A stretch of DNA of 64,000 bases, from the NCBI RefSeq assembly GCF_900115105.1, contig NZ_FOYP01000001.1, positions 381,472 through 445,471 on the forward strand, in the 5' to 3' direction. Under the pieces are notes generated by a model. That model saw nothing but the letters and a program-made list of their open reading frames with translations. It had not been told where the DNA came from and ran no database searches. Below are positions 1 through 64,000 of the stretch, piece by piece (position 1 is the stretch's first letter; every line of letters begins with the position of its first letter). The translations under genes were made by a program, and so were the position numbers. Origin of the DNA: Yoonia tamlensis. GTDB lineage: Bacteria; Pseudomonadota; Alphaproteobacteria; Rhodobacterales; Rhodobacteraceae.

Positions 1-431
1 TTCGGATCACCGAAACCAAACACCTTGCCTTCCATGTCATCCAGCGATGTGATGCCGCTATCGATGCGGGCAAAGCCGATAGAATGATAACCGACTGAAC
101 CATCAAGGTTGACCTTGATCAGGACAGGCTCAACCGCGTCCGGATCCTGTAGGAATGTTGCGGCATAGGAAGATGCGCCCAACCATGCCATGTCGATGGT
201 GCCACCCAGAAGGCCCTGGATGACGCCATTATAGTCGGCTGGGGCGAAAAGCTTGGTTTCGACGCCGAGCGCTGCGGTCGTGTAATCCGCCAGACACTGG
301 TAGCTGTTCATCCGGTCCTGCGCGTTTTCGCCGCCGAGGATACCGATGCGGAATTCGGTGATCTCTTGGGCAAAAGCGCCCGTGCTGAGAGCTGTGGTGG
401 CGGCAAGCGCCAGTGCGAGGGTCTTTGTCAT
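1..431 (-). CDS. phnD: Phosphonate-type ABC transporter substrate-binding protein, partial
   Basis: The C-terminal part lies beyond the left edge; 143 residues are visible. The N-terminus is a typical Sec signal peptide (MTKTLALALAATTALSTGAFA). The mature part continues with EFRIGILGGENAQDR and, further on, LFAPADYNGVIQGLLGGTID and MAWLGASSYA, the pattern of periplasmic PhnD-like proteins that bind phosphonates or phosphite. The next gene in the direction of transcription is an ATPase of the same importer, about 95 bases from this one's start on the upstream side of the reading order seen here, so the two probably belong to one transport locus. The ligand cannot be told from the sequence. Confidence 0.85.
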   Translation of the reverse strand, partial: MTKTLALALAATTALSTGAFAQEITEFRIGILGGENAQDRMNSYQCLADYTTAALGVETKLFAPADYNGVIQGLLGGTIDMAWLGASSYAATFLQDPDAVEPVLIKVNLDGSVGYHSIGFARIDSGITSLDDMEGKVFGFGDP

Positions 432-526
432 TGTTATCTCCGTGGTTTGTTGCCCTACCGCGTTGCGGCTAATTGAGGGCAGGTTGATTAGGGTGGCCTG
501 CCGCAGATGCGCAGGCTGATATTGGC

Positions 527-1342
527 TCAGGCGTAGGCTTTCTCTTCGCGGACCTCTGACCTGCCCAGTGTTTCGATTTCGGTGGAAGTGGCGGCTTCGG
601 AAAAATCCGCGCCAGCCCCGTAGATGTCACGTGCGACCCCGACGGTCAGCTGCTCTGGCGTGCCATCAAAGACGATCCGCCCATCGCGCATCCCGATTAC
701 GCGATCGCAATAGCGTCGCGCAGTATCAAGCGTGTGCAGGTTTGCGATGACCATGCGCCCGTCTTCTTCGTGAATGCGGCGCAGGGCTTGCATGACTACT
801 TGCGCATTCATCGGATCAAGGCTTGCGATCGGTTCATCAGCAAGGATGATTTTCGGATCCTGCATCAAAGCGCGCGCAATCGCCACGCGCTGTTGCTGGC
901 CGCCTGATAGTGCCTCGGCCCGCTTCGGGGCCTGTTCGGCAATACCGAGCCGGTCAAGGATTTCAATGGCGCGGTGGATATCAGATTGCGGGTAAAGGTT
1001 GAACATTGTCGCAAAGGTCGACCGCTTGTTCAGGGTGCCGTGCAGCACGTTTGAAACGACATCCATGCGGGGGACGAGGTTGAACTGCTGGAAAATCATG
1101 GCGCATCGCGATTGCCAATTGCGTCGCGCAGATCCCCGCAGCCCGGTGATATCTTCACCCTCAAAGGTAATCGTGCCCTGCGAGGCATCGCTTAGACAAT
1201 TGACCATCCGCAAGAGCGTTGACTTACCCGCACCAGAACGGCCAATGATCCCAATCATCGACGGTTTTTCCACCAGGATGTTTGCAGCATCTACAGCCGT
1301 TTTATCCCCGAAACGCTTGGTCAGCTTATCAATCTTCAGCAT
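527..1342 (-). CDS. phnC: Phosphonate-type ABC transporter ATP-binding protein
   Basis: ATPase of a phosphonate/phosphite importer of 271 residues. Visible are a Walker A motif (GRSGAGKST) near residue 32, the ABC signature [15 protein letters not shown] and a Walker B with the catalytic Glu ([13 protein letters not shown]). The start at [11 protein letters not shown] was chosen because a purine-rich GGGGGCGAT precedes it and the family begins here; an in-frame extension of 35 residues upstream lacks family similarity. It is transcribed towards the phnD-like gene at the window edge. The membrane subunit is not in the window. Confidence 0.88.
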
Positions 1343-1565
1343 ATCGCCCCCATGTTTGGTGAGGGCGTAATCGCCTGACGCTACGGTTTGATGACGGTTT
1401 TGATTCAGTTTCTTTACATAAAAGTAATAGAAAAATGACACGTCCAAGTGAGGTAACGCGCAAGCTTTTGCGATGATTGGGGCATATTGCCTTGCGATGA
1501 ATACCGGCTGCTAAGTGGCGAGGTCGCGCGCGCTTTTTGTTGGGTTTGCGTCAAACAATGGCGGA

Positions 1566-2759
1566 TCATTGCGACTTTGCTGCTTTTGGCCGCAGCAGGC
1601 TTGCGCCGTAGGTCAGCACGAACCCTGCAAACGCGGCTATCCACAAGATGCCGGTCGCAATGATCAGATCGGGGAATAGGCCCGAAAGCCACCGTGCGCC
1701 TGTCGATGCAAGCACGCACAGATATATGACAACCGTTGCCTTGTTTGCATGCAATGCCTGCCCTGTGTGGCCCAGTGTCGCGCGCGTCATCACCGCGAGC
1801 GTCATCGTGCCGATTGCTCCGGCCATCCAGATATGTTGTGCCGCTGCAAGATTATGCGCGCCTGTCAGTACATCGACAGACAGTGCAAATGCGCCAAGCG
1901 GGACGAACAGATAGGCCAGATGCAAGATCCAGACCAACGGGTCCGGCAATGTGTGGTGTCCTTGCCAGCGCATGATCCGGACCGTATGGAGCACACCAAA
2001 GGCCATCAGGCCAATCGCTGACACAGATGCGCCCGGGGCCAGAATCCACGTCACGAGAACGGGCAGGCTGGCCAGCAATGCCAGCTTGTCAAAGCGCTGC
2101 ATCGGCGGGGCCGGGCGTGCGGGGTTTGCGCTTTTTGCCAGCCAGTTTCGTGTGAACGACGGAATGATCCGCCCGCCGATGACAGTAATCATCATGATCG
2201 CCGTCCCAAGCCCGAGCCGCAGACCATAGCCCTGCGCCGCATATGCGCCACGCGATGCTTCGAAATGGAAAATACCATTGGCAAGGGTGAAAACCACGAG
2301 CAGTGCAAAAACAACCAGATTGCGCCAGTTCTTGCCGGCGATAATTTCTTGCAAGATGAACCCGCCCAACAGTAGCGGAAAAGCAAGGTCAACGACCGGC
2401 GCGACCCCGACAGGCAGTTGCGCCGAGAAAAAAATCGCGACCCGTCCCAGACACCACAGCGCAAATAGCGCGGCAAGCTTCCAACCCACCATAGGCAGGC
2501 GCCCCGTCCAGTTGGGCACCGCCGTGAGCAAAAAGCCCGCGACAATAGCGCCAAGGTATCCGAACAGGAATGCATGCGCGTGCCATGACACCGGATCAAG
2601 CCGCGATGGAATGGTAAAGCTGCCCGACACCGCAAGAATCCAGACAGTCATTGCAACCGCAACCCACGCCGAACCGAACAAAAAGAACGGCCGGAACCCG
2701 AAACTGAATAGTGCAGGCCCTGACCATGCACGCAATTGTTCTGCGGTGGATTGTTTCAT
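1566..2759 (-). CDS. nnrS: NnrS family membrane protein
   Basis: Protein of 397 residues made almost entirely of hydrophobic segments (about 12 predicted membrane helices). It opens with the GPALFSFGFRPFFLFGSAW block that marks the NnrS family, and carries WHAHAFLFGYLGAIVAGFL and AQHIWMAGAIGTMTLAVM with conserved His. NnrS is a haem- and copper-containing membrane protein described in denitrifiers, where it protects against nitric-oxide stress; its exact reaction is unsettled. It is the last gene of the norCBQD transcription unit, about 45 bases after the small membrane protein, so it is probably co-induced with the NO reductase. Confidence 0.9.
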   Translation of the reverse strand: MKQSTAEQLRAWSGPALFSFGFRPFFLFGSAWVAVAMTVWILAVSGSFTIPSRLDPVSWHAHAFLFGYLGAIVAGFLLTAVPNWTGRLPMVGWKLAALFALWCLGRVAIFFSAQLPVGVAPVVDLAFPLLLGGFILQEIIAGKNWRNLVVFALLVVFTLANGIFHFEASRGAYAAQGYGLRLGLGTAIMMITVIGGRIIPSFTRNWLAKSANPARPAPPMQRFDKLALLASLPVLVTWILAPGASVSAIGLMAFGVLHTVRIMRWQGHHTLPDPLVWILHLAYLFVPLGAFALSVDVLTGAHNLAAAQHIWMAGAIGTMTLAVMTRATLGHTGQALHANKATVVIYLCVLASTGARWLSGLFPDLIIATGILWIAAFAGFVLTYGASLLRPKAAKSQ

Positions 2760-2804
2760 CTTCTTGGTCCTGCGTTTTGCGGATAGGGCTGTTTTGTGCG
2801 GCGG

Positions 2805-3044
2805 TTACGTTGCAGATTGTTTGTCTGCGGTGGTCATCAAATGGCGGATATGGCGCGCGAAATACCATGTGGCGGGCAGGCCGATCACACAGCCAAGCCC
2901 GATCGACCATCCCGTCGATGCAACAGGCCCGCCAACCCAGCTAAAAATCAGCGATGCAAAGAACACGTTAACTGCCGCAGCACCCGCGCCGAACGGATAA
3001 AGGACCAAGGCGATTTTGCGCGTGGACCAGCCTTGTTCGGTCAT
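2805..3044 (-). CDS. Small two-helix membrane protein in the nor operon (NorF-like position)
   Basis: Predicted protein of 79 residues starting MTEQGWSTRKIAL. Two hydrophobic segments (about residues 11-35 and 44-62) separated by a short GGPVAST loop suggest a two-helix inner-membrane protein. Its ATG overlaps the stop of the upstream 60-residue gene (ATGA), so the two are translationally coupled. Size, two-helix topology and place after norD match norF of Paracoccus-type clusters, which supports NO reductase maturation or activity. I cannot confirm the homology by sequence, so the symbol is left empty. Confidence 0.65.
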   Translation of the reverse strand: MTEQGWSTRKIALVLYPFGAGAAAVNVFFASLIFSWVGGPVASTGWSIGLGCVIGLPATWYFARHIRHLMTTADKQSAT

Positions 3045-3223
3045 GATCTGGCAACCAGTCGCTGCACCAGCACCAGCGCTGCGATCAACGCGAGGCTGCC
3101 CAAGGCGAACCAGAATTCGGCTGTGGCAGATTGCGCCTGCGGGATCGGTCTGTCGAATTCGGCGGCCAAACCTGTGGTGGAGAACAGGCAAAAAAGCCCC
3201 GAGAGAGTAGTAAGAAAGCGCAT
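3041..3223 (-). CDS. Very small secreted or membrane-anchored protein in the nor operon
   Basis: Sixty residues starting MRFLTTLSGLFCLFSTTGLA, which looks like a cleavable signal peptide ending near AA/EF. A second hydrophobic stretch (FWFALGSLALIAALVLVQRL) at the C-terminus would anchor it with a short basic tail. Its ATG lies one base before the norD stop and its stop overlaps the next ATG, so it is tightly embedded in the operon. It may be an accessory of the NO reductase (norE is missing from this cluster), but I do not recognise a family. Confidence 0.6.
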   Translation of the reverse strand: MRFLTTLSGLFCLFSTTGLAAEFDRPIPQAQSATAEFWFALGSLALIAALVLVQRLVARS

Positions 3224-3224
3224 T

Positions 3225-5108
3225 TTATGGCTCCTGTGTGAGATTGCGATAGATATCTGGCAAAGCACGGATCAACCGGTTGGCATCCGGCAGCAACGTA
3301 AAACCACCGCGCCCGAAGATACGCGCAAACCAGTCTTGCCCGTCCTCGTCGATGACGATGCCGTGCAGCGAAAGACCGGCCCTGCGGGCTTCGCGGACGG
3401 CCATGTGGCTGTCTTCGATACCGTGTTGCCCTTCGTAGTGGTCCAGATCGTTGGGTTTGCCGTCGGTCAGCACAATCAGCAGTTTGCGCGCGCTTGGTTC
3501 TTGCGAAAGCTGCGCGCTGACATGGCGGATCGCCGCCCCCAGTCGGGTATAGTGACCGGGTCGTAGCGCGCCGATGTTGGCGATTGTTTCGGCTGATACC
3601 GGATCGTCGAAATTCTTGCAGCGGGTGACGAATACGCGGTCGCGGCGCAAGGACGAAAACCCCCAAATGCCAAGCCGGTCGCCAGCGGCATCAATACCGG
3701 TGGCAAGGGCGGCCATGGTGTGGCGCGCGACATCGATAATGGTCGTTTCGCCAATTGCGGCCTCGGTTGATCGCGAATTGTCGATCAGGAATGCAACGGA
3801 TAGATCGCGTTCCGTTTGGCGCGCAGACTGCCAGATCCGGTCCGAACCGCGCCCCGTTGCCCGCAGATCGGCCTGCGAGGTCAGCAAGGCATCCAGATCA
3901 AGCTCGGTGCCGTCAACCTGACGCGGCTGCAAGATACGCCGCGGGCGCAGGGCTTCGAACTGGCGGCGCACTTCGCGGGTGCGTCGCGGGTCGGGCACAA
4001 AGGCTGTGCCGTCGGGTTGCGCGGGCGCATCCAGCACCCGACAATGGTCAGCCATATAGCTGCGGCTGCGATGGTTCCATTCGGGATAGGTGTGAATGCC
4101 TGCCAAGGCCTCGTGATCGGCATCGGCAGGGGACAGGTCAAGGTGCAGGCGCAAACGGGTTGCTGCCTTGCGGTCATGCTTGGATATCGTGATTTCATCC
4201 TGATCATCCGCCGCTTTTTGGGCGTTTTCGTCATCGTCGTCATCGACGCTGCGATTGATGTTCATTGATTCAACCCAAGACAGGATTGATTCAAAACGGT
4301 GGATGATAAAACTGTCTTTGCGATTGTTTTGTTCGTGGTCCTTACGCGCGCCCAGCTTGCGGCTGGTATGGGCTGCATTTGCTGGCGGCGCTGCGGGATC
4401 GGATGTTTCTTCGGCAGCGGGGGCGCCAGACGCGGGCAGGCGGAACCGCAACCAGATCGGCACCGGCGCAAAGGGCATGTAGCCGCGCGATGCCTGATGG
4501 TCCAAATCGCTGCTGGCAATGCCGCAAAGCTGGTTGCGGATCGCGTCTTCCATACATGCTTCGCCTTGCGGGCGTTGCACTTGCGGGCGGTGCTGCGCGC
4601 TATAGTCGGCCATGCGGGCATAGCCATCGCGCAAACCCGGACAGGCCCGATATGCTGCATCGCAAGCGGCGGCATTCAGCTGGATCTGGCAGCAGTCGAA
4701 AGCGGGGCCTTCGGGTGGCAATGCCAGATCCGCAAGATCGCAGGTTGCGGCAATTGCGGTCAGCCAGAAATAGGCCGCCCGATTGAGCGCAGCGTCCGGA
4801 AACGCGGCGATCATCGGGGGCAGGTGCAATCGTTCCCCGTCAAAGCTGGCAATCCATTCCCGATCCTGATCCGCTGCCAGTTTGCGCCGCAAGGGGCGGC
4901 GGTGGCGCATCAGCGTCGCCGGGGCCTCGGCAAGTTCGACACCGGATGCACCGCCAAGCGCGCGAAACAGAACCGCAAGACTGGGGCGCACCGTCGCAAG
5001 CGCGACACCGGCGTCGGGGTGGCACGCATCGGCGCCAATTCCCTGCGCCATGTCATGCCAGAGGTTCCCGACAGTTTCTTCCGGTTCCATGAGATCAAGA
5101 AGGCGCAT
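3225..5108 (-). CDS. norD: NO reductase activation protein NorD (VWA domain)
   Basis: Cytoplasmic protein of 627 residues, the usual length for NorD. The C-terminal third is a von Willebrand A domain with a MIDAS motif (FLIDNSRST, i.e. DxSxS, around residue 440) and a later LIVLTDGKPND strand. The middle contains an acidic low-complexity stretch (DDDDDENAQKAADDQDE). NorD works with the MoxR-type ATPase NorQ to insert the non-haem iron of cNOR. It lies only five bases downstream of norQ, with its own stop next to the start of the following mini-gene. Confidence 0.93.
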   Translation of the reverse strand: MRLLDLMEPEETVGNLWHDMAQGIGADACHPDAGVALATVRPSLAVLFRALGGASGVELAEAPATLMRHRRPLRRKLAADQDREWIASFDGERLHLPPMIAAFPDAALNRAAYFWLTAIAATCDLADLALPPEGPAFDCCQIQLNAAACDAAYRACPGLRDGYARMADYSAQHRPQVQRPQGEACMEDAIRNQLCGIASSDLDHQASRGYMPFAPVPIWLRFRLPASGAPAAEETSDPAAPPANAAHTSRKLGARKDHEQNNRKDSFIIHRFESILSWVESMNINRSVDDDDDENAQKAADDQDEITISKHDRKAATRLRLHLDLSPADADHEALAGIHTYPEWNHRSRSYMADHCRVLDAPAQPDGTAFVPDPRRTREVRRQFEALRPRRILQPRQVDGTELDLDALLTSQADLRATGRGSDRIWQSARQTERDLSVAFLIDNSRSTEAAIGETTIIDVARHTMAALATGIDAAGDRLGIWGFSSLRRDRVFVTRCKNFDDPVSAETIANIGALRPGHYTRLGAAIRHVSAQLSQEPSARKLLIVLTDGKPNDLDHYEGQHGIEDSHMAVREARRAGLSLHGIVIDEDGQDWFARIFGRGGFTLLPDANRLIRALPDIYRNLTQEP

Positions 5109-5113
5109 GATAC

Positions 5114-5908
5114 CTATCCGTAGATTGTGCTGATAAGATCGCGCAATGACTGCTGCACGTCGGGTTCATCGCTCAGCGGTTCGATCACCGCAGCCTCGAG
5201 CGCTGCGTTTACGCCCATGCCGCCCGCCATCAATGTGGCTGCATAAATCAGCAGGCGGGTTGATACGCCTTCTTCAAGATCCATGCCCGACAGGTTGCGG
5301 ATATGCCCCGCAAGGCGCACCAGCGGCGCGACGCGTCCAGCCTCAAGGCGGCTTTCGCGGCTGACCACTTTGATCTCTGTTTCCGCATCGGGGAAATCAA
5401 ACGAGATCGACAAGAACCGTTGTCGCGTCGAAGGCTTGAGCCGCTTAAGCACGTTCTGGTAGCCCGGGTTGTAGCTTGCAACCAACATGAATTCGGGTGG
5501 CGCGACCAGTTCTTCGCCGGTGCGGTCGATCATCAGCGTGCGGCGTGTGTCGGTCAGCGGGTGCAAGACAACTGTGACGTCCTTGCGCGCTTCGACGACC
5601 TCGTCAAGATAGCAGATGCCGCCTTCGCGCACGGCGCGGGTCAACGGGCCGTCAACCCAAACCGTTTCACCACCTTTCAGCAAATAGCGCCCGATAAGGT
5701 CAGCCGCCGAAAGATCGTCGTGGCAGGCCACTGTGTATAGCGGCTTTCCAAGGGTCGCTGCCATATGTTCGACAAAACGGGTTTTGCCGCAGCCGGTCGG
5801 CCCCTTCAATAGAAGGGGCAAACCGTTGTTTAGTGCCATTTCGAACAGGTCGCATTCAGATCCGGTCGGTTGATAATATGGCAAGGTTGGAAGTGTTGCG
5901 ATATTCAT
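5114..5908 (-). CDS. norQ: MoxR-type AAA+ ATPase NorQ
   Basis: Protein of 264 residues with a Walker A motif (LLKGPTGCGKTRF) near residue 34, a Walker B (GGICYLDEVVEARKD) and an arginine-finger region (KPSTRQRFLSISFDFP). NorQ is the AAA+ partner of the VWA protein NorD; together they activate the NorCB nitric oxide reductase. Gene order norB-norQ-norD with gaps of three and five bases is the standard one in Rhodobacterales. Confidence 0.94.
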   Translation of the reverse strand: MNIATLPTLPYYQPTGSECDLFEMALNNGLPLLLKGPTGCGKTRFVEHMAATLGKPLYTVACHDDLSAADLIGRYLLKGGETVWVDGPLTRAVREGGICYLDEVVEARKDVTVVLHPLTDTRRTLMIDRTGEELVAPPEFMLVASYNPGYQNVLKRLKPSTRQRFLSISFDFPDAETEIKVVSRESRLEAGRVAPLVRLAGHIRNLSGMDLEEGVSTRLLIYAATLMAGGMGVNAALEAAVIEPLSDEPDVQQSLRDLISTIYG

Positions 5909-5911
5909 TGC

Positions 5912-7261
5912 TTATTCTCCTGGAACTGGATTTTCTGGACCGCGCGCGATGACTTCGTCCTTGTGCACGATCAACAGCGAATAGATGAACAAGAGCGCAC
6001 CGATAACAACAGCCGCACCCGCGCCGAACCGCATCATGTAGAAGATCGCAAGATCGTCCTGAACGGTCATGTAGTAGTCACCAAGAACGCGCTGCATATG
6101 TGTCTGGATGGTGCCTGCAAATGTCAGCACGAATGTCATGAACGCCATGCCGCCTGTCATCAGCCAGAACGACACCATATTGAGCACCTGATTATACGGC
6201 GCACGTTCACGCAGCATCGGCATCGCATAGGTGAATATCGCAAGGTTCAGCGCGACATAGGCCCCGTAAAAGGCAAGGTGACCATGCGCGGCGGTGATCT
6301 GTGTGCCGTGGCTGTAAAAGTTCACACCGTGCAAAGTGTGCAAGAAGCCCCAGACGCCTGCGCCAAAGAAGGCAACCGTGCTGGACCCCAGCGACCACAG
6401 CAGCGCGGCCTTGTTGGGGTGGTTCTTGCGGCCCTTCCAGACCATGACAAATGCGAATGACATCATCAGGAAGAACGGGATCACTTCGAAAGTCGAGAAA
6501 ATAGATCCGATCCACTGCCAGTAACCGGGAAGCCCGATCCAGTAGAAATGGTGGCCGGTGCCCAGAATGCCGCTGAAAAGCGCTGTTGCGACGATCACAT
6601 AAAGCCATTTTTCAACGACTTCGCGGTCCACGCCTGTCAGCTTGAGCAGCAAGAAAGCAAGGATTGCGGCCATGACCAGTTCCCAGGTTGCCTCGACCCA
6701 CAGGTGCACAACAAACCACCAGTACATTTTGTCCAAAGACAGGTTGTCAGGGTTGATAAAGGCGAAAACCCAAAGCAGCGACAACAACCAAAGGCCCATC
6801 AGCAAGACATTTGTGATGGCGGTCTTTTTACCGGCCAGAACCGTCATCGAGATGTTCAAAAGAAAGATCAGCGCCGCGACCAGAATCCCGAACTTAACCC
6901 AAAGCGGTTGCTCTAGGAATTCGCGACCTCCGTGGATACCGACCAGATAGGATCCCACCGCGCCCAAAGTGCCGACAAGAAGAATGATCAACTGGATGTA
7001 AGCCAGCTTTGGCGACCATATCTCGCGTTCGGATTCTTCGGGGATCAGGAAATATGCCGCGCCAAAGAACCCCAGCAACAGCCAGACAATCAGCGCGTTG
7101 GTGTGGATCATGCGGATGACGTTAAAGGGTAGGATTTCGGAAAGAAAGTTGGGCGAAACATAGATCCAGCCCGCCAACAGCCCGCCCAGTACCTGGATTC
7201 CGAACAGCGCCATGGCTGCAAGAAAATACCAGTAGGCTACTTTTTGTGTTTGATATTTCAT
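5912..7261 (-). CDS. norB: Nitric oxide reductase large subunit NorB
   Basis: Catalytic subunit of cytochrome c-dependent NO reductase (2 NO to N2O), 449 residues with about 12 membrane helices. His ligands of haem b, haem b3 and FeB are visible in VHLWVEATWELV, GTGHHFYWIG and HGTQITAAHGHLAFYGAY. It belongs to the haem-copper oxidase superfamily. It sits directly behind norC (12 bases) and before norQ. Confidence 0.97.
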   Translation of the reverse strand: MKYQTQKVAYWYFLAAMALFGIQVLGGLLAGWIYVSPNFLSEILPFNVIRMIHTNALIVWLLLGFFGAAYFLIPEESEREIWSPKLAYIQLIILLVGTLGAVGSYLVGIHGGREFLEQPLWVKFGILVAALIFLLNISMTVLAGKKTAITNVLLMGLWLLSLLWVFAFINPDNLSLDKMYWWFVVHLWVEATWELVMAAILAFLLLKLTGVDREVVEKWLYVIVATALFSGILGTGHHFYWIGLPGYWQWIGSIFSTFEVIPFFLMMSFAFVMVWKGRKNHPNKAALLWSLGSSTVAFFGAGVWGFLHTLHGVNFYSHGTQITAAHGHLAFYGAYVALNLAIFTYAMPMLRERAPYNQVLNMVSFWLMTGGMAFMTFVLTFAGTIQTHMQRVLGDYYMTVQDDLAIFYMMRFGAGAAVVIGALLFIYSLLIVHKDEVIARGPENPVPGE

Positions 7262-7273
7262 TTGAATGTCTCC

Positions 7274-7726
7274 TTAACCGGCGTCGGTGGGCGGCCAGCC
7301 CTGTGTGTCAGTCTGATCTGCCCAACGCAGAAATTCTGATAGCCCGCGTATTTCTTCATCTGTGAATTCATAGCGCGGCATCTGGCGGCGACCTTCGATC
7401 CCGCTTGGCTGGGCTTCGATCCAGCCCTTAAGCGTTTCAAACGCGGCTTGCGGGTCTTCTTGGACGCCCCAGCGGGTCATCACGTTGCCGACTTCGGGTG
7501 CGAAATAGGCGCCTTCGCCGTGCAATGAATGGCAGTTGATGCAGGATGCGGCTTCCCACACATGTTTGCCTTTGACGACCTCTTCGGTCAGCGGCATGCC
7601 AGCGGTTGACGTGTTCACCACGTATTTGTGCGAATGGACAGTCATCCCAATAAAGACGACGACAAAGAAAATCGAGCCTCCATAAAAGATGTTGCGCGCC
7701 CGCGATTTGGTCAGAAATTCAGCCAT
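7274..7726 (-). CDS. norC: Nitric oxide reductase cytochrome c subunit NorC
   Basis: Membrane-anchored monohaem cytochrome c of 150 residues. An N-terminal hydrophobic anchor (NIFYGGSIFFVVVFIGMTVH) is followed by one haem-binding site (AASCINCHSLHGEGAYFAPE) and a candidate Met ligand in RRQMPRYEF. It passes electrons from pseudoazurin or cytochrome c to NorB. It is the first gene of the minus-strand nor operon; an FNR/NnrR-type box lies 62-75 bases upstream of its start. Confidence 0.97.
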   Translation of the reverse strand: MAEFLTKSRARNIFYGGSIFFVVVFIGMTVHSHKYVVNTSTAGMPLTEEVVKGKHVWEAASCINCHSLHGEGAYFAPEVGNVMTRWGVQEDPQAAFETLKGWIEAQPSGIEGRRQMPRYEFTDEEIRGLSEFLRWADQTDTQGWPPTDAG

Positions 7727-7787
7727 TTTGTTGGATCTCCTTGGGCTTCAGTTGGCGCAAGGATACGAGAGCACACCGTGGCAAAGT

Positions 7788-7801
7788 TTGTGCCAGCGCA
7801 A
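7788..7801. promoter_or_regulatory. NnrR/DNR-type operator between norC and the DUF1858 gene
   Basis: The sequence TTGTGCCAGCGCAA fits the 14-base TTG-N8-CAA pattern of Crp/Fnr proteins. Read on the minus strand it is TTGCGCTGGCACAA, which matches the TTGCG-N4-CACAA type reported for NnrR targets in alphaproteobacteria. It lies between divergent norC and the DUF1858 gene and could control both. The gene for a matching regulator is the next gene but one. Confidence 0.75.
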
Positions 7802-7847
7802 AGTTCGGGCAGTTTCGCAGGCTAAGATTGCCCCCGGAGGAGCCAAA

Positions 7848-8063
7848 ATGGGTATGCCGAGATTAGATGATCCTGATCTGCCGCTGGCAGACATTATGTC
7901 CTACTGGCCGGAAACGATTCCGGTGTTCCTACGTCATAAGATGTTGTGTGTGGGTTGCCTTGTTGGCCCGTTCCACACAATCGTTGACGCCTGCGCCGAA
8001 TACCATCTTGATCAGGAACGTTTTATGGGAGAGTTGATTTCCGCGGTCGCGGGGCGCAGCTAG
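7848..8063 (+). CDS. DUF1858 domain protein
   Basis: Small cytoplasmic protein of 71 residues starting MGMPRLDDPDLPLADIM, preceded by a clear GGAGG ribosome-binding site. It is a single DUF1858 unit: an N-terminal LADIM..WPETIPVFLRHKM helix pair followed by CVGCLVGPFHTIVDAC, with two Cys spaced CxxC. The domain is also found at the N-terminus of ScdA/YtfE-type iron-cluster repair proteins, so a link to NO or redox stress is plausible but unproved. Divergent from norC, convergent with the Crp/Fnr regulator (ends overlap by four bases). Confidence 0.85.
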   Translation: MGMPRLDDPDLPLADIMSYWPETIPVFLRHKMLCVGCLVGPFHTIVDACAEYHLDQERFMGELISAVAGRS

Positions 8064-8776
8064 ACGTTGCTAATCAGCACCAGCGCATGGGGATCGGTGA
8101 CAATGATCCGCTTGCGTTTGCTGCTGACAATTCCCTGCTTTTCCCACTTGCTAAGCAGCCTGCTGACCGTGTGCAGTGTCGTCGCGGTAAGTTCGGAAAG
8201 ATCCTGCCGTGTAATCGGGAAATCGACCTCGATTCCTTTGCTGGTCTTTCGGCCGGATTGGTTGATCAGCCGCAGCAACGCGCAGGCGATCCGTTGTTCT
8301 ACCTGCTGTGTCGCCATTTCGACGATTCTTGTGTTCATTTCCCCGACACGCTTGCCGACTGCTTTATATGTCTCGGTTGCGAACCCTTCATATTCCGCAA
8401 CAAAACTGTCCCAAAGACGCATTGGCCAGCTTAGGACAATCGCTTCGGAAGCGGTGATCGCGGTCGCGGGGTATGTATCCCTGCCAAGCGCTTTGGCAAT
8501 CCCCATCAGCTGCCCTGCCGGAATATGGAGCGATGTGACCTGATCGCCCGTTGCGGTAATGCGCACAACACGGACATAGCCGTCCAATAGCATATAGAAA
8601 CGATCCGCGTCGGCGCCTTCATCGAATATCGCAACGCCGGCATCATAGCGCCGCGATGTGGCCTGATCCAACACGTTGCGAATCTGTGTTTTCGCCAGCT
8701 TTGAAAACGGCGGCAAATGCGTCAGCAGGCTTTCGTCCAGTCGCGCAAACGGTTTTTCAGTCATCACTTTGTCCAT
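8060..8776 (-). CDS. nnrR: Crp/Fnr family regulator of denitrification (NnrR/DNR type)
   Basis: Transcription factor of 238 residues. Residues about 20-130 form the cyclic-nucleotide-like effector domain (FDEGADADRFYMLLDGYVRV), then a dimerisation helix, then a winged helix with the recognition segment TRQDLSELTATTLHTVSRLLSKWEKQG. The N-terminus lacks the Cys cluster of FNR, so an Fe-S oxygen sensor is excluded; NnrR/DNR proteins sense NO, probably through haem. Location between the nor and nir genes and two matching boxes nearby support the assignment. The subgroup (NnrR versus DNR) is an inference. Confidence 0.85.
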   Translation of the reverse strand: MDKVMTEKPFARLDESLLTHLPPFSKLAKTQIRNVLDQATSRRYDAGVAIFDEGADADRFYMLLDGYVRVVRITATGDQVTSLHIPAGQLMGIAKALGRDTYPATAITASEAIVLSWPMRLWDSFVAEYEGFATETYKAVGKRVGEMNTRIVEMATQQVEQRIACALLRLINQSGRKTSKGIEVDFPITRQDLSELTATTLHTVSRLLSKWEKQGIVSSKRKRIIVTDPHALVLISNV

Positions 8777-8842
8777 GCCAACATCCTGCCACAGTTAACG
8801 AAACTGCGCCAACTTAACCAAAGCGCAAAACCGTATCGAAGT

Positions 8843-8856
8843 TTGACCTAGCACAA
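8843..8856. promoter_or_regulatory. FNR/NnrR-type operator upstream of pseudoazurin
   Basis: TTGACCTAGCACAA matches TTG-N8-CAA and its right half (CACAA) equals that of the norC box read on the minus strand. It lies 67 bases before the pseudoazurin ATG and 67 bases upstream of the regulator gene's start, in the divergent intergenic region, a distance fitting a class II activator site for pseudoazurin. It could also mediate autoregulation. Confidence 0.65.
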
Positions 8857-8922
8857 TGTTCGCGCCCGCGCATGCCTTAAGATTGGAAGCAAGACGAAAC
8901 AAGATTGAGAAGGAAAAACAAC

Positions 8923-9354
8923 ATGATTCGTAAACTTGTAGCCGGCCTCGCAGTTTCAGCCCTGATGGGCAGCGCAGCTTTTGCCGAAACATTCGAAGTT
9001 CAAATGCTGAATGTCGGCTCTGACGGCGAGCGCATGGTTTTTGAACCAGCCTTTGTGCACGCAGCCGCCGGTGACACAATCAAGTTTGTCGCCACAGACC
9101 GTGGCCACAACGCCGAACTGAATGACGGGATGTTCCCTGAAGGTGCCGAACAGTTCGCAGGCAGTATCAACGAAGAATTCGAAGTCACACTGGACGTCGA
9201 AGGCGTCTATGGCGTGATCTGCAAACCGCACTTTTCCATGGGGATGGTGATGGTCATCGCAGTCGGTGATGTCGACGCCCCTGACACATTCCTTGAAGGC
9301 CGCGTACCACGTGGCGCCAAGGCCCGCTTTGAGACCCTTCTGGGCAATCTCTAA
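8923..9354 (+). CDS. paz: Pseudoazurin (type 1 copper protein)
   Basis: Periplasmic blue copper protein, 143 residues including a signal peptide (MIRKLVAGLAVSALMGSAAFA). Copper ligands are visible: His in DRGHNAEL, then Cys, His and Met in VICKPHFSMGM with pseudoazurin spacing. It is the likely electron donor for NirK and possibly NorC. The ATG at 8923 was chosen because AGAAGGAAAAAC precedes it. Followed by a GC-rich hairpin and then nirK, with which it may share a transcript. Confidence 0.93.
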   Translation: MIRKLVAGLAVSALMGSAAFAETFEVQMLNVGSDGERMVFEPAFVHAAAGDTIKFVATDRGHNAELNDGMFPEGAEQFAGSINEEFEVTLDVEGVYGVICKPHFSMGMVMVIAVGDVDAPDTFLEGRVPRGAKARFETLLGNL

Positions 9355-9368
9355 CACTTTCCAACTGT

Positions 9369-9387
9369 GCGGGGCATGAGGCCCCGC
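9369..9387 (+). terminator. GC hairpin between pseudoazurin and nirK
   Basis: GCGGGGC-ATGAG-GCCCCGC forms a perfect 7-bp stem with a 5-base loop. No T-run follows, so it is more likely an attenuator or an mRNA-stabilising 3' structure than a full terminator. The nirK ribosome-binding site begins about 15 bases later. Confidence 0.5.
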
Positions 9388-9412
9388 GCGTATCAGTCAC
9401 ATGGAGGAAACC

Positions 9413-10630
9413 ATGGCTAAATTCATCAACCCCGGTCTTATGCCAACCAATCGCCGCAATGTGTTGCGGGGCAGCGTTCTTGCCGGTGCGGCAGCCCTTA
9501 CAGGTTCTGCGGTCAAAGCATCACCGCGCGCACCACGCATCACTGCAATCAATGAAACATCCAAGAACCTTTACCGCGTTGCGGGTCAACAAGAGGCCGA
9601 CAGCACAGCAGAACCAGCCGATCTGTCCGGTTACACACGCGTAAAGCAAGAGCTTGTCGCGCCGCCTTTTGCACCAGTGCATGAACAGGTCGCAACCGGT
9701 GGGCCAAAAATCATCGAGATCACTTTGGAAACAACCGAAGTCTTGATGACTGTGGACGAAGACACCGGCGCAGAAGTCTGGGCGCTTACATACAACGGGT
9801 CTGTGCCCGGTCCGCTAATCATCTGCCATCAGGGCGATATGGTCGAACTGACACTGCGCAACCCTGTCTCTAGCATGATGGAACATAACATCGACTTTCA
9901 CGCATCAACAGGTGCGCTGGGCGGTGGCGGGCTGACCCATGTCTACCCTGGCGAAGAAACTGTGCTGCGCTGGAAAGCAACCAAACCGGGTTGTTTCACC
10001 TATCACTGTGCCCCTGGTGGCGCGATGATCCCCTACCACGTCACCCATGGGATGAACGGCGCGGTAATGGTGCTGCCTCGCGATGGTCTGAAAGACGCCG
10101 ACGGCAACCTGCTGACCTATGACAGCATCGCCTATATCGGCGAACAGGACTACTATTTGCCAAAAGACGAAAACGGCGACTACCGTGTCTACGAAGCAGC
10201 CGGCGATGACTATGCAGACAGCCTCGAAGCCATGCGCGGTTTGATCCCGACCCACTCCGTCTTTAACGGTGCAGTTGGTGCGCTAACAGGTGAAAACGCG
10301 CTCAAGGCGAATGTTGGCGAAACTGTCCTGATGATCCACAATCAGGCGAACCGCGACAGCCGTCCGCACCTGATCGGTGGTCACGGGAATTATGTCTGGG
10401 AGTCTTCTTTCACAGATCCGCCACTGCGTGATATGGAAACCTGGTTTGTGCGCGGCGGGAGCGCTGTCGCAGCGATGTACACATTCGAACAGCCAGGTGT
10501 CTATGCCTACGTCAACCACAACCTGATCGAGGGTGTGTTGCTTGGGGCGACTGCGCATTTTGTCGTCGATGGCAAATGGGACAATAACCTGATGGAACAG
10601 GTCGTCGCCCCGCGTGAATTCGAAACCTAA
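9413..10630 (+). CDS. nirK: Copper-containing nitrite reductase NirK
   Basis: Periplasmic enzyme reducing nitrite to NO, 405 residues. A Tat-type leader is seen ([18 protein letters not shown]). Cupredoxin domain 1 carries the type 1 and type 2 copper ligands in EHNIDFHAS and [21 protein letters not shown]; the domain 2 His is in [13 protein letters not shown]. The ATG at 9413 follows a GGAGG; an in-frame ATG at 9401 overlaps that site and was rejected. The nirK-nirV order is known from Rhodobacter-type denitrifiers. Confidence 0.97.
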
Positions 10631-10647
10631 GTTGAAAGTCTGAAACC

Positions 10648-11388
10648 ATGTTTGCCGCCCTGCGCACTGTCATGTCGAACCGCCGATCAGTCGGGTTTGC
10701 AGTGACAGCTATTGTCGGGGCGGCACTCTTGCTCGGGGCCGCGTATGAATCGCGTGGCCCCGATCTTGCATTTGCCCCTGAAATGGCGCCGAGGGCTGTC
10801 GATCTGCCCGACGGGCGCGCCTTGTTTGTCCAGCGTTACGAGGTCACGGTCGCGGAATGGAACCTTTGCTTTGAACAGGGCGGATGTTCAATGGCGCTGC
10901 GCGCACGCCCTGATCAGGATGCGGCCCTTATTCCGGCAACAGGGCTTAACTACATGGATGTGCAGGAATATGTGCGCTGGTTAAGCGATGTAACCCGCCA
11001 TGAATGGCGTTTGCCAACATCGCAGGAATGGGCATTTATGGCCCGGCCCGTGTTGCCAAAAGAGCCCGACCCGATCTTCACCGATCCGGAACTGTCTTGG
11101 GCGTCCTCCTATCTGGTCGAAGGTCTTTCTTCGCGCGCGCTCATGCCGCAAGGCAGCTTTGCTGCGACCCCCGAAGGGATCAGTGACCTTAGCGGCAGCG
11201 TTTGGGAATGGACCGATGACTGCTATTCGGGCGAAGCCGATACAGGCCGATGCCCTGCCTATTATGTCGGTGGCGAACATGTCGCCGCGGTTCCGTTTCT
11301 GGTGCGTGATCCTGCGCGCGGGGGCTGCGCCGCCGGATCGCCGCCAGCCCATCTTGGCATGCGGCTTGTTACCGACCGCAGCCTTTGA
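10648..11388 (+). CDS. nirV: NirV, formylglycine-generating-enzyme-like protein
   Basis: Protein of 246 residues with an N-terminal membrane anchor or signal (VGFAVTAIVGAALLLGAAYES), followed by an FGE-sulfatase/SUMF1 fold: VQRYEVTVAEWNLCFEQG near the start, WRLPTSQEWAFMAR in the middle, and DLSGSVWEWTDDCYSG later. NirV follows nirK in several denitrifiers; its role is unclear and it was reported dispensable in some strains. It lies 17 bases after nirK, so the two are surely co-transcribed. Confidence 0.88.
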   Translation: MFAALRTVMSNRRSVGFAVTAIVGAALLLGAAYESRGPDLAFAPEMAPRAVDLPDGRALFVQRYEVTVAEWNLCFEQGGCSMALRARPDQDAALIPATGLNYMDVQEYVRWLSDVTRHEWRLPTSQEWAFMARPVLPKEPDPIFTDPELSWASSYLVEGLSSRALMPQGSFAATPEGISDLSGSVWEWTDDCYSGEADTGRCPAYYVGGEHVAAVPFLVRDPARGGCAAGSPPAHLGMRLVTDRSL

Positions 11389-11424
11389 AAGGGCTGCAAA
11401 CCCGTCGTTTTGGTGTGCGAGCGG

Positions 11425-12762
11425 CTACGCCACCGGCCAATTCAGGGTAACGCGTAGCCCACCCATCGGCGCCCGCCCAAGCACAAGCGTGCAGCCGTGA
11501 CTTTGCGCCATATCCTGCACAATACTAAGCCCGAGCCCCGTGCCCGGTTTATCGGCATCAAGACGGCCGCCACGTTCAAGCACAGTTGCGCGCGCGGCCT
11601 CCGGTATGCCCGGACCATCATCATCGACCGTCAGAAATGCAGCGCCATCGGATTGCGCCGCGCGGATAGTAATCTGGGTATCGGCCCATTTTACAGCGTT
11701 ATCAAACAGATTGCCCAAAAGTTCGGTCAGGTCGAATTCATCAAAGGGCGCGCGCATCTGCGCGGCAACGTCGATTTTCCAGCTGATATGATCGACACCA
11801 GGCTGACGGCCGAGCGCGTCTTGAAGACGCTTCGCGATGGGCAAGATTGCGCTGCGTTGCTTGCTTTGGTGGCTGTCGCGGCTGCGGGCAAGTTCGCGTT
11901 CAACAATATAGGCGATGCTTGCGGCTTCATTGTGCAATTCATCGGCAATCACATCTTGCGCCGCGTGGCGTAGCTTGCGTTCGATCCCGTGGATAATTGT
12001 CAGCGGGGTCTTGATCCCATGCGCGAGGTTCGCCGCCCCCGCGCGCACACGCGCCAGCGTCGCGTCATTGGTATCAAGCAACTGGTTCACCTCATCGGCA
12101 AGCGGCAGAATTTCATCAGGATAGTCTTGCGACAGCCGGTCGGTAGCTGAATTGCGGATGCGTGCAAGATCGGCGCGCACCTTATCCAAAGGTTTGAGCC
12201 CCAGACGCACCTGAACCCAGCTTGCCATTAGCAACAGTGCGCCCAGAAGCGTCAGCGCGATGGCCGAGTTTGTGAAAAAACCCGCAACCGATGCATCAAG
12301 TCCGGTCCGGTCGATCGCGACGGCCAGAAATACCTTTTGGCGCGTGTCATCCGCGCCTGTTGTGATCACCCAGCTTGCCACAGCGACCGTTTCGCCCGTG
12401 CCCATCGTGACGTTTTCATAGGTGATGTGACCAGCTGTCAGGGGCGGATCAAGCGCCAGCGGTGCCGCCCAGAACGATGGCGATAGAATGGGCGGGTCAT
12501 CATCTATCTGGATCTGCCAGAAATAGCCGGAGAGCGCCTGTTCGAAACGCGGATCCGCCAGCGGCGCAACCACGACTTCGCCTTGCGCGTCGACGCCCAC
12601 ATTCGCGCTCAGCACCAAAAGATAGGCCTCCAGCTCGGCGTTGACGCGTTCCTCGAAATACATGCGAAACAAGAAATTCAGCACAAAGGCGGTCGCAATC
12701 AGGCCAAGCACCGTTGTCACGGTGGCCGCCCATATCAGGCGCAGGCTAAGCGAAGATTTCAC
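11425..12762 (-). CDS. Two-component sensor histidine kinase
   Basis: Inner-membrane kinase of 445 residues with two membrane helices (about 8-30 and 160-185) flanking a periplasmic sensor domain, a HAMP-like linker, an H box (ANLAHGIKTPLT), an N box (ELLGNLFDNAVKWA) and G boxes (DDDGPGIP, GTGLGLSIVQD). The start is GTG and overlaps the response-regulator stop by four bases, so the pair is coupled. Similar in layout to PhoQ/FeuQ-type kinases; the signal is unknown. Next to a PepSY protein, which may be a target or a sensor accessory. Confidence 0.92.
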   Translation of the reverse strand: MKSSLSLRLIWAATVTTVLGLIATAFVLNFLFRMYFEERVNAELEAYLLVLSANVGVDAQGEVVVAPLADPRFEQALSGYFWQIQIDDDPPILSPSFWAAPLALDPPLTAGHITYENVTMGTGETVAVASWVITTGADDTRQKVFLAVAIDRTGLDASVAGFFTNSAIALTLLGALLLMASWVQVRLGLKPLDKVRADLARIRNSATDRLSQDYPDEILPLADEVNQLLDTNDATLARVRAGAANLAHGIKTPLTIIHGIERKLRHAAQDVIADELHNEAASIAYIVERELARSRDSHQSKQRSAILPIAKRLQDALGRQPGVDHISWKIDVAAQMRAPFDEFDLTELLGNLFDNAVKWADTQITIRAAQSDGAAFLTVDDDGPGIPEAARATVLERGGRLDADKPGTGLGLSIVQDMAQSHGCTLVLGRAPMGGLRVTLNWPVA

Positions 12763-13424
12763 GGATTATCCTCGGCAATTATATAGCCAAAGCCGCGGCG
12801 CGTCTGGATGATATCGCCCCCGATTTTCCGGCGCAGTCGGCCGACCAATACCTCTACGGCGTTGCTGTCAGGGGCCTGATCGCGAAAATAGATGTTTTCC
12901 ACCAGTTCTTCCTGCCCGATGACCTGCCCGCGGTTGTGCATCAGGTAGTTCAGCAACCGGTATTCAAGCGGGGTGATCTTTATCGGGCGCCCGTCCATTG
13001 ATACCCGCATCTGGCGCAGGTCCACCCGCAATGGTCCCGCCGTCAGCGTTGTTGTTTTCTGCCCCTGTGTTCTGCGCAGCAAGGCGCGCAGACGCGCGAC
13101 AAGTTCTTCCATCTGGAACGGTTTTCCCAAATAATCATCGGCGCCCGCATCAATGCCTGCGACGCGTTCGTTCCAGTTCACGCGGGCGGTCAACAAAATG
13201 ACGGGCAGCGCAAGGCCCTCGTCACGCCAGTTACGCAACACCGAAAGCCCGTCACGCTTGGGCAGTCCGACATCAAGAATGGCCGCGGCGTATTTTTCGG
13301 TGCTGCCCAGAAACCAGCCTTGCTCGCCGTCGGTGGCGATTTCGGGGATCATCCCTTCAGCGGCTAGCACATCTGCAATCAGTTCTGCGATCTTGGGTTC
13401 GTCTTCGACAATTAATATTCGCAT
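12759..13424 (-). CDS. OmpR/PhoP-family response regulator
   Basis: 221 residues: receiver domain with acidic pocket (VEDEP near residue 7), phospho-acceptor Asp in ILDVGLPKRDG, switch Thr in LLTARV and Lys in DDYLGKPF; then a winged-helix DNA-binding domain (ITPLEYRLLNYLMHNRGQVIGQEEL...VEVLVGRLRRKIG). Partner of the adjacent kinase. The PepSY protein gene stops immediately before this ATG with no gap, so all three may form one transcript. Confidence 0.94.
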   Translation of the reverse strand: MRILIVEDEPKIAELIADVLAAEGMIPEIATDGEQGWFLGSTEKYAAAILDVGLPKRDGLSVLRNWRDEGLALPVILLTARVNWNERVAGIDAGADDYLGKPFQMEELVARLRALLRRTQGQKTTTLTAGPLRVDLRQMRVSMDGRPIKITPLEYRLLNYLMHNRGQVIGQEELVENIYFRDQAPDSNAVEVLVGRLRRKIGGDIIQTRRGFGYIIAEDNP

Positions 13425-13958
13425 CTAACAGTTCTGCACATTGGTTATCTGACCCGATCCAGCGTCAACCGTGACCGAAATAATCGCGCCACGGCTGTTT
13501 ACAATCACAACCCGATAGGCGGGGCGGCCAGCGTTTGGCGCATAGCCAACCCGCAAAAGTTGACCGGGATGCTGGCTTTGTACATTTGTCAGAACCTCGC
13601 GCAGCGGGCGGGCATCGCCACGCGCAATTGCGGCTTGGGCCTCGGCGTATTCGGCGCGCGTGATCTGGCCGCCGTTGAGCAGCGGCGGGTGCTGGCATGA
13701 TCCGGCACTGCTTGGCCCGCTTGCACGCGTCGGGCTTGGCTGCGATGGACCGCTTGGGGTACTGGGAGGTGTCGGCGGGCTTGGTGCAGTGGGGTCCGAA
13801 GCGGGGCTCGGGTTGCTCGCTGCGCTTGGCGCTGTCGCGCTCGAGGCGGCATGTGCCTTGCTGAGCCCCAAGAATGCGGGCGACATATATGCGGCGGCTG
13901 TCCCCAACCCAAGACGGGCAAGCGCGGCACGGCGTGTGATGTGGTGGTCTTTGGTCAT
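13425..13958 (-). CDS. Tat-exported Ser/Pro-rich protein with C-terminal PepSY domain
   Basis: 177 residues in three parts. Residues 1-35 are a twin-arginine leader (HITRRAALARLGLGTAAAYM) ending in AHA/ASS. Residues 36-90 are a Ser/Pro/Ala linker with many SxPS motifs. Residues 95-177 form a PepSY-like domain (LREVLTNVQSQHPGQLLRVG, then YRVVIVNSRGAIISVTVDAG) with a terminal Cys. The start overlaps the stop of the kinase-like gene by four bases. The leader closely resembles that of the second Ser-rich protein at 15317. PepSY domains bind metals or inhibit peptidases elsewhere; the function here is unknown. Confidence 0.82.
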   Translation of the reverse strand: MTKDHHITRRAALARLGLGTAAAYMSPAFLGLSKAHAASSATAPSAASNPSPASDPTAPSPPTPPSTPSGPSQPSPTRASGPSSAGSCQHPPLLNGGQITRAEYAEAQAAIARGDARPLREVLTNVQSQHPGQLLRVGYAPNAGRPAYRVVIVNSRGAIISVTVDAGSGQITNVQNC

Positions 13959-15193
13959 GACGCCCTGGCCCTGGCGCTGTGTGGCACAACAAGCCGCGCA
14001 GCAACAAGCTGGCGCAAAAGCGTCTCGCAATCGGAGGCAATTTGCACTGGATCGGCATCCACGAAGGCGGCAGTCAGGATTTCGATGATTTCTGCAAGGC
14101 TGGCTGGTTTTGCAAGTACACGCCAGATTGCCACCGAACCGGCATTCATCCGGAATATAGCCAAGCCGTTGCCATCTGCCAGAAAATGATCTTCGCCGAC
14201 TTGCGTGGCCGTGACCGCTTGGGCCTGCATGTAGCGCGCAGCGGGCATAAATTCGGGCGCGGGTTGCTGTTGGCGATCCAATGGCGCGCGGCTGGCTTGG
14301 GTCGGCAGCCGCGTGCTGACGGCTGCGGGAAGCCCGTCGAATGCGCTGTGGCCGGACAAATAGGCGGCGGCCTGTTCGGCGCAATGATAAGTCAACCGGA
14401 ACACCGGTAGATCGGCGACCAGCGCACCCAAGGTTGCAAGAATATCGCCTGATAACTGGGTGCGCGCGAAATTCTGGGTAATCAGGCGGGTCAGGGCATC
14501 TTCGCGTGAGATCGGTGCAAGCTGTGGCGCAACTTCGGATTCGCTGCGGTCAAGCACCACCATCGCGCCCATCGGCATTGTTGTGCCATGTGCGGCAATC
14601 GGGGTGCCGCAGATATATTTATACTGGTCGTTTGACGGACCCGCGTCTTTTGTAACCCAATCTATGAATCCGGCGCTAAAGCTTTCGGGCAGCGGCAGGC
14701 GCACCCGCGCGATCGCGCCGTTTGCAATGCCACTGAATTCATGCGTGTCAGGCGTTATGCGCATTGGCAGATAGTCATCGGTAAACAACTGGTGCCCCTG
14801 CCGCCCTAAGGCCACAGCAAGGGTTGATTTTCCGGCGCGGCGCACATCGGGAAAAACGACCAGTCGCCCGGAAAATGCAACAGCAGCCGCATGCAGACAC
14901 AAAAGCGCCGGATCACTGCGCAGCCGTTCCCACGCCATTTCCGCAAGCAGGTCGCAAATTGCGTTGACCGCATCCCAAATGCGCGGTTTTGCACCTGTCT
15001 GCGCAAGCTGGAGTTCCCATTGACCGGCGGCAAGCGGCCGCAAGCAAACAAATGCCGAAATGGTGCTATGGTGGCTTGTCCGGTATGGCCAACCAGCAAG
15101 GACATCCGCAATGATTGGCATCAACGCGGCCGCATCTGTCAGTGCTACGGGATGCGCAAGCCCTTCAAAATGCAAAAATACGGTTTCAGTCAC
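13955..15193 (-). CDS. HPr-kinase-like protein fused to a PqqD-like domain
   Basis: 412 residues. The central part looks like HPr kinase-related ATPases: LCLHAAAVAFSGRLVVFPD, a P-loop-like RRAGKSTLAVALGRQGHQLFTDDYLPM, then a long C-lobe. The P-loop is unusual because the first Gly of GxxxxGKS is Asp. The last 90 residues (HFLADGNGLAIFRMNAGSVA, then LAEIIEILTAAF) resemble PqqD, a peptide chaperone of RiPP pathways. The GTG start at 15193 follows AAGGA; an in-frame ATG at 15250 is possible. Related kinase/PqqD systems have been named HPr-rel-A in protein family databases; I recall this only generally. Confidence 0.75.
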   Translation of the reverse strand: MTETVFLHFEGLAHPVALTDAAALMPIIADVLAGWPYRTSHHSTISAFVCLRPLAAGQWELQLAQTGAKPRIWDAVNAICDLLAEMAWERLRSDPALLCLHAAAVAFSGRLVVFPDVRRAGKSTLAVALGRQGHQLFTDDYLPMRITPDTHEFSGIANGAIARVRLPLPESFSAGFIDWVTKDAGPSNDQYKYICGTPIAAHGTTMPMGAMVVLDRSESEVAPQLAPISREDALTRLITQNFARTQLSGDILATLGALVADLPVFRLTYHCAEQAAAYLSGHSAFDGLPAAVSTRLPTQASRAPLDRQQQPAPEFMPAARYMQAQAVTATQVGEDHFLADGNGLAIFRMNAGSVAIWRVLAKPASLAEIIEILTAAFVDADPVQIASDCETLLRQLVAARLVVPHSARARAS

Positions 15194-15316
15194 GAGGCGT
15201 CCTTGTCGGTTACGCGCAAGACTAGCAAAAAAGCGGCCACACGTCAGCATAATTGCCCTGACTGCGCTGTTTCGTGCAGTCAGAGCGTACCAGCGTGCGG
15301 CCTAATGCGCGCAGGG

Positions 15317-15700
15317 TTAGGACAGGCCAACGCACCGCATTGTGCCGTCGGTTTCATTGACCTCGACTTGGCCGCCTGCCGCTTCACATTGTTCGGGCGT
15401 CATGACTTGTGGCCCGCTTGGCCCGCTGGAAACCGATGCGCCGCTTGGGCTGGAAACGCCACTTGCGCCTGATGCACTGCTCGCACCTGATGAACCGCTT
15501 GCACCTGATGCACTGCTCGCGCCTGATGAACCGCTGGCACCTGATGTGCCGCTCGGGCTGGATGCATTGCTGGCAGATGATGCCGCATGCGCTGCAGAAA
15601 GCGTTGTAAACGCAGGCACCGTATAGGCCGCAATTGCGACCCCGCCGATCCGTGCGAGCGCCTTGCGGCGTGAAAGTTTGTTGTCGTTCTCGATGGTCAT
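15317..15700 (-). CDS. Tat-exported Ser/Gly/Ala-repeat protein
   Basis: 127 residues: a twin-arginine leader (KLSRRKALARIGGVAIAAYT) ending AHA/ASS, then about 55 residues of SGASSA-type repeats, then a short Cys-containing tail (VMTPEQCEAAGGQVE and MRCVGLS). The ATG at 15700 follows GAGGGG. The leader shares the arrangement RRxALAR-G-AAY-PAF-LS-AHAASSA with the PepSY protein at 13425. It is 124 bases upstream of the kinase-like gene and may be its substrate; that is inference. Confidence 0.75.
   Translation of the reverse strand: MTIENDNKLSRRKALARIGGVAIAAYTVPAFTTLSAAHAASSASNASSPSGTSGASGSSGASSASGASGSSGASSASGASGVSSPSGASVSSGPSGPQVMTPEQCEAAGGQVEVNETDGTMRCVGLS
15465..15554 (-). repeat. Five 18-bp tandem repeats in the Ser-rich gene
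   Basis: Five consecutive 18-base units of the type gcacctgatgaaccgctt alternate between a GCACTG and an ACCG variant, giving a 36-base higher order. Each unit codes for six residues of the SGASSA pattern. Such repeats expand and contract easily, so the length of the Ser-rich region may vary between strains. Confidence 0.85.
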
Positions 15701-15861
15701 ATGCTGTTCCCCTCTCAAATTATGCGGCACTGAAACTTGCCCGCTAAATGATCTAGCGCAGACCGGCGTGCAGCGCCCTGAACCTGAATGTCAGCGGATT
15801 GTCAGCTTTGTGAACGGGCACCGCGCATCTGTCGGCGCCCGTCTGTCGTGATTTGCGCAAC

Positions 15862-18699
15862 CTATGCGTCGGTGTAGCTGTCCATTGGGGGGCAGGTGCA
15901 GTTCAAATTGCGATCCCCCCACGCATTGTCGACCCGATTGACCGGCGGCCAGTATTTATCGACGCGGAATGCACCCGGCGGGAAACAGCCGGTTTCGCGG
16001 CTATAGGGACGGTCCCAGTCTTTCACGAGGTCCTCCATCGTGTGCGGCGCATTCTTGAGCGGGTTGTTCTGCGCATCCAGTGACCCGTCTTCGATCGCCT
16101 TGATCTCGGCGCGGATGGCCAGCATCGCGTCGCAGAACCGGTCGAGCTCGGCTTTGTTTTCTGATTCGGTCGGTTCGATCATCAATGTGCCCGCGACTGG
16201 CCAGCTCATGGTGGGGGCGTGGAAACCGCAATCGATCAAGCGTTTTGCAATGTCGTCCACAGTCACGCCCGCGCTATCGGCATAGGGGCGCGTGTCGATG
16301 ATACATTCATGGGCCACGCGGCCTGTCGGCCCTTTGTAAAGCACGTCAAACGCCCCTTCGAGCCGCTTTGCGATGTAGTTGGCGTTCAAAATCGCCACGC
16401 GTGTGGCTTGAGTCAGCCCTTCGCCACCCATCATCAGACAATAGGCCCACGATATTGGCAGCAAGGACGGTGACCCGAAGGCGGCCGCCGAAACAGCCCC
16501 TTCACCGCTTGTGGGGTCGCCTGGCAGATGGGCGATCAGATGGCTTTTGACCCCGATTGGCCCCATGCCGGGGCCGCCGCCGCCGTGTGGAATGCAGAAT
16601 GTCTTGTGCAGGTTCAGGTGGCTGACGTCGCCACCCAGATCGCCGGGCCGCGAAAGCCCCACCATCGCGTTCATATTGGCCCCGTCGATATAGACCTGCC
16701 CGCCGTGGTCATGCACGATCTTGCAGACGTCAATCACGGTTTCTTCGAACACCCCGTGGGTCGACGGGTAAGTGATCATGCAGGCCGCAAGGTTATCGGC
16801 ATGTTCCACCGCCTTGGCGCGGAAATCGGCAAGGTCGATATCACCGTTTGTGGCGGATTTCACCGGAATGACTTTCCAGCCGACCATCTGCGCTGATGCG
16901 GGGTTTGTCCCGTGTGCAGACATCGGGATCAGACAGATATTGCGGTGATCCTGCCCGTTGGCACGGTGATAACCCACGATGCTCAGCAGCCCCGCATATT
17001 CGCCTTGCGCGCCGGAATTGGGCTGCATGGAAATCGCGTCATAGCCGGTGACATCGCACAGCTTGGCGGAAAGATCATCGATCATTTCCATATAACCCGC
17101 CGCCTGATCGCGCGGGATATAAGGGTGGAGCAGCGAAAATTCATCCCAAGACACGGGCATCATTTCAGCGGCCGAATTCAGCTTCATCGTACAAGACCCG
17201 AGCGGGATCATCGCGCGGTCCAGCGCCAGATCGCGGTCCGCCAAGCGGCGCATATAGCGCATCATTTCGGTTTCGGACCGGTTCATGTGGAACACGGGGT
17301 GAGTCATGAAATCCGAAGCGCGGATCAGCTTTTCGGGCATATTGTAATGCGGGGTGTAATCCTTGTCCTCGCGGTCGATGCCAAAGGCGCGCCAGACGGC
17401 CTCGATGGTGCGCGATCTTGTGCGTTCATCCAGCGTGATGCCGATTTTTGTGGTGCCAACCTTGCGCAGGTTGATGCCTTCGTCGACGGCAGATTTCATT
17501 ACGGCCGCTTGCAGCGGGCCAACCTCGACGGTGATCGTGTCAAAAAAGGCGGCAGGGTGAATTTCAAAACCTGCGGATTTCAGCCCTTCGACAAGGCGCG
17601 CAGTTTTGCGGTGGATGCGCTGGGCAATCGCGCGCAGGCCCACAGGCCCGTGGAACACGCCATAAAACCCTGCCATCACAGCCAAAAGCGCCTGCGCGGT
17701 ACAAACGTTTGATGTCGCTTTTTCGCGGCGGATATGTTGTTCGCGGGTTTGCAATGACAGCCGGTAGGCGCGGTTGCCGTGGCTGTCGATGGACACGCCA
17801 ACAATGCGACCCGGCATTGAACGCGCATAGTTTTTCTTGGTCGCCATATAGGCGGCATGTGGGCCACCATAGCCGATTGGCACGCCAAAACGCTGCGTGC
17901 TGCCAACGGCAATATCAGCCCCCATTGCACCCGGTTCCTTGAGCAATGTCAGTGACATCGGGTCGGCCGCGATAATCCCGATCGCATTGGCCGCGTGCAG
18001 TTTTTCAATCTCGGGGGTGAAATCGCGCAGGTGACCGTATGTGCCCGGAAACTGGAAGATTGCGCCGAACACGGCGTTCGCATCCAGATCATCAGGATTG
18101 CCGATAATGATCTTGATCCCCAAAGGGGCGGCGCGGGTTTTTATCACCGCGATGTTCTGCGGGTGGCAGTTTTCGTCGACAAAGAAACCAGTCGCTTTGG
18201 TCTTGGCGACGCGCTGCGCCATTGTCATGGCTTCGGCGCAGGCGGTTGCCTCGTCCAAAAGTGACGCGTTTGCGATTTCAAGCCCTGTCAGGTCCGACAC
18301 CATGGTTTGAAAGTTCAAAAGCGCCTCGAGCCGGCCTTGGGAAATTTCGGGCTGATAAGGGGTATACGCCGTATACCACGCCGGATTTTCCAAGATATTG
18401 CGCTGGATCGCGGGCGGCGTGACCGTCCCGTGATACCCTTGGCCGATCAGCGAAACGAGCACCTTGTTCTTGGATGCGGTGACTTTCATATGGTGCAGCA
18501 ATTCGCGTTCTGACAAAGGCTTGCCGAACTCAAGCGGCTTTTCCTGCCGGATCTTGGCGGGCACCGTGTCCGCGATCAGCGCGTCAAGGCTTTCAGCCCC
18601 CACGACTTGCAGCATGTCCTCCATTTCAGCCGGAGAGGGGCCGATATGGCGTCGGTTGGCAAAATCATAAGGCAGATAGTCAGTGGGGGTGAAGGTCAT
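15862..18699 (-). CDS. gcvP: Glycine dehydrogenase (decarboxylating), P protein
   Basis: PLP-dependent enzyme of 945 residues, the long single-chain form. It decarboxylates glycine and passes the aminomethyl group to GcvH. Seen: the N-terminal [14 protein letters not shown] block, two aminotransferase-like halves, and the PLP-binding Lys in [18 protein letters not shown]. It is third in gcvT-gcvH-gcvP, 14 bases after gcvH, under the upstream glycine riboswitch. Confidence 0.97.
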
Positions 18700-18713
18700 G
18701 ACAGGGTCCGTGG

Positions 18714-19073
18714 TTAAGAAATCAGGGAATTATAGGCGGCTTCGTCCATGTAGCCGTCCAATTGTGATGGATCAGATGGTTTGATCTTAAAGAACCAGCC
18801 GGCCCCCAGCGCGTCTTCGTTCACGAGGCTCGGGTTATCGCCCAAAGCTTCGTTGACTTCGACAATTTCGCCATCAATCGGGGCCATAATATCGGATGCG
18901 GCTTTGACGCTTTCGATCACGACAACCTCGTCGTCTTTGGCGACTGTGGTGCCTGTTTCGGGCAGTTCGACAAAAACGATGTCGCCCAGCTGTGTGGTGG
19001 CGTGTTCAGTGATGCCGACAACGATGATATCGCCCTCAGCGCGTAGCCATTCGTGTTCTTGGGTATATTTCAT
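18714..19073 (-). CDS. gcvH: Glycine cleavage system H protein
   Basis: Lipoyl carrier protein of 119 residues. The lipoyl-accepting Lys lies in [16 protein letters not shown]; the N-terminus [15 protein letters not shown] and the GVGI-like strand [19 protein letters not shown] are standard. It shuttles the aminomethyl group between GcvP and GcvT. Eighteen bases after gcvT. Confidence 0.97.
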
Positions 19074-19091
19074 AGTCTTCTCCGGTGGTGG

Positions 19092-20213
19092 TTAGCGTTT
19101 GAAATTTGCAGGGGTAAAGGGCATTGGCGCGACCGTCAGCGGCAGGCGTTTGCCGCGCAGTTCGCCGTAAACTGTGGTGCCGTTGCTGGCCAAATCAGTG
19201 GGCAAATAGCCCATCGCAACAGGCCCGCCGACAGTGGGGCCAAAGCCGCCAGATGTGATCGTGCCAATCGGGGTGGCGCCGGTTTCGTCGGCAAACAATG
19301 CAATACCTTCGCGCATCGGTGCGCGGCCTTGCGGCAAAAGACCGACCCGTTTTGTTGTGGCGCCGCCTGCGAGTTCTGCCAGTATAGTATCCGCGCCCGG
19401 AAAACCGCCCGCGCGGTCGCCACCGGTGCGCCGCACCTTCTGGATCGCCCAGTTCAGCGCGGCGGTTGTTGGCGTTGTCTGCGTATCGATGTCATGCCCG
19501 TAAAGGCACAAGCCCCCCTCAAGCCGCAGGCTGTCGCGCGCGCCCAATCCGATGGGCGCGACATCCTCATGCGCCAATAGCTGTTTTGCCAATGCGGTGG
19601 CATTTGCAGCAGGGGCAGAGATTTCATAGCCGTCTTCGCCGGTATAGCCGGACCGCGACACCCAGCATTCTACGCCAGCGAGTGTCAGCGTGGCGACATC
19701 CATAAACCGCATTTCGGCGGCCTTGGGGTCAAGTGCGGCGAGCACGGTTTCCGCGGCTGGCCCTTGCAGCGCAAGCAGCGCGCGGTCGGTGATTTCCGTG
19801 ACGGTCACGCCCGTCAGATTTGCCTGCATATGCGCGATATCAGCTGCCTTGCACGCGGCGTTGACCACCACAAAAACATGATCTCCGCGATTGGCCAGCA
19901 TCAGATCGTCCATCATCCCGCCCGCGTCATTGGTAAAAAACCCGTATCGCTGCCGATCGGACCCAAGCCCGAGAATATCGACAGGGATCAGGGTTTCCAG
20001 CGCCAGCGCCGCAGCATCATAGCTATCGCCTTGAACGATGACCTGCCCCATATGGCTGACGTCAAACAATCCGGCTTTTGCGCGGGTGTGAAGATGTTCT
20101 TGCATCACGCCCATCGGGTATTGCACGGGCATTGCATAGCCCGCAAAAGGGACCATCTTGGCCCCAAGTTCAACATGCAAATCATATAGCGCAGTGTGTA
20201 GCAGTTCTGACAT
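19092..20213 (-). CDS. gcvT: Aminomethyltransferase (T protein)
   Basis: Tetrahydrofolate-dependent enzyme of 373 residues that releases ammonia and forms methylene-THF. Motifs: HVELGAKMVPFAGYAMPVQYP at the N-terminus, FDVSHMGQV and later SRSGYTGEDGYEI and GLGARDSLRLEGGLCLYGHD. First gene after the riboswitch, 80 bases downstream of it. Confidence 0.97.
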   Translation of the reverse strand: MSELLHTALYDLHVELGAKMVPFAGYAMPVQYPMGVMQEHLHTRAKAGLFDVSHMGQVIVQGDSYDAAALALETLIPVDILGLGSDRQRYGFFTNDAGGMMDDLMLANRGDHVFVVVNAACKAADIAHMQANLTGVTVTEITDRALLALQGPAAETVLAALDPKAAEMRFMDVATLTLAGVECWVSRSGYTGEDGYEISAPAANATALAKQLLAHEDVAPIGLGARDSLRLEGGLCLYGHDIDTQTTPTTAALNWAIQKVRRTGGDRAGGFPGADTILAELAGGATTKRVGLLPQGRAPMREGIALFADETGATPIGTITSGGFGPTVGGPVAMGYLPTDLASNGTTVYGELRGKRLPLTVAPMPFTPANFKR

Positions 20214-20294
20214 TGACGACCCTTTCCCATCGGCCGCGCAGATATCGAAAATCTGTCGGCACCACTTTGATGCAAAGCTTGCGCCCTGCGTGTG

Positions 20295-20446
20295 ATGCCC
20301 CCTCTGTCCATCTGCCTGAGAATGCTATCCCTTCGGCGGGCACGATACGTACCACTCTCCAGAGTCTTCGAAACGACAGCGGTCCTTTGGCCTGAGAGTT
20401 TCCGGGGCGGTTGCTCCTTCGGCACCAGTGAACTGGTTCTCCCGAT
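20295..20446 (-). promoter_or_regulatory. Tandem glycine riboswitch
   Basis: On the minus strand two aptamer-like units stand in line before gcvT. Unit 1 contains GGTGCCGAAGGAGCAA then AACTCTCAGGCCAAAGGAC; unit 2 contains CTCTGGAGAGTG, CCGCCGAAGGGATA and TTCTCAGGCAGATGGACAGA. These are the conserved blocks of the gcvT RNA motif (CCGAAGG and CTCAGG...GACAGA). Two aptamers with a short linker is the common ON-switch form for glycine cleavage operons. Boundaries are approximate by about five bases. Confidence 0.92.
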
Positions 20447-20584
20447 GTCGTTGTTGCTTCATGCACTGTCGCAGTAGCCCGATCAAGATTTTATTTCACG
20501 TTGCGTCGATAATCGTGATGCGAGAACCTGGGCGCATAGAAAAATGGCACAAGGCGGCATATGCCGCGCAAGCGGAGAACAAAA

Positions 20585-21322
20585 ATGAAGAAAATCGCAT
20601 TGGTCACAGGTGGCGGGTCAGGAATCGGGCGGGCCTGTGCGGTTGCATTGGCGCAAAACGGATTCGATGTGATCGTGACAGGCCGCAAGATGGACCCGCT
20701 AAACGAGACAGTACAGTTGATGCAAGGTGGCGCTGCGATCGCCTGCGATATCACTGATGCCGATGCGGTTGATGCGCTGTTTGCGCAGATAGATCGCGAC
20801 TATGGCCGGTTGGATCTTTTGTTCAATAATGCAGGCAATAATGTGAAAGCCGCCCCCATCGGCGACATCCCCCCCGAAGATTTTCTGACGGTGATCAATG
20901 TAAACCTATACGGCGCGTTTCTTGCGGCGCGCGGGGCATTCAATCTGATGCGCAAACAACAGCCCCAAGGCGGGCGGATCATCAACAACGGGTCGATTTC
21001 AGCGGCGGTCCCGCGCCCCGGATCGGCGCCCTACACCGCGTCAAAACATGCGATCACGGGGATGACGCGGTCGATTTCACTGGACGGGCGTCCCTATGAT
21101 ATTGTCTGCGGCCAGATTGATATCGGCAATGCGGCGTCAGATATGACCACACAAATTGCCAAAGGCGTCCCGCAAGCGGATCTGTCGATCAAGGCGGAAC
21201 CGGTGATGGATGTAAAACACGTGGCCGACACATTGGTGCATATGGCCAATTTGCCGCTGTCTGCGAATGTGCAGTTTGTGACCGTCATGGCGTCAACCAT
21301 GCCGTTTATCGGTCGCGGATAG
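20585..21322 (+). CDS. Short-chain dehydrogenase/reductase
   Basis: Classical SDR of 245 residues: cofactor site TGGGSGIGRA near residue 8, NNAG in LFNNAGNN, and the catalytic Ser-Tyr-Lys in NNGSISAAVPRPGSAPYTASK. Probably NADPH- or NADH-dependent; substrate unknown. The start at 20585 follows GCGGAGAAC; an upstream in-frame ATG at 20561 has no site. It is divergent from gcvT and convergent with the next gene. Confidence 0.88.
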   Translation: MKKIALVTGGGSGIGRACAVALAQNGFDVIVTGRKMDPLNETVQLMQGGAAIACDITDADAVDALFAQIDRDYGRLDLLFNNAGNNVKAAPIGDIPPEDFLTVINVNLYGAFLAARGAFNLMRKQQPQGGRIINNGSISAAVPRPGSAPYTASKHAITGMTRSISLDGRPYDIVCGQIDIGNAASDMTTQIAKGVPQADLSIKAEPVMDVKHVADTLVHMANLPLSANVQFVTVMASTMPFIGRG

Positions 21323-21348
21323 CGCGCCCCACCTGTGGCAGGGCGCGC
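21322..21348. terminator. GC-rich inverted repeat between convergent genes
   Basis: GCGCGCCC and GGGCGCGC form a perfect 8-bp stem around an 11-base loop, just after the SDR stop and before the end of the convergent dehydrogenase. No T-run is seen; it may stop both genes with help or protect the mRNA ends. Confidence 0.5.
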
Positions 21349-21358
21349 CATCTGTGGG

Positions 21359-22249
21359 TTATCCCTGCTTGAGCTGCTCGGCGAAATAGTCCAGCAGTTC
21401 AGGCACCATTGCGTCACCGTGTCCGCCTTCTGTGGCGCCGCGCAGCGCACCAAGCGCGCCGCCGACCATGATTGACGGGGTGCCCGCATCGCGCGTCATC
21501 TGATCGTAATAGCCGACATCCTTGGCCGCGTTCTGGATCGAGAACGCCAGTTTGTTCGGGTTGCCTTCAAGCGCGTAGGCCGACCAAAGTTCCATGAACG
21601 GTGACCCTAAAGGTCCGGCAAAAATGACGTCATACAATTGACGGCGGTCGATGCCCATCACATCACCCATGGTAAAGGCTTCGGCCAATGCAGCGCCGGT
21701 GGTCTGCCCAAAGAAGTTGTTGATCAACTTCATTGCGTGCCCATTGCCGAGCTGCCCAAGGTGAAACACGTTTTCCGCCAGATCGTTCAGCACGGGCAGC
21801 ACCTTGTCAAAAGCGTCCTTGTCGCCTGCGCACATCAGGTTCAGCTTGCCTTCAAGCGCCTGCGTTGGTGTGCGGCCGATTGGGGCATCCAGATAGATAC
21901 CGCCAGCGGCTGCGACCTCTGCACCCAATGTGCGGGTTGATCCGGGCAGCGATGTTCCGAAGTCGATCACGATCTGACCGGGTTTGATGCCGGCAATCAC
22001 GCCATCGTCGCCACGCATCCGGCCTTCGACATGCGCGGATGTGCCCATGCACAGCATGACAATATCGGTGGTTTCAGCAACGTTGCGCGCTGATGCGGCT
22101 TCGGTCGCGCCCCGCGCGATCGCCTTGTCAATTTCAGTCCGGTCGCGGTTGCCCAGAACAGCGACATCATATTCTTTGTCTTGTAGCCGCGACACCATCG
22201 CGCCGCCCATCAAGCCAAGCCCGATAAATCCGATTTTTGGTTGCGTCAT
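21359..22249 (-). CDS. NAD-binding beta-hydroxyacid dehydrogenase (3-hydroxyisobutyrate/L-threonate type)
   Basis: 296 residues of the HIBADH family: nucleotide site KIGFIGLGLMGGAM at the start, the substrate signature DAPIGRTPTQALEGKLNLM and the catalytic Lys in GHAMKLINNFFGQTTGAALAEA. The family includes 3-hydroxyisobutyrate, tartronate-semialdehyde and L-threonate (LtnD) dehydrogenases. Tetronate kinase genes 4 kb away make an LtnD-like role possible, but nothing in the sequence decides it. The start follows TGGGAGAAAACC. Confidence 0.85.
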   Translation of the reverse strand: MTQPKIGFIGLGLMGGAMVSRLQDKEYDVAVLGNRDRTEIDKAIARGATEAASARNVAETTDIVMLCMGTSAHVEGRMRGDDGVIAGIKPGQIVIDFGTSLPGSTRTLGAEVAAAGGIYLDAPIGRTPTQALEGKLNLMCAGDKDAFDKVLPVLNDLAENVFHLGQLGNGHAMKLINNFFGQTTGAALAEAFTMGDVMGIDRRQLYDVIFAGPLGSPFMELWSAYALEGNPNKLAFSIQNAAKDVGYYDQMTRDAGTPSIMVGGALGALRGATEGGHGDAMVPELLDYFAEQLKQG

Positions 22250-22417
22250 GGTTTTCTCCCAGTATGCCATTTGGTAATGAGGTAACGATCTTGGATCGCG
22301 AAAGCAACAGGGTTACTAGTATACGTGCTTGACGGCGCGACACTCAAGCCGCTTGCGCCGGTCCGCGCGGTATGGCCAAACTGCGCAACCTGCCTAGACC
22401 CGCAAAGGAAACCAGTG

Positions 22418-23383
22418 ATGTCGGAACTTCTGATACTTAGCACTATTACGCCGCATATGCGTGCGCGGATTGACGCTGCATTTACGGCGACGATGCTTGC
22501 GGATGTCGACCGCGCAAGCTGGCTTGCCGAACATGGTGCTGCGGTGCGGTTTATCTTGACCGACGGGCACTTAGGCGTGCCTGCGGATATTTTTGCGCAG
22601 CTTCCGAATGCCGAAATCATCAGTAGCAACGGGGTCGGCTATGACGGAGTGGATACCGCCGCGGCCACCGCACGCGGGGTGCCTGTCTGCCATACGCCAA
22701 ACGTGCTTAACCAAGAAGTCGCAACATCCGCGCTTTTGCTTTATCTTGCAGCGATGCGCAATTTTGAGGCCGAAATGGCAAATGCGCGCTCGGGCCGCTG
22801 GGAAAGCGCAGGCAATCTGCCTTTGGCGCGTTCGGCGGATAAGCGGACAATCGGAATCGTGGGGCTAGGGCGCATCGGCAAGGCGATAGCCGCCAAGCTT
22901 GCCCCTTTTGATCCGGCGATTGTCTACTACGGGCGGTCCAGACAGGATGTGCCCTTTGCCTATTACGACGATCTGGTTGCAATGGCGCGCGACTGCGAGG
23001 CGCTGATCTGTGTGGCGCCCGGGGGCGCGGCAACCCATCACCTGATCAATCGCGCGGTGATTGATGCGCTTGGTCCTGACGGGGTTTTGGTCAATGTCGG
23101 GCGCGGATCGGTCGTGGATGAGGCGGCGCTAATCGCAGCCTTGCAGGACGGGCGGCTGGGCGCGGCGGCGCTTGATGTCTTTGAAGCAGAGCCGCATATT
23201 CCCGAGGCGCTGCGCGCGTTGCCCAATGTGATCCTGACACCGCATATTGGCAGCGCCACCGTTGAAACGCGCCGCGCCATGGGGGATTTGGCGATTGATA
23301 ATCTGATCGCATGGAAAAACGGCGAAAAGCTGATCACCCCTGTCCCCGAAAGCGCAGGCTTGCTGTCGCGCGCCGCCGTCTAG
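22418..23383 (+). CDS. D-isomer-specific 2-hydroxyacid dehydrogenase
   Basis: 321 residues with the NAD-binding segment TIGIVGLGRIGKAIAAKL, the catalytic Arg region NVGRGSVVDEAALIAAL, a Glu in ALDVFEAEPHIPEAL and a His in VILTPHIGSAT. Such proteins act as hydroxypyruvate, glyoxylate or other 2-ketoacid reductases. The start at 22418 is preceded by AAAGGAAACC; an earlier in-frame codon at 22325 is unlikely. The end overlaps the convergent subtilase by four bases. Confidence 0.88.
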   Translation: MSELLILSTITPHMRARIDAAFTATMLADVDRASWLAEHGAAVRFILTDGHLGVPADIFAQLPNAEIISSNGVGYDGVDTAAATARGVPVCHTPNVLNQEVATSALLLYLAAMRNFEAEMANARSGRWESAGNLPLARSADKRTIGIVGLGRIGKAIAAKLAPFDPAIVYYGRSRQDVPFAYYDDLVAMARDCEALICVAPGGAATHHLINRAVIDALGPDGVLVNVGRGSVVDEAALIAALQDGRLGAAALDVFEAEPHIPEALRALPNVILTPHIGSATVETRRAMGDLAIDNLIAWKNGEKLITPVPESAGLLSRAAV

Positions 23384-24597
23384 CAGCCGATATCGCGCAA
23401 TAGCCCCCAGCCAAATCTGGGGTCATGGCCCGGATCGCCCAGATCAACCGCATGCGCGCGCAGCCGGTTGCGCACCGTGGCCGCCGAATTGCCGCCAACG
23501 CGCGCGGCAAGCGCCGTAACGATCGGTGCGGCGTAGGATGTTCCCGTTGCATAGGCGCCGCCATCGGGACGCGCCACATAGAGATCAACGCCAGGCGCGG
23601 CAAAGGCGATGTGATCCCCCCAATTTGCCGACCGGTAGCGGCGCATGGCCGCGTCAACCGCGGTGACTGCAATGACTGCGGGGGATACGGCGGGCAATGT
23701 ATCAGCGTCACGGCCGCCATTCCCGGCGGCCGCAATCATGACCGCGCCCGCCCGTTCGGCCTGCAACAGCAGGTCCTCAAGCACGTGATTTGGGGGACCT
23801 GCAAAGGACATATTGATCAGCCGCACATCATTGGACAGCATCCAAGACAGCGACGCCCCGATCCGGTCAACATCGGCCGCAACGCCGCTATGTTCGCCGG
23901 CAAAAGCGTTGATTGCAAACAGACGCGCGCCCGGGGCATAGCCCGATAACGCGCCGCCCGCATCTTCGCCGACAATAAGCGCGGCAACCGCCGTGCCATG
24001 TTCCGTGCCAGACGGGCGCTGATCGCCAAAAAGCGCGGTTTCTGTAATTATCGCCGCCTGGCGCAGCGCCGGATGGTTCACGTCAACGGGGCCGTCTATC
24101 AGGCCTATTCTCCGGCTTGGGCTTAACCGGCAGGCGCCATTGTCACCAATCAGGTTAGAAGCATAAAGCCGCGGTGCGCCCTGCGCAAAGCGGTACAGAT
24201 GGTTGATATCCACACGAAAATCCGGCGCGGTTTGCCCCAGTAACCGCCGCGCCAGCCCAAGATCAAGCTGCCGCCCCAGATCAAACAGCATCACACGCCG
24301 GTTGAGCGGTGCCAAATCGCGCGTGGTCAGTATCACAGCGCCTGCGTCTTGCAGCGATGAAACGGCCGCCGGCGCGCTGCTGATCGGGCCGCTGACCACA
24401 TATTCGACCCGCCCGACAGAAAGATAGGCCGCATCGGCGTCGCGTTGCGGGATTGGCCTTTCTTCGCGTTCGGACGTGGAAGGGGGCGGCGCGGTGGTTT
24501 GCGCCGCCGCAATATCTGGCGCGCCAATCATCAATAACGCCAATCCTGCGATCAGCATCATTCGCAAGATAAGGTAATTGTGCATCAAGGTTTTCAT
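23380..24597 (-). CDS. Subtilisin-like serine protease (S8), exported
   Basis: 405 residues with a hydrophobic signal (ILRMMLIAGLALLMIGAPDIAAA). The catalytic triad is visible as Asp in RIGLIDGPVD, His in GTEHGTAVAALIVG and Ser in GTSYAAPIVTALAA, with the oxyanion Asn in AAAGNGG. An N-terminal region of about 150 residues precedes the protease domain. It starts three bases after the anti-sigma gene, so it is probably regulated by the ECF sigma factor here. Substrate unknown. Confidence 0.88.
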   Translation of the reverse strand: MKTLMHNYLILRMMLIAGLALLMIGAPDIAAAQTTAPPPSTSEREERPIPQRDADAAYLSVGRVEYVVSGPISSAPAAVSSLQDAGAVILTTRDLAPLNRRVMLFDLGRQLDLGLARRLLGQTAPDFRVDINHLYRFAQGAPRLYASNLIGDNGACRLSPSRRIGLIDGPVDVNHPALRQAAIITETALFGDQRPSGTEHGTAVAALIVGEDAGGALSGYAPGARLFAINAFAGEHSGVAADVDRIGASLSWMLSNDVRLINMSFAGPPNHVLEDLLLQAERAGAVMIAAAGNGGRDADTLPAVSPAVIAVTAVDAAMRRYRSANWGDHIAFAAPGVDLYVARPDGGAYATGTSYAAPIVTALAARVGGNSAATVRNRLRAHAVDLGDPGHDPRFGWGLLRDIGC

Positions 24598-24600
24598 GGC

Positions 24601-25176
24601 TTATGGCACCGCATCAAGCGAGGCAATAATTCCGGAGGCGGCTTGCAAGCGCGCGCGCGCGGCTTGCGCATCCGCCCCCTCAAGCAGTGCCAAGCCGTAA
24701 AGCCCCAATGCCGATGGCCCCGAGACGATTTCAACCTCAGCCGCCAGCAAAAGCGCGCGCAAATCGGATTCGGCGGTGTCCGGATGCACCGTAATCGTGA
24801 ACTGCGCGCCCGTATCGCCCGCCAGCTCATAACCCTGTCCTGACGGGTCTGTTTGTGTCAGCAAAACCGTTTGCCCGACAGCGACCGCCAGCAATATCGC
24901 GGCAGCAATCTGCCAGATGCGCGCGCGCGGGGCCGTGGATTGCTGGTGCGGTGCATCAATGTCGCGCATCAGTCGCGCAAGCCCCAATTCACCGGGGCTA
25001 TAGGCGGTATCATCTGCCTGCATCGTCGCGCGCATATTTTCCAGCGCCGCCAGTTCCGCGGCAAGTGCGGGGTCTTGATCTACGGCGGCCTGAACCTGTG
25101 CCAGTTCTTCGCCCTCGAGCGTGCCATTGGCCAAAAACGGCAGAAGAAGTACGGCGTCTTGGGATGATAGGCTCAT
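24601..25176 (-). CDS. Predicted anti-sigma factor
   Basis: 191 residues. Residues 1-60 are acidic and helical (DAVLLLPFLANGTLEGEELA), the usual anti-sigma binding part but without a zinc-binding HxxxCxxC. One membrane helix (IWQIAAAILLAVAVGQTVLL) near residue 90 anchors it, followed by a periplasmic domain of about 80 residues. Its start overlaps the sigma factor stop by four bases, which supports a sigma/anti-sigma pair. Assignment rests on position and topology. Confidence 0.75.
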   Translation of the reverse strand: MSLSSQDAVLLLPFLANGTLEGEELAQVQAAVDQDPALAAELAALENMRATMQADDTAYSPGELGLARLMRDIDAPHQQSTAPRARIWQIAAAILLAVAVGQTVLLTQTDPSGQGYELAGDTGAQFTITVHPDTAESDLRALLLAAEVEIVSGPSALGLYGLALLEGADAQAARARLQAASGIIASLDAVP

Positions 25177-25721
25177 GATGTCACCTCTGGCCCGAATGCC
25201 GACAGGCAGCGCATCAGCAGTTTCTTGGCGTGGAAAATCCGCGTTTTGATTGTGCCTTCGGCGGTGTCACAGACTTTGGCTATCTCGCGGTAGCTCATGT
25301 CTTCCCAAAAGGCCAAGGCAATCGCGCTGCGGTGTTCGTCGCTGAGCCCGTCCATGCAGTGGCGGACCTGTGCCGCATCCTGACTGGCGACAATGCAGGT
25401 TTCGGCGCTGTCTGTATCGTCGATAACCTCTGGCGGGGTATCGGTAAGACTTGTGCGGCCGGCCTTGCGGTGCCGGTCGATGACCTTGCGGTAGGCGATG
25501 CCAAATATCCACGTCTGCACTTTTGATCTCCCTTCAAAACGGCTGGCTGAACGCCAGATTTCGATAAACACGTCATGAAGTAAGTCGGATGACTCGTGCG
25601 GATCGTTCAATCTTGATAGAATAAATCTGTAAACGGGCTTTTCCAACGCGCGGTAAAGGGCCGCCAATGCCGAGCGATCGCCATCAGCGATCTGGCGCAT
25701 AAGCTGTGCATATTGGTCCAA
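25173..25721 (-). CDS. ECF RNA polymerase sigma factor
   Basis: 182 residues with sigma region 2 (LYRALEKPVYRFILSRLNDP, HDVFIEIWRSASRFEGRSKV and WIFGIAYRKVIDRHRK) and region 4 (EHRSAIALAFWEDMSYREIA then CDTAEGTIKTRIFHAKKLL). The start is TTG, preceded by GAGGTGGATTT; no ATG fits better. Probably drives its own operon including the anti-sigma and subtilase genes, but I see no clear ECF promoter motif. Confidence 0.9.
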   Translation of the reverse strand: MDQYAQLMRQIADGDRSALAALYRALEKPVYRFILSRLNDPHESSDLLHDVFIEIWRSASRFEGRSKVQTWIFGIAYRKVIDRHRKAGRTSLTDTPPEVIDDTDSAETCIVASQDAAQVRHCMDGLSDEHRSAIALAFWEDMSYREIAKVCDTAEGTIKTRIFHAKKLLMRCLSAFGPEVTS

Positions 25722-25858
25722 AATCCACCTCGTCGATCTGCGCGGTTAAGCATTGATACTGCACGATAACCATTTTGGCCAAGCCAATTGCCCCGCGCTG
25801 GACGCAAATCTTGATGCATGTACCGAACGGATGTTTCAGCCTGTCGTCTGTCTGCGCC

Positions 25859-26503
25859 TTAGTCGGGCGCACCAAATTTTGCATAAAGTGCTGCGCGGTC
25901 GGTCTTTGACAGCATGTTGATTGGCACGCCGCGCGTCAGCAGCGCGAGCTTGGCGGTTTCTTCCAACTCTTCAATCGCATAGGTCGCGGCCCAGATATCC
26001 TTGCCCGCAACCACCGGCCCGTGATTGGCCAAAAGCACGGCCGAACGTTTACCGGCAAGCCCGCGCACGGCCTCGCCCATTTGCGGATCGCCCGGCAGGA
26101 AGAAGGGCAGCAATTGCACCTTGCCCAGTTTCATCACCGCATAGGGGGTCAAAAGCGGCAGGACATCATTGGCCTCGACCTCGGGCATCATTGACCACGC
26201 AACCGAATGTGTTGAATGCAAATGCACCACAGCGCCCGTGGTCGCGCGGGTTTCATAGAATGCCGCGTGCAGCGGGATTTCTTTGGTGGGTGCGTCGCCG
26301 GATAACAATCGCCCCGTGGCGTCCAGATGACTGATGCGCGCGGGGTCAAGGAACCCCATCGACGATCCGGTCGGTGTCACCAAAAGCGTGCCATCATCCA
26401 GCCGTGCCGAAATATTCCCAGATGATCCGCAGGTCAGCCCGCGATCAAACAGCGATTTGGCAATGCGGCAAATATCTTCGCGCAGGCGGGTTTGCTGACT
26501 CAT
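25859..26503 (-). CDS. otnC: Class II aldolase/adducin family protein, OtnC-like
   Basis: 214 residues of the class II aldolase fold: GLTCGSSGNISARLDDG near the start, metal ligands in VVHLHSTHSVAWS and a later NHGPVVAGKD. Next to a four-carbon acid sugar kinase this family acts as 3-oxo-tetronate 4-phosphate decarboxylase, releasing CO2 and yielding dihydroxyacetone phosphate. The ATG overlaps the kinase stop by four bases. Without the partner it would be called an L-fuculose-phosphate aldolase. Confidence 0.85.
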   Translation of the reverse strand: MSQQTRLREDICRIAKSLFDRGLTCGSSGNISARLDDGTLLVTPTGSSMGFLDPARISHLDATGRLLSGDAPTKEIPLHAAFYETRATTGAVVHLHSTHSVAWSMMPEVEANDVLPLLTPYAVMKLGKVQLLPFFLPGDPQMGEAVRGLAGKRSAVLLANHGPVVAGKDIWAATYAIEELEETAKLALLTRGVPINMLSKTDRAALYAKFGAPD

Positions 26504-27732
26504 GTCGGGGTCTCCATTCTGGTCAGTGCCTCGGCAAAGAAATCAGGCCCGCCGAAATTTCCCGATTTCAGTGCAAGGCACAAAGGGGCCGCGCCCGCGA
26601 CCCGCACCACAGGCACGCCAGCCGCCAAACGTGGCCCGATTTCAAGCGTATGCGCGCCCAAACCGGACACCACAGCCCCCGAGGTTTCACCGCCCGCAAC
26701 CACGATCCGCGTCACCCCGCGCTGCGCCAATATGGCGGCCAGATCGGCAAACAGGGTTTCAATCGCATGGGCGGCGCGGGTGGTGCCAAACTGGGCCTGG
26801 GCTGCGCGCACCACATCGGGATCGGCCGAGGAATAGACCAGCGGTGCGCCTGTTTGGGCCATGGCCCAATCGGCTATGCTGGCGGCGGTCACCTTGCCGT
26901 CAATGACATCTGCAGCGGCGATTTCAAACGATGCGGCAAGGGATTTATAGGTCGCAACCTGCGCGCGGGTGGCACGGCTGCATGATCCTGAAATCACCAC
27001 GGCTGGCCCGCAGATCCCCGCCCAATCTGGCGTGGCAGGGGTTGCGCCGAAATTTGCAGGCAGCCCCAGCGCGATCCCTGATCCACCGCATATAAACGGC
27101 AGGTCCTTGCTTGCCGTCCCAATCGCCATCAGGTCCGCATTGTGGATTGCATCCACGATCACATGACCCTTTGTCCGGGACAGCGCATCACGAATGGCCG
27201 TGGCACCAGCCGCGACTGTCATCGCCGGAATATGACCTATTTCGCGCGCGGTTTGTGCGGCCAGAACCCTGCGCAAATCGGGATCTGTCATCGGTGTCAG
27301 CGGGTGGTCTTGCATCCCGCTTTCGTTCAAAAGCCTGTCAAAAACGAACAGGTGCCCCTGATAGACCGACCGCCCGTTTTCGGGGAATGCGGGGCAGACA
27401 AGCGTGCGGTCAACACCCAGATCATCCGCCAAAGCATCCAGAACGGGGCCGATATTGCCCTGATCGGTGCTGTCGAAAGTTGAACAGACTTTGAAAATAA
27501 TCTGTTCCGCCCCTTGTGCGCGCAACCATTTGCCGGCGGCACGCGATGCTTTGACCGCATCCGCAACAGGTTCGGTCCGCGATTTTAACGCGACAACGCC
27601 CGCGCCAAGATCCGGATCGGCATCCGTTTCCGGCACGCCGATAAATTGCGCGACACGCATGCCCGCTTCGGCCAAAGTAAGCGCAATATCGGACGCTCCG
27701 GTGAAATCATCGGCAATGACACCAATTTTCAT
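26500..27732 (-). CDS. otnK: Four-carbon acid sugar kinase family protein (OtnK/DUF1537)
   Basis: 410 residues. The N-terminal half contains IGVIADDFTGASDIAL, the hallmark of the DUF1537/OtnK family, and FKVCSTFDSTDQGNIGP; the C-terminal half has the nucleotide-binding VAGGETSGAVVSGL. OtnK phosphorylates 3-oxo-tetronates made from four-carbon sugar acids. It overlaps the lactonase-like gene upstream and otnC downstream. The exact acid is unknown. Confidence 0.9.
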   Translation of the reverse strand: MKIGVIADDFTGASDIALTLAEAGMRVAQFIGVPETDADPDLGAGVVALKSRTEPVADAVKASRAAGKWLRAQGAEQIIFKVCSTFDSTDQGNIGPVLDALADDLGVDRTLVCPAFPENGRSVYQGHLFVFDRLLNESGMQDHPLTPMTDPDLRRVLAAQTAREIGHIPAMTVAAGATAIRDALSRTKGHVIVDAIHNADLMAIGTASKDLPFICGGSGIALGLPANFGATPATPDWAGICGPAVVISGSCSRATRAQVATYKSLAASFEIAAADVIDGKVTAASIADWAMAQTGAPLVYSSADPDVVRAAQAQFGTTRAAHAIETLFADLAAILAQRGVTRIVVAGGETSGAVVSGLGAHTLEIGPRLAAGVPVVRVAGAAPLCLALKSGNFGGPDFFAEALTRMETPT

Positions 27733-28526
27733 TGTGGCACCTTGCCCATGGGGCCTTGGTCAAGGCGGGTGATATGATCGGCAACGCCGCGCGGAAACAG
27801 GGTGGTCACCAGCGGGTCATGCCCCGGCACAATCAACCCCGGCGCGCTGGCCAGCGTTTGCAGCCGGTCGAACCCGTCCAGCATATCTTGCAGGTCCACA
27901 ACAATCGGGAAGGGTTTGCGCGCCCAGAGGTTTTCGTAATAATGCGCCGCATCCGACGCCAGCACGAGCCAGCCCGCATCGGTACGCACCCGCACGGCTT
28001 GCAACCCGCGGCTATGCCCGCCGATACAATGCACGGTCACACCGTCTGCGACCTCGGCGTCACCGTCATGAAACACCAGTTTGCCCGCATAAAGCCGTTT
28101 GACTGCCTCGCAAATATGATCCGCTGTAAAGGGCGCGCGCAGCGGGTCGTGGCACATGCAAGGACCGGTGGCGAAAGCCATTTCCGCCGCTTGTAGGTGC
28201 AGCTGCGCATTAGGAAACAAGTGCAGCCCGCCCGCATGATCATAGTGCAAATGCGTGACGATCACCCGCGTGATATCGTCAGGCGTGACACCCAGCGGGG
28301 CAAGTGCGGCACGCGGGTCCATACGGATCGGGCGGCCGCGCGCTGTGGCCTCGGCATCGTCATAACCAGTATCGACAAGGATCAGCTCTGATCCTTTGCG
28401 CAGCAGCCAGACAAAGTAATCCATCGCGTGCGGTGCATCGTGGTTATCGGCAAGGATAAAACTATCGGCCCGCGTGCGCGCATTGCGGTCGGCATATTTG
28501 ACCGCGTGGACTTCCCAATTGCTCAT
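27729..28526 (-). CDS. Metallo-beta-lactamase-fold lactonase-like hydrolase
   Basis: 265 residues with the metal motif HLHYDHAGG, a later His in GGHSRGLQAV, an Asp in LASDAAHYY and a final His in VPGHDP. The pattern is that of the N-acyl homoserine lactonase group. In this operon, between a tetronate kinase and a TRAP transporter, opening of a sugar-acid lactone seems more likely than quorum quenching; that is inference. ATGA overlaps on both sides. Confidence 0.82.
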   Translation of the reverse strand: MSNWEVHAVKYADRNARTRADSFILADNHDAPHAMDYFVWLLRKGSELILVDTGYDDAEATARGRPIRMDPRAALAPLGVTPDDITRVIVTHLHYDHAGGLHLFPNAQLHLQAAEMAFATGPCMCHDPLRAPFTADHICEAVKRLYAGKLVFHDGDAEVADGVTVHCIGGHSRGLQAVRVRTDAGWLVLASDAAHYYENLWARKPFPIVVDLQDMLDGFDRLQTLASAPGLIVPGHDPLVTTLFPRGVADHITRLDQGPMGKVPQ

Positions 28527-28813
28527 TGCCAGACCTCTGCAAACGTGGCGACCTGTTTCGAGAGGACCATATCCGCAACCACGGCGTCAAAGGCTTTGAA
28601 ATGCGCGCTGTGCAGATGGTCCTGAAACGCCTGCGCATCTTCGTAGACTTCATACAGGAACACTTCGCAAGGGCGGGCCGGATCAGTGCAGACATCAAAC
28701 TGATGACAGCCGGGTTCAGCGCCAAGCGATTGCGCAGCGTTCTGGCGCATATGCGCCAGAAATTCGATTTCATGTGTAGGGGCGATTTGGAACTGAACGG
28801 TAACAACAAACAT
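28523..28813 (-). CDS. Antibiotic biosynthesis monooxygenase (ABM) fold protein
   Basis: 96 residues starting MFVVTVQFQIAPTHEIEFLA, typical of small ferredoxin-like ABM/YgiN dimers, with SLGAEPGCHQFDVCTD and EVYEDAQAFQDHLHSAHF. The ATG was set at 28813 because AAGGAG precedes it by six bases. In catabolic operons these proteins are often mutarotase- or monooxygenase-like; no catalytic residue can be assigned. Ten bases after dctM and overlapping the lactonase start. Confidence 0.8.
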   Translation of the reverse strand: MFVVTVQFQIAPTHEIEFLAHMRQNAAQSLGAEPGCHQFDVCTDPARPCEVFLYEVYEDAQAFQDHLHSAHFKAFDAVVADMVLSKQVATFAEVWQ

Positions 28814-28823
28814 CTCCGGCTCC

Positions 28824-30107
28824 TTATCTGAAAGCATGCACAAGCGTCATGGAGATCGCGGGCACATAGGTGATCAAGGCCAAGGCGATGATCGCAGCAA
28901 TATAAAGCGGCGCCATTGCACGCGCGATGCTCAGCACGCCAACCCCTGAAATCCGCGAAGCGACATAAAGGGTGGCGCCCACAGGCGGGGTGAACAGCCC
29001 GATGGCCACGTTACACACCATGATGACACCCAGATGCACCGGATCAACCCCAAAGCTAACCGCCGTTGGCAGAAACAGCGGCGCGGTCAGCAAGATCGCA
29101 GGCACCGGATCAAGCACAAGCCCAAGCACCAGCATCACGATGTTGACCAACAACAAGAACACCCAAGGCGAGCTGGACACAGATTGCACGAAGCCCACAA
29201 GGATTGTTGGCATTTGCTCAAGCGTGATCAGCCAGCCCAGCACAGATGTCGCCCCGATCACAACCATCACGATTGCGGATGTGACAAACGCATCTGTCAT
29301 CAGTTTAGGCAGGTCGCGCAGATGGAAATCACGGTAAATCAACATGGTCACAACCAGCCCGTAAATCACGGCCAATGCAGCGGCCTCGGTCGGTGTGACA
29401 AATCCCGAGAAGATTCCGCCCAGGATCAGCACAGGCATCATCAACGCGGGCAGGGTGCTGAGGAACGATTTTGAAAGCGCTGCGGTGCTGGTGCGGTGCC
29501 CGCCTGCGTCGCAACCGGTTGATTTGCCAACACGGTAGCAGACGATCATGAACAGCAGGCCAAACAGCAGACCGGGCACGGTGCCTGCAAGGAACAGGTC
29601 CTTGACGGAAACACCGCCGACAAACCCGTAGATCAGCATCGGGATGGATGGCGGAATGATGATCCCGATGGTCCCAGCAGCCGCAACGAGACCGGCAGCA
29701 AAGGCGGGGGTATAGCCCCGTTTGGCCATGTTTTTGATCATCACCGACCCGATAGCGGCGCTATCGGCAATAGCAGAGCCTGAAATCCCGCCAAAAATCA
29801 TCGACGCGCCCACAACCACCATGCCAAGCCCGCCGGGCATAAAGCCGAACAGTTCCTTGGAAAACGTGATGATACGCTGGCCAACGCCGCCGCGGCTCAT
29901 CAATTCGCCAGCGACGATGAACAGCGGGATCGCGATAAAGTGGTTGGGTTCAACCCCGCCGATAAAGTTCAGGTAAAGTGCCTGCAACGGATAGCCCAGA
30001 TCAAATACCATGATCGGCAGAACCGCCGATATCAGGATCGCCCAGACAAGCGGAAACCCAAGGAAAACGGTCGTCAGAAAGACGGCGACAACAAAGAGCA
30101 GGATCAT
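28824..30107 (-). CDS. dctM: TRAP transporter large permease (DctM type)
   Basis: 427 residues, about 12 membrane helices, with the DctM blocks FVGGVSVKDLFLAGTVPGL and GLFTPPVGATLYVASRISG. Together with DctQ and DctP it imports a carboxylate or sugar acid using the sodium gradient. The start at 30107 (MILLFVVAVFLTT) overlaps the dctQ stop; an upstream extension of 15 residues was rejected. Confidence 0.93.
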   Translation of the reverse strand: MILLFVVAVFLTTVFLGFPLVWAILISAVLPIMVFDLGYPLQALYLNFIGGVEPNHFIAIPLFIVAGELMSRGGVGQRIITFSKELFGFMPGGLGMVVVGASMIFGGISGSAIADSAAIGSVMIKNMAKRGYTPAFAAGLVAAAGTIGIIIPPSIPMLIYGFVGGVSVKDLFLAGTVPGLLFGLLFMIVCYRVGKSTGCDAGGHRTSTAALSKSFLSTLPALMMPVLILGGIFSGFVTPTEAAALAVIYGLVVTMLIYRDFHLRDLPKLMTDAFVTSAIVMVVIGATSVLGWLITLEQMPTILVGFVQSVSSSPWVFLLLVNIVMLVLGLVLDPVPAILLTAPLFLPTAVSFGVDPVHLGVIMVCNVAIGLFTPPVGATLYVASRISGVGVLSIARAMAPLYIAAIIALALITYVPAISMTLVHAFR

Positions 30108-30613
30108 TCGGATGCCTCTTGCGGTTTGGTGGTGCCACGCAGGACAAGCCATGAATTATAGATGTGGAAGCAAAGCGTCAGGATCATGCCCGCAGGCATC
30201 GACGCGTAAAGCAGCCCGACAGGCCAATAAAGTACCGTGGTTTTTTGCCGCCAAGTGTGTTCGGAAATGCCGATGCCTTTGATGATCAGGCTGACAAGCA
30301 GGATAATCACCACCGCGTTAATCACATGTTCAAGATAGGTCTTGATGCGCGGTGAAAACAGCGAATCCACAATCTCGGTCACGCGCATATGCGCGCCGCG
30401 CGCCATTGCGGCAGCACAGCCCAGAAATGTGCTCCAAAGCAGCAAGAATGCCGTGACTTCTAGCGACCATGCCAGATCAAATCCGGCAAAGCCGCGCAGG
30501 GTTGCATTGGCAAAGACAAGGATCAGGATGGATAGTCCGCCAAGCACAAGCAGACCGTCGATAAAATGGCTAAGGCCGCGCAAGAGCGGCGGATAGGAGG
30601 GGCGGAAATCCAT
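30104..30613 (-). CDS. dctQ: TRAP transporter small permease (DctQ type)
   Basis: 169 residues with four hydrophobic helices (LLVLGGLSILILVFANATLR, LEVTAFLLLWSTFLGCAAA, HVINAVVIILLVSLIIKGI and a last one around GLLYASMPAGMIL) and the AMARGAHMRV motif of DctQ. Partner of DctM; separated from dctP by a terminator-like hairpin. Confidence 0.9.
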   Translation of the reverse strand: MDFRPSYPPLLRGLSHFIDGLLVLGGLSILILVFANATLRGFAGFDLAWSLEVTAFLLLWSTFLGCAAAMARGAHMRVTEIVDSLFSPRIKTYLEHVINAVVIILLVSLIIKGIGISEHTWRQKTTVLYWPVGLLYASMPAGMILTLCFHIYNSWLVLRGTTKPQEASE

Positions 30614-30640
30614 GGTGTCCGGACCTTATAGAAAAGAAAA

Positions 30641-30664
30641 AAGGTGCCCGCTGTCGGGCACCTT
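30641..30664 (-). terminator. Intrinsic terminator-like hairpin after dctP
   Basis: AAGGTGCCCG-CTGT-CGGGCACCTT is a perfect 10-bp stem with a four-base loop. On the minus strand it is followed by TTTTTTCTTTTC, as in rho-independent terminators. It lies between dctP and dctQM; partial read-through would give more binding protein than permease, a usual arrangement. Confidence 0.85.
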
Positions 30665-30673
30665 GGGTGTTGT

Positions 30674-31684
30674 TTAGTTTGCAGGCATCGCGTCGCGGAT
30701 CGCGGCGGCTTCGGCCAGAACCTTGTCGACTTCTTCGCCGTAAACGCCGCGCGCCTGGTCGTAAACCGATGCAACCGCATCGCGGAACGGGCCGATTTCT
30801 GGCGTGATAATGGTTGCGCCATCAGCGGCAAGCTGTTCAAGCTGCGCAGCCTCGGAGTTTTTCACCAATTCACGGCTAAAGGCTGATGAATCCGCCGCAG
30901 CACGCAACACCGCGTCTTTGTCTTCGTCCGAAAACGATTGCCATGTTTCTTCGGCAATGGTCAGCGGCAGCGGCGAATAGACGTGGCGGGTCAATGTCAG
31001 GTTCGGTGCGACTTCGGTGAATTTGAGTGAAACAATTGTATCAACAGGGTTTTCCTGTCCGTCAACGGTGCCCTGCTGGATCGCCAGATATACATCGGTC
31101 ACTGGCATGACGACAGTCTGGAACCCGATGGCCTCCATGGTCCAGCGGATCATGTCGTTGGGGAATACGCGCATCTTTTTGCCAACAGCGTCAGCGGGCG
31201 AATGCAGTTCAAAGTTGGTGGTATAGCTGCGGAAACCTGCTTCCCATGTGGATAGAACGCGGAAACCTACCTCTGGCAACTTGTCGAATTCGCCCTGAAG
31301 CCATGCAGAGTTGTCGTAGAATTCCCAGCCCTGTTCATAGCTGTCGACCAAAAACGGCATCGCTGTCAGGTTCAATGACGGCAGGTGCGTCGCATATGAA
31401 CCGGTTGCGGATACGGTGAAGTCAACGCCGCCCAGTTGCAATTGCTCAATTGCCTTGGGGTCGTTGCCCAGCTGACCAGCCGGATAAATGCGGACCTCAT
31501 AGCGGCCTTCGGTATATTCGGCGACCTTATCAGCAAACACCTGTGCCGCCTGATCACGTGATCCGCCGGGGTTATCTGTATGGCTGAATTGCAGGATTTC
31601 TTGCGCCTGTGCGGCCCCTGCAACAACCAGCAATGCAGCAACCGCCGCCGACATCTTCATTGTTGTTTTGATCTTCATGTTCAT
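30674..31684 (-). CDS. dctP: TRAP transporter substrate-binding protein (DctP type)
   Basis: 336 residues with a signal peptide ending AAQA/Q. Motifs of DctP proteins: LQFSHTDNPGGSRDQAAQVF and later GQENPVDTIVSLKF (the NP segment is the family mark) plus VYLAIQQGTVDGQ. Start at 31684, behind GGGAGGAAATT. Divergent from the dehydrogenase gene. The ligand is probably the four-carbon acid or lactone handled by this locus. Confidence 0.93.
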   Translation of the reverse strand: MNMKIKTTMKMSAAVAALLVVAGAAQAQEILQFSHTDNPGGSRDQAAQVFADKVAEYTEGRYEVRIYPAGQLGNDPKAIEQLQLGGVDFTVSATGSYATHLPSLNLTAMPFLVDSYEQGWEFYDNSAWLQGEFDKLPEVGFRVLSTWEAGFRSYTTNFELHSPADAVGKKMRVFPNDMIRWTMEAIGFQTVVMPVTDVYLAIQQGTVDGQENPVDTIVSLKFTEVAPNLTLTRHVYSPLPLTIAEETWQSFSDEDKDAVLRAAADSSAFSRELVKNSEAAQLEQLAADGATIITPEIGPFRDAVASVYDQARGVYGEEVDKVLAEAAAIRDAMPAN

Positions 31685-31727
31685 AATTTCCTCCCAAAGA
31701 ACTGAACGTTGATATTGCATTTGTTTA

Positions 31728-31749
31728 CGTATGCATTAAATTATGCGTT
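31728..31749. promoter_or_regulatory. Candidate GntR operator between dctP and the dehydrogenase gene
   Basis: An imperfect palindrome (ACGTATGCAT-TAA-ATTATGCGT) spans the divergent promoter region; the inner arms GCAT and ATGC are exact. It is AT-rich against the GC-rich surroundings and fits a FadR-type GntR site. The GntR gene of this locus (33928) is the likely partner. Pattern-based only. Confidence 0.45.
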
Positions 31750-31811
31750 GTCAACTTTCGAAAACTGACGCCCGAAATAAATTTCACTTAGAACGACAGG
31801 AACGCCGGCTC

Positions 31812-32903
31812 ATGAAGACAAATTTTGAAATCGCAGTGTTTGAAGGCGATGGCATTGGGCCAGAAATTACAGCGCCAACCGTTGCAATCTTGCGGCAATT
31901 GGCTGCGCAATCTGATGGCTATGATCTGTCATTTACAGATGCGCCTGCAGGCGCCGCGCATTACGCGCAAACAGGCGAATCGCTGCCTGCGGCATCAATG
32001 GAAATCGCCCGCCGGTCAGATGCGATTCTGCTTTCGGCGATGGGTCTGCCTTCGGTGCGCTATGCGGATGGCACCGAAATTTCACCCCAGATTGATCTGC
32101 GCAAAGCGCTGACATTATTCGCGGGCGTGCGGCCCGTCACGGTGCGCGCCAACCAGCGCACCCCGCTTAAGATCCCCGAAGGCCGCGAGATTGATTTTGT
32201 CCTGATCCGCGAAAGCACCGAAGGGTTGTTCTATACCCAAGGGCGTGGCGAAGTGACCAAGGACGAGGCCCGCGAAACCCTGCTGATCACCCGCGATATT
32301 TCTGAAAAACTGTTCAAATTCGCCTTTGAACTGGCGCGCACACGCAAAGAAACCGGCCGTGGTCCGGGCAAGGTCACATGCGTGGACAAGGCCAACGTGT
32401 TCCGCGCCTTTGCATTTTTCCGCGAAATGTTTGATGCCGAGGCCGCAAAACACCCCGATCTGGCCGCGGATCACGCCTATGTCGATGCAACGGCGCTTTG
32501 GATGGTGCTCAAGCCTTGGGAATTTGACGTGATGGTCACCGAAAATATGTTTGGCGATATTCTGTCTGATCTGGGTGCAGGGCTGATGGGCGGGCTTGGG
32601 CTGGCGCCTTCGGCGGATATCGGGCTTGAACATGCCGTGTTCCAGCCGTGTCATGGGTCTGCGCCCGACATTGCGGGCCAGGGGCTTGCCAACCCGTTGG
32701 CAATGATCCTGTCTGCTGCGATGATGCTGGAATGGCTGGGGATCAAGCACGATAATGCGGCGATGCTGGCGGATGGCACCAAATTGCGCGAGGCGGTGGA
32801 AGCCGTTGTGAGCAAAGGTGAAATCCTGACCCGTGATTTGGGCGGCGATGCCGGTACAGCGCAATCAGCCGCAGCCGTGGCCGCAGCGTTGAACCTGTCA
32901 TGA
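31812..32903 (+). CDS. Isocitrate/isopropylmalate dehydrogenase family protein
   Basis: 363 residues: AVFEGDGIGPEITAPT near the start, RESTEGLFYTQGRGE with the substrate-binding site, CVDKANVFRAF with the catalytic Lys, and FGDILSDLGAGLMGGLGLAPS with metal-binding Asp. Family members include 3-isopropylmalate, tartrate and D-malate dehydrogenases. In this setting a sugar-acid or tartrate-type oxidation is more likely than leucine biosynthesis. Start set at MKTNFEIAVFEG, behind CAGGAA. Confidence 0.85.
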   Translation: MKTNFEIAVFEGDGIGPEITAPTVAILRQLAAQSDGYDLSFTDAPAGAAHYAQTGESLPAASMEIARRSDAILLSAMGLPSVRYADGTEISPQIDLRKALTLFAGVRPVTVRANQRTPLKIPEGREIDFVLIRESTEGLFYTQGRGEVTKDEARETLLITRDISEKLFKFAFELARTRKETGRGPGKVTCVDKANVFRAFAFFREMFDAEAAKHPDLAADHAYVDATALWMVLKPWEFDVMVTENMFGDILSDLGAGLMGGLGLAPSADIGLEHAVFQPCHGSAPDIAGQGLANPLAMILSAAMMLEWLGIKHDNAAMLADGTKLREAVEAVVSKGEILTRDLGGDAGTAQSAAAVAAALNLS

Positions 32904-33931
32904 CGGGCAAAAGCCACCTGCGCGTTGCTTGCGTCGGGGCTGGCTATTTCAGCCAGTTCCACTATGGCGGCTGGGCGCGGGACGCCCGTGTGACGCTAGT
33001 CGGATCATGCAATCGCGACATCGCAAAGGCACGCGAAACGGGCCTGCCTGCCTTTGATGATCTGGCGCGCATGCTGGATGAAACGCAGCCGGATTTGTTG
33101 GACATCATTCTGCCCCCCGTTGCCCATGCCACCGCGATCCGCACGGCGTTGGCGGCGGGGATCAAGACCATGATCTGCCAGAAACCATTCTGCCAATCGC
33201 TGGACGAGGCGCGCACGATCATTGCCGAGGCGGACGCCGCGGGCGCGCGTATAATCGTGCATGAAAACTTCCGGTTTCAACCGTGGTATCGCGCGATCAA
33301 GACCGCGCTGGATGCTGGCAGCATTGGCGCGGTGCAACAAGCAACTTTCCGGCTGCGCCCCGGTGACGGGCAGGGCCCGCGCGCCTATCTGGACCGCCAA
33401 CCGTATTTTCAAGAGATGGAAAAATTCCTGATTCATGAAACGGCGGTGCATTGGGTCGACACGTTCCGCTATCTGTTTGGCAACCCCAGCGCCGTCTACG
33501 CCGATCTGCGCCGGATCAATCCGGTGATCGCGGGCGAGGATGCGGGGTTTGTCCTGTTTGACCACGCAGACGGGGTGCGGGCACTGTTTGACGGCAATCG
33601 CAACCTTGACCACGCGGCTGACAACCTGCGGCGCACCATGGGCGAGGCGCTGATCGAAGGGACCAAAGGCACGCTGACATTGCTTGGTGACGGATCGGTG
33701 CAGTTGCGGGCATTCGGCACGACCACACCCCGGCAAATCAGCCCGCCCGATACTTGGGACGGGTTTGGCGGTGATTGCGTTTTTGCGTTGCAAAGCCATG
33801 TGGTTGCGGGGGTCTTGGACGGTGCGCCGCTTGAAAACCTTGCGGCGGATTACATTGCTGTTATCCAGATCGAGGAGATGATATATCGTTCCGCCCGTGA
33901 AGGCCGCAAAATAAATCTGGAGATTCCGTGA
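32900..33931 (+). CDS. Gfo/Idh/MocA family oxidoreductase
   Basis: 343 residues with a Rossmann start (LRVACVGAGYFSQFHYGGW), the CQKPF segment equivalent to EKP (ICQKPFCQSLDEA) and a C-terminal substrate domain with HETAVHWVDTFRYLFG. Oxidises a sugar or sugar acid with NAD(P). The usual catalytic Glu of EKP is Gln here, which is seen in some subgroups. ATGA overlap with the preceding gene. Confidence 0.88.
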   Translation: MTGKSHLRVACVGAGYFSQFHYGGWARDARVTLVGSCNRDIAKARETGLPAFDDLARMLDETQPDLLDIILPPVAHATAIRTALAAGIKTMICQKPFCQSLDEARTIIAEADAAGARIIVHENFRFQPWYRAIKTALDAGSIGAVQQATFRLRPGDGQGPRAYLDRQPYFQEMEKFLIHETAVHWVDTFRYLFGNPSAVYADLRRINPVIAGEDAGFVLFDHADGVRALFDGNRNLDHAADNLRRTMGEALIEGTKGTLTLLGDGSVQLRAFGTTTPRQISPPDTWDGFGGDCVFALQSHVVAGVLDGAPLENLAADYIAVIQIEEMIYRSAREGRKINLEIP

Positions 33932-34605
33932 CCGAAACTACCGCGAAAACACTGTCGTCAACGCAGCGCGCCGTGCATGAATTGCGCGGGCTGATTTTTC
34001 GCGGAGAGCTTCCCGCAGGGTCCGATCACCTCGAGGCCGAGCTTGCCCAGCGGTTTGGCATGTCGCGCACACCCGTGCGCGAGGCCGCGCTGATTTTGGA
34101 AAGCCAAGGGCTGGTCGAGTTGCGCCCGCGCAAAGGTGTGCGTGTGCTGCCGGTTTCTTCGGATGATATGCGCGAAATCTACGATGTGCTGACAGAGCTG
34201 GAAAGCCTCGCGGCAGGGCAGGCGGCGCAGCAATCCTATGCCGCCAAAGACCTGCAACAGCTTGAGGCGGCGATCAATGACATGGACCGCGCAATTGCGT
34301 CAGACGACCTAGAGGCATGGGCCGATGCCGATGACCGGTTCCACACGGAACTGGTGCGGCTTGGCAATAATTCGCGGATTGAAACAATCGTCGCGATGAT
34401 GCGCGATCAGGTGCGCCGCGCGCGTGCGCTCACGCTGTTCATGCGGCCGCTGCCAACGCAATCGAACGAAGACCACCGGCTGGTGTTTGAAGCGATCAAG
34501 AACGGCGATCCCGCCGCCGCCCATGATATCCACAAGATCCATCGCCAGAAAGCCAAGACAATGCTGCTCGCGTTGCTTGAAAAACACCGGCTCACCCTGA
34601 TTTAG
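33928..34605 (+). CDS. GntR family transcriptional regulator (FCD domain)
   Basis: 225 residues: N-terminal winged helix (LRGLIFRGELPAGSDHLEAE and AQRFGMSRTPVREAALILES) and a C-terminal FCD domain with metal-binding pattern (DADDRFHTELVRLGNN, EDHRLVFEAIKNGD). The start is GTG, overlapping the oxidoreductase stop. Probable repressor of the catabolic locus, with the sugar-acid as inducer. Confidence 0.9.
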   Translation: MTETTAKTLSSTQRAVHELRGLIFRGELPAGSDHLEAELAQRFGMSRTPVREAALILESQGLVELRPRKGVRVLPVSSDDMREIYDVLTELESLAAGQAAQQSYAAKDLQQLEAAINDMDRAIASDDLEAWADADDRFHTELVRLGNNSRIETIVAMMRDQVRRARALTLFMRPLPTQSNEDHRLVFEAIKNGDPAAAHDIHKIHRQKAKTMLLALLEKHRLTLI

Positions 34606-34623
34606 GCAGCCGGTGCTGCGGTA

Positions 34624-35865
34624 CTACGACGTGCGGCCGGATACTTTGGCTTGGTAGCGATCAAGCTCTGACAAAAGAACCGGCCCCGTTGCCACATCCA
34701 TCCGGTTGCAGAACTCGGCCCAGACCGCGCCAAATGGCAGGTCTTTGATTTCTTCGGTGACCATCAGGCGGGTTGTGTAGTCAAGCCGGTCCTCTGCCGA
34801 TTTCAACCGGTCCCAAGGCGCCAATAGCGCGCGCAAAAGCGCCTTTTGCATGTTGCGCGTACCGATCACCCAAGCAGCGGTCCGGCTGATTGTCGCGTCA
34901 AAGAAATCAAGCCCGATATGCGTGCGATCCAATAGGTCCGCGCTGACCAGTTCCTGCGCCATTTGCAGGATTGAATCATCCAGAAGGATCACGTGGTCAC
35001 TGTCCCAGCGCATCGGGCGGCTGACGTGGAGCAGGATTTCATCAACTGAAAGGGCGACAGAACTAAGTTTGTCTGCGACGTTTTCTGTCGGGTGGAAATG
35101 CCCCATATCAAGGCACAAAAGTGTGCCTTTGCGGATCGCGTAGCCCATATAGAATTCATGGCTGCCAACGGTGCAGGCTTCTACGCCAATGCCAAACAGC
35201 TTGCTTTCCACAGCGTCCAGCAACTGCGCCTTATCATGGGGCGTTTGCATGATCGCATTCAATGACTGCTCAAGCCGTTGGCGCGGTGCAAAGCGGTCGA
35301 CGGGCGTGTCTTTATACCCGTCCGGAACCCAGATGTTATTCACACAAGCCGTCCCAAGCGCCGCCCCCATTTGCGCGGCAATATCGCGTGACCGTTTCCC
35401 GTGTTCGATCCAGAAATCGCGGATCGCCTGATCGGGGTGGCTTAGCGTCAGATTGTCGTCGGCCTTTGCGTGGGCAAAGAATGTCGGATTGAAATCCAGC
35501 CCCAGACCCTGATCGCGCGCCCAATCCACCCAAGGCGCAAAATGGCTGAATTCAATTTCGTCGCGGTCCGGATTCTGATCGGTGTCCAGATAGCAGGCAT
35601 GCAGGTTCAGGCGGTGTTTGCCCGGAATCATCGCATAGGCAAATTCCAGATCGGCGCGCAGTTCGTCGGGCGTGCGCGCCCGTCCGGGATGGTTGCCCGT
35701 CGCCTGAATGCCGCCGCCGGAACTGCCTGTTTTGGATTCAAAACCGACCACATCATCACCTTGCCAGCAATGCATGGAAATCGGAATTTCCGCCAGCCTG
35801 CGCAGGGCGGTTTCCGTATCGACGCCCCAATCGGCAAAGGCGGCTTTTGCGCTTTCATAGCTCAT
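34624..35865 (-). CDS. rhaI: L-rhamnose isomerase (RhaI, Rhizobium type)
   Basis: 413 residues. ISMHCWQGDDVVGFE and HRLNLHACYLDTDQNPDRDEI are typical of the alphaproteobacterial and Gram-positive type RhaI; metal ligands are expected in LDMGHFHPTENVADK and HIGLDFFDATI. It converts L-rhamnose to L-rhamnulose. Transcribed after rhaD, 26 bases downstream. Confidence 0.92.
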   Translation of the reverse strand: MSYESAKAAFADWGVDTETALRRLAEIPISMHCWQGDDVVGFESKTGSSGGGIQATGNHPGRARTPDELRADLEFAYAMIPGKHRLNLHACYLDTDQNPDRDEIEFSHFAPWVDWARDQGLGLDFNPTFFAHAKADDNLTLSHPDQAIRDFWIEHGKRSRDIAAQMGAALGTACVNNIWVPDGYKDTPVDRFAPRQRLEQSLNAIMQTPHDKAQLLDAVESKLFGIGVEACTVGSHEFYMGYAIRKGTLLCLDMGHFHPTENVADKLSSVALSVDEILLHVSRPMRWDSDHVILLDDSILQMAQELVSADLLDRTHIGLDFFDATISRTAAWVIGTRNMQKALLRALLAPWDRLKSAEDRLDYTTRLMVTEEIKDLPFGAVWAEFCNRMDVATGPVLLSELDRYQAKVSGRTS

Positions 35866-35891
35866 GTTCGTTCCTCCCTTGGCATCCCCGC

Positions 35892-37994
35892 TTAACGCGT
35901 GAACGCCTCTTTGTTGCCTGCATCGACGTTGATGATGTTGCCAGTCGACTTTGCCGACAGATCGGAGGCAAGGAAATAGGCAGCTTCGGCGATATCCTCG
36001 GGCAGGACCGAACGTTTGAGCATCGAGCGTTCACGGTACATTTCTTCGAGCCCGTCTTTGTCGGTGCCATAGGTGCCAGCCCGCTGGTCAAGCCATTCGC
36101 CCTGCCAGATCTTTGACCCCTTCAGGACCGCATCCGGATTAACCACATTTACGCGCACGCCAATCGGCGCACCTTCAAGCGCCAGACACCGTGCGAGGTG
36201 GATTTCAGAGGCTTTGGCCGTGCAGTAGGCGGAAGCATTGGGTGACGCGGCAAGGCCATTCTTGGAAGCCACAAACACAACAGCCCCGCCCATGTCCTGT
36301 ACCTTGAACAGCTTGAACGCTTCGCGGCTTACAAGGAAATAGCCGGTTGAAAGGATGGCCATATTTTTGTTCCACAGATCAAGCGTTGTTTCCGCGATCG
36401 GGGCGGAACTGGCGATGCCTGCATTGCTGACCAGAATATCGATGCCGCCAAATTCGGCCGCGATGGCGCTATAGGCTTCGGCTACGGCGACCTCGTCGGT
36501 GACGTTCATGTTGATCGTGCGCACGACATCGGCCGAGTATTTGCCGCTTAGCCCTTCAAATGTCTCGGCCAATGCCGCGTCGTCAATATCAGCCAACATC
36601 ACGCAGGCACCTTCGCGCAGGTACCGGTCCGCAGTCGCTGCGCCGATCCCGCCAGCGCCACCCGTGACCAATGCCACGCGACCCGCCAAAGATTTCGGCG
36701 CAGGCATGCGTTGCAGCTTTGCCTCCTCGAGCAACCAATATTCGATATCAAATGCTTCTTGTTCGGGCAGGCCCTGATATTCGGACACCGCATCCGCACC
36801 GCGCATCACGTTGATTGCGTTGACATAGAATTCGCCGGAAATCCGCGCGGTTGCCTTGTCTTTGGCAAATGTGATCATACCGACACCAGGGACAAGGTAG
36901 ACCACCGCATTGGGGTCGCGGATGGCGGGGCTGTCGTCACGCTTGCAGCGGTCATAATAGGCCTGATATCCGACACGGTAATCGGCAATTGCAGTGTCCA
37001 GTCCGGCAATAGTTGCATCGACATCAGGCTTGGCAGGGTCGAAATCGACGACCAGCGGACAGATTTTTGTGCGCAAGAAATGGTCGGGGCATGAGGTGCC
37101 AAGCGCCGCCAAACGTTCCATGTCTTTGGCATTCACAAATTCGAGCACCGCATCGCTGTCGGTGAAATGGCCAACCATATGCTGTTGACCCGAGACATAA
37201 CCGCGGATTGCAGGCATCAAACGGGCGGCTGTGGCGCGGCGCTCCTGCGCCGAGAGGCTCTTGTGGATCGCGCCGCCGAAAGCAGCTTTGCCATCGGTTT
37301 CGGCTTTGAACCAATCCATCGCTTTCTGGATGATCTCAAGCGTCAGCTCATAGCAGTCCTTTGCGTCGTCTGCCCATGTGAACAAGCCGTGGCTTTCAAG
37401 CACAACGCCCTTGGCATCCGGGTTTTTGGCGCAGAAATCCGACAGCCAGAGCCCCAGTTCATATCCCGGCTTTTTCCACGGCAACCAGCCGATGCTGTCG
37501 CCGAAAATCTGCTGTGTCAGTGCTTTGCTGTCTTTGGCCGCCGCAATCGCAATAATCGCATCCGGGTGCATGTGGTCGACATGCTTTTTCGGCACATAGG
37601 CATGCAACGGCGTATCAATAGACGCCGCGCGCGGGTTCAGGTTGAATGTGCAATGGGGCAGGTGGCCTACCATTTCATCTTCAAATTCGACGCCTCTGTA
37701 GATGCCGCGCAGTGCATTCAGCTTGTCCATATAAAGCGTCGAAAACCCGTCCATCTTGATCGAACCGACATCGCCGCCAGAGCCCTTGACCCAAAGCACT
37801 TCAACCATGTCACCGGTCAGCGGGTCTTTTTCCATCACCTTGGCCGAAGTGTTGCCACCACCGTAGTTGGTGATTCGCTTGTCCGAACCCAGAAGATTCG
37901 AACGATACAGCAGCTTTTCAGGCTCGCTCATCTTAGCGGCTTTGGATTCATTCCATTTGTTTTCAAGGCTTTGGCTGTTTTGAGAAGCTGTCAT
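35892..37994 (-). CDS. rhaD: Bifunctional rhamnulose-1-phosphate aldolase/L-lactaldehyde dehydrogenase
   Basis: 700 residues in two domains. Residues about 30-420 are a class II aldolase (YGGGNTSAKVMEKDPLTG, HVDHMHPDAIIAIAAAKD), residues about 435-700 a classical SDR (LVTGGAGGIGAATADRYL, NAGIASSAP, YCTAKASEIHLARC). The protein cleaves rhamnulose-1-phosphate to DHAP and L-lactaldehyde and oxidises the latter. Divergent from the DeoR regulator. Usual length for the family. Confidence 0.95.
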   Translation of the reverse strand: MTASQNSQSLENKWNESKAAKMSEPEKLLYRSNLLGSDKRITNYGGGNTSAKVMEKDPLTGDMVEVLWVKGSGGDVGSIKMDGFSTLYMDKLNALRGIYRGVEFEDEMVGHLPHCTFNLNPRAASIDTPLHAYVPKKHVDHMHPDAIIAIAAAKDSKALTQQIFGDSIGWLPWKKPGYELGLWLSDFCAKNPDAKGVVLESHGLFTWADDAKDCYELTLEIIQKAMDWFKAETDGKAAFGGAIHKSLSAQERRATAARLMPAIRGYVSGQQHMVGHFTDSDAVLEFVNAKDMERLAALGTSCPDHFLRTKICPLVVDFDPAKPDVDATIAGLDTAIADYRVGYQAYYDRCKRDDSPAIRDPNAVVYLVPGVGMITFAKDKATARISGEFYVNAINVMRGADAVSEYQGLPEQEAFDIEYWLLEEAKLQRMPAPKSLAGRVALVTGGAGGIGAATADRYLREGACVMLADIDDAALAETFEGLSGKYSADVVRTINMNVTDEVAVAEAYSAIAAEFGGIDILVSNAGIASSAPIAETTLDLWNKNMAILSTGYFLVSREAFKLFKVQDMGGAVVFVASKNGLAASPNASAYCTAKASEIHLARCLALEGAPIGVRVNVVNPDAVLKGSKIWQGEWLDQRAGTYGTDKDGLEEMYRERSMLKRSVLPEDIAEAAYFLASDLSAKSTGNIINVDAGNKEAFTR

Positions 37995-38081
37995 GTGTGT
38001 CTCCGTGGACGGCGGGTTATGTCTAACTATTCGAAATCAAGGTGACGGGAATGCGCGTTCAAGTCAATCAATATCAATCAC

Positions 38082-38114
38082 AAACGATCATGCTGCGGTG
38101 CAGAATGATCGTTT
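38082..38114. promoter_or_regulatory. Candidate rhamnose operator (perfect 10-bp inverted repeat)
   Basis: AAACGATCAT and ATGATCGTTT, 13 bases apart, lie midway between divergent rhaD and rhaR. A near-palindrome CAATTAATGATTG follows at about 38119. DeoR-type regulators bind such inverted repeats; the regulator encoded next to it is the natural candidate. Confidence 0.6.
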
Positions 38115-38181
38115 ATGACAATTAATGATTGACAAACTGTCGCGATTCGCGCCACCTTCTGTCCAATCAAAGGGGTTTCCC

Positions 38182-38994
38182 ATGCACGAAAACGACCGCC
38201 ACCGCGTCATTCTTTCAGCCGTACAAGACCGGTCACTTGTGACTGTGATCGACCTATGTGCGCTGACCGGCGCATCAGAGGCGACTGTGCGACGCGACAT
38301 CAGCACGCTTGATAAACAAAAACGCCTGCGCCGTGTGCGTGGCGGCGCCGAAGCCATCACATCAAAGCCGTTTGTCGGTCTTGCCGGACGTCCGTTTTCG
38401 GTCAATGAAACGATGCATATTGCGGAAAAGCAGGCGATTGCCGCAGCCGCAGTGGAACTGTGCGATGAGGGCGAACCCATCATTATCAATGGTGGCACAA
38501 CGACATTTCAGATGGTGCACCCGCTGGCGTCACGCCGGATGCAGGTTTTCACAAACTCGTTCCCGATTGCGGAGCATTTGCTGAAAAACACCCAAAACAC
38601 CGTGATGCTGTCGGGTGGCATAATCTACCGCGAACAAAATATCATTCTGTCGCCGTTTGAAAACGACGTGACCCGCAATTTCTATGCCAAACGCATGTTC
38701 ATGGGCGCCCAAGGCATCGGGCCTTTGGGGTTGATGGAAGGCGACCCGTTGCTGATCCAGGCCGAACAAAAGCTGATCGGGCAAGCCGAAGAACTGATCG
38801 TACTTGTCGACAGCAGCAAATTCGAAAACCGTTCGAGCCTTGTGCTGTGTCCGCTTGAACGGATTGACACAATCATCACCGATGACCGCATCGATGACCG
38901 CACGGCGGCCATGCTGGAATCGGCAGATGTGACACTGATCGTGGTGCCTGCGGGTGCCGCGCAGAAAGAGGGGGTGGCGAAACCGCCAGCCTGA
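38182..38994 (+). CDS. rhaR: DeoR family regulator of rhamnose genes
   Basis: 270 residues: N-terminal helix-turn-helix (VIDLCALTGASEATVRRDIS then LDKQKRLRRVRGGAE) and a DeoR C-terminal sugar-phosphate sensor domain (DEGEPIIINGGTTTFQM, KRMFMGAQGIGPLGL). Start at 38182 behind AAAGGGG. Probable repressor; the effector is likely a rhamnulose phosphate by analogy with the family. Confidence 0.9.
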   Translation: MHENDRHRVILSAVQDRSLVTVIDLCALTGASEATVRRDISTLDKQKRLRRVRGGAEAITSKPFVGLAGRPFSVNETMHIAEKQAIAAAAVELCDEGEPIIINGGTTTFQMVHPLASRRMQVFTNSFPIAEHLLKNTQNTVMLSGGIIYREQNIILSPFENDVTRNFYAKRMFMGAQGIGPLGLMEGDPLLIQAEQKLIGQAEELIVLVDSSKFENRSSLVLCPLERIDTIITDDRIDDRTAAMLESADVTLIVVPAGAAQKEGVAKPPA

Positions 38995-39019
38995 TTGAAA
39001 CCACTCCAGGGAGGAAACC

Positions 39020-40015
39020 ATGAGTGTATTGAAGAAACTAGCGGCAACAGCTGCAATGGCCACCGCAATGATGGCAACACCGGCATTCGCACAAGACGAC
39101 GTGCGTATCGCGCTTGTCGTCAAAGCGCTTGGCATCGGCTTTTTTGAAGCTGCCGCTGAAGGTGCCCAAGAAGCCGCTGCCGAGCTGGGCAATGTCGAGA
39201 TCATCTATACCGGTCCAACCGATACTACAGCCGAAGGCCAGATCGAAGTTATCAACGCCTTGATCGCGCAAAATGTTGATGCGATTGCGATTTCTTCCAA
39301 TGACACTGATGCATTGGTGCCTGCCCTGCAACGCGCCATGCAGCGCGGTATCACGGTAATCAGCTGGGATTCCGGCGTTGCCCCCGAAGGCCGCCAATTG
39401 CACCTGAACCCGTCATCCAACCCGCTGATCGGTAATATGATCATCAAACTGGCGGCTGATCACCTGCCAGACGGCGGCGAAGTGGCCCTGCTTTCCGCGA
39501 CAACCACATCGACCAACCAGAATATCTGGATCGATGAAATGATGGCCGTGATGGGCGACTATCCAGGCATCGAAGTGGTTGCGACCGTCTACGGTGACGA
39601 TCTTGCCGACAAATCCTACCGCGAGGCCACCGGCCTGATGCAGTCCTACCCTGATCTGGATGCGATCATTGCCCCGACATCTGTCGGGATTGTGGCCGCC
39701 GCTCAGGCAGTTGTGGACGCAGGTAAAGTAGGTCAGGTAAACGTTACCGGCCTTGGTCTTCCGTCTGAAATGGCTGGCGCGATTGAATCCGGCGCATCGC
39801 AGTCATTCGCGATCTGGAACCCGATCGATCTGGGTTATTCCGCGACAATGCTGGCCTATGAATTGAGCCAGAACGGCGCTGTGGCTGAAGCCGGTGCCGA
39901 AATCCCGATGGGCCGCATGGGCAGCCTGACACTGGACGAAAACAACGAAGGCGCGATGGCTGATCCGTTTGTTTACGACGCCAGCAACATCGACCAGTTC
40001 AAGTCGATCTTCTAA
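39020..40015 (+). CDS. rhaS: Rhamnose ABC transporter substrate-binding protein
   Basis: 331 residues with a signal peptide (TAAMATAMMATPAFA/Q) and a periplasmic-binding-protein type 1 fold of the ribose group (RIALVVKALGIGFFEAAAEG, DAIAISSNDTDALVPALQRA, GITVISWDSGVAPEGRQLHL). Ligand L-rhamnose follows from the operon: regulator, binding protein, ATPase, two permeases, mutarotase, kinase. A strong hairpin follows it. Confidence 0.92.
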   Translation: MSVLKKLAATAAMATAMMATPAFAQDDVRIALVVKALGIGFFEAAAEGAQEAAAELGNVEIIYTGPTDTTAEGQIEVINALIAQNVDAIAISSNDTDALVPALQRAMQRGITVISWDSGVAPEGRQLHLNPSSNPLIGNMIIKLAADHLPDGGEVALLSATTTSTNQNIWIDEMMAVMGDYPGIEVVATVYGDDLADKSYREATGLMQSYPDLDAIIAPTSVGIVAAAQAVVDAGKVGQVNVTGLGLPSEMAGAIESGASQSFAIWNPIDLGYSATMLAYELSQNGAVAEAGAEIPMGRMGSLTLDENNEGAMADPFVYDASNIDQFKSIF

Positions 40016-40029
40016 GACGTCTCCCCCCC

Positions 40030-40063
40030 GTCTGGCCCGCCCGTCTTCGACGTCGGGCCAGAC
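40030..40063 (+). terminator. Stem-loop between rhaS and rhaT
   Basis: GTCTGGCCCG and CGGGCCAGAC form a perfect 10-bp stem around a 14-base loop. No T-run follows. In binding-protein-dependent transport operons such structures stabilise the upstream mRNA and lower expression of the genes after it. Confidence 0.7.
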
Positions 40064-40093
40064 ACCCCCAGCTTATCCAAAGTGAGAAACCGG

Positions 40094-41641
40094 ATGACGA
40101 CGCGAACCGCAGCTTCCACTTCGCCAAACGATACCCCCATTGTGTCCATGGACATGATCACCAAGACCTTTCCCGGCGTGAAGGCGCTTGATCAGGTCAA
40201 GCTTGATCTTTACCCCGGCCAGGTGACGGCGCTTGTTGGTGAAAACGGTGCGGGCAAGTCTACGACCGTCAAGATCCTGACAGGTATTTATGTGCCTGAC
40301 GGCGGCACGATCCGCATCAATGGCGACGCGATTGCCTTTGCAAGCCCCAACGAGGCGGCCGCCGCCGGTATCACCGCGATCCATCAGGAAACTGTGCTAT
40401 TCGACGAACTATCCGTTGCCGAAAACATCTATATCGGTCACGCCCCGCGCACGCGGTTCGGCCTGATCGACAAGGCCGCTATGCACCGCGCCGCAACAAA
40501 GTTGCTGGACGATATCGGCGCGCCGTTCAGTGCGCATACCCCGTTGCGCGACCTTGGTATTGCCAACAAACACCTTGTTGCGATTGCGCGCGCCCTTTCG
40601 GTTGATGCGCGCGTTGTGATCATGGACGAACCCACCGCAGCGCTGTCCCACAAAGAAATCGAAGAGCTTTATGCGCTTGTCGAGACGCTCAAATCCCAAG
40701 GCAAGGCGATTTTGTTTATCAGTCATAAGTTCGATGAAATTTTCCGCATTGCCGACCGCTATACCGTGTTCCGCGATGGTGCATTTGTCGGCGATGGCAA
40801 GATTGCCGATATTTCCGAAGGTGACCTTGTCAAGATGATGGTCGGGCGATCTGTCGACCAGATTTTCCCGACGCGCAGCCATGATGTTGGCGAAGAAGTT
40901 CTCAAGATTGTTGGATATGACCACCCGACCGAATTTGCCGATATCAATTTTACGCTGAACCGCGGTGAAATTCTCGGGTTTTACGGGCTTGTCGGCGCGG
41001 GCCGGTCCGAATTCATGCAAGCCCTGTTCGGGATCACAAAACCCGCTAAGGGGGTGTGCCGGATCAACGGGGATATCAAGGTGATCCGCTCGCCCGCTGA
41101 TGCGGTGGGCAACGGGATTGTCTATGTGCCCGAAGATAGGGGCAAACAGGGCGCGATTATCGGTTTGCCGATCTTCCAGAATATCACCCTGCCTTCGCTT
41201 GGAAAAACCTCGCGCAACGGGTTTTTGAAGCTTGCCGAGGAATTCAAACTGGCGCGCGAATATTCGCAGCGGCTTGATCTGCGCGCAGCCTCGCTTGATC
41301 AGGATGTTGGCAACCTGTCGGGCGGCAATCAGCAAAAGGTCGTGATTGCAAAATGGCTGGCGACCCTGCCGCAGGTGATCATCCTAGATGAACCCACCAA
41401 AGGCATTGATATCGGGTCCAAAGCCGCGGTGCATGAATTTATGGCGGAACTGGCGGCGCAGGGTCTGTCTGTGATCATGGTCAGTTCCGAAATTCCCGAA
41501 GTCATCGGCATGTCCGACCGCGTAATTGTCATGCGCGACGGGCGCATTGCCGCGGAACTTGCGGGGGATGATCTGACGCCCGAAACGCTGGTGCGCCATG
41601 CCGCCGGAATCTCTACACCAACCAAAGGGGCCGCAGCATGA
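40094..41641 (+). CDS. rhaT: Rhamnose ABC transporter ATP-binding protein (two ABC domains)
   Basis: 515 residues with two ABC halves. Half 1: Walker A GENGAGKSTTVKILTG, Walker B VIMDEPTAALS. Half 2: signature LSGGNQQKVVIAKWLA, Walker B IILDEPTKGIDIGSKAA. The RbsA-type duplicated ATPase. Start set at ATG 40094; an in-frame GTG at 40082 is an alternative. Confidence 0.93.
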   Translation: MTTRTAASTSPNDTPIVSMDMITKTFPGVKALDQVKLDLYPGQVTALVGENGAGKSTTVKILTGIYVPDGGTIRINGDAIAFASPNEAAAAGITAIHQETVLFDELSVAENIYIGHAPRTRFGLIDKAAMHRAATKLLDDIGAPFSAHTPLRDLGIANKHLVAIARALSVDARVVIMDEPTAALSHKEIEELYALVETLKSQGKAILFISHKFDEIFRIADRYTVFRDGAFVGDGKIADISEGDLVKMMVGRSVDQIFPTRSHDVGEEVLKIVGYDHPTEFADINFTLNRGEILGFYGLVGAGRSEFMQALFGITKPAKGVCRINGDIKVIRSPADAVGNGIVYVPEDRGKQGAIIGLPIFQNITLPSLGKTSRNGFLKLAEEFKLAREYSQRLDLRAASLDQDVGNLSGGNQQKVVIAKWLATLPQVIILDEPTKGIDIGSKAAVHEFMAELAAQGLSVIMVSSEIPEVIGMSDRVIVMRDGRIAAELAGDDLTPETLVRHAAGISTPTKGAAA

Positions 41642-42618
41642 CCCGATTTATCCCACTACGCGAAGCGATTTTGGCGGGGGCTATTTTCGCGCTTTTGATG
41701 ATGATTGCCACGCGGTTTGCGGGCTTTGTTGCGCCGTCAAATCTTGCCAATGTGTTCAATGACACGGCCCCGCTGATCATTCTGGCGCTTGGCCAGATGG
41801 TCGTAATCCTGACCCGCTGCATTGATTTGTCGGTGGCTGCGAACCTTGCGCTTACCGGCATGGCTGTTGCGATGATCAATGTTGCGATGCCGGGTCTGCC
41901 AATCCCTGTCATTCTTGCCATTGCGATCACGCTTGGCGCGATCATGGGTGCGATCAACGGCATTCTGGTGTGGAAGCTCGCCATTCCGCCGATTGTGGTG
42001 ACGCTTGGCACAATGACCATCTTTCGCGGTATCATCTTTCTGATTTCGGACGGGAAATGGGTCAACGCGCATGAAATGTCGCCTGCATTTACTGGCTTCG
42101 CGCGTACCGTGTTGCTGGGTCTGCCGGTTCTGTCGTGGATCGCCATTTTGACGGTGGTCATCTTTGGGATCATGATGGCACGCACCCCGTTCGGGCGGTC
42201 CATCTTTGCTGTGGGCGGCAATCCGCATGCGGCGGTCTATACCGGCATCAATGTCGGCAAGACGCAGTTCTGGGCTTTTGTGGTCTCGGGCGCGCTGGCG
42301 GGCCTTACCGGTTATTTGTGGGTTGCGCGCTATGCCGTAGCCTATGTCGATATTGCGGGCGGATTCGAGCTTGAAGTCGTTGCGGCCTGTGTCATTGGCG
42401 GGATTTCGATTGCAGGCGGGATCGGGTCGGTTGGCGGCGCGGTACTTGGCGCGCTATTTCTTGGCGTCGTCAAGAATGCGCTTCCGGTGGTGAATATCTC
42501 GCCGTTCTGGCAGCTTGCGATTTCCGGCAGCGCGATCTTGATTGCGGTTGCGTTTAACGCCCGCTCGGGCCGCACAAAGGGCCGTATCATTCTTAAATCA
42601 GCGGAGACCGCGCAATGA
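41638..42618 (+). CDS. rhaP: Rhamnose ABC transporter permease 1
   Basis: 326 residues, about 10 membrane helices, RbsC-type permease fold (IILALGQMVVILTRCIDLSVAA, GAIMGAINGILVWKLAIPPIV, GAIFAVGGN-like FAVGGNPHAAVYTGINVGKTQ). ATGA overlap with rhaT. Forms the channel with RhaQ. Confidence 0.92.
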   Translation: MTRFIPLREAILAGAIFALLMMIATRFAGFVAPSNLANVFNDTAPLIILALGQMVVILTRCIDLSVAANLALTGMAVAMINVAMPGLPIPVILAIAITLGAIMGAINGILVWKLAIPPIVVTLGTMTIFRGIIFLISDGKWVNAHEMSPAFTGFARTVLLGLPVLSWIAILTVVIFGIMMARTPFGRSIFAVGGNPHAAVYTGINVGKTQFWAFVVSGALAGLTGYLWVARYAVAYVDIAGGFELEVVAACVIGGISIAGGIGSVGGAVLGALFLGVVKNALPVVNISPFWQLAISGSAILIAVAFNARSGRTKGRIILKSAETAQ

Positions 42619-43616
42619 CGGATACAGTCCAAACCCGCCACGTCCCTGACCGTTTGCAAGGCCGCGCGGCGCGTCTTCTCAAAAGCTGGGAAGCATTGCT
42701 GCTTGGCGTTGCTATCGCGATCTTTGTGATCAACAGCTTTGCCTCGCCCTACTTCCTGAGCGCATGGAACCTGAGCGACGCGACCTTCAACTTTACCGAA
42801 AAAGCGATGATCGCCTTTGCAATGGCACTGCTGATCATATCGGGCGAAATCGATCTTTCGGTTGCCTCGATAATCGCGCTTGCCAGTACTGCGATGGGGC
42901 TTGCGGTGCAACACGGGGCAGGGACGCCGGAACTGGTGGTAATCGGCCTGACGGTTGGCCTGCTTTGCGGCGCGTTCAACGGGTTTTTCGTGACAGTTCT
43001 TGGGCTGCCATCCATCGTTGTCACCATCGGCACCATGAGCCTGTTTCGCGGGATCAGCTATATCATTCTCGGGGATGATGCGTTTCGGGGCTATCCAGCC
43101 AGCTTTGCGTGGTTCGGGCAGGGGTATATTTACTGGGTCTTTACGGTTGAAATGCTGTTCTTTGTGGTCATCGCACTGGTCTATGGCGTGTTGCTGCACA
43201 AAACCAACTTCGGGCGCGCCGTTTACGCGATTGGCAACAACCCGACCGGCGCGTTGTTCAGCGGTATCCGCGTGGCGCGGGTCAAGTTCATCTTGTTCCT
43301 GCTCACGGGGGTGATGTCCGGAATTGCGGCGATTTGCCTGACCTCGCGGCTTGGATCGACGCGCCCCAGCATCGCAACCGGAATGGAGCTTGAGGTTGTG
43401 ACGATGGTTGTTCTTGGCGGGGTGAATATACTTGGTGGGTCTGGAACAATCCCGGGAGTGGTGATTGCGGCCTTTGTGATGGGGCTTGTGACCTTTGGCT
43501 TTGGCCTGCTTAACGTGCCGGGGATTGTGATGTCGATCTTTATCGGTTTGCTGCTGATCGGGGTGATCGCACTGCCGCGCCTTTGGGCAATGGTCGCTGC
43601 AAGGCGCAAATCATGA
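42615..43616 (+). CDS. rhaQ: Rhamnose ABC transporter permease 2
   Basis: 333 residues, about 10 membrane helices ([60 protein letters not shown]). Overlaps rhaP by four bases and rhaM by four. RbsC family. Two different permeases per operon is normal for rhamnose transporters of Rhizobium. Confidence 0.92.
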
Positions 43617-43930
43617 CCGGCCGCTACGTTTTCCGCATGACCCTTAACGACGGCATGGTGGATGAATACAAGCGCCGCCACGATGCGATCTGGCCCGAAC
43701 TTGTGGACCTTTTGCACGCTGCCGGCATCAGCGACTATTCGATCCATCTTGACGCAGAAACCGGACATCTGATCGGGGTGCTTTGCCGGACGGATGGGCA
43801 TCAGATGGATGATCTGCCAAACCATCCGGTCATGCAAAAATGGTGGGCATACATGGCCGATATCATGGAAACCATGCCCAATAACGAACCGGTTGCAGTG
43901 GCGCTCAGCCCGCTGTTCCACATGCCATGA
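43613..43930 (+). CDS. rhaM: L-rhamnose mutarotase
   Basis: 105 residues starting [20 protein letters not shown]; conserved [20 protein letters not shown] and [16 protein letters not shown] and WWAYMADIM are the RhaM/RhaU pattern, with His in RHDAIWPE as the catalytic residue by family. It interconverts the anomers of L-rhamnose for the isomerase. The name rhaU is used in Rhizobium. Confidence 0.93.
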
Positions 43931-45318
43931 ACGCGCCAAAACATATCGCCGTGATCGACATCGGCAAGACCAACGCCAAGCTGGCACTGGTTGATCTAGG
44001 CACGCTGTCCGAGATTGCTGTCGTCACGCGGCCCAATGTTGTGCTGCAGGGGCCGCCTTGGCCGCACTATGATGTCGAAGGGCATTGGGTGTTCTTGCTG
44101 GACGCGTTGGGACAGTTCCACCGCGACCATGGCGTTGATGCGATTTCGATAACGACCCACGGCGCCTGTGCCGCATTGCTTGATTACACGGGCGCGCTGG
44201 CCGCACCGGTTCTGGATTACGAACACCGCTATCCCGCCGATGTTGTTGCCCGCTATGACGCGATAAGGCCGGATTTTTCGCAAACCGGCTCTCCGAGGCT
44301 TAGTGGAGGTTTGAACATCGGCGCGCAGCTGCACTGGCAGTTTGAACAGGTTCCGTCGCTGAAGGACCGTACCGCGCAAATCGTCACCTATCCGCAATAT
44401 TGGGGACACCGTTTGACAGGAATTGCCGCAAGCGATGTGACCTCGCTCGGCTGCCACAGCGACCTTTGGAACCCGCATAAGGGAACATTTTCCGATCTTC
44501 CCGCAACGCTGGGCATAAGCGACAAAATTGCACCGGTGCGTCGCCCCAGCGACATCTTGGGGCCGATTTTGCCAGAGATAGCCGACGCCACAGGCCTTCC
44601 TCCCACAACGCCCGTTTGCGTCGGCATCCATGATTCCAACGCATCGCTTTATCCGCATGTGATTTCGCGGGACGCACCTGCCTGTGTGGTTTCGACGGGG
44701 ACATGGGTGATCGCGATGTCGTTGACGGGCGATGGCAGCGCAGCAATTCCGCCGCTTGATCCCAAGCGCGACACGCTGATCAACGTGAACGCACGCGGGC
44801 GGGCTGTTCCCAGCGCGCGGTTTATGGGCGGGCGCACGTATGAAATCATACAGGCAGGTCACCCCTATGCACCGGACAAGCACGACGTTGCCGCCGTTCT
44901 GGATCAACGCGTGATGCTTCTGCCGTCTGTCGAAACTGGGTCTGGCCCCTTTCAGGGACGCAAAATGCAATGGCGCGGCCCAGAGCCGCAATTGGGGTCA
45001 CCGGCGCGTTCGGTTGCGCTGTCGTTCTATCTTGGTTTGATGACAGGAACCTGTCTGGAACTGATCAACGGGGCAGGCCCCACGATTGTCGAAGGGCCGT
45101 TTGCGCGAAATGCAGAATTTACCGCGATGCTGCAAGCCGTCACCGGCCGGCCCGTTGTCACAAGCGCAGCCGTCACGGGAACCAGTATCGGTGCGGCCTT
45201 GCTGTTTGATCACGATCAGGCGCCGCCGAACGCAAGCACGGCAGCGCCGGTTGCGCCCGACAAATCACTGCTGGCCTACGCGGAACTTTGGAAATCATCG
45301 GTCCAAACCAAAGCCTGA
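43927..45318 (+). CDS. rhaK: Rhamnulokinase (FGGY family)
   Basis: 463 residues: ATP site [19 protein letters not shown] at the start, a mid-protein [19 protein letters not shown] block and a C-terminal [20 protein letters not shown] nucleotide-binding part. Phosphorylates L-rhamnulose at C1, which RhaD then cleaves. Overlaps rhaM by four bases; last gene of the operon. Confidence 0.9.
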
Positions 45319-45395
45319 ACCTGCAGTACGGCCAGCGACAGAATCTGTCACCCCGTATTCGGGGCCGCCATGCGCAAGGTCCGCTTTGCGAGTAT

Positions 45396-45421
45396 CCGGG
45401 GTCAGGCCGCGCTGACCCCGG
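45396..45421. terminator. Bidirectional terminator candidate between rhaK and the OmpA-like gene
   Basis: CCGGGGTCAG-GCCGCG-CTGACCCCGG is a perfect 10-bp stem located between the ends of two convergent genes. T-runs are weak on both sides, so termination may be shared with other factors. Confidence 0.65.
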
Positions 45422-45424
45422 TTA

Positions 45425-47455
45425 TCAATTCGCAGCGAGCTGGCGCAAAAGCGGCGTGATCCGGCGCACCGTTGCACGGCGGTTGGCGGCCTCTGCGCTT
45501 TGGGTTTGCACCTTGAGAAATCCTTCGCCGTAGCCCTGCACAATCAGGTTTTCAGGTGGAATGTCGAAAGATTCTGTCAACGCAAGCGCGACCGATTCCG
45601 CCCGCCGATCTGAAAGGGTCAGGTTAAAGCTTTCGCTGCCTGTCGCATCGGTATGGCCTTCGATCAAAAAGACTTCGCGCGGGTTTTCAAACAACATTTC
45701 TTCGATCAGAATGCCAACCCGCACAAGGCTAAGCGCTTGTTCGGCTGATATCGCCGCGGACCCGCTTGCGAATGTCACGGTATCAAGGTCGATAGCCGGC
45801 ACAAGGCGGCGCACCTGTTCGATCTCGCGGATCTGGCGCAAGCTGAAACTGCGCCCTGCATCATATGCCAGCGTTTCGCGCAAGGCGGCACGAAGGGCGA
45901 TCAGATCACTGTCGGCTGCGGATAGGTTGCGCGTTGTCGGGCGCTGGTCCTCGAGCCGCTGCACATCGACGGCGGCAACCGGTTGGACATCGTCAAACAG
46001 TTCGATCTGGGTGCCGTCCGGATAGACAACAGCGCGCCGCAAAACGCGGCCACGCGTGTCGCGGATAGTGACAACTTGCGTTCCGTCAGCACGATCAAGC
46101 ACGGTGCGTGTGGACCCGTCCGAGAAAGTCTCGGTGCGGACCGACGCGCCGGTCTGACGCAAAATTGCATCATCATCCTTGTAAATCGTCAGCCCGCGCG
46201 TGCCTTCTACAACCACGCGGTCGCCGGTGTTTTCGACCACGCGATCGCCATTGCGCAACACAGACCCGACAACAACCGCGCCCAGACCAACAAGAAGCGC
46301 CTTCTCGATGTTGCTTAGCCCTTGGGAATTATTGCGCGTTGTAGCTTCGGTCGGCGCGGCAGAGATTGGCGTTTCGAAATCCTCTTCGCTGGTCCGCACC
46401 GTGTCTGCATCAAGCGTTTCTTCGACAATTTCTGCGGCATCTGCGCCGGTATCTGCAGCCGCTGCTGCAGGCGCATCCGTGTCATCGCCGATGGTCGGAT
46501 CGACAAGTTCCGCATCCGGTTGCGCCTCGGTAGCAGCGGCTTCTTCAACGGTTTGCGCTTCGGCAGCTGCGGCTTCTTCAGCCGCGCGTGCTTCTGCCTC
46601 TGCGGCTGCGGCTTCTTCAGCTGCACGCGCTTCTGCCTCTGCGGCTGCGGCTTCCTCTGCTGCACGCGCTTCTGCCTCTGCGGCGGCGGCTTCCTCTGCT
46701 GCGCGTGCTTCTGCTTCAGCGGCTGCAGCTTCCTCAGCGGCGCGTGCTTCTGCCTCAGCGGCTGCGGCTTCTTCAGCCGCGCGTGCTTCTGCCTCTGCGG
46801 CTGCGGCTTCTTCAGCTGCACGCGCTTCTGCCTCTGCGGCAGCGGCTTCCTCTGCTGCGCGTGCTTCTGCCTCGGCGGCTGCGGCTTCATCAGCTGCACG
46901 CGCTTCTGCCTCGGCAGCTGCGGCTTCTTCAGCTGCGCGTGCTTCTGCCTCGGCGGCGGCGGCTTCTTCAGCGGCGCGTGCCTCTGCCTCTGCGGCAGCG
47001 GCTTCCTCAGCTGCGCGTGCTTCTGCCTCGGCGGCTGCGGCTTCATCAGCTGCACGCGCTTCTGCCTCGGCGGCTGCAGCTTCCTCAGCTGCGCGTGCCT
47101 CTGCCTCGGCAGCGGTGGCTTCCTCTGCCGCGCGGGCTTCTGCCTCTGCGGCTGCGGCTTCCTCTGCTGCGCGTGCTTCTGCCTCGGCGGCGGCTTCTTC
47201 AGCTGCGCGTGCTTCTGCTTCAGCGGCGGCTTCCTCTGCTGCAAGCGCCTGCGCTGCGAGTGCCGCAAACTCGGCGAGTTCAGCGGGCGTATAGCCTTCG
47301 GGCCGTTCACCTTCGGGGCAGGGTGGCAGGCTTTGGTCAAGGCATCTTAAATCTGCATCTTGCGCCCAGGCGGCAGAAATAAGGGACGGGTGGGGCATGA
47401 TCAGCGACAGGCTGGCGACAAGTGCGGTTGACGCTTTGAGCGGAGCAAGAGGCAT
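45425..47455 (-). CDS. OmpA-family protein with a long Ala/Glu repeat
   Basis: 676 residues. A signal peptide is followed by about 45 residues, then about 17 copies of a 13-residue Ala/Glu/Arg unit (EARAAEEAAAA type) over roughly residues 73-308, then a spacer with a TM-like segment (KALLVGLGAVVVGSVL) and, in the last 120 residues, an OmpA C-terminal domain (VFLIEGHTDATGSESFNLTL, then QGYGEGF) that binds peptidoglycan. The repeat should form one long helical or coiled-coil rod in the periplasm. Start at 47455 after AAGGAAAA. Confidence 0.88.
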   Translation of the reverse strand: MPLAPLKASTALVASLSLIMPHPSLISAAWAQDADLRCLDQSLPPCPEGERPEGYTPAELAEFAALAAQALAAEEAAAEAEARAAEEAAAEAEARAAEEAAAAEAEARAAEEATAAEAEARAAEEAAAAEAEARAADEAAAAEAEARAAEEAAAAEAEARAAEEAAAAEAEARAAEEAAAAEAEARAADEAAAAEAEARAAEEAAAAEAEARAAEEAAAAEAEARAAEEAAAAEAEARAAEEAAAAEAEARAAEEAAAAEAEARAAEEAAAAEAEARAAEEAAAAEAEARAAEEAAAAEAQTVEEAAATEAQPDAELVDPTIGDDTDAPAAAAADTGADAAEIVEETLDADTVRTSEEDFETPISAAPTEATTRNNSQGLSNIEKALLVGLGAVVVGSVLRNGDRVVENTGDRVVVEGTRGLTIYKDDDAILRQTGASVRTETFSDGSTRTVLDRADGTQVVTIRDTRGRVLRRAVVYPDGTQIELFDDVQPVAAVDVQRLEDQRPTTRNLSAADSDLIALRAALRETLAYDAGRSFSLRQIREIEQVRRLVPAIDLDTVTFASGSAAISAEQALSLVRVGILIEEMLFENPREVFLIEGHTDATGSESFNLTLSDRRAESVALALTESFDIPPENLIVQGYGEGFLKVQTQSAEAANRRATVRRITPLLRQLAAN
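46531..47239 (-). repeat. 39-bp coding repeat of the OmpA-like gene
   Basis: About 17 imperfect 39-base units encoding Ala/Glu/Arg 13-residue blocks, with small changes (one Asp variant appears twice). High identity between units suggests recent expansion by unequal crossing-over. Confidence 0.88.
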
Positions 47456-47660
47456 GGGTTTTCCTTTTTCGGGCAAACGGAAGGGTCGGTTTTCAACTTT
47501 GGGTCATGCAACCAACCACGCGGCAGGGTGGCTGCAATAATTGGTCACTTAACGCGCCATTTACACGTGCCTGACTAACGCAAAGCAGCGCGCTATCCTA
47601 TATCAACGCTTGGTGACGCAGTTTTCGCGGGGTGCCGCCGCTGGGCAGCACGGGCGTTTT

Positions 47661-48086
47661 TCAATGGAAACGCTGGCAATCCTCGTCAAGAAGATAGATG
47701 CGACCCAGCAGGTTGCCGTCAGTATCTACAAAACTGTTCCGCAAGGTGACGCCAGTGCCGAACATGCTGCGCGCTTCAAGGCAAAGCGTTTCAGAGCGAC
47801 CTTCGATAAAGGCATTCAAATTATCGGTATCAGGCGTGTTCGCAACATAGGCATATTGCATGATCCGCATGCGCGCCTGAAAGTTGATGTCGATCAATGT
47901 GATCGCGGATGTCAGCTGCGCAGGCAGTTCTGCGCGCTTGGCGGTTAGCGTGTCGGTAATGGATTGATCCGTGCGGGTCACCGCGACTGCGTCACTTTGT
48001 ACAGCGGGTTCGGGCGCCGGAGCCGCAAACATGAAATACCCGACAACAGCCACCACGACGGCACCAAGGCCAATGAAATACTTCAA
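47661..48086 (-). CDS. Hypothetical membrane-anchored protein
   Basis: 141 residues if the TTG at 48086 is used (LKYFIGLGAVVVAVVGYFMF), 152 if an upstream TTG is used; no ATG is available near. One N-terminal hydrophobic helix anchors a periplasmic domain with Cys at SETLCLEARSM and DEDCQRF. No family recognised. It lies between the OmpA gene and the hydrolase-like gene, all on the minus strand. Confidence 0.6.
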   Translation of the reverse strand: MKYFIGLGAVVVAVVGYFMFAAPAPEPAVQSDAVAVTRTDQSITDTLTAKRAELPAQLTSAITLIDINFQARMRIMQYAYVANTPDTDNLNAFIEGRSETLCLEARSMFGTGVTLRNSFVDTDGNLLGRIYLLDEDCQRFH

Positions 48087-48258
48087 GACGCACCACTTTG
48101 ATGAATTGAATTTACGCAACTGTGATCGGTTTCATGCCAAGGGGCAAGTGGCCAATTGCACGGCCCCCAATAATCCGGTGCGCAGTGATGACCAGACAAA
48201 ACGGCCGGTTTATGCCGCTTTGTGGTTGCTCATTGCGGCTGGCGGGCACGCCGATAAA

Positions 48259-49125
48259 TCAATTGCTGTTATGCGCCAATGCAGCACCCAACACGGGCAT
48301 CAAGATGTCGTCACTTTTCCAAGAAATATTTGTGGCACGTAGCACCCTTATGCGTCTTAACCGGCCCGCGACCGTGACAGAGGGCCTGAACGACCGGTAC
48401 GGGGCAAGCGAGCGGAGCCCTTGAAACATCAGAATTTCGGTACGCACCTTTGACAGCAGCGCTTCAAGATCGAACGCCACATCAGGATTCTGGCGCATCG
48501 CCGAAAAAACCTTTGGATCTGCAGAAAGCCCAAATTTCCCGTTGAAATCGCGCGCGCGCTCGCCCGCCAATGCCATGAAATCGCGCCGCCCGGTTAATCC
48601 ACGGGGTACAATTTCCTCGACGCTTTTCCAGAATGTCGTTTCGTCTTCGGCACGCAGGACGATGATCTGTTCCCATAGCGCTGCGGTCTGATCCGCCGTG
48701 ATTGACCATTTTTGCGGCAGGTCCAGTAACAGCAGTTTCGAAAATCTGAGCCTTGCGACAGTTTCAAGCAGCAGCGCGATCATTGCGCCCCATCCTTGAC
48801 CAAGAATACTTGCGTCAGGCAGCCAATGTGCCCGCATCGCGCTCAAAAGCACTTCGACATAAGCCTTGCCGGTATACTGGTCCTGCTCGAGCCATGCGCT
48901 CTTGCCGCGGCCCGGCAAGTCGACAGCGACAACGCGATAACCCAGCGCGGCAAGCCGCGGGGCCAGAGGCGCAAAATCGTCGCTGCGTCCGACAAGGTCA
49001 TGGATCAGGAATATGACCTTCTTTGGCTCTTTTGGTTCCCAGATATCGACATGCACATAACTGAAAGTGCCGTCAATTTCGACCATGATGGGTTCGGCAA
49101 AGTGGTCGATATCACTGTCGGGCAT
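48259..49125 (-). CDS. Alpha/beta-hydrolase fold protein lacking the nucleophile Ser
   Basis: 288 residues with a clear alpha/beta-hydrolase N-half (VIFLIHDLVGRSDDFAPLAP, YRVVAVDLPGRGKSAW). At the nucleophile elbow the motif reads ILGQGWGAM, so Gly stands where GxSxG needs Ser, and no clear catalytic His is seen at the C-terminus. It is probably not a hydrolase in the usual sense. It overlaps the glycosyltransferase gene by 14 bases and so is coupled to it. Confidence 0.78.
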   Translation of the reverse strand: MPDSDIDHFAEPIMVEIDGTFSYVHVDIWEPKEPKKVIFLIHDLVGRSDDFAPLAPRLAALGYRVVAVDLPGRGKSAWLEQDQYTGKAYVEVLLSAMRAHWLPDASILGQGWGAMIALLLETVARLRFSKLLLLDLPQKWSITADQTAALWEQIIVLRAEDETTFWKSVEEIVPRGLTGRRDFMALAGERARDFNGKFGLSADPKVFSAMRQNPDVAFDLEALLSKVRTEILMFQGLRSLAPYRSFRPSVTVAGRLRRIRVLRATNISWKSDDILMPVLGAALAHNSN

Positions 49126-50284
49126 CTACTAAATCTTCTAGCCGTTGCTCAATTAACGCAAGCCGCGCATCGGGGGCATGTTTCTGCCATTGCATTTCTG
49201 CTGCCAGACTGCGTTCGTGCCAAAATTCAGGGTCCTCCCAAAGCTTTGATATCGCTGTGACCCAAGGAATGGCAACCGATGGCGGCGGGATCAGCTGATG
49301 CTTTTCGCGCAGCGGGTCGGGAATATCAAAACGCATGGCGCCATCACCCAGATGTTCCGGTAGCCCACCGTGGTTCGCGCTCAATACCGGTATGCCCAAT
49401 GACAATGCCTCGATGGCTGTCCGGCCACCGCTTTCATGCCAGAACGATGGCATCAACAGCACATGCGTGCGTGAAAAAACATCATTCATCGAAGGCTGTA
49501 AGCCGATCCGGCGGATGTTGCGCATTTCGGAAAACGGGATCCCGCTTACGGTTTCGATCTTGCCCAGATTTGATCTGCTTTCGACGACCAGAAAGCGCAG
49601 CGAAGGCTTTAGCTCACGCAGCATTTCCGCAATGCGGTAAAATAGCGTGACGCCTTTTGCGTAAGAAGGGTTAATGAAAGTGACATGCCGCGCCGCGCCG
49701 GCCGGACGGGTTGCATCCGGTTTCATCACAAACTTTCCGATCACGGTTGTCGCAAGCGCAAGCCGGTCCAGATAAAGGTCGTGGGTTGCGGTTGAATCCG
49801 TAAACACAAGGTCAACGTCTTGAAAAACATCAATGTTTTTATATCCCGGATGCGCAAGATAAAAGGCGGAAATGATGCCCGAATCTTTTGCCAGTTTACG
49901 GGCGCTGCATTCGAAATCAGTGCCGCCATAGGTCAAAATGGCGTCGGGTTGGAAATCCTTGACGACTTGGCGGAAATGGCCGGACACCTCGCGCACGGCA
50001 TCCTGGCCCATTGCTGAAATCTTATGGGCGCCGACTGCATGCGCGACATGCCTGACCGGACCGTCGTTAAACACCCACAATCCGTCAGCGCTTTCCTTCT
50101 TGAACCCGCTCCAGCGTAGCATTTCATCGGCTGTCGGTTTCTGCCCGTTGTCAAATCCCGCGCCCGAATACGCCATGACCTCGTGGCCTCTTTCAGCAAG
50201 AAGCCGCAGGATCGTCCGGACAGAAATCGCTGCGCCGCTTGCCGGATCAATGAGACATGACAAAGACGTAAAAAGGATGCGCAT
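49112..50284 (-). CDS. Glycosyltransferase (GT-B, group 1 / GT4 like)
   Basis: 390 residues. N-terminal MRILFTSLSCLIDPASGAAI and ILRLLAERGHEVMAYS give the acceptor domain; the C-terminal donor domain has the E-x7-E element in FWHESGGRTAIEALSLGIPVLS and NHGGLPEHLGDG. Transfers a sugar from a nucleotide-sugar. Acceptor unknown; next to a P450 and a sulfotransferase it might decorate a small molecule or cell-surface glycan. Confidence 0.82.
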   Translation of the reverse strand: MRILFTSLSCLIDPASGAAISVRTILRLLAERGHEVMAYSGAGFDNGQKPTADEMLRWSGFKKESADGLWVFNDGPVRHVAHAVGAHKISAMGQDAVREVSGHFRQVVKDFQPDAILTYGGTDFECSARKLAKDSGIISAFYLAHPGYKNIDVFQDVDLVFTDSTATHDLYLDRLALATTVIGKFVMKPDATRPAGAARHVTFINPSYAKGVTLFYRIAEMLRELKPSLRFLVVESRSNLGKIETVSGIPFSEMRNIRRIGLQPSMNDVFSRTHVLLMPSFWHESGGRTAIEALSLGIPVLSANHGGLPEHLGDGAMRFDIPDPLREKHQLIPPPSVAIPWVTAISKLWEDPEFWHERSLAAEMQWQKHAPDARLALIEQRLEDLVDARQ

Positions 50285-50303
50285 AGGGGTCTCCTGCCTT
50301 GGT

Positions 50304-51605
50304 TCAAGAAAGCGGTTTTAGGATCAGTTGGGTTCCGTTTTCTTGACGCATGCTCGCGTCCCAGCGCAATCCGACGTGTTTTGATACCGGCGTATGGATG
50401 GAAACAGCGTCGAGAATAAGCGCAAGTGCCGCGAGTGCTTCGAGATTTGCAAAACGCGCGCCGGGGCAGATGCGTTTGCCATCGCCAAAAGGAATAAAAT
50501 TGGACATGTGTTCCTTGCGCAAGGACCCGTTGTGGTGCCGGCTTATTTGAACCTGCATCGGATTATCAAAGACCTTCGGGTCCTGTTGGACGCCAATCAC
50601 AGAAACAAGTATTCTTGCACCTTCCTTGATGTCCAAATCACCAATTTGGTCATCGCTTCGCGCAATGCGGCTTACAAAGGGGATGGGTGGGAAAATGCGC
50701 AATGCCTCGAGAAAGAAGGCATTCAAATCATGCATTTGCATCAGATCATCGGCCCCAAGCGGCGCCTGCGCCGTGCGGCTGCGTACCGATTGGCGCAAAC
50801 GTGCCTGAAGCGCCTGATCCTGCCCGAGCAGAAACATTGCCCAAGTGACCGCGCTGGCCGTCGTATCAAATCCGGCAAACAGCATGGTCGAGAGTTCACC
50901 AAACAGGTCGACCTTGTCAGGGCCTGCCGCAGCGAGCGTAGAAAAAAGGCTGTTCGGCCCGCCGGCTTTTTTGGTGTCCAGCATTTCGTTGAAACGGTTC
51001 TGCAGACGGAGCTTGGCATCTTCCGCATCGATTTGAAGCATCGCATGGTCGACGCCGCCGCCATTTGGCCGCGGGAAATTTTCCCATGAAGCAAGCCTTA
51101 GAATAAGGCGAATGTCGTCGATTGTCTGGTTGCCCCAGTCTTCGATCTGAAAACCCAGCACGACTTTGCATAGGGTTGCAGCGGCGGCAAAATCTATTGC
51201 TGTATCAACAGGTTGCGCTGTCCCGTCCGACACGGAAACCAGATTTTCAAGCGCGGCTCGAAAGAAGATCTGCGTATATTGCACAATGTCGTCTGGTTCG
51301 ACACCGGTAATGTGCGGCTGCGAAAAATCGCGCAATGTGCGCCAGCCTTCGCCGTCTGTCGTAAGCCGGCTATCGCCAAAAAGGCGCTTATAGCTGCCAT
51401 AGTATTTTTGGTAACGACCCTGCGCATTGCGCAAGATTTCGCGCGCAGTGTTTCCGTCCTGAACAAGCGTGAACGGCGCGCCGCCCAGTTCAAGGATGAT
51501 ATTCTGGCCTGGTCGATGTCTTGCCAATTCATAAAGAACGCTACACGGGCTCTGCAACCATGCGCTTGCTAAGGGTGTGCCAGAAGTAATTATACGTTCA
51601 GTCAA
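50304..51605 (-). CDS. Cytochrome P450
   Basis: 433 residues. I-helix AGFDTTASAVTWAMF, K-helix ALRIFPPIPFVSRIAR with ExxR (EALR), and the haem-binding loop FIPFGDGKRICPGARFANLE with the axial Cys. A soluble bacterial P450 of CYP4/CYP102-like look. The start is TTG behind AGGCCACC; no ATG is near. Substrate unknown. It is next to the glycosyltransferase gene by 19 bases, likely one transcript. No ferredoxin or reductase partner is close. Confidence 0.9.
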   Translation of the reverse strand: MTERIITSGTPLASAWLQSPCSVLYELARHRPGQNIILELGGAPFTLVQDGNTAREILRNAQGRYQKYYGSYKRLFGDSRLTTDGEGWRTLRDFSQPHITGVEPDDIVQYTQIFFRAALENLVSVSDGTAQPVDTAIDFAAAATLCKVVLGFQIEDWGNQTIDDIRLILRLASWENFPRPNGGGVDHAMLQIDAEDAKLRLQNRFNEMLDTKKAGGPNSLFSTLAAAGPDKVDLFGELSTMLFAGFDTTASAVTWAMFLLGQDQALQARLRQSVRSRTAQAPLGADDLMQMHDLNAFFLEALRIFPPIPFVSRIARSDDQIGDLDIKEGARILVSVIGVQQDPKVFDNPMQVQISRHHNGSLRKEHMSNFIPFGDGKRICPGARFANLEALAALALILDAVSIHTPVSKHVGLRWDASMRQENGTQLILKPLS

Positions 51606-51626
51606 GTCGGTGGCCTGTCAAAAAAT

Positions 51627-51646
51627 GCGCCCCAAAATTGGGGCGC
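51627..51646 (-). terminator. Intrinsic terminator of the outer-membrane protein gene
   Basis: GCGCCCCAA-AA-TTGGGGCGC gives a 9-bp stem; on the minus strand ATTTTTTGAC follows, a good T-run. It lies 37 bases after the outer-membrane protein gene and 22 bases before the P450 start. Confidence 0.88.
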
Positions 51647-51682
51647 AATTGCAGAGCGTTCAAACTCTTGAATGGGTACCCA

Positions 51683-52618
51683 TCAAAACTGTGTCGTGAA
51701 ACCGACAAAGACACCGTGAACAAGTCGGGGGCCTGAACCGTCGAAACTGGCGTCTTCATCCGATACAGAATCGATATTCCAGAACTGCTGCAATTGATAT
51801 CCAGCAGAGATTGTCGCGTTGTCCGACAAATAGTAGTCCACGCCGACTTGCGCATCCAGACTTGTCACATTTTTGCGCTCTGAATAGCTGCTGCTATAGC
51901 TGGAGCTGGAGCCACCCGAAGAGTAACTGGAGGTAAATGTTTCTGTGCGCGTACCGAACAGATATGCTGCGCCCACTTCGCCGGAAAAGCCGAATTGGGA
52001 ACCCGGGGCAGGTTGCGTCGAAAATCCGACACCCACCCGCGGCCCAACGCCAAGAAACACGGATTCAAATTCGAAACTTGCTGATCCGCTACCGCTGCTG
52101 CCGACCTTGTCGAATTCTTCGGAAAGCGTAGACTTGCTAGCGAGCGCACGGGCACCATAGAACCAGCGCAAGTCAGCCATGCCAGTCGGAACCGTTGTGC
52201 CCATTTCGAAATCAAGCGCAGCAAATGACAGGCCTTCACCGCCCGCAAATGTCAAAGTGCCAGACCCTGAGGAGCCAGAGCCGGAGAACGAGCTTGAAAA
52301 ACTAAAGCCGTCACCATCGGATACCCCGAACGACAATCCGAACGCCATGTCTTTGTTGGGTGAGGTCTGACGCGAAAGCGCCACTGAGCCCATATATGCG
52401 GGTATTCCTTCTTCGGCACCGATTTTGTCGAACGGGCCGCTTGACCCGCTGCTGGCTTCAAACTTGTCATTCCAGACGCCATCGGAAACGCCGACGCCGC
52501 CCTGTACATTCAATTTATATCCTGAAAGCATCGATTGTGTTTCAGCGGAAGCTTGCTGCGCTCCTGCTACGACAACCGCCACCGATGAGACCGAGCCCAT
52601 CAACTTACCCAAACGCAT
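51683..52618 (-). CDS. Predicted outer-membrane beta-barrel protein
   Basis: 311 residues with a signal peptide (SVSSVAVVVAGAQQASA/E) and alternating amphipathic strands (FGLSFGVSDGD, FYGARALAS, GVGPRVGVGFST, GYQLQQFW) ending in Phe (GFTTQF), as in proteins inserted by BamA. Ser/Gly-rich loops (SSYSSGGSSSSYSSSYS) stand out. Similar in pattern to Lpg1974/MOMP-like porins; function unknown. Own terminator. Confidence 0.78.
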   Translation of the reverse strand: MRLGKLMGSVSSVAVVVAGAQQASAETQSMLSGYKLNVQGGVGVSDGVWNDKFEASSGSSGPFDKIGAEEGIPAYMGSVALSRQTSPNKDMAFGLSFGVSDGDGFSFSSSFSGSGSSGSGTLTFAGGEGLSFAALDFEMGTTVPTGMADLRWFYGARALASKSTLSEEFDKVGSSGSGSASFEFESVFLGVGPRVGVGFSTQPAPGSQFGFSGEVGAAYLFGTRTETFTSSYSSGGSSSSYSSSYSERKNVTSLDAQVGVDYYLSDNATISAGYQLQQFWNIDSVSDEDASFDGSGPRLVHGVFVGFTTQF

Positions 52619-52706
52619 GGAAAATCCCCTAACTCATAATCTATTGCTAAGTAATTAACACTAAGTTTACCTAAGGGAAACACTTTTTTACAGGGCTTCT
52701 ATCTGG

Positions 52707-53540
52707 CTAGATTGAATCCAGGCTATAGCCACAGGCTTGCATCTGCGAACCGCAGGCATCGATGACACGCTCTTGCTGGGATTTTGACAGCTCTTTGTAA
52801 CCGTCACCTGTCCGGCCTGACCGAAAGAACGCTTTTGCGCTTGCCGGACGCTCGCGAAAACCGTGCTCTGCTTCGGCCGCCTTGAGGGCGCCAATGGATG
52901 TGGCCGCGATTGCAGCGTCAAATCGGTCACTGTCGATTTTTAGACGCCATGCGCCAAATAGCTGGCGAAATTGGCTTGCCGGATCAGTTACTAGATCTTC
53001 GTATCGCAATATGGTGCAGGGCAATTGCTTCTGTGCACGCCAAGTCGACACATTTTGTGACCAGGAACCCGAAATAAAATAGCTGCCGCCAGGGATGCGC
53101 GGCAGAATTCGGTCTTTGGTTGTCACCCAGTCAATCGCCTGATCGTATGATACATTCCGAAAGGCAGCATAGGAAACAACCACATCAAGGGGGTTGCGCA
53201 CAAGATAGACAGACGCGGCGCTATCACCAAGGCTGACTGTAGGTGTGCCATGGTGGGTGCCAAACAGATGGTGCGTTTTGACGAAAATATAGCTTTGTGC
53301 TGCCTGTGCAATTGCGCGATGCGCAAGTGGTCTTACCGATGCAAACGCTGCATCTGGCAATTTTCCGGCGCTTACGGGTAAGAACGGTTGATAGAAATTG
53401 CCGCTATTCTCGTTCGGGGCAAATGCTTGGGCCGTATCCGGCGTTAGCGCCCTGTTTGCGACGAAGTAATGCATCAGGAACATGCGCATCCATGTATTCC
53501 CCGACTTTGGATAGGATGCGATCCAAACTATTTTTCCCAA
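52707..53540 (-). CDS. Sulfotransferase
   Basis: 277 residues with the PAPS 5'-phosphosulfate loop (WIASYPKSGNTWMRMFL) at the N-terminus and the 3'-phosphate motif (YLVRNPLDVVVSYA), plus a C-terminal basic WKxxxT-like segment. It transfers sulfate from PAPS to an alcohol or amine. The start is TTG after GGGAGGATCTG, a strong site; no ATG precedes it. Follows the acyltransferase-like gene by 21 bases. Confidence 0.88.
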   Translation of the reverse strand: MGKIVWIASYPKSGNTWMRMFLMHYFVANRALTPDTAQAFAPNENSGNFYQPFLPVSAGKLPDAAFASVRPLAHRAIAQAAQSYIFVKTHHLFGTHHGTPTVSLGDSAASVYLVRNPLDVVVSYAAFRNVSYDQAIDWVTTKDRILPRIPGGSYFISGSWSQNVSTWRAQKQLPCTILRYEDLVTDPASQFRQLFGAWRLKIDSDRFDAAIAATSIGALKAAEAEHGFRERPASAKAFFRSGRTGDGYKELSKSQQERVIDACGSQMQACGYSLDSI

Positions 53541-53561
53541 CAGATCCTCCCGCCGTCGCTA

Positions 53562-54020
53562 TCAGTCACCCGCATTTATGTTCAGCACGTTGTTTTTGCG
53601 GCCTTGCTTGACGACACCATCATAGCCGCGTTTGAAAAACACGCGCTTTCCCTTGTTCAGTTCGCGCGCGCCGCGCATCAAGCGCGGTGTGGCTTTGGGG
53701 TCAGACACGGCAACAACGGTCAATGCGGCCGCGTCCGCCTCGGCCGCGGGCAGGGGCCGCAAGATCGCACGATTTTCCATCCACTCTTCGCCCGTGTTTT
53801 CGTTGGTGTGCAGCCAACCGGCATAGCCGACAATTTGGTTGTCGCAGATTGCGGCCAGATTATTGCCGTCTTTCAACTGCCTGCGAATGACGCCTGACAA
53901 GGTGCCAATCTCGAAGTTCGAGAACACATCCGACTCGGCCAGAAAATCGATAACCATGCCAAAGGCCTCATAAGAGGCGGCCAAACAAACGATCGTCGTT
54001 TCACTAACTTCTTGGTTCAT
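53562..54020 (-). CDS. Predicted acyltransferase-like protein (HlyC/GNAT-like)
   Basis: 152 residues. Central strands (NNLAAICDNQIVGYAGWLHT), a Glu/Trp rich loop (GEEWMENRAILRPL) and a C-terminal basic motif (ELNKGKRVFFKRGYDG) resemble N-acyltransferase folds, in particular toxin-activating lysine acyltransferases; I am not certain. First gene of the minus-strand set that continues with the sulfotransferase. Confidence 0.55.
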   Translation of the reverse strand: MNQEVSETTIVCLAASYEAFGMVIDFLAESDVFSNFEIGTLSGVIRRQLKDGNNLAAICDNQIVGYAGWLHTNENTGEEWMENRAILRPLPAAEADAAALTVVAVSDPKATPRLMRGARELNKGKRVFFKRGYDGVVKQGRKNNVLNINAGD

Positions 54021-54388
54021 TGTGTATTGCTATCCCGTCCCTGCGTGTTTCATTCGTTGATACCCAGCCTGCCCAAATTTCCCGGATCAAGCAATCCGTC
54101 GATTTGGCGCTTTAACGGCACAAGTTTCCGCAAAGGCGGATTTCGGGCCATGCGATCGGCCGGCGCCTCTATGCTTTCAGCATCATTTGGCCACAAAAGG
54201 TCTCGCGGTAACATGTTGTCGCAGGCATTGGGGATTGCGCAAGGCTACGGATCGGTCACGCGCCGACACACAGCGACGCGTGTATTTCAATCATCGTCGT
54301 TCAGCAGGACAAACATGCCGCGTCAAGGCGAAGTTAAGGTTGCGAGTTTGCACTTAATGCAACACAATCAACTGCATAAGGGTGTGGG

Positions 54389-54414
54389 TGGCGGAGACTA
54401 AGGGACTCTAAACC
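54389..54414. repeat. Imperfect copy of the tRNA-Ser 3' end (left attachment site)
   Basis: TGGCGGAGACTAAGGGACTC and the next six bases match 61223-61248 at 22 of 26 positions. The first ten bases, covering CCA, discriminator and acceptor end of the tRNA, are identical. It marks the chromosome/element junction away from the tRNA. Confidence 0.75.
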
Positions 54415-54468
54415 AAACGCATTCAATCTCCTTTTTCTATTGATTATCAAACCTTTCTGAGTATGAAA

Positions 54469-54490
54469 TTGGTCAGTAACGTTGGTCAGT
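54469..54490 (+). repeat. Left-end TTGGTCAGT repeats
   Basis: Two copies of TTGGTCAGT (54469-54477 and 54482-54490), 13 bases apart, just before the integrase gene. Three more copies stand at the other end of the element. They look like integrase arm-binding sites. Confidence 0.7.
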
Positions 54491-54501
54491 GAGGAAGAGG
54501 G

Positions 54502-55893
54502 ATGTCCGTCAAGTCGAACCGTTCAGAGCGCTTATTGGTCCTCAAGGGGAACACCTTTTGGTTCCGTCAAAGTGTCCCGAAAGGGGTCCATCAAGTCATC
54601 GGCGGGGCCAAGTTCATCATGCTCAATTTGCAGACTTCGAACATCACCGAAGCCAAGCACCTCAGGGACGACTTGGAAGCCACGACACGGGTCCAATTCA
54701 GGGACATTCTGAGGGGTCGCAGAGTCGCGTTTGAGTTTTCCGGCGTAAGTATTGCCAGCACCTCCACATCGCATTCACAGGCCCTCCCAGCGGCTCTCAG
54801 GGGCGAACTAACACGCAATGCTATGGCTGATGCTGAGGACAATGATGAACTGTTCCAAATTGTAGAGGCAGCAGAGGCTGAGGCAGATGCCATGCGCCCA
54901 GCGCAGCGGGAAGCCTTTGAACGGGCAATGATGGGGAAGGTCGAGATCGAGGAACACCTTGAAGACTACCTCAGCAAAGCAGAGCTTGCACCGAAGACCA
55001 CCAATGAGAGACGCGGGCACGTCATGAAGCTGGCCCGATGGTGCAGTGAGAGGGGCAAGACACTGGACCAGATCGACAGGCGCGAGGCTGGGCGGTACGT
55101 GTCGGAGGAACTGGACCAGATGCACCCTGTCACTCAGGGCAAGCACATCACAGCGTTGCGGCAGTATTGGATTTATTTGGCACGTAGGGGGCACGTTCAG
55201 TTGCCCGTGGGGGAAACCGTAAAGACTGGCTGGCCTTGGAATGATCAACAGGTTGAGAAGAAGGGTAAGAGGGTCGAGAGAGGCGCTACAAAGGCCGTAG
55301 AGCGCCCTTTCACAGACACCGAGGCATCAACCCTCCTAAACTCCCCATTCCCCCTCAGGGAAGCCTACAAAGCCCCTATGCAGGACATCCTTCGCACCTC
55401 TTTATTCTCAGGGATGAGACAAGCTGAGATCATCACCTTGTGGGTCGAAGAGGTTGTGACTGATGATGATGGTCTCTGGTTCAACATCCAACAAGGCAAG
55501 ACCGATGCAGCGGCCCGTATGGTGCCCGTTCACAGTTCCTTAGAGGGGATGATACGCGCCCGTATGGCAAACAAGTCAGGGCATGACATGCTCTTTCATG
55601 AGCTATCAGATGCAAGCAACCCCTCAGACACCTTCGGGAAGCGTTTCAAGCGCTATAGGGAAGCCTTAGGCGTTGATGACAAGCAACCCGGTGTACGTCG
55701 ATCACTGGTCAACTTCCACAGTGCAAGGCGATGGTTTGCCACCAAGGCCAGACACGCGGGCATTGATAAGGACACCATAGCAGACGTGATAGGGCATCGA
55801 CCAGACAAGCAGGACGTGACCTTTGGCAGATATGCGAGAGGGGCCAGTAGGGTGCAGCTTAGGGGGTGTGTTGAGGCCGTGAAGGTGGTGTGA
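54502..55893 (+). CDS. int: Tyrosine recombinase/integrase
   Basis: 463 residues. Residues about 150-250 form the core-binding domain (EEHLEDYLSKAELAPKTTNE); the catalytic domain shows Arg in LFSGMRQAEIITLWVEE, His and Arg in NFHSARRWFATKARHAG, and the Tyr nucleophile in TFGRYARGAS. The start ATG follows GAGGAAGAGGG. Genes of this kind insert elements into tRNA genes. Its neighbour is the degenerate tRNA copy. Confidence 0.93.
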   Translation: MSVKSNRSERLLVLKGNTFWFRQSVPKGVHQVIGGAKFIMLNLQTSNITEAKHLRDDLEATTRVQFRDILRGRRVAFEFSGVSIASTSTSHSQALPAALRGELTRNAMADAEDNDELFQIVEAAEAEADAMRPAQREAFERAMMGKVEIEEHLEDYLSKAELAPKTTNERRGHVMKLARWCSERGKTLDQIDRREAGRYVSEELDQMHPVTQGKHITALRQYWIYLARRGHVQLPVGETVKTGWPWNDQQVEKKGKRVERGATKAVERPFTDTEASTLLNSPFPLREAYKAPMQDILRTSLFSGMRQAEIITLWVEEVVTDDDGLWFNIQQGKTDAAARMVPVHSSLEGMIRARMANKSGHDMLFHELSDASNPSDTFGKRFKRYREALGVDDKQPGVRRSLVNFHSARRWFATKARHAGIDKDTIADVIGHRPDKQDVTFGRYARGASRVQLRGCVEAVKVV

Positions 55894-55989
55894 AAAGCGT
55901 CGGTGGCGACGTATTTGAAAAGCTCAGCACGCTGCGCATTTGACCTGAGATTGAAACTGGCCACGCTTGGCCATTTTGACCAGTTCGCC

Positions 55990-56172
55990 TCACATACCAA
56001 ACCCAGCCTGCACCCTTCGGTGGTTCACCAGATGCAAAGCCCAGCGGCCAACATAGCATACAACTTCACCAGCAACAGGGCGGGTCACCTCACAGACCCT
56101 TTCAACATGCACCTCAAAGCGCCTAGCGCGGATGTATGCGTAGTTCCATGTGATTGCGGCAGAGATATTCAT
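55990..56172 (-). CDS. Hypothetical small protein
   Basis: Sixty residues (MNISAAITWNYAYIRARRFE at the start) with a good ribosome-binding site (AAAGGAAAGATC before ATG) on the minus strand. Moderately basic, no membrane segment, no family recognised. Supported mainly by the binding site; a competing plus-strand reading of 97 residues is rejected. Confidence 0.45.
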   Translation of the reverse strand: MNISAAITWNYAYIRARRFEVHVERVCEVTRPVAGEVVCYVGRWALHLVNHRRVQAGFGM

Positions 56173-56299
56173 GATCTTTCCTTTCATTTGAAGTGATGAT
56201 GAAGGAGATAGATTTTCTATAAGTCATTGTAAAGTAACAATTTAATTCCACTGGGGGAACTGTTACGGGGGTGGAAAGGTGTTGTGGAAGTGATAACGC

Positions 56300-56725
56300 G
56301 TGCACTTTTCAACCAATGCAAAAAAGGAGCGCCTCGGTCGAACCGCTAAGGAGATCGCCGCCGAGATCGGTGAGGAACTGATCAAGGTGAAGGCAAGCCT
56401 GAAGCACGGCGAGTTTATCCCTTGGGTAAAGGAGCAATGCTCGTTCGCGCAGGCTATGGCTTACAATTATATGAAGATAGCTAACCTGAAACTTACAACG
56501 CGTTGTAAATTTGACCAGTGCAACAGCATCCGCGAAGTCCTCGCCCTCGGGAAACCTAAACCAACCCCTAAACAAGAACGCCGCGCGGCAACCCTTGATG
56601 ATCTCCGTAAGGTGGAACGTCTACGGGCACTGAGGGATGACCCTGAAATTATCTCGCGGGAGAAATTTGTGGGGTGGGGGAGTGTCAATCGGCGGAAATG
56701 GCAAAGGATTGTTGTATATCAATAA
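56300..56725 (+). CDS. DUF3102-like protein
   Basis: 141 residues starting at GTG (HFSTNAKKERLGRTAKEIA). The segment IGEELIKVKASLKHGEFIPW and AQAMAYNYMKIANL follow the DUF3102 pattern, found on plasmids and phages. DNA-binding is a guess from the family setting. Followed by a long noncoding repeat region. Confidence 0.7.
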   Translation: MHFSTNAKKERLGRTAKEIAAEIGEELIKVKASLKHGEFIPWVKEQCSFAQAMAYNYMKIANLKLTTRCKFDQCNSIREVLALGKPKPTPKQERRAATLDDLRKVERLRALRDDPEIISREKFVGWGSVNRRKWQRIVVYQ

Positions 56726-57155
56726 CTTAGGTATTTAACCCACCCGTGCTGGGGGGTTTAACCCACACAGTAGGATAGGTGGAAAGAAAGGTTACATATA
56801 AAGGTGTATGTTAAGGTTCATGTTAAGGTGAACCTTAGGGTTCATCTCTATCATCATCTATCACATACAACCTCACATAAGTTGTTATAGAGGGTTTGAT
56901 TGAAGGTGATGATTGAAGGTGTTCACCTCTCATCATCTATCACACAGACCCCATGCTAAGATTGATCAGAGGTGACTGATGATGACTGACAACCTCAGTG
57001 GTCTTTCAGAGCGCGTTAGCGCGTCTGTGGTCTTCACCTTCAGGTTCCCTTTTAGTGTCTGCCTAATTATTCCCCATCATCATCAATTAACCCACACAGT
57101 AGGATAGAGAGACACCTCTCATCCCGACAACAACAGTTCACCTTAAGGTTCACCG
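56726..57155. repeat. Noncoding repeat-rich region of the element
   Basis: 430 bases without a convincing gene. TTAACCCACACAGTAGGATAG occurs at 56758-56778 and again at 57087-57107. AAGGTTCA and TGAACCTT form an inverted repeat (56813-56836), the theme TTCACCTTAAGGTTCACC recurs at about 57137, and CATCATCTATCACA occurs twice. Low GC against the flanks. It could be an origin, a partition site or a control region. Confidence 0.65.
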
Positions 57156-57584
57156 ATGCATGACCCGCGACGGTGCCCGATATGCAGCACCCAATTCATT
57201 CCCAGAACAATCAACAGCACAGCCTGCTCACACAAATGTCAGCGCCGTGTCGAACACCTCCGAGCCAGAGGCCGTGAGTATGACCAAGACTTGCGTAACA
57301 TCACCTTAGAGACTCTGGAAGGGGTGCTAGAGGTCCGTGAGGCTGATGCTAGGGTTCAGGCCCAGATTGATGCTGAAGAGGCCCTGAGGGCCGCTGAGGA
57401 GTTCGCACGGCAGCGCCAAGATGAAGACCTCCTCTATCAGCAGGAACGCGAATGGATGGACCGCTTCAGAGAGCTTGATGCCCAGCGCATCGCCCGTGGC
57501 TGGAAACCCATCACCATCGGCGCAGCACCACCAGACCAGCGCAGACGCTTCCTTGTACCAATACCCCCTAGAAAGAGAAACTGA
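57156..57584 (+). CDS. Hypothetical protein with N-terminal Cys4 zinc-binding motif
   Basis: 142 residues. The N-terminus holds CPICSTQF then ACSHKCQRR, i.e. CxxC...CxxxC, a likely small zinc ribbon. The middle (residues 60-110) is highly charged and helical (AQIDAEEALRAAEEFARQRQDED), coiled-coil like. No family recognised. Ends two bases before the next gene. Confidence 0.7.
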   Translation: MHDPRRCPICSTQFIPRTINSTACSHKCQRRVEHLRARGREYDQDLRNITLETLEGVLEVREADARVQAQIDAEEALRAAEEFARQRQDEDLLYQQEREWMDRFRELDAQRIARGWKPITIGAAPPDQRRRFLVPIPPRKRN

Positions 57585-57586
57585 CC

Positions 57587-58006
57587 ATGACCCGCAGTGC
57601 CAACGACGATGCAGCAGAGGCTTTGATCATCCCGACAATCAAGACCAACGGCCCCAAGATCACAGACTTCCTCCCCAAGTATCCCGAAGCCCCCGCAGGC
57701 CCCGACACATCCCTTTCCATGACCGATCTATTCACCTTCGCATCCCGATCAATGCACCTTCGCAATTCAATCGTTTGTTGGAAACGTGATGGCGGTTACG
57801 ATGCTGTCACGCCTCGATATGGCAACGACCTCGAACTGTATCTCACCTTCAAGCGCGATGGTCAGACCCAGATCGTGCGCCATGCCGATGTGGCGTGGAT
57901 GCTTTGTCATGATCAACCAATCCCCGAGGGTCATAAGGTCGAATACAGCAACGGCAATGTGCGCGACACCCACAGGTTCAACCTCTGGCTTGTGAACAAC
58001 ACCTGA
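57587..58006 (+). CDS. Hypothetical protein with HNH-like C-terminal pattern
   Basis: 139 residues. The C-terminal HDQPIPEGHKVEYSNGNVRD with TNR-like THRFNLWL resembles the HNH_3 fold of homing-type endonucleases, but the second His and Asn positions are not clearly catalytic. Two bases after the Cys4 protein, so co-transcribed. Confidence 0.6.
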   Translation: MTRSANDDAAEALIIPTIKTNGPKITDFLPKYPEAPAGPDTSLSMTDLFTFASRSMHLRNSIVCWKRDGGYDAVTPRYGNDLELYLTFKRDGQTQIVRHADVAWMLCHDQPIPEGHKVEYSNGNVRDTHRFNLWLVNNT

Positions 58007-58213
58007 ACAAGAACCGAGAGGGCCATGCTTTGGCGCATCAAGACCCCCCTGACAATTGCCTTCAGGCGGACACCTTTGAACATCGGATGATGTCTTCCTT
58101 TCCATCATTAAGAAACTCAGAAAAAACGGGTTGTTCTGTTTCTCGAACCGATGGACCGAGGGTGCCCACCTGAGCGCAATTGCTCATCAACCTCCATTTG
58201 AAAGGAAAACCCA

Positions 58214-59134
58214 ATGGAATATCGACACGGCGTAGAAGACGCCAATCAATCAACATCAAATCTCATGACACGCACCAGCGGGTTCACTGCCGTTGTTGGC
58301 GGTGGTTCACTTGAAGTGACCGCAGGCCACGGCATGACAGTGCAGCGCGGCATAGAACACTCGACCGTTCCTCAGGCTAATGCTCAAGGCTTGGTCTTCA
58401 GCACCGAAGCAGGCACCCCGGTTCCCGGTGGCAAGCCCCGTCCCAATGACCTTGTCGAGATCGGCGGAATGAAGGTGAAAGTGGCGCAAGCTGTTCGCGA
58501 TGGTTTGATCGCAGACCCCGCTACAGCAGCCATGCAAGCCCCTTACAGTGCCCCGAACGTGAACCCTCAGGTGCAACAGCAAGTCCCTCAAGGTGAGCCT
58601 CAGCAAGCCCCTCAGAGCGCCGCAGATGACTTCACAAGTCACGTTCTGCCCAACGTCTCACCAGCCACAGTCAACAGCATTGAGGCTGACCTGATGGAAG
58701 GCGTGTTCTCCGAAAAGACCACAGATTATCTGATGCTTGAAGGTGGCCTGAACCACAGCGCACTTGCAGGCGTTCGCGATGCATATGCAGCCAAGATCAC
58801 GGCAGCGACCGGGTTGAACGAAGGTGAATTGGAACAGGCATATAACAGTGACCGCGAAGGGTTTGCGAAGGCTGTCTCTGAATTGATGAAGACTGGTTCA
58901 ACCTCCGCATTCCAATCCATCGCACAGCAAGCCGAAGCAGCCGCGTGGACCCCACTGGACACCGATGCAGCAATGACCGCATGGCAATCGCCAGACTTCC
59001 CGCAGGCATTGATTGATGCTGGCCTAGAGCCTGTCTTTGATGGCGGTGAAGTGTCGATCAACATCCCCAATCGGGGCGTTGTGAAGTGGACCGATGCGGT
59101 GGCTCAAGGTTTGGTGAAGGTGAGCCGCACATGA
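58214..59134 (+). CDS. Hypothetical protein of the element
   Basis: 306 residues starting MEYRHGVEDANQSTSNL behind AAAGGAAAACCCA. Contains a Pro/Gln-rich linker (residues about 116-135) between two folded-looking parts; no signal peptide or membrane helix. No homology recognised. Its stop overlaps the next start (ATGA), and that next protein has a phage-like pattern, so a virion or packaging link is possible but unproved. Confidence 0.75.
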   Translation: MEYRHGVEDANQSTSNLMTRTSGFTAVVGGGSLEVTAGHGMTVQRGIEHSTVPQANAQGLVFSTEAGTPVPGGKPRPNDLVEIGGMKVKVAQAVRDGLIADPATAAMQAPYSAPNVNPQVQQQVPQGEPQQAPQSAADDFTSHVLPNVSPATVNSIEADLMEGVFSEKTTDYLMLEGGLNHSALAGVRDAYAAKITAATGLNEGELEQAYNSDREGFAKAVSELMKTGSTSAFQSIAQQAEAAAWTPLDTDAAMTAWQSPDFPQALIDAGLEPVFDGGEVSINIPNRGVVKWTDAVAQGLVKVSRT

Positions 59135-59325
59135 GCAACATGTTCAAACCCAAAGTTCCCGACACACAGGCCGCAGCACCACCTCCGCTCGACACCACGC
59201 CCAATCGCTTGGTGATCGCGAAAGATGATGTGCGCAAGGCTTCAGCGCGTGGCAAGGGCAAACTCCGCATTGACCTGAACAAGCCCAAGACAAGCAGCGC
59301 AACGGGCTTGCAGGTGCCGCGCTAA
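59131..59325 (+). CDS. Small protein resembling short phage proteins
   Basis: 64 residues: MSNMFKPKVPDTQAAAPPP, a middle with basic RKASARGKGKLRIDLN and an end GLQVPR. Short podovirus proteins of the type FKPK...GRLRIDL...GLNIP have the same layout; this is recollection of a pattern, not a search result. ATGA overlap with the preceding gene. Confidence 0.65.
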   Translation: MSNMFKPKVPDTQAAAPPPLDTTPNRLVIAKDDVRKASARGKGKLRIDLNKPKTSSATGLQVPR

Positions 59326-59650
59326 TACAGATCAAGGAGCGGTTGACGGGATTGGCGTCCCTCAACCCAATAAGCAGAGGGCATCCGGTTTAGATCGGGT
59401 GTCTTCACCCTCAAAATATTTCACCACAAAAATCTGAGTACCAGAGATAGATATAGCAGCCCGCGCAATCCCCCCATGGGGTGGGTCGCATTACCTCACA
59501 CGCACCTTCACACACACTTTCTCTCCACCGTTGGTCATCATCCAATCTTTTCCAGCGATGGGGAACTGTAAAAGTTTTCGTAACACTCACAACGAACGTT
59601 GACATTTGCAACAGGCATGGCTATCTCACCCGCAATCGAAAGGGGTGACC
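59326..59650. other. Noncoding stretch between the small protein and the recombinase
   Basis: 325 bases without a convincing gene. CCCCCCATGGGGTGGG is locally self-complementary. Probably carries the recombinase promoter; nothing else recognised. Confidence 0.5.
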
Positions 59651-60310
59651 ATGAAACAGTATGTGATCTATCGTCGTGTATCGACAACTGAGCAGGGCAA
59701 GTCAGGCTTAGGCTTGGAGGCCCAAGACAGAGACATTCGGCTTTATCTGGATGGATACAGCGAACAGCCATACGAGATCATCGGTGAGTTCTTGGAGATT
59801 GCCACTGCGACAGATGACCAGCGACCAGAGTTGACCAAGGCCCTCAACATGGCCCGTTCGCATGGCGCTGAGTTGCTTGTTGCCAAGCTAGACAGGCTAT
59901 CCCGCAAGGTGTCCTTTATCGCGACCCTTATGGATGACCGTAAGGTTAACCTTCGGGTGGCCTCAATGCCCCATGCCGACAAGTTCCAATTGCACATCTA
60001 TGCAGCCCTTGCTGAGCAAGAGAGAGAATTTATCTCGATTAGAACCAAGGCCGCGTTGAAAGAGGCGAAGGCCCGTGGGGTGAAGCTGGGCGGTGCCCGT
60101 GACAAGACCATGAAGCGCAATGCAGCGGTGCAGGCGAACGCCAAGGCACGGGCAGAGAAGGTGCAGGGCATCATTGAGCCGTTAAGGGAAGCCGGAAAGA
60201 GCCTGCGAGAGATTGCTGCGGAGTTGAATAAAGCTGGTGTGAAAACTGCGAGAGGTGGCGAATGGCAGGCATCACAGGTCAAGCGGACAATTGAGAGGCT
60301 TGCTGCATAG
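59651..60310 (+). CDS. Serine recombinase/resolvase
   Basis: 219 residues. Catalytic Ser in IYRRVSTTEQGKSGLGLEAQ, Arg pattern LVAKLDRLSRKVSF and ALAEQEREFISIRTKAALKEA; the C-terminus is a helix-turn-helix (SLREIAAELNKAGVKTARGG). Small resolvase/invertase type. Start set at MKQYVIYRRVS behind GAAAGGGGTGACC. May resolve element multimers or invert DNA; no target site recognised. Confidence 0.9.
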   Translation: MKQYVIYRRVSTTEQGKSGLGLEAQDRDIRLYLDGYSEQPYEIIGEFLEIATATDDQRPELTKALNMARSHGAELLVAKLDRLSRKVSFIATLMDDRKVNLRVASMPHADKFQLHIYAALAEQEREFISIRTKAALKEAKARGVKLGGARDKTMKRNAAVQANAKARAEKVQGIIEPLREAGKSLREIAAELNKAGVKTARGGEWQASQVKRTIERLAA

Positions 60311-60583
60311 TGTTTTTCAAATAGGTCAGCAATGCTGCCTTATATTTTGGCGAAACATAAGCGGTGCGGTGTATCAGTTTTTTCTTGTGCATTGCCAAGC
60401 AACTTTGGGCCAGCATTGTCTCCATTGCTTGAAGGTGCATCAGGCATTTGACTGCCCGCCCCAAACCCCATATCAACCCTAAGTGGTTTTGCAGTGTTCA
60501 CTATCACCTTTGATGTGATGGCGTTGGTCGTGTTCTTTCCGCGAAGTGTGAAGCTAATTTTACATTATGAAATGAGGCTTAAA

Positions 60584-61042
60584 ATGACAAATGAAACATC
60601 TTCTACGCTCGACACAAAAGCCATGGCGCAAGAAGTGAAGTTAGAGAACTCTCAGGATTGGTTCTTGGAGCATATCATTGGTGACTTCGTTAACAAAGGG
60701 TTAGACATTGGTGTGACCCTTAATGTCGGCGGTGTCGTCGTTTCGGGAATGTTGATTAACGGTAAGAAGTATTTTGAAGCGTTAGCTGAGAATATGGATA
60801 TTCAAGAGGGCGAGATATCAAAACTACTTGGTGGCCATTGGAAGGGCTATGCTGCGGTATATGAGAAGCCAGACGATGCACCCGAAGATTGGGTGCCAAA
60901 TCCAATAGGATATATTCACTTAGCTAACGCAAAAATACATGCACCGGGGCAATCGCCAATTCCGAGCAACGATGGTGTCCTTTGGCGTGGCAAGCTTTCA
61001 TCTGTGGATGGTTTCTTTATTGGGAACATCTCACAGGGCTAA
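60584..61042 (+). CDS. GvpU-like protein
   Basis: 152 residues. The block DWFLEHIIGDFVNKGLDIGV then TLNVGGVVVSGMLINGKKYF follows the gas-vesicle accessory protein GvpU; the C-terminal IHLANAKIHAPGQSPIPSND also fits such small domain proteins. No other gvp genes are present, so a gas-vesicle role is unlikely; a generic role is possible. Start at 60584 behind GAGGCTTAAA; an earlier ATG at 60572 is possible. Confidence 0.6.
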   Translation: MTNETSSTLDTKAMAQEVKLENSQDWFLEHIIGDFVNKGLDIGVTLNVGGVVVSGMLINGKKYFEALAENMDIQEGEISKLLGGHWKGYAAVYEKPDDAPEDWVPNPIGYIHLANAKIHAPGQSPIPSNDGVLWRGKLSSVDGFFIGNISQG

Positions 61043-61149
61043 GGTGACCGAGTGAGCGGGTAAGCTGTTTATAGAGCAGCTTGCCTGATTTGCGGTTTTG
61101 CCAATTATCGAAGGCTCTAAGGCTACTTCACCTGCGTCCTAGAAAATGA

Positions 61150-61181
61150 TTGGTCAGTGATGGTGGTCAGTCTTGGTCAGT
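61150..61181 (+). repeat. Right-end TTGGTCAGT repeats
   Basis: Copies at 61150-61158 and 61173-61181 exact, and GTGGTCAGT at 61163-61171 with one change. Same motif and orientation as at the left end, in keeping with arm-type integrase sites. Confidence 0.7.
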
Positions 61182-61222
61182 AAGCCCCTCTAAGTGCCTG
61201 TTAACAAACACTTTTAGGTCTC

Positions 61223-61312
61223 TGGCGGAGACGAAGGGATTCGAACCCTCGAGACGGTTTCCCGCCTACTCCCTTAGCAGGGGAGCGCCTTCGTCCACTC
61301 GGCCACGTCTCC
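61223..61312 (-). tRNA. tRNA-Ser (anticodon GCT)
   Basis: A 90-base gene with GGAGACG/CGTCTCC acceptor stem, discriminator G and an encoded CCA end, a long variable arm typical of serine tRNAs, the T-loop GGTTCGAATCC, and anticodon GCT in the CCTGCTAAG loop. Its 3' end is the integration site of the element to its left. Confidence 0.97.
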
Positions 61313-61444
61313 GCTGGCGGGTCTATCAGCAAAAAAGATTGGTTCACAAGCAGAAATTGACAGCGCAGCCGGTGTTTTTTGCGCGAATGCGTGACGGTTA
61401 TCGCAGGACTTGCATGTTGCAATCATATTTCGTATATTTCTGTT

Positions 61445-62005
61445 ATGACAGAAATTACTGATATTACGCGCCCGCAAGGCATTGACCGGTTTATCTTGTA
61501 TTGGGGCGATATGGGGAGCCAATGGGGCGTTAACCGTTCGGTGGCACAGGTGCATGCGCTTTTGTACCTCGCGCCTGAACCGATGCATGCCGAACAAATT
61601 GCCCATGCGTTGGGCATCGCGCGTTCAAACGTTTCCAATTCGCTCAAGGAGCTGGTGGCGTGGCGGTTGATCCGGCGGGTGCCGATCGCAGGTGATCGCC
61701 GCGAACATTTTGCCGCCGAGGTTGATCTGTGGGAAATGGCGCTGCGCATCGCGCAAGGCCGGCGTGAACGCGAGATTGATCCGGCCAAACTGGCAATTGC
61801 AGAATGCGTCGCCCTTGCGCAGGGGGATGCATCCGTTGATCCGGTCGCCATGCAACGCCTGACCGAAATGCAGCGTTTTCTGGACGAAACGACCCATTGG
61901 TACGATCAAATGCGCGATGTTCCCACCTCCCAGCTTAAGCGGCTGCTCGGGCTGGGTGACAAAGTGATCAGATTGCTGAAATTCGCTGGGGCGAACAAGA
62001 AATAG
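61445..62005 (+). CDS. GbsR/MarR-type transcriptional regulator
   Basis: 186 residues. A winged-helix core (HAEQIAHALGIARSNVSNSL with KELVAWRLIRRV) and a helical C-terminus (DETTHWYDQMRDVPTSQLKR). GbsR-family proteins often control osmolyte or membrane-related genes. The ATG at 61445 was chosen as first Met after the promoter region. Followed by the DUF4166 gene. Confidence 0.85.
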   Translation: MTEITDITRPQGIDRFILYWGDMGSQWGVNRSVAQVHALLYLAPEPMHAEQIAHALGIARSNVSNSLKELVAWRLIRRVPIAGDRREHFAAEVDLWEMALRIAQGRREREIDPAKLAIAECVALAQGDASVDPVAMQRLTEMQRFLDETTHWYDQMRDVPTSQLKRLLGLGDKVIRLLKFAGANKK

Positions 62006-62043
62006 CGCGCCCCAAATGATCCGCGGATATGGAAGGAAAAACG

Positions 62044-62712
62044 ATGTTACGTCGCCACCCCCGCGCTGAGCCAGAGCAAATTCCGGTGCCTGCCCGCGCG
62101 CAGCCTACCGATATGCGGTTTCGTAAACTTATCGGCCCAAGCGCATGGGCGCGGTTGCCTGCGGCGATCCGTGCGCGGTTCGGCAAACGTCTGGATGCAG
62201 GGCAAAGTGTTGCATATCAAGGTGTTGTGACTGCAATGCAGATGAATCCGGCGGGTTGGGTTATGGCGCAAGCGGCGCGGCTTGTCGGGGCGCCATTCCC
62301 CTTTGACCGCAAATGCCTGCACCAGCCTGCGGTTGTTGTGGTCACCGAAGATCGGACCAGCGAGGGGCAGTTCTGGATCCGCCAATACGGGCGGGCGCGC
62401 GGATTTCCGCAGGTGGTGCATAGTTCAAAACGCTTTGCCGGTCCGACAGGCCTAGAGGAATATATCGGGTACGGGATCGGCATGGCGCTGCAGGTTGTGG
62501 CAACGGATGATGCACTTTATTTCGAGAGCGATCATTTCTTTGTCCAGATCATGGGGCGCCGGCTGCGCCTGCCGCGCGCGCTTGGGCCTGGAAATGTACG
62601 TGTTGGTCACCATGATCTGGGTGACGGGTGTTTTCGCTTTTCTCTGACCGTGACCCATCCCATATTAGGCAGGATGCTGTGCCAGGATGCGGTGTTTCGC
62701 GACGCTAGCTAA
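62044..62712 (+). CDS. DUF4166 domain protein
   Basis: 222 residues. The pattern FRKLIGPSAWARLPAAIRAR and VVTEDRTSEGQFWIRQYGRA, FPQVVHSSKRFAGPTGLEEY follow the DUF4166 family, often next to regulators of the GbsR/MarR group. Function unknown. Start at 62044 behind GGAAGGAAAAACG. Confidence 0.88.
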   Translation: MLRRHPRAEPEQIPVPARAQPTDMRFRKLIGPSAWARLPAAIRARFGKRLDAGQSVAYQGVVTAMQMNPAGWVMAQAARLVGAPFPFDRKCLHQPAVVVVTEDRTSEGQFWIRQYGRARGFPQVVHSSKRFAGPTGLEEYIGYGIGMALQVVATDDALYFESDHFFVQIMGRRLRLPRALGPGNVRVGHHDLGDGCFRFSLTVTHPILGRMLCQDAVFRDAS

Positions 62713-62730
62713 ATTATTGATCGGATAGGT

Positions 62731-63627
62731 ATGCGCCTTAACCTCAAACAACTCGAAGCCTTTGTCTGGGTCGCCGATATGCAAAGTTTCCGGCGCGCGG
62801 CCGCCCGTTTGAATACCACGCAGCCGAATATTTCGGCGCGGATTGCGCGGCTTGAAAGCGCACTCAATACCCAGCTGATGACCCGCGATGCGGGGTCGGT
62901 GCAACTGACGCATAAGGGCCGCGAATTGTTGGGCCATGCGCGCCGTGTGCTTGATGCGACTGACGCGCTGGTGCTGGCGGCTGATCAAAAGCAGCTTGTG
63001 TCGGGCACGTTGCGGCTGGGTGTGACAGAAATGATCGTGCACACGTGGCTGCGCGATTATCTGCGTGCAATCAAAGAAAGCTGCCCAAGCCTGACGGTTG
63101 AATTGACGGTCGATCTTTCGGTGCAGCTCGAGGCGGGTCTTGCAGAGCGCAGGCTGGATCTGGCGCTGCAAAACGGCCCGTTTCAACGGCTGATCAGCGG
63201 CGAAACCGGACTGGGATCTTATGAATTGATCTGGGTTGCTGCACCGCAACTGGGTCTGGACGGGATGGTGCCCATTGATCAATTGGCGGGCCATCCGATC
63301 TTGACCCATGCGCGCAACACCCGCCTGTTTGACGAAGTCGCGGCGCATTTTGCGCAGCGTCGCTGGCTGGACGTGCATCTGGTACCGTCAAGCAATCTGG
63401 CGGCATGTATGCATATGTGCCTGGATGGTATGGGCATTGCGACCTTACCTGCGGCGATGGTCGCTGATGAAATCGCAAAGGGCGGATTGCGCGCTCTACG
63501 CTATGACTGGGTGCCCGCACCGCTGGATTTCTATGCGCGCTACGATGCCGAAAAAGCACCGCAGGTGGTCAGCCGTTGTGCGCAAATTGCCGCCCGTGTG
63601 GCGCAGTCGCATGATAAAGAAAAGTGA
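62731..63627 (+). CDS. LysR family transcriptional regulator
   Basis: 298 residues: N-terminal helix-turn-helix (LKQLEAFVWVADMQSFRRAA then RLNTTQPNISARIARLES) and a C-terminal effector domain (GTLRLGVTEMIVHTWLRDYL, PSSNLAACMHMCLDGMGIAT). Next to the hydantoinase-like gene, 82 bases away, which it may control. Confidence 0.9.
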   Translation: MRLNLKQLEAFVWVADMQSFRRAAARLNTTQPNISARIARLESALNTQLMTRDAGSVQLTHKGRELLGHARRVLDATDALVLAADQKQLVSGTLRLGVTEMIVHTWLRDYLRAIKESCPSLTVELTVDLSVQLEAGLAERRLDLALQNGPFQRLISGETGLGSYELIWVAAPQLGLDGMVPIDQLAGHPILTHARNTRLFDEVAAHFAQRRWLDVHLVPSSNLAACMHMCLDGMGIATLPAAMVADEIAKGGLRALRYDWVPAPLDFYARYDAEKAPQVVSRCAQIAARVAQSHDKEK

Positions 63628-63709
63628 TCCTATAAATATAATTAAACAATTTGAATTGATCCAATCGCGCCGCTAGCATTCCATTATTCAGCAGATGGGA
63701 ACAGCAGCT

Positions 63710-64000
63710 ATGCATATGAATACGCGACTGGGTGTTGATATCGGCGGCACGTTTACCGATGTCGTGCTTGAAATTGGCGCAAGCCAGTTTTCAACCAAGG
63801 TGCTGACAACCTATGCCGCCCCCGAAAACGCGATTATCGACGGGATGCATCAGGTTTGTGCCAAGGCAGGGATCACACCGGATGCAATTGCACAGATCAT
63901 CCACGGCACCACATTGGCCACCAATGCGCTGATTGAACGGCGCGGCGCCAAGACTGCGTTGATCACCACCCAAGGTTTTCGCGATGTGATCGAAATGCGC
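63710..64000 (+). CDS. Hydantoinase/oxoprolinase family protein, partial
   Basis: The first 97 residues are visible; the gene runs off the right edge. MNTRLGVDIGGTFTDVVLEI and IIHGTTLATNALIERRGAKT are the standard N-terminal ATPase-like part of HyuA/5-oxoprolinase subunits. Start at 63710 (MHMNTRL); an ATG six bases later is in frame. Substrate unknown. Confidence 0.9.
   Translation, partial: MHMNTRLGVDIGGTFTDVVLEIGASQFSTKVLTTYAAPENAIIDGMHQVCAKAGITPDAIAQIIHGTTLATNALIERRGAKTALITTQGFRDVIEMR

Follow-up and report, generated by a model that had tools for sequence, protein, structure and literature searches.

The window analysed in this work, a 64,000-nucleotide stretch of the Yoonia tamlensis genome, carries a minus-strand operon of five genes (15700..11425). 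Its products probably include a protein-serine kinase guided by an RRE, together with exported proteins that this kinase phosphorylates before export. In order, the genes encode a Ser-repeat protein, a kinase-RRE fusion, a PepSY protein, a response regulator and a histidine kinase (Table 1). At the level of sequence, comparison between homologues establishes the leader motif, the RRE type, the active-site residues, the co-occurrence of kinase and leader, the spacing of the serines and the upstream box. The operon is carried by marine bacteria of the Roseobacter group. The kinase family is currently named 'PqqD family protein', 'PqqD family peptide modification chaperone' or 'hypothetical protein', and no account of such a system was found in the open-access literature that we searched.

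Table 1. Features of the operon and of the region upstream of it (positions in the window).
Feature	Coordinates	Strand	Remarks
Direct-repeat box CTGACA-N5-CTGACA-N6-TTCAG	15778..15805	-	likely site of the operon's response regulator
Ser-repeat exported protein, 127 aa	15317..15700	-	such a gene 5′ of the kinase in 76/77 assessable loci
Leader / Tat-type signal peptide of Ser-repeat protein, aa 1-39	15584..15700	-	
YTVPAF, a YxxPx(hydrophobic) RRE-recognition motif, aa 26-31	15608..15625	-	
Ser-every-third-residue tract, aa 40-97	15410..15583	-	proposed phosphorylation region
HprK-like kinase fused to RRE/PqqD domain, 412 aa	13955..15193	-	alternative ATG 15250 gives 431 aa
P-loop PDVRRAGKST, aa 115-124	14822..14851	-	G121, K122 and S123 in 61/61
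RRE domain, about aa 320-405	13979..14236	-	includes D388 and N350
Second Tat-type Ser/Pro-rich protein with C-terminal PepSY, 177 aa	13425..13958	-	
YMSPAF motif in PepSY protein leader, aa 24-29	13872..13889	-	
PepSY domain	13437..13598	-	PF03413 27.3 bits, cut-off 24
OmpR-family response regulator	12759..13424	-	response regulator domain over cut-off
Sensor histidine kinase	11425..12762	-	HATPase over cut-off

Organization and context of the operon

A sequence-only reading of this DNA had described a P-loop kinase-like protein with a PqqD-like domain, placed between two Ser-rich, signal-bearing proteins of which one ends in PepSY, and a two-component system in the same operon. The open reading frames and profile searches agree with this: Pfam PqqD (PF05402) matches the kinase protein at 42.8 bits (cut-off 23.4), and the PepSY, response regulator and HATPase matches all exceed their cut-offs. 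The histidine kinase gene lies beyond the region that this reading had covered (12759..15700). Gene overlaps had also been thought to link the kinase, PepSY and response regulator genes; the first two do overlap by 4 bases, but the PepSY gene only abuts the response regulator gene. A further 4-base overlap joins the response regulator and histidine kinase genes. The kinase reading frame spans 15250..13955 (431 aa), and we place its start at the GTG at 15193, because the lengths of the homologues indicate so.

We searched with a relaxed form of the upstream box, its first two repeats. Of 33 loci with two-component genes, 32 have it 5′ of the Ser-repeat gene, as do 2 of 40 loci without them; a further 5 sites turned up in 2067 kb of strand. 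The box is thus a likely site for the operon's response regulator. A scan for promoters and terminators did no better than on shuffled sequences. At 14 distinct loci there are ptsP-like neighbour genes on the opposite strand, which we take as chromosomal context.

The leader motif and the fused RRE

The signal peptides of both Ser-rich proteins in the window contain a YxxPx(hydrophobic) motif, which we scored as [YW]xxPx[LVIAFYM]. The leader of the upstream Ser-repeat protein has it in 76 of 77 assessable loci: across 78 loci, 73 cases were found by script and 3 by eye, one locus is at a contig edge and one is a true loss (L061, where the leader Tyr is gone). All 73 script-found leaders have a distance of 15 between RR and Tyr together with an AxA. 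The motif is also present in 34/34 PepSY-type proteins encoded 3′ of the kinase, and absent from two sets of control Tat signals (0/28 and 0/5). The 'Tat' call on the window proteins rests on SRR or TRR, a hydrophobic stretch and AxA, and the corresponding RR, hydrophobic stretch and AxA are found in 71/71 leaders. The NCBIfam Tat model TIGR01409 reports neither window protein at E <= 1, which leaves room for export by Sec.

The kinase and the leader travel together. The sequence-only reading was to be refuted by kinase homologues that never occur with Ser-rich Tat proteins; in our survey 76 of 77 assessable loci encode such a protein directly 5′ of the kinase, and the refuting case did not arise. 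The leader was found in 23/23 kinase genomes, and at E < 1e-7 its profile matches 24 of 295 genomes, the 24th having a kinase fragment. Weaker matches (E 1.8e-5 to 8e-4) fall in eight kinase-less genomes; in the six of these that we examined the matches were rejected, four being ordinary Tat signals without the Tyr and two lacking a clear signal. Around two more weak matches, in kinase-bearing genomes (G206:C6 and G241:C7:1457962), there is no YxxP Tat gene.

In a profile search of the PDB the RRE domain is best matched by TbiB1 (5v1u, E 2.9e-7), followed by two PqqD-family chaperones, 9x90 (E 1.2e-4) and 9x8z (E 1.4e-4), which from their residue spacing we take to be PbaB1 and LppB, then TfuB1 (6jx3, E 0.0039), with PqqD itself (3g2b) at only E 0.12. 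The fused domain is therefore closer to the leader-binding RRE structures of lasso peptides and linear polyphosphorylated peptides (LPP) than to true PqqD; the broad Pfam family includes it, but the PQQ-biosynthesis model TIGR03859 gives 15.4 bits against a cut-off of 46. D388 (60/61 homologues) aligns to an Asp of LppB that hydrogen-bonds the leader Tyr (PMC13381572), and N350 (56/61) aligns to the Asn that keeps the Pro kink in place. With its profile, a cognate leader and an Asp for the Tyr, the domain qualifies by sequence as a lasso/LPP-type RRE, the contact itself being predicted. A model of the fusion has the leader forming a strand at aa 31-36, but with a local pLDDT of about 52-64.

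In other Alphaproteobacteria the motif goes with an RRE that is either fused or discrete. In one genus, three genomes combine YxxP leaders with a kinase that has no RRE next to it; the only RRE found there is discrete, 27-30 kb away, and adjoins HlyD/ABC-type transporter genes, which may serve another system. These genomes contradict the rule, suggested by three loci of the window's family, that a missing RRE always means a missing YxxP. Genome G041 has one weak, unlinked RRE match and a Ser-repeat gene without a YxxP leader, and loci lacking both RRE and motif retain the Ser-rich exported protein. Taken with the contact residues, the RRE profile and the motif itself, the joint occurrence of motif and RRE, discrete RREs included, strongly supports the earlier suggestion that the PqqD-like domain holds the leader.

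The kinase domain and the Ser-repeat tracts

The kinase-like part has no Pfam match at E <= 1, the Hpr_kinase domains included, and phmmer searches of the PDB with the kinase or the RRE alone returned nothing useful. The predicted fold (pLDDT 89.9) matches PEPCK and HPr kinase structures. Only residues 1-335 are well matched in this comparison, and the RRE part is therefore judged by sequence. Membership in HPr-rel-A, named in the earlier reading as a related family, is not supported, as the HprK_rel_A model TIGR04352 scores 44.9 bits against a cut-off of 200, and none of the 30 HprK_rel_A loci that were fetched, out of 50 genomes over the cut-off, has a Ser-repeat protein within 1.5 kb.

H101, K122, D139 and D140 are invariant in 61/61 homologues. 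By their position around the P-loop they correspond to the His-Lys-Asp-Asp residues of HprK-like RiPP-tailoring Ser kinases, which are essential in the lasso-tailoring Ser kinases (PMC9266682). Together with the fold, they indicate that the enzyme probably phosphorylates serines of the exported proteins. We also considered a non-catalytic role, in which the protein acts as a chaperone that holds the signal peptide until export, much like the proofreading of Tat redox enzymes during maturation. Such a role would suit the match between RRE and leader, the location of the motif in the signal peptide's hydrophobic part, and the Walker-A sequence, which has GKS and lacks its first glycine. It is nonetheless improbable, given that the four residues are invariant and are retained even in three RRE-less relatives, and that the Ser-rich exported protein persists where a locus has neither RRE nor motif.

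The serines of the tracts are spaced more regularly than chance would give. At lag 3, 62 upstream tracts yield 906 Ser-Ser pairs where shuffles give 527 +- 13, and at lags 1, 2, 4 and 5 they yield fewer pairs than shuffles do; taken singly, 14 of the 62 show no period at p < 0.05, while 12 of 74 tracts were too short for the test. The 19 in-phase serines of the window tract use 10 AGY and 9 TCN codons, so an in-frame DNA repeat alone does not account for the tract. Of 96 tracts, 72 mix the two codon types in the main phase (at least two of each), which disfavours DNA slippage as the source of the repeats. Comparing Ser retention pair by pair between orthologues was uninformative, with only 3 gapless pairs.

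Ser- and Gly-rich linkers are common, and the composition of the tracts varies widely among loci. The tracts might then be ordinary low-complexity linkers whose genes merely travel with a kinase that acts on another target. We give this very little credence, in view of the genome-by-genome co-occurrence of kinase and leader, the pairing of motif with RRE, the Ser phase with its mixed codons and the lack of Ser-repeat proteins beside the 30 HprK_rel_A kinases. Another reading keeps an active enzyme: the HprK-fold protein would modify the Ser-rich proteins differently, by phosphate chains on one Ser or by nucleotidyl transfer, or would phosphorylate just one Ser near the cleavage site, with the tract as a spacer. 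Lasso and LPP kinases attach several phosphates to one Ser (PMC13381572, PMC9266682), and in some other Alphaproteobacteria the core holds a single Ser or a few (L246, L247), from which it follows that the wider family can do without long arrays. In the window's own family, however, the period-3 serines are strongly retained with mixed codons, and we regard this reading as unlikely.

Known systems and a proposed mechanism

The closest parallel is the LPP system (PMC13381572, Nat Commun 2026), described from Bacillota. Both systems have an HprK-like kinase, a PqqD-type RRE, a conserved leader with a YxxPx motif, a variable core and Ser phosphorylation of a linear precursor, which is predicted here. 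They differ in that the LPP RRE is discrete whereas ours is fused to the kinase, and in that a SipW-like peptidase cuts the LPP leader whereas ours is a Tat-type signal peptide. LPP clusters include an NTP transferase and an MsbA-like transporter; neither these nor a SipW-like peptidase is among the five operon proteins. Unlike LPP, the window operon has Ser-x-x array cores with protein payloads, followed by a two-component system.

The paeninodin-type lasso kinases PadeK, ThcoK and SyanK are also HprK-like Ser kinases with an essential His-Lys-Asp-Asp, and phosphorylate their precursor before maturation, as proposed here; their target is the C-terminal Ser of a lasso precursor (PMC9266682), unlike in the window system. 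No lasso cyclase (macrolactam synthetase) or B2 peptidase is among the five operon proteins. HprK_rel_A shares remote sequence similarity around the P-loop, and likeness to HPr kinase/phosphorylase and PEPCK is in fold only, the window kinase having an added N-terminal part and the RRE. None of the five genes encodes HPr. Of the features of a RiPP in the broad sense, the conserved leader and the RRE are present by sequence and the core modification is predicted.

From these comparisons we infer the binding, the phosphotransfer, the order of events, the Tat route and the regulation. In the cytoplasm, the C-terminal RRE would grip YxxPx(F/L/M) in both signal peptides, and the HprK/PEPCK-fold domain would use ATP to phosphorylate serines of the neighbouring Ser-x-x tract. 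Export of the phosphorylated protein, probably via Tat, would follow, and the leader would be cut after AxA. The PepSY protein would be a payload with the same tag, as would a subtilase in two other genomes, where subtilases with the same leader are found in cis in one and in trans in the other. The sensor kinase would cue the response regulator to turn on the operon via the CTGACA direct repeats. At the envelope, we can only guess that the phosphorylated proteins form a cation-binding polyanion.

More tentatively, and with somewhat less confidence than an even chance would imply, the Tat-YxxP leader and Ser-x-x array may constitute a general tagging device: cytoplasmic poly-phosphorylation and folded export would give a one-faced phosphoserine polyanion at the envelope, its state read by the linked two-component system. 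The payloads would include a small Cys-bearing protein, the PepSY protein and the subtilase.

In summary, the operon has the look of natural-product style modification machinery redirected to secreted proteins. To our knowledge, hardly any example exists of a dedicated bacterial kinase making exported phosphoproteins, and guidance by an RRE is known for the modification of peptides, not of exported proteins that carry an enzyme or PepSY payload. Should our reading be right, substrates could be predicted across a genome, both in cis and in trans, from a single motif, YxxPx within a Tat-type signal; a family named 'PqqD family protein' or 'hypothetical protein' would gain a function; and RiPP recognition, HprK-like kinases and Tat export would be joined in an easily expressed minimal system of two genes.

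Linkage of the kinase to an exported Ser-repeat protein

The search for homologues of the kinase, an HprK-like domain fused to a C-terminal leader-binding domain (RRE), gave 73 proteins including the window's own, and the others share 29-63% identity with it over the aligned part. A first set held 64 kinase loci with flanks, whose record titles are mostly Rhodobacteraceae or its genera, with some unassigned MAGs; two weak Chloroflexi-type loci were left out. This set was enlarged with genomes of the window's family, and after a kinase threshold of at least 60 bits (excluding L064, L065 and L089-L095) and de-duplication it comprised 78 loci, the window counted. Directly upstream of the kinase, a script that took no account of Ser detected a twin-arginine protein carrying the motif YxxPx(hydrophobic) in 73 of these, and in all 73 leaders the RR-to-Tyr spacing is 15 and an AxA lies at a constant place. 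In L019, L027 and L082 the upstream leader was seen by eye, the script having missed it through a start-codon or filter effect. L060 starts at the kinase, its upstream gene not being assessable, and L061 keeps the signal and the Ser tract and lacks the motif Tyr. Thus, 76 of 77 assessable loci have an upstream leader protein. At L088 the kinase reads as two overlapping pieces, yet the upstream Ser-repeat gene appears intact.

Kinase and leader also go together at genome level, as judged from 295 genomes belonging to the window's family. With E < 1e-40 for the kinase (weaker P-loop matches set aside) and E < 1e-7 for the leader profile, 23 genomes have a strong kinase and 24 the leader, and all 23 kinase genomes are among the 24 (Fisher p = 2e-33, with the 24th, G196, scored against). 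G196 is 64% complete and carries an N-terminal kinase fragment (E 4e-7) adjoining the leader. For the HprK_rel_A family (TIGR04352, cut-off 200 bits), none of the 30 loci examined, drawn from 50 genomes over the cut-off and four of them shortened by contig ends, has a Ser-repeat protein within 1.5 kb of the kinase. The window's own genome also encodes a second HprK-like P-loop domain, which shares one 632-aa ORF with, by eye, an apparent glycosyltransferase.

The leader motif and its predicted contact with the RRE

According to PMC13381572, the RREs of lasso peptides and of linear polyphosphorylated peptides (LPP) bind leaders with [Y/W]xxPx(hydrophobic). The two window leaders carry YTVPAF and YMSPAF, in each case within the hydrophobic stretch of the signal peptide. 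A set of 71 distinct upstream leaders, taken from proteins with at least 8 Ser and selected on YxxP alone, shows a constant spacing of 15 from RR to Tyr, one of F, L, M or V at position +5, and AxA at +11/+13; the aromatic residue of the motif is Tyr in all and Trp in none. The latter matches expectation, because the RRE here bears Asp. The motif is present in all 34 PepSY-type proteins, which were chosen by similarity to the whole window PepSY protein, leader part included. Among ordinary Tat signals of related genomes YxxPx occurs in none of the 28 read (of 30 fetched; several mutually orthologous), and in none of five within locus flanks.

Against solved structures, the fused-domain profile matches TbiB1 (2.9e-7), 9x90 (1.2e-4), 9x8z (1.4e-4) and TfuB1 (0.0039), with PqqD itself (0.12) behind these lasso and LPP RREs. 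The residues D, F, M and L at 70, 74, 78 and 83 of 9x8z have the spacing of the LppB residues named in PMC13381572, and we infer that 9x8z is LppB and 9x90 is PbaB1. The Asp and Leu align to window D388 and L401, each kept in 60 of 61 kinases, and N350, kept in 56 of 61, aligns to the Asn by which LppB holds the leader's Pro kink in place (PMC13381572). In a model of an in-frame read-through of both window genes, leader residues 31-36 form a strand, at low confidence and with its pairing partner not discernible; the equivalent part of the leader pairs with the RRE in solved complexes. Judged from sequence, leader binding by the kinase RRE is very likely.

Catalytic residues and the Ser tract

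A His-Lys-Asp-Asp set is essential in lasso-tailoring Ser kinases, as given in PMC9266682. Its positional counterparts H101, K122, D139 and D140 are each present in 61/61 kinases, and two arginines before the GKS are kept in 58/61 and 60/61. Set beside a Walker-A without its first glycine, the retention of these four counterparts makes kinase activity likely.

In 62 upstream tracts, Ser pairs number 906 at lag 3 (527 ± 13 in shuffles) and 809 at lag 6 (495 ± 13), and those at lags 1, 2, 4, 5, 7 and 8 are fewer than in shuffles; 21 PepSY tracts have 219 lag-3 pairs (117 ± 7). The periodicity is individually significant in 48/62 upstream and 15/21 PepSY tracts, after 12 of 74 and 3 of 24, respectively, were set aside as too short. 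The other tract residues are variable (Ala, Gly, Pro, Glu, Arg), and main-phase Ser codons mix AGY and TCN in 72 of 96 tracts. Given this excess, variability and codon mixture, Ser at every third residue appears to be maintained by selection. Some cores of other Alphaproteobacteria contain few Ser. Phosphorylation of Ser by the kinase is likely.

Operon modules, predicted control and relatives

Only the Ser-repeat gene and the kinase were recognised in 44/78 loci (some contigs stop early), and 33 add the PepSY protein, response regulator and histidine kinase; PepSY occurs without regulator genes in one. A direct-repeat box, CTGACA-N5-CTGACA, precedes the Ser-repeat start, mostly by 105-113 bases (range 89-131), and usually has TTCAG or GTAAG 6-8 bases behind it. 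It occurs in 32/33 loci with two-component genes under a relaxed pattern and 21/33 under a strict one, and in 2/40 loci without them under either. These two exceptions are L063, whose contig ends after the kinase, and L073, where a foreign-looking ORF follows the PepSY gene. The relaxed box has only 5 further sites in 2067 kb of strand. Because the box tracks the two-component genes and is rare elsewhere, there is good evidence for the predicted control of the operon by its response regulator. At L007, a second two-component pair is immediately preceded by a CTGACA-type direct repeat of its own, a hint of a paralogous regulon.

A PepSY_TM-like membrane protein directly follows the kinase in L023, L026, L050 and L157, replacing the Tat-PepSY protein (Pfam score above cut-off in L023, slightly under in L157). 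In two genomes a subtilase (PF00082, 105.6 and 85.5 bits) bears both a Tat-YxxP leader and a region rich in Ser and Gly. One of the two genes lies two genes upstream of the kinase and the other on a different contig from it, so the leader may tag substrates in trans as well as in cis. The genes adjoining the window operon encode a Copper-bind protein that looks like pseudoazurin, a protein with multicopper oxidase domains that looks like Cu-type nitrite reductase, and a NirV-like protein similar to FGE-sulfatase.

Coordinates of further features
Feature	Position	Strand
Genes adjoining the window operon	window 8905-11388	+
Second two-component pair	L007:1033-3124	
Leader-bearing subtilase	L211:1520-2836	
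Leader-bearing subtilase	L212:1154-2536	
ORF with second HprK-like domain	L261:701-2599 (C7:683642 region)	

A wider survey of 337 alphaproteobacterial genomes gave 24 related-kinase loci in 22 genomes, 12 of which have a Tat-YxxP gene close to the kinase. The RRE at these 12 loci is fused (4), a discrete gene after the kinase (5), or discrete and 27-30 kb off (3, one genus); at the last three (L257-L259) it adjoins, by eye, HlyD-like and ABC-transporter-like genes. The remaining 12 have no Tat-YxxP leader within ~1.5 kb, and a discrete RRE in most. At three loci from the window's family the kinase is short and lacks an RRE, and the exported Ser-rich proteins there lack YxxP; elsewhere in these genomes an RRE match is absent from two, and weak and unlinked in the third. 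Since these relatives retain the catalytic residues and the Ser-rich exported protein, the core is a kinase with an exported Ser-bearing protein, and the motif accompanies the RRE.

No prior account of such a kinase/exported-substrate system was found in the open literature searched. We read the system as a relative of lasso and LPP tailoring in which a predicted Ser-modifying kinase would be guided to exported proteins by its RRE. It differs from these in that the leader is a Tat-type signal peptide, the substrates would be repeat proteins and enzymes, and a good third of the loci have their own two-component control.
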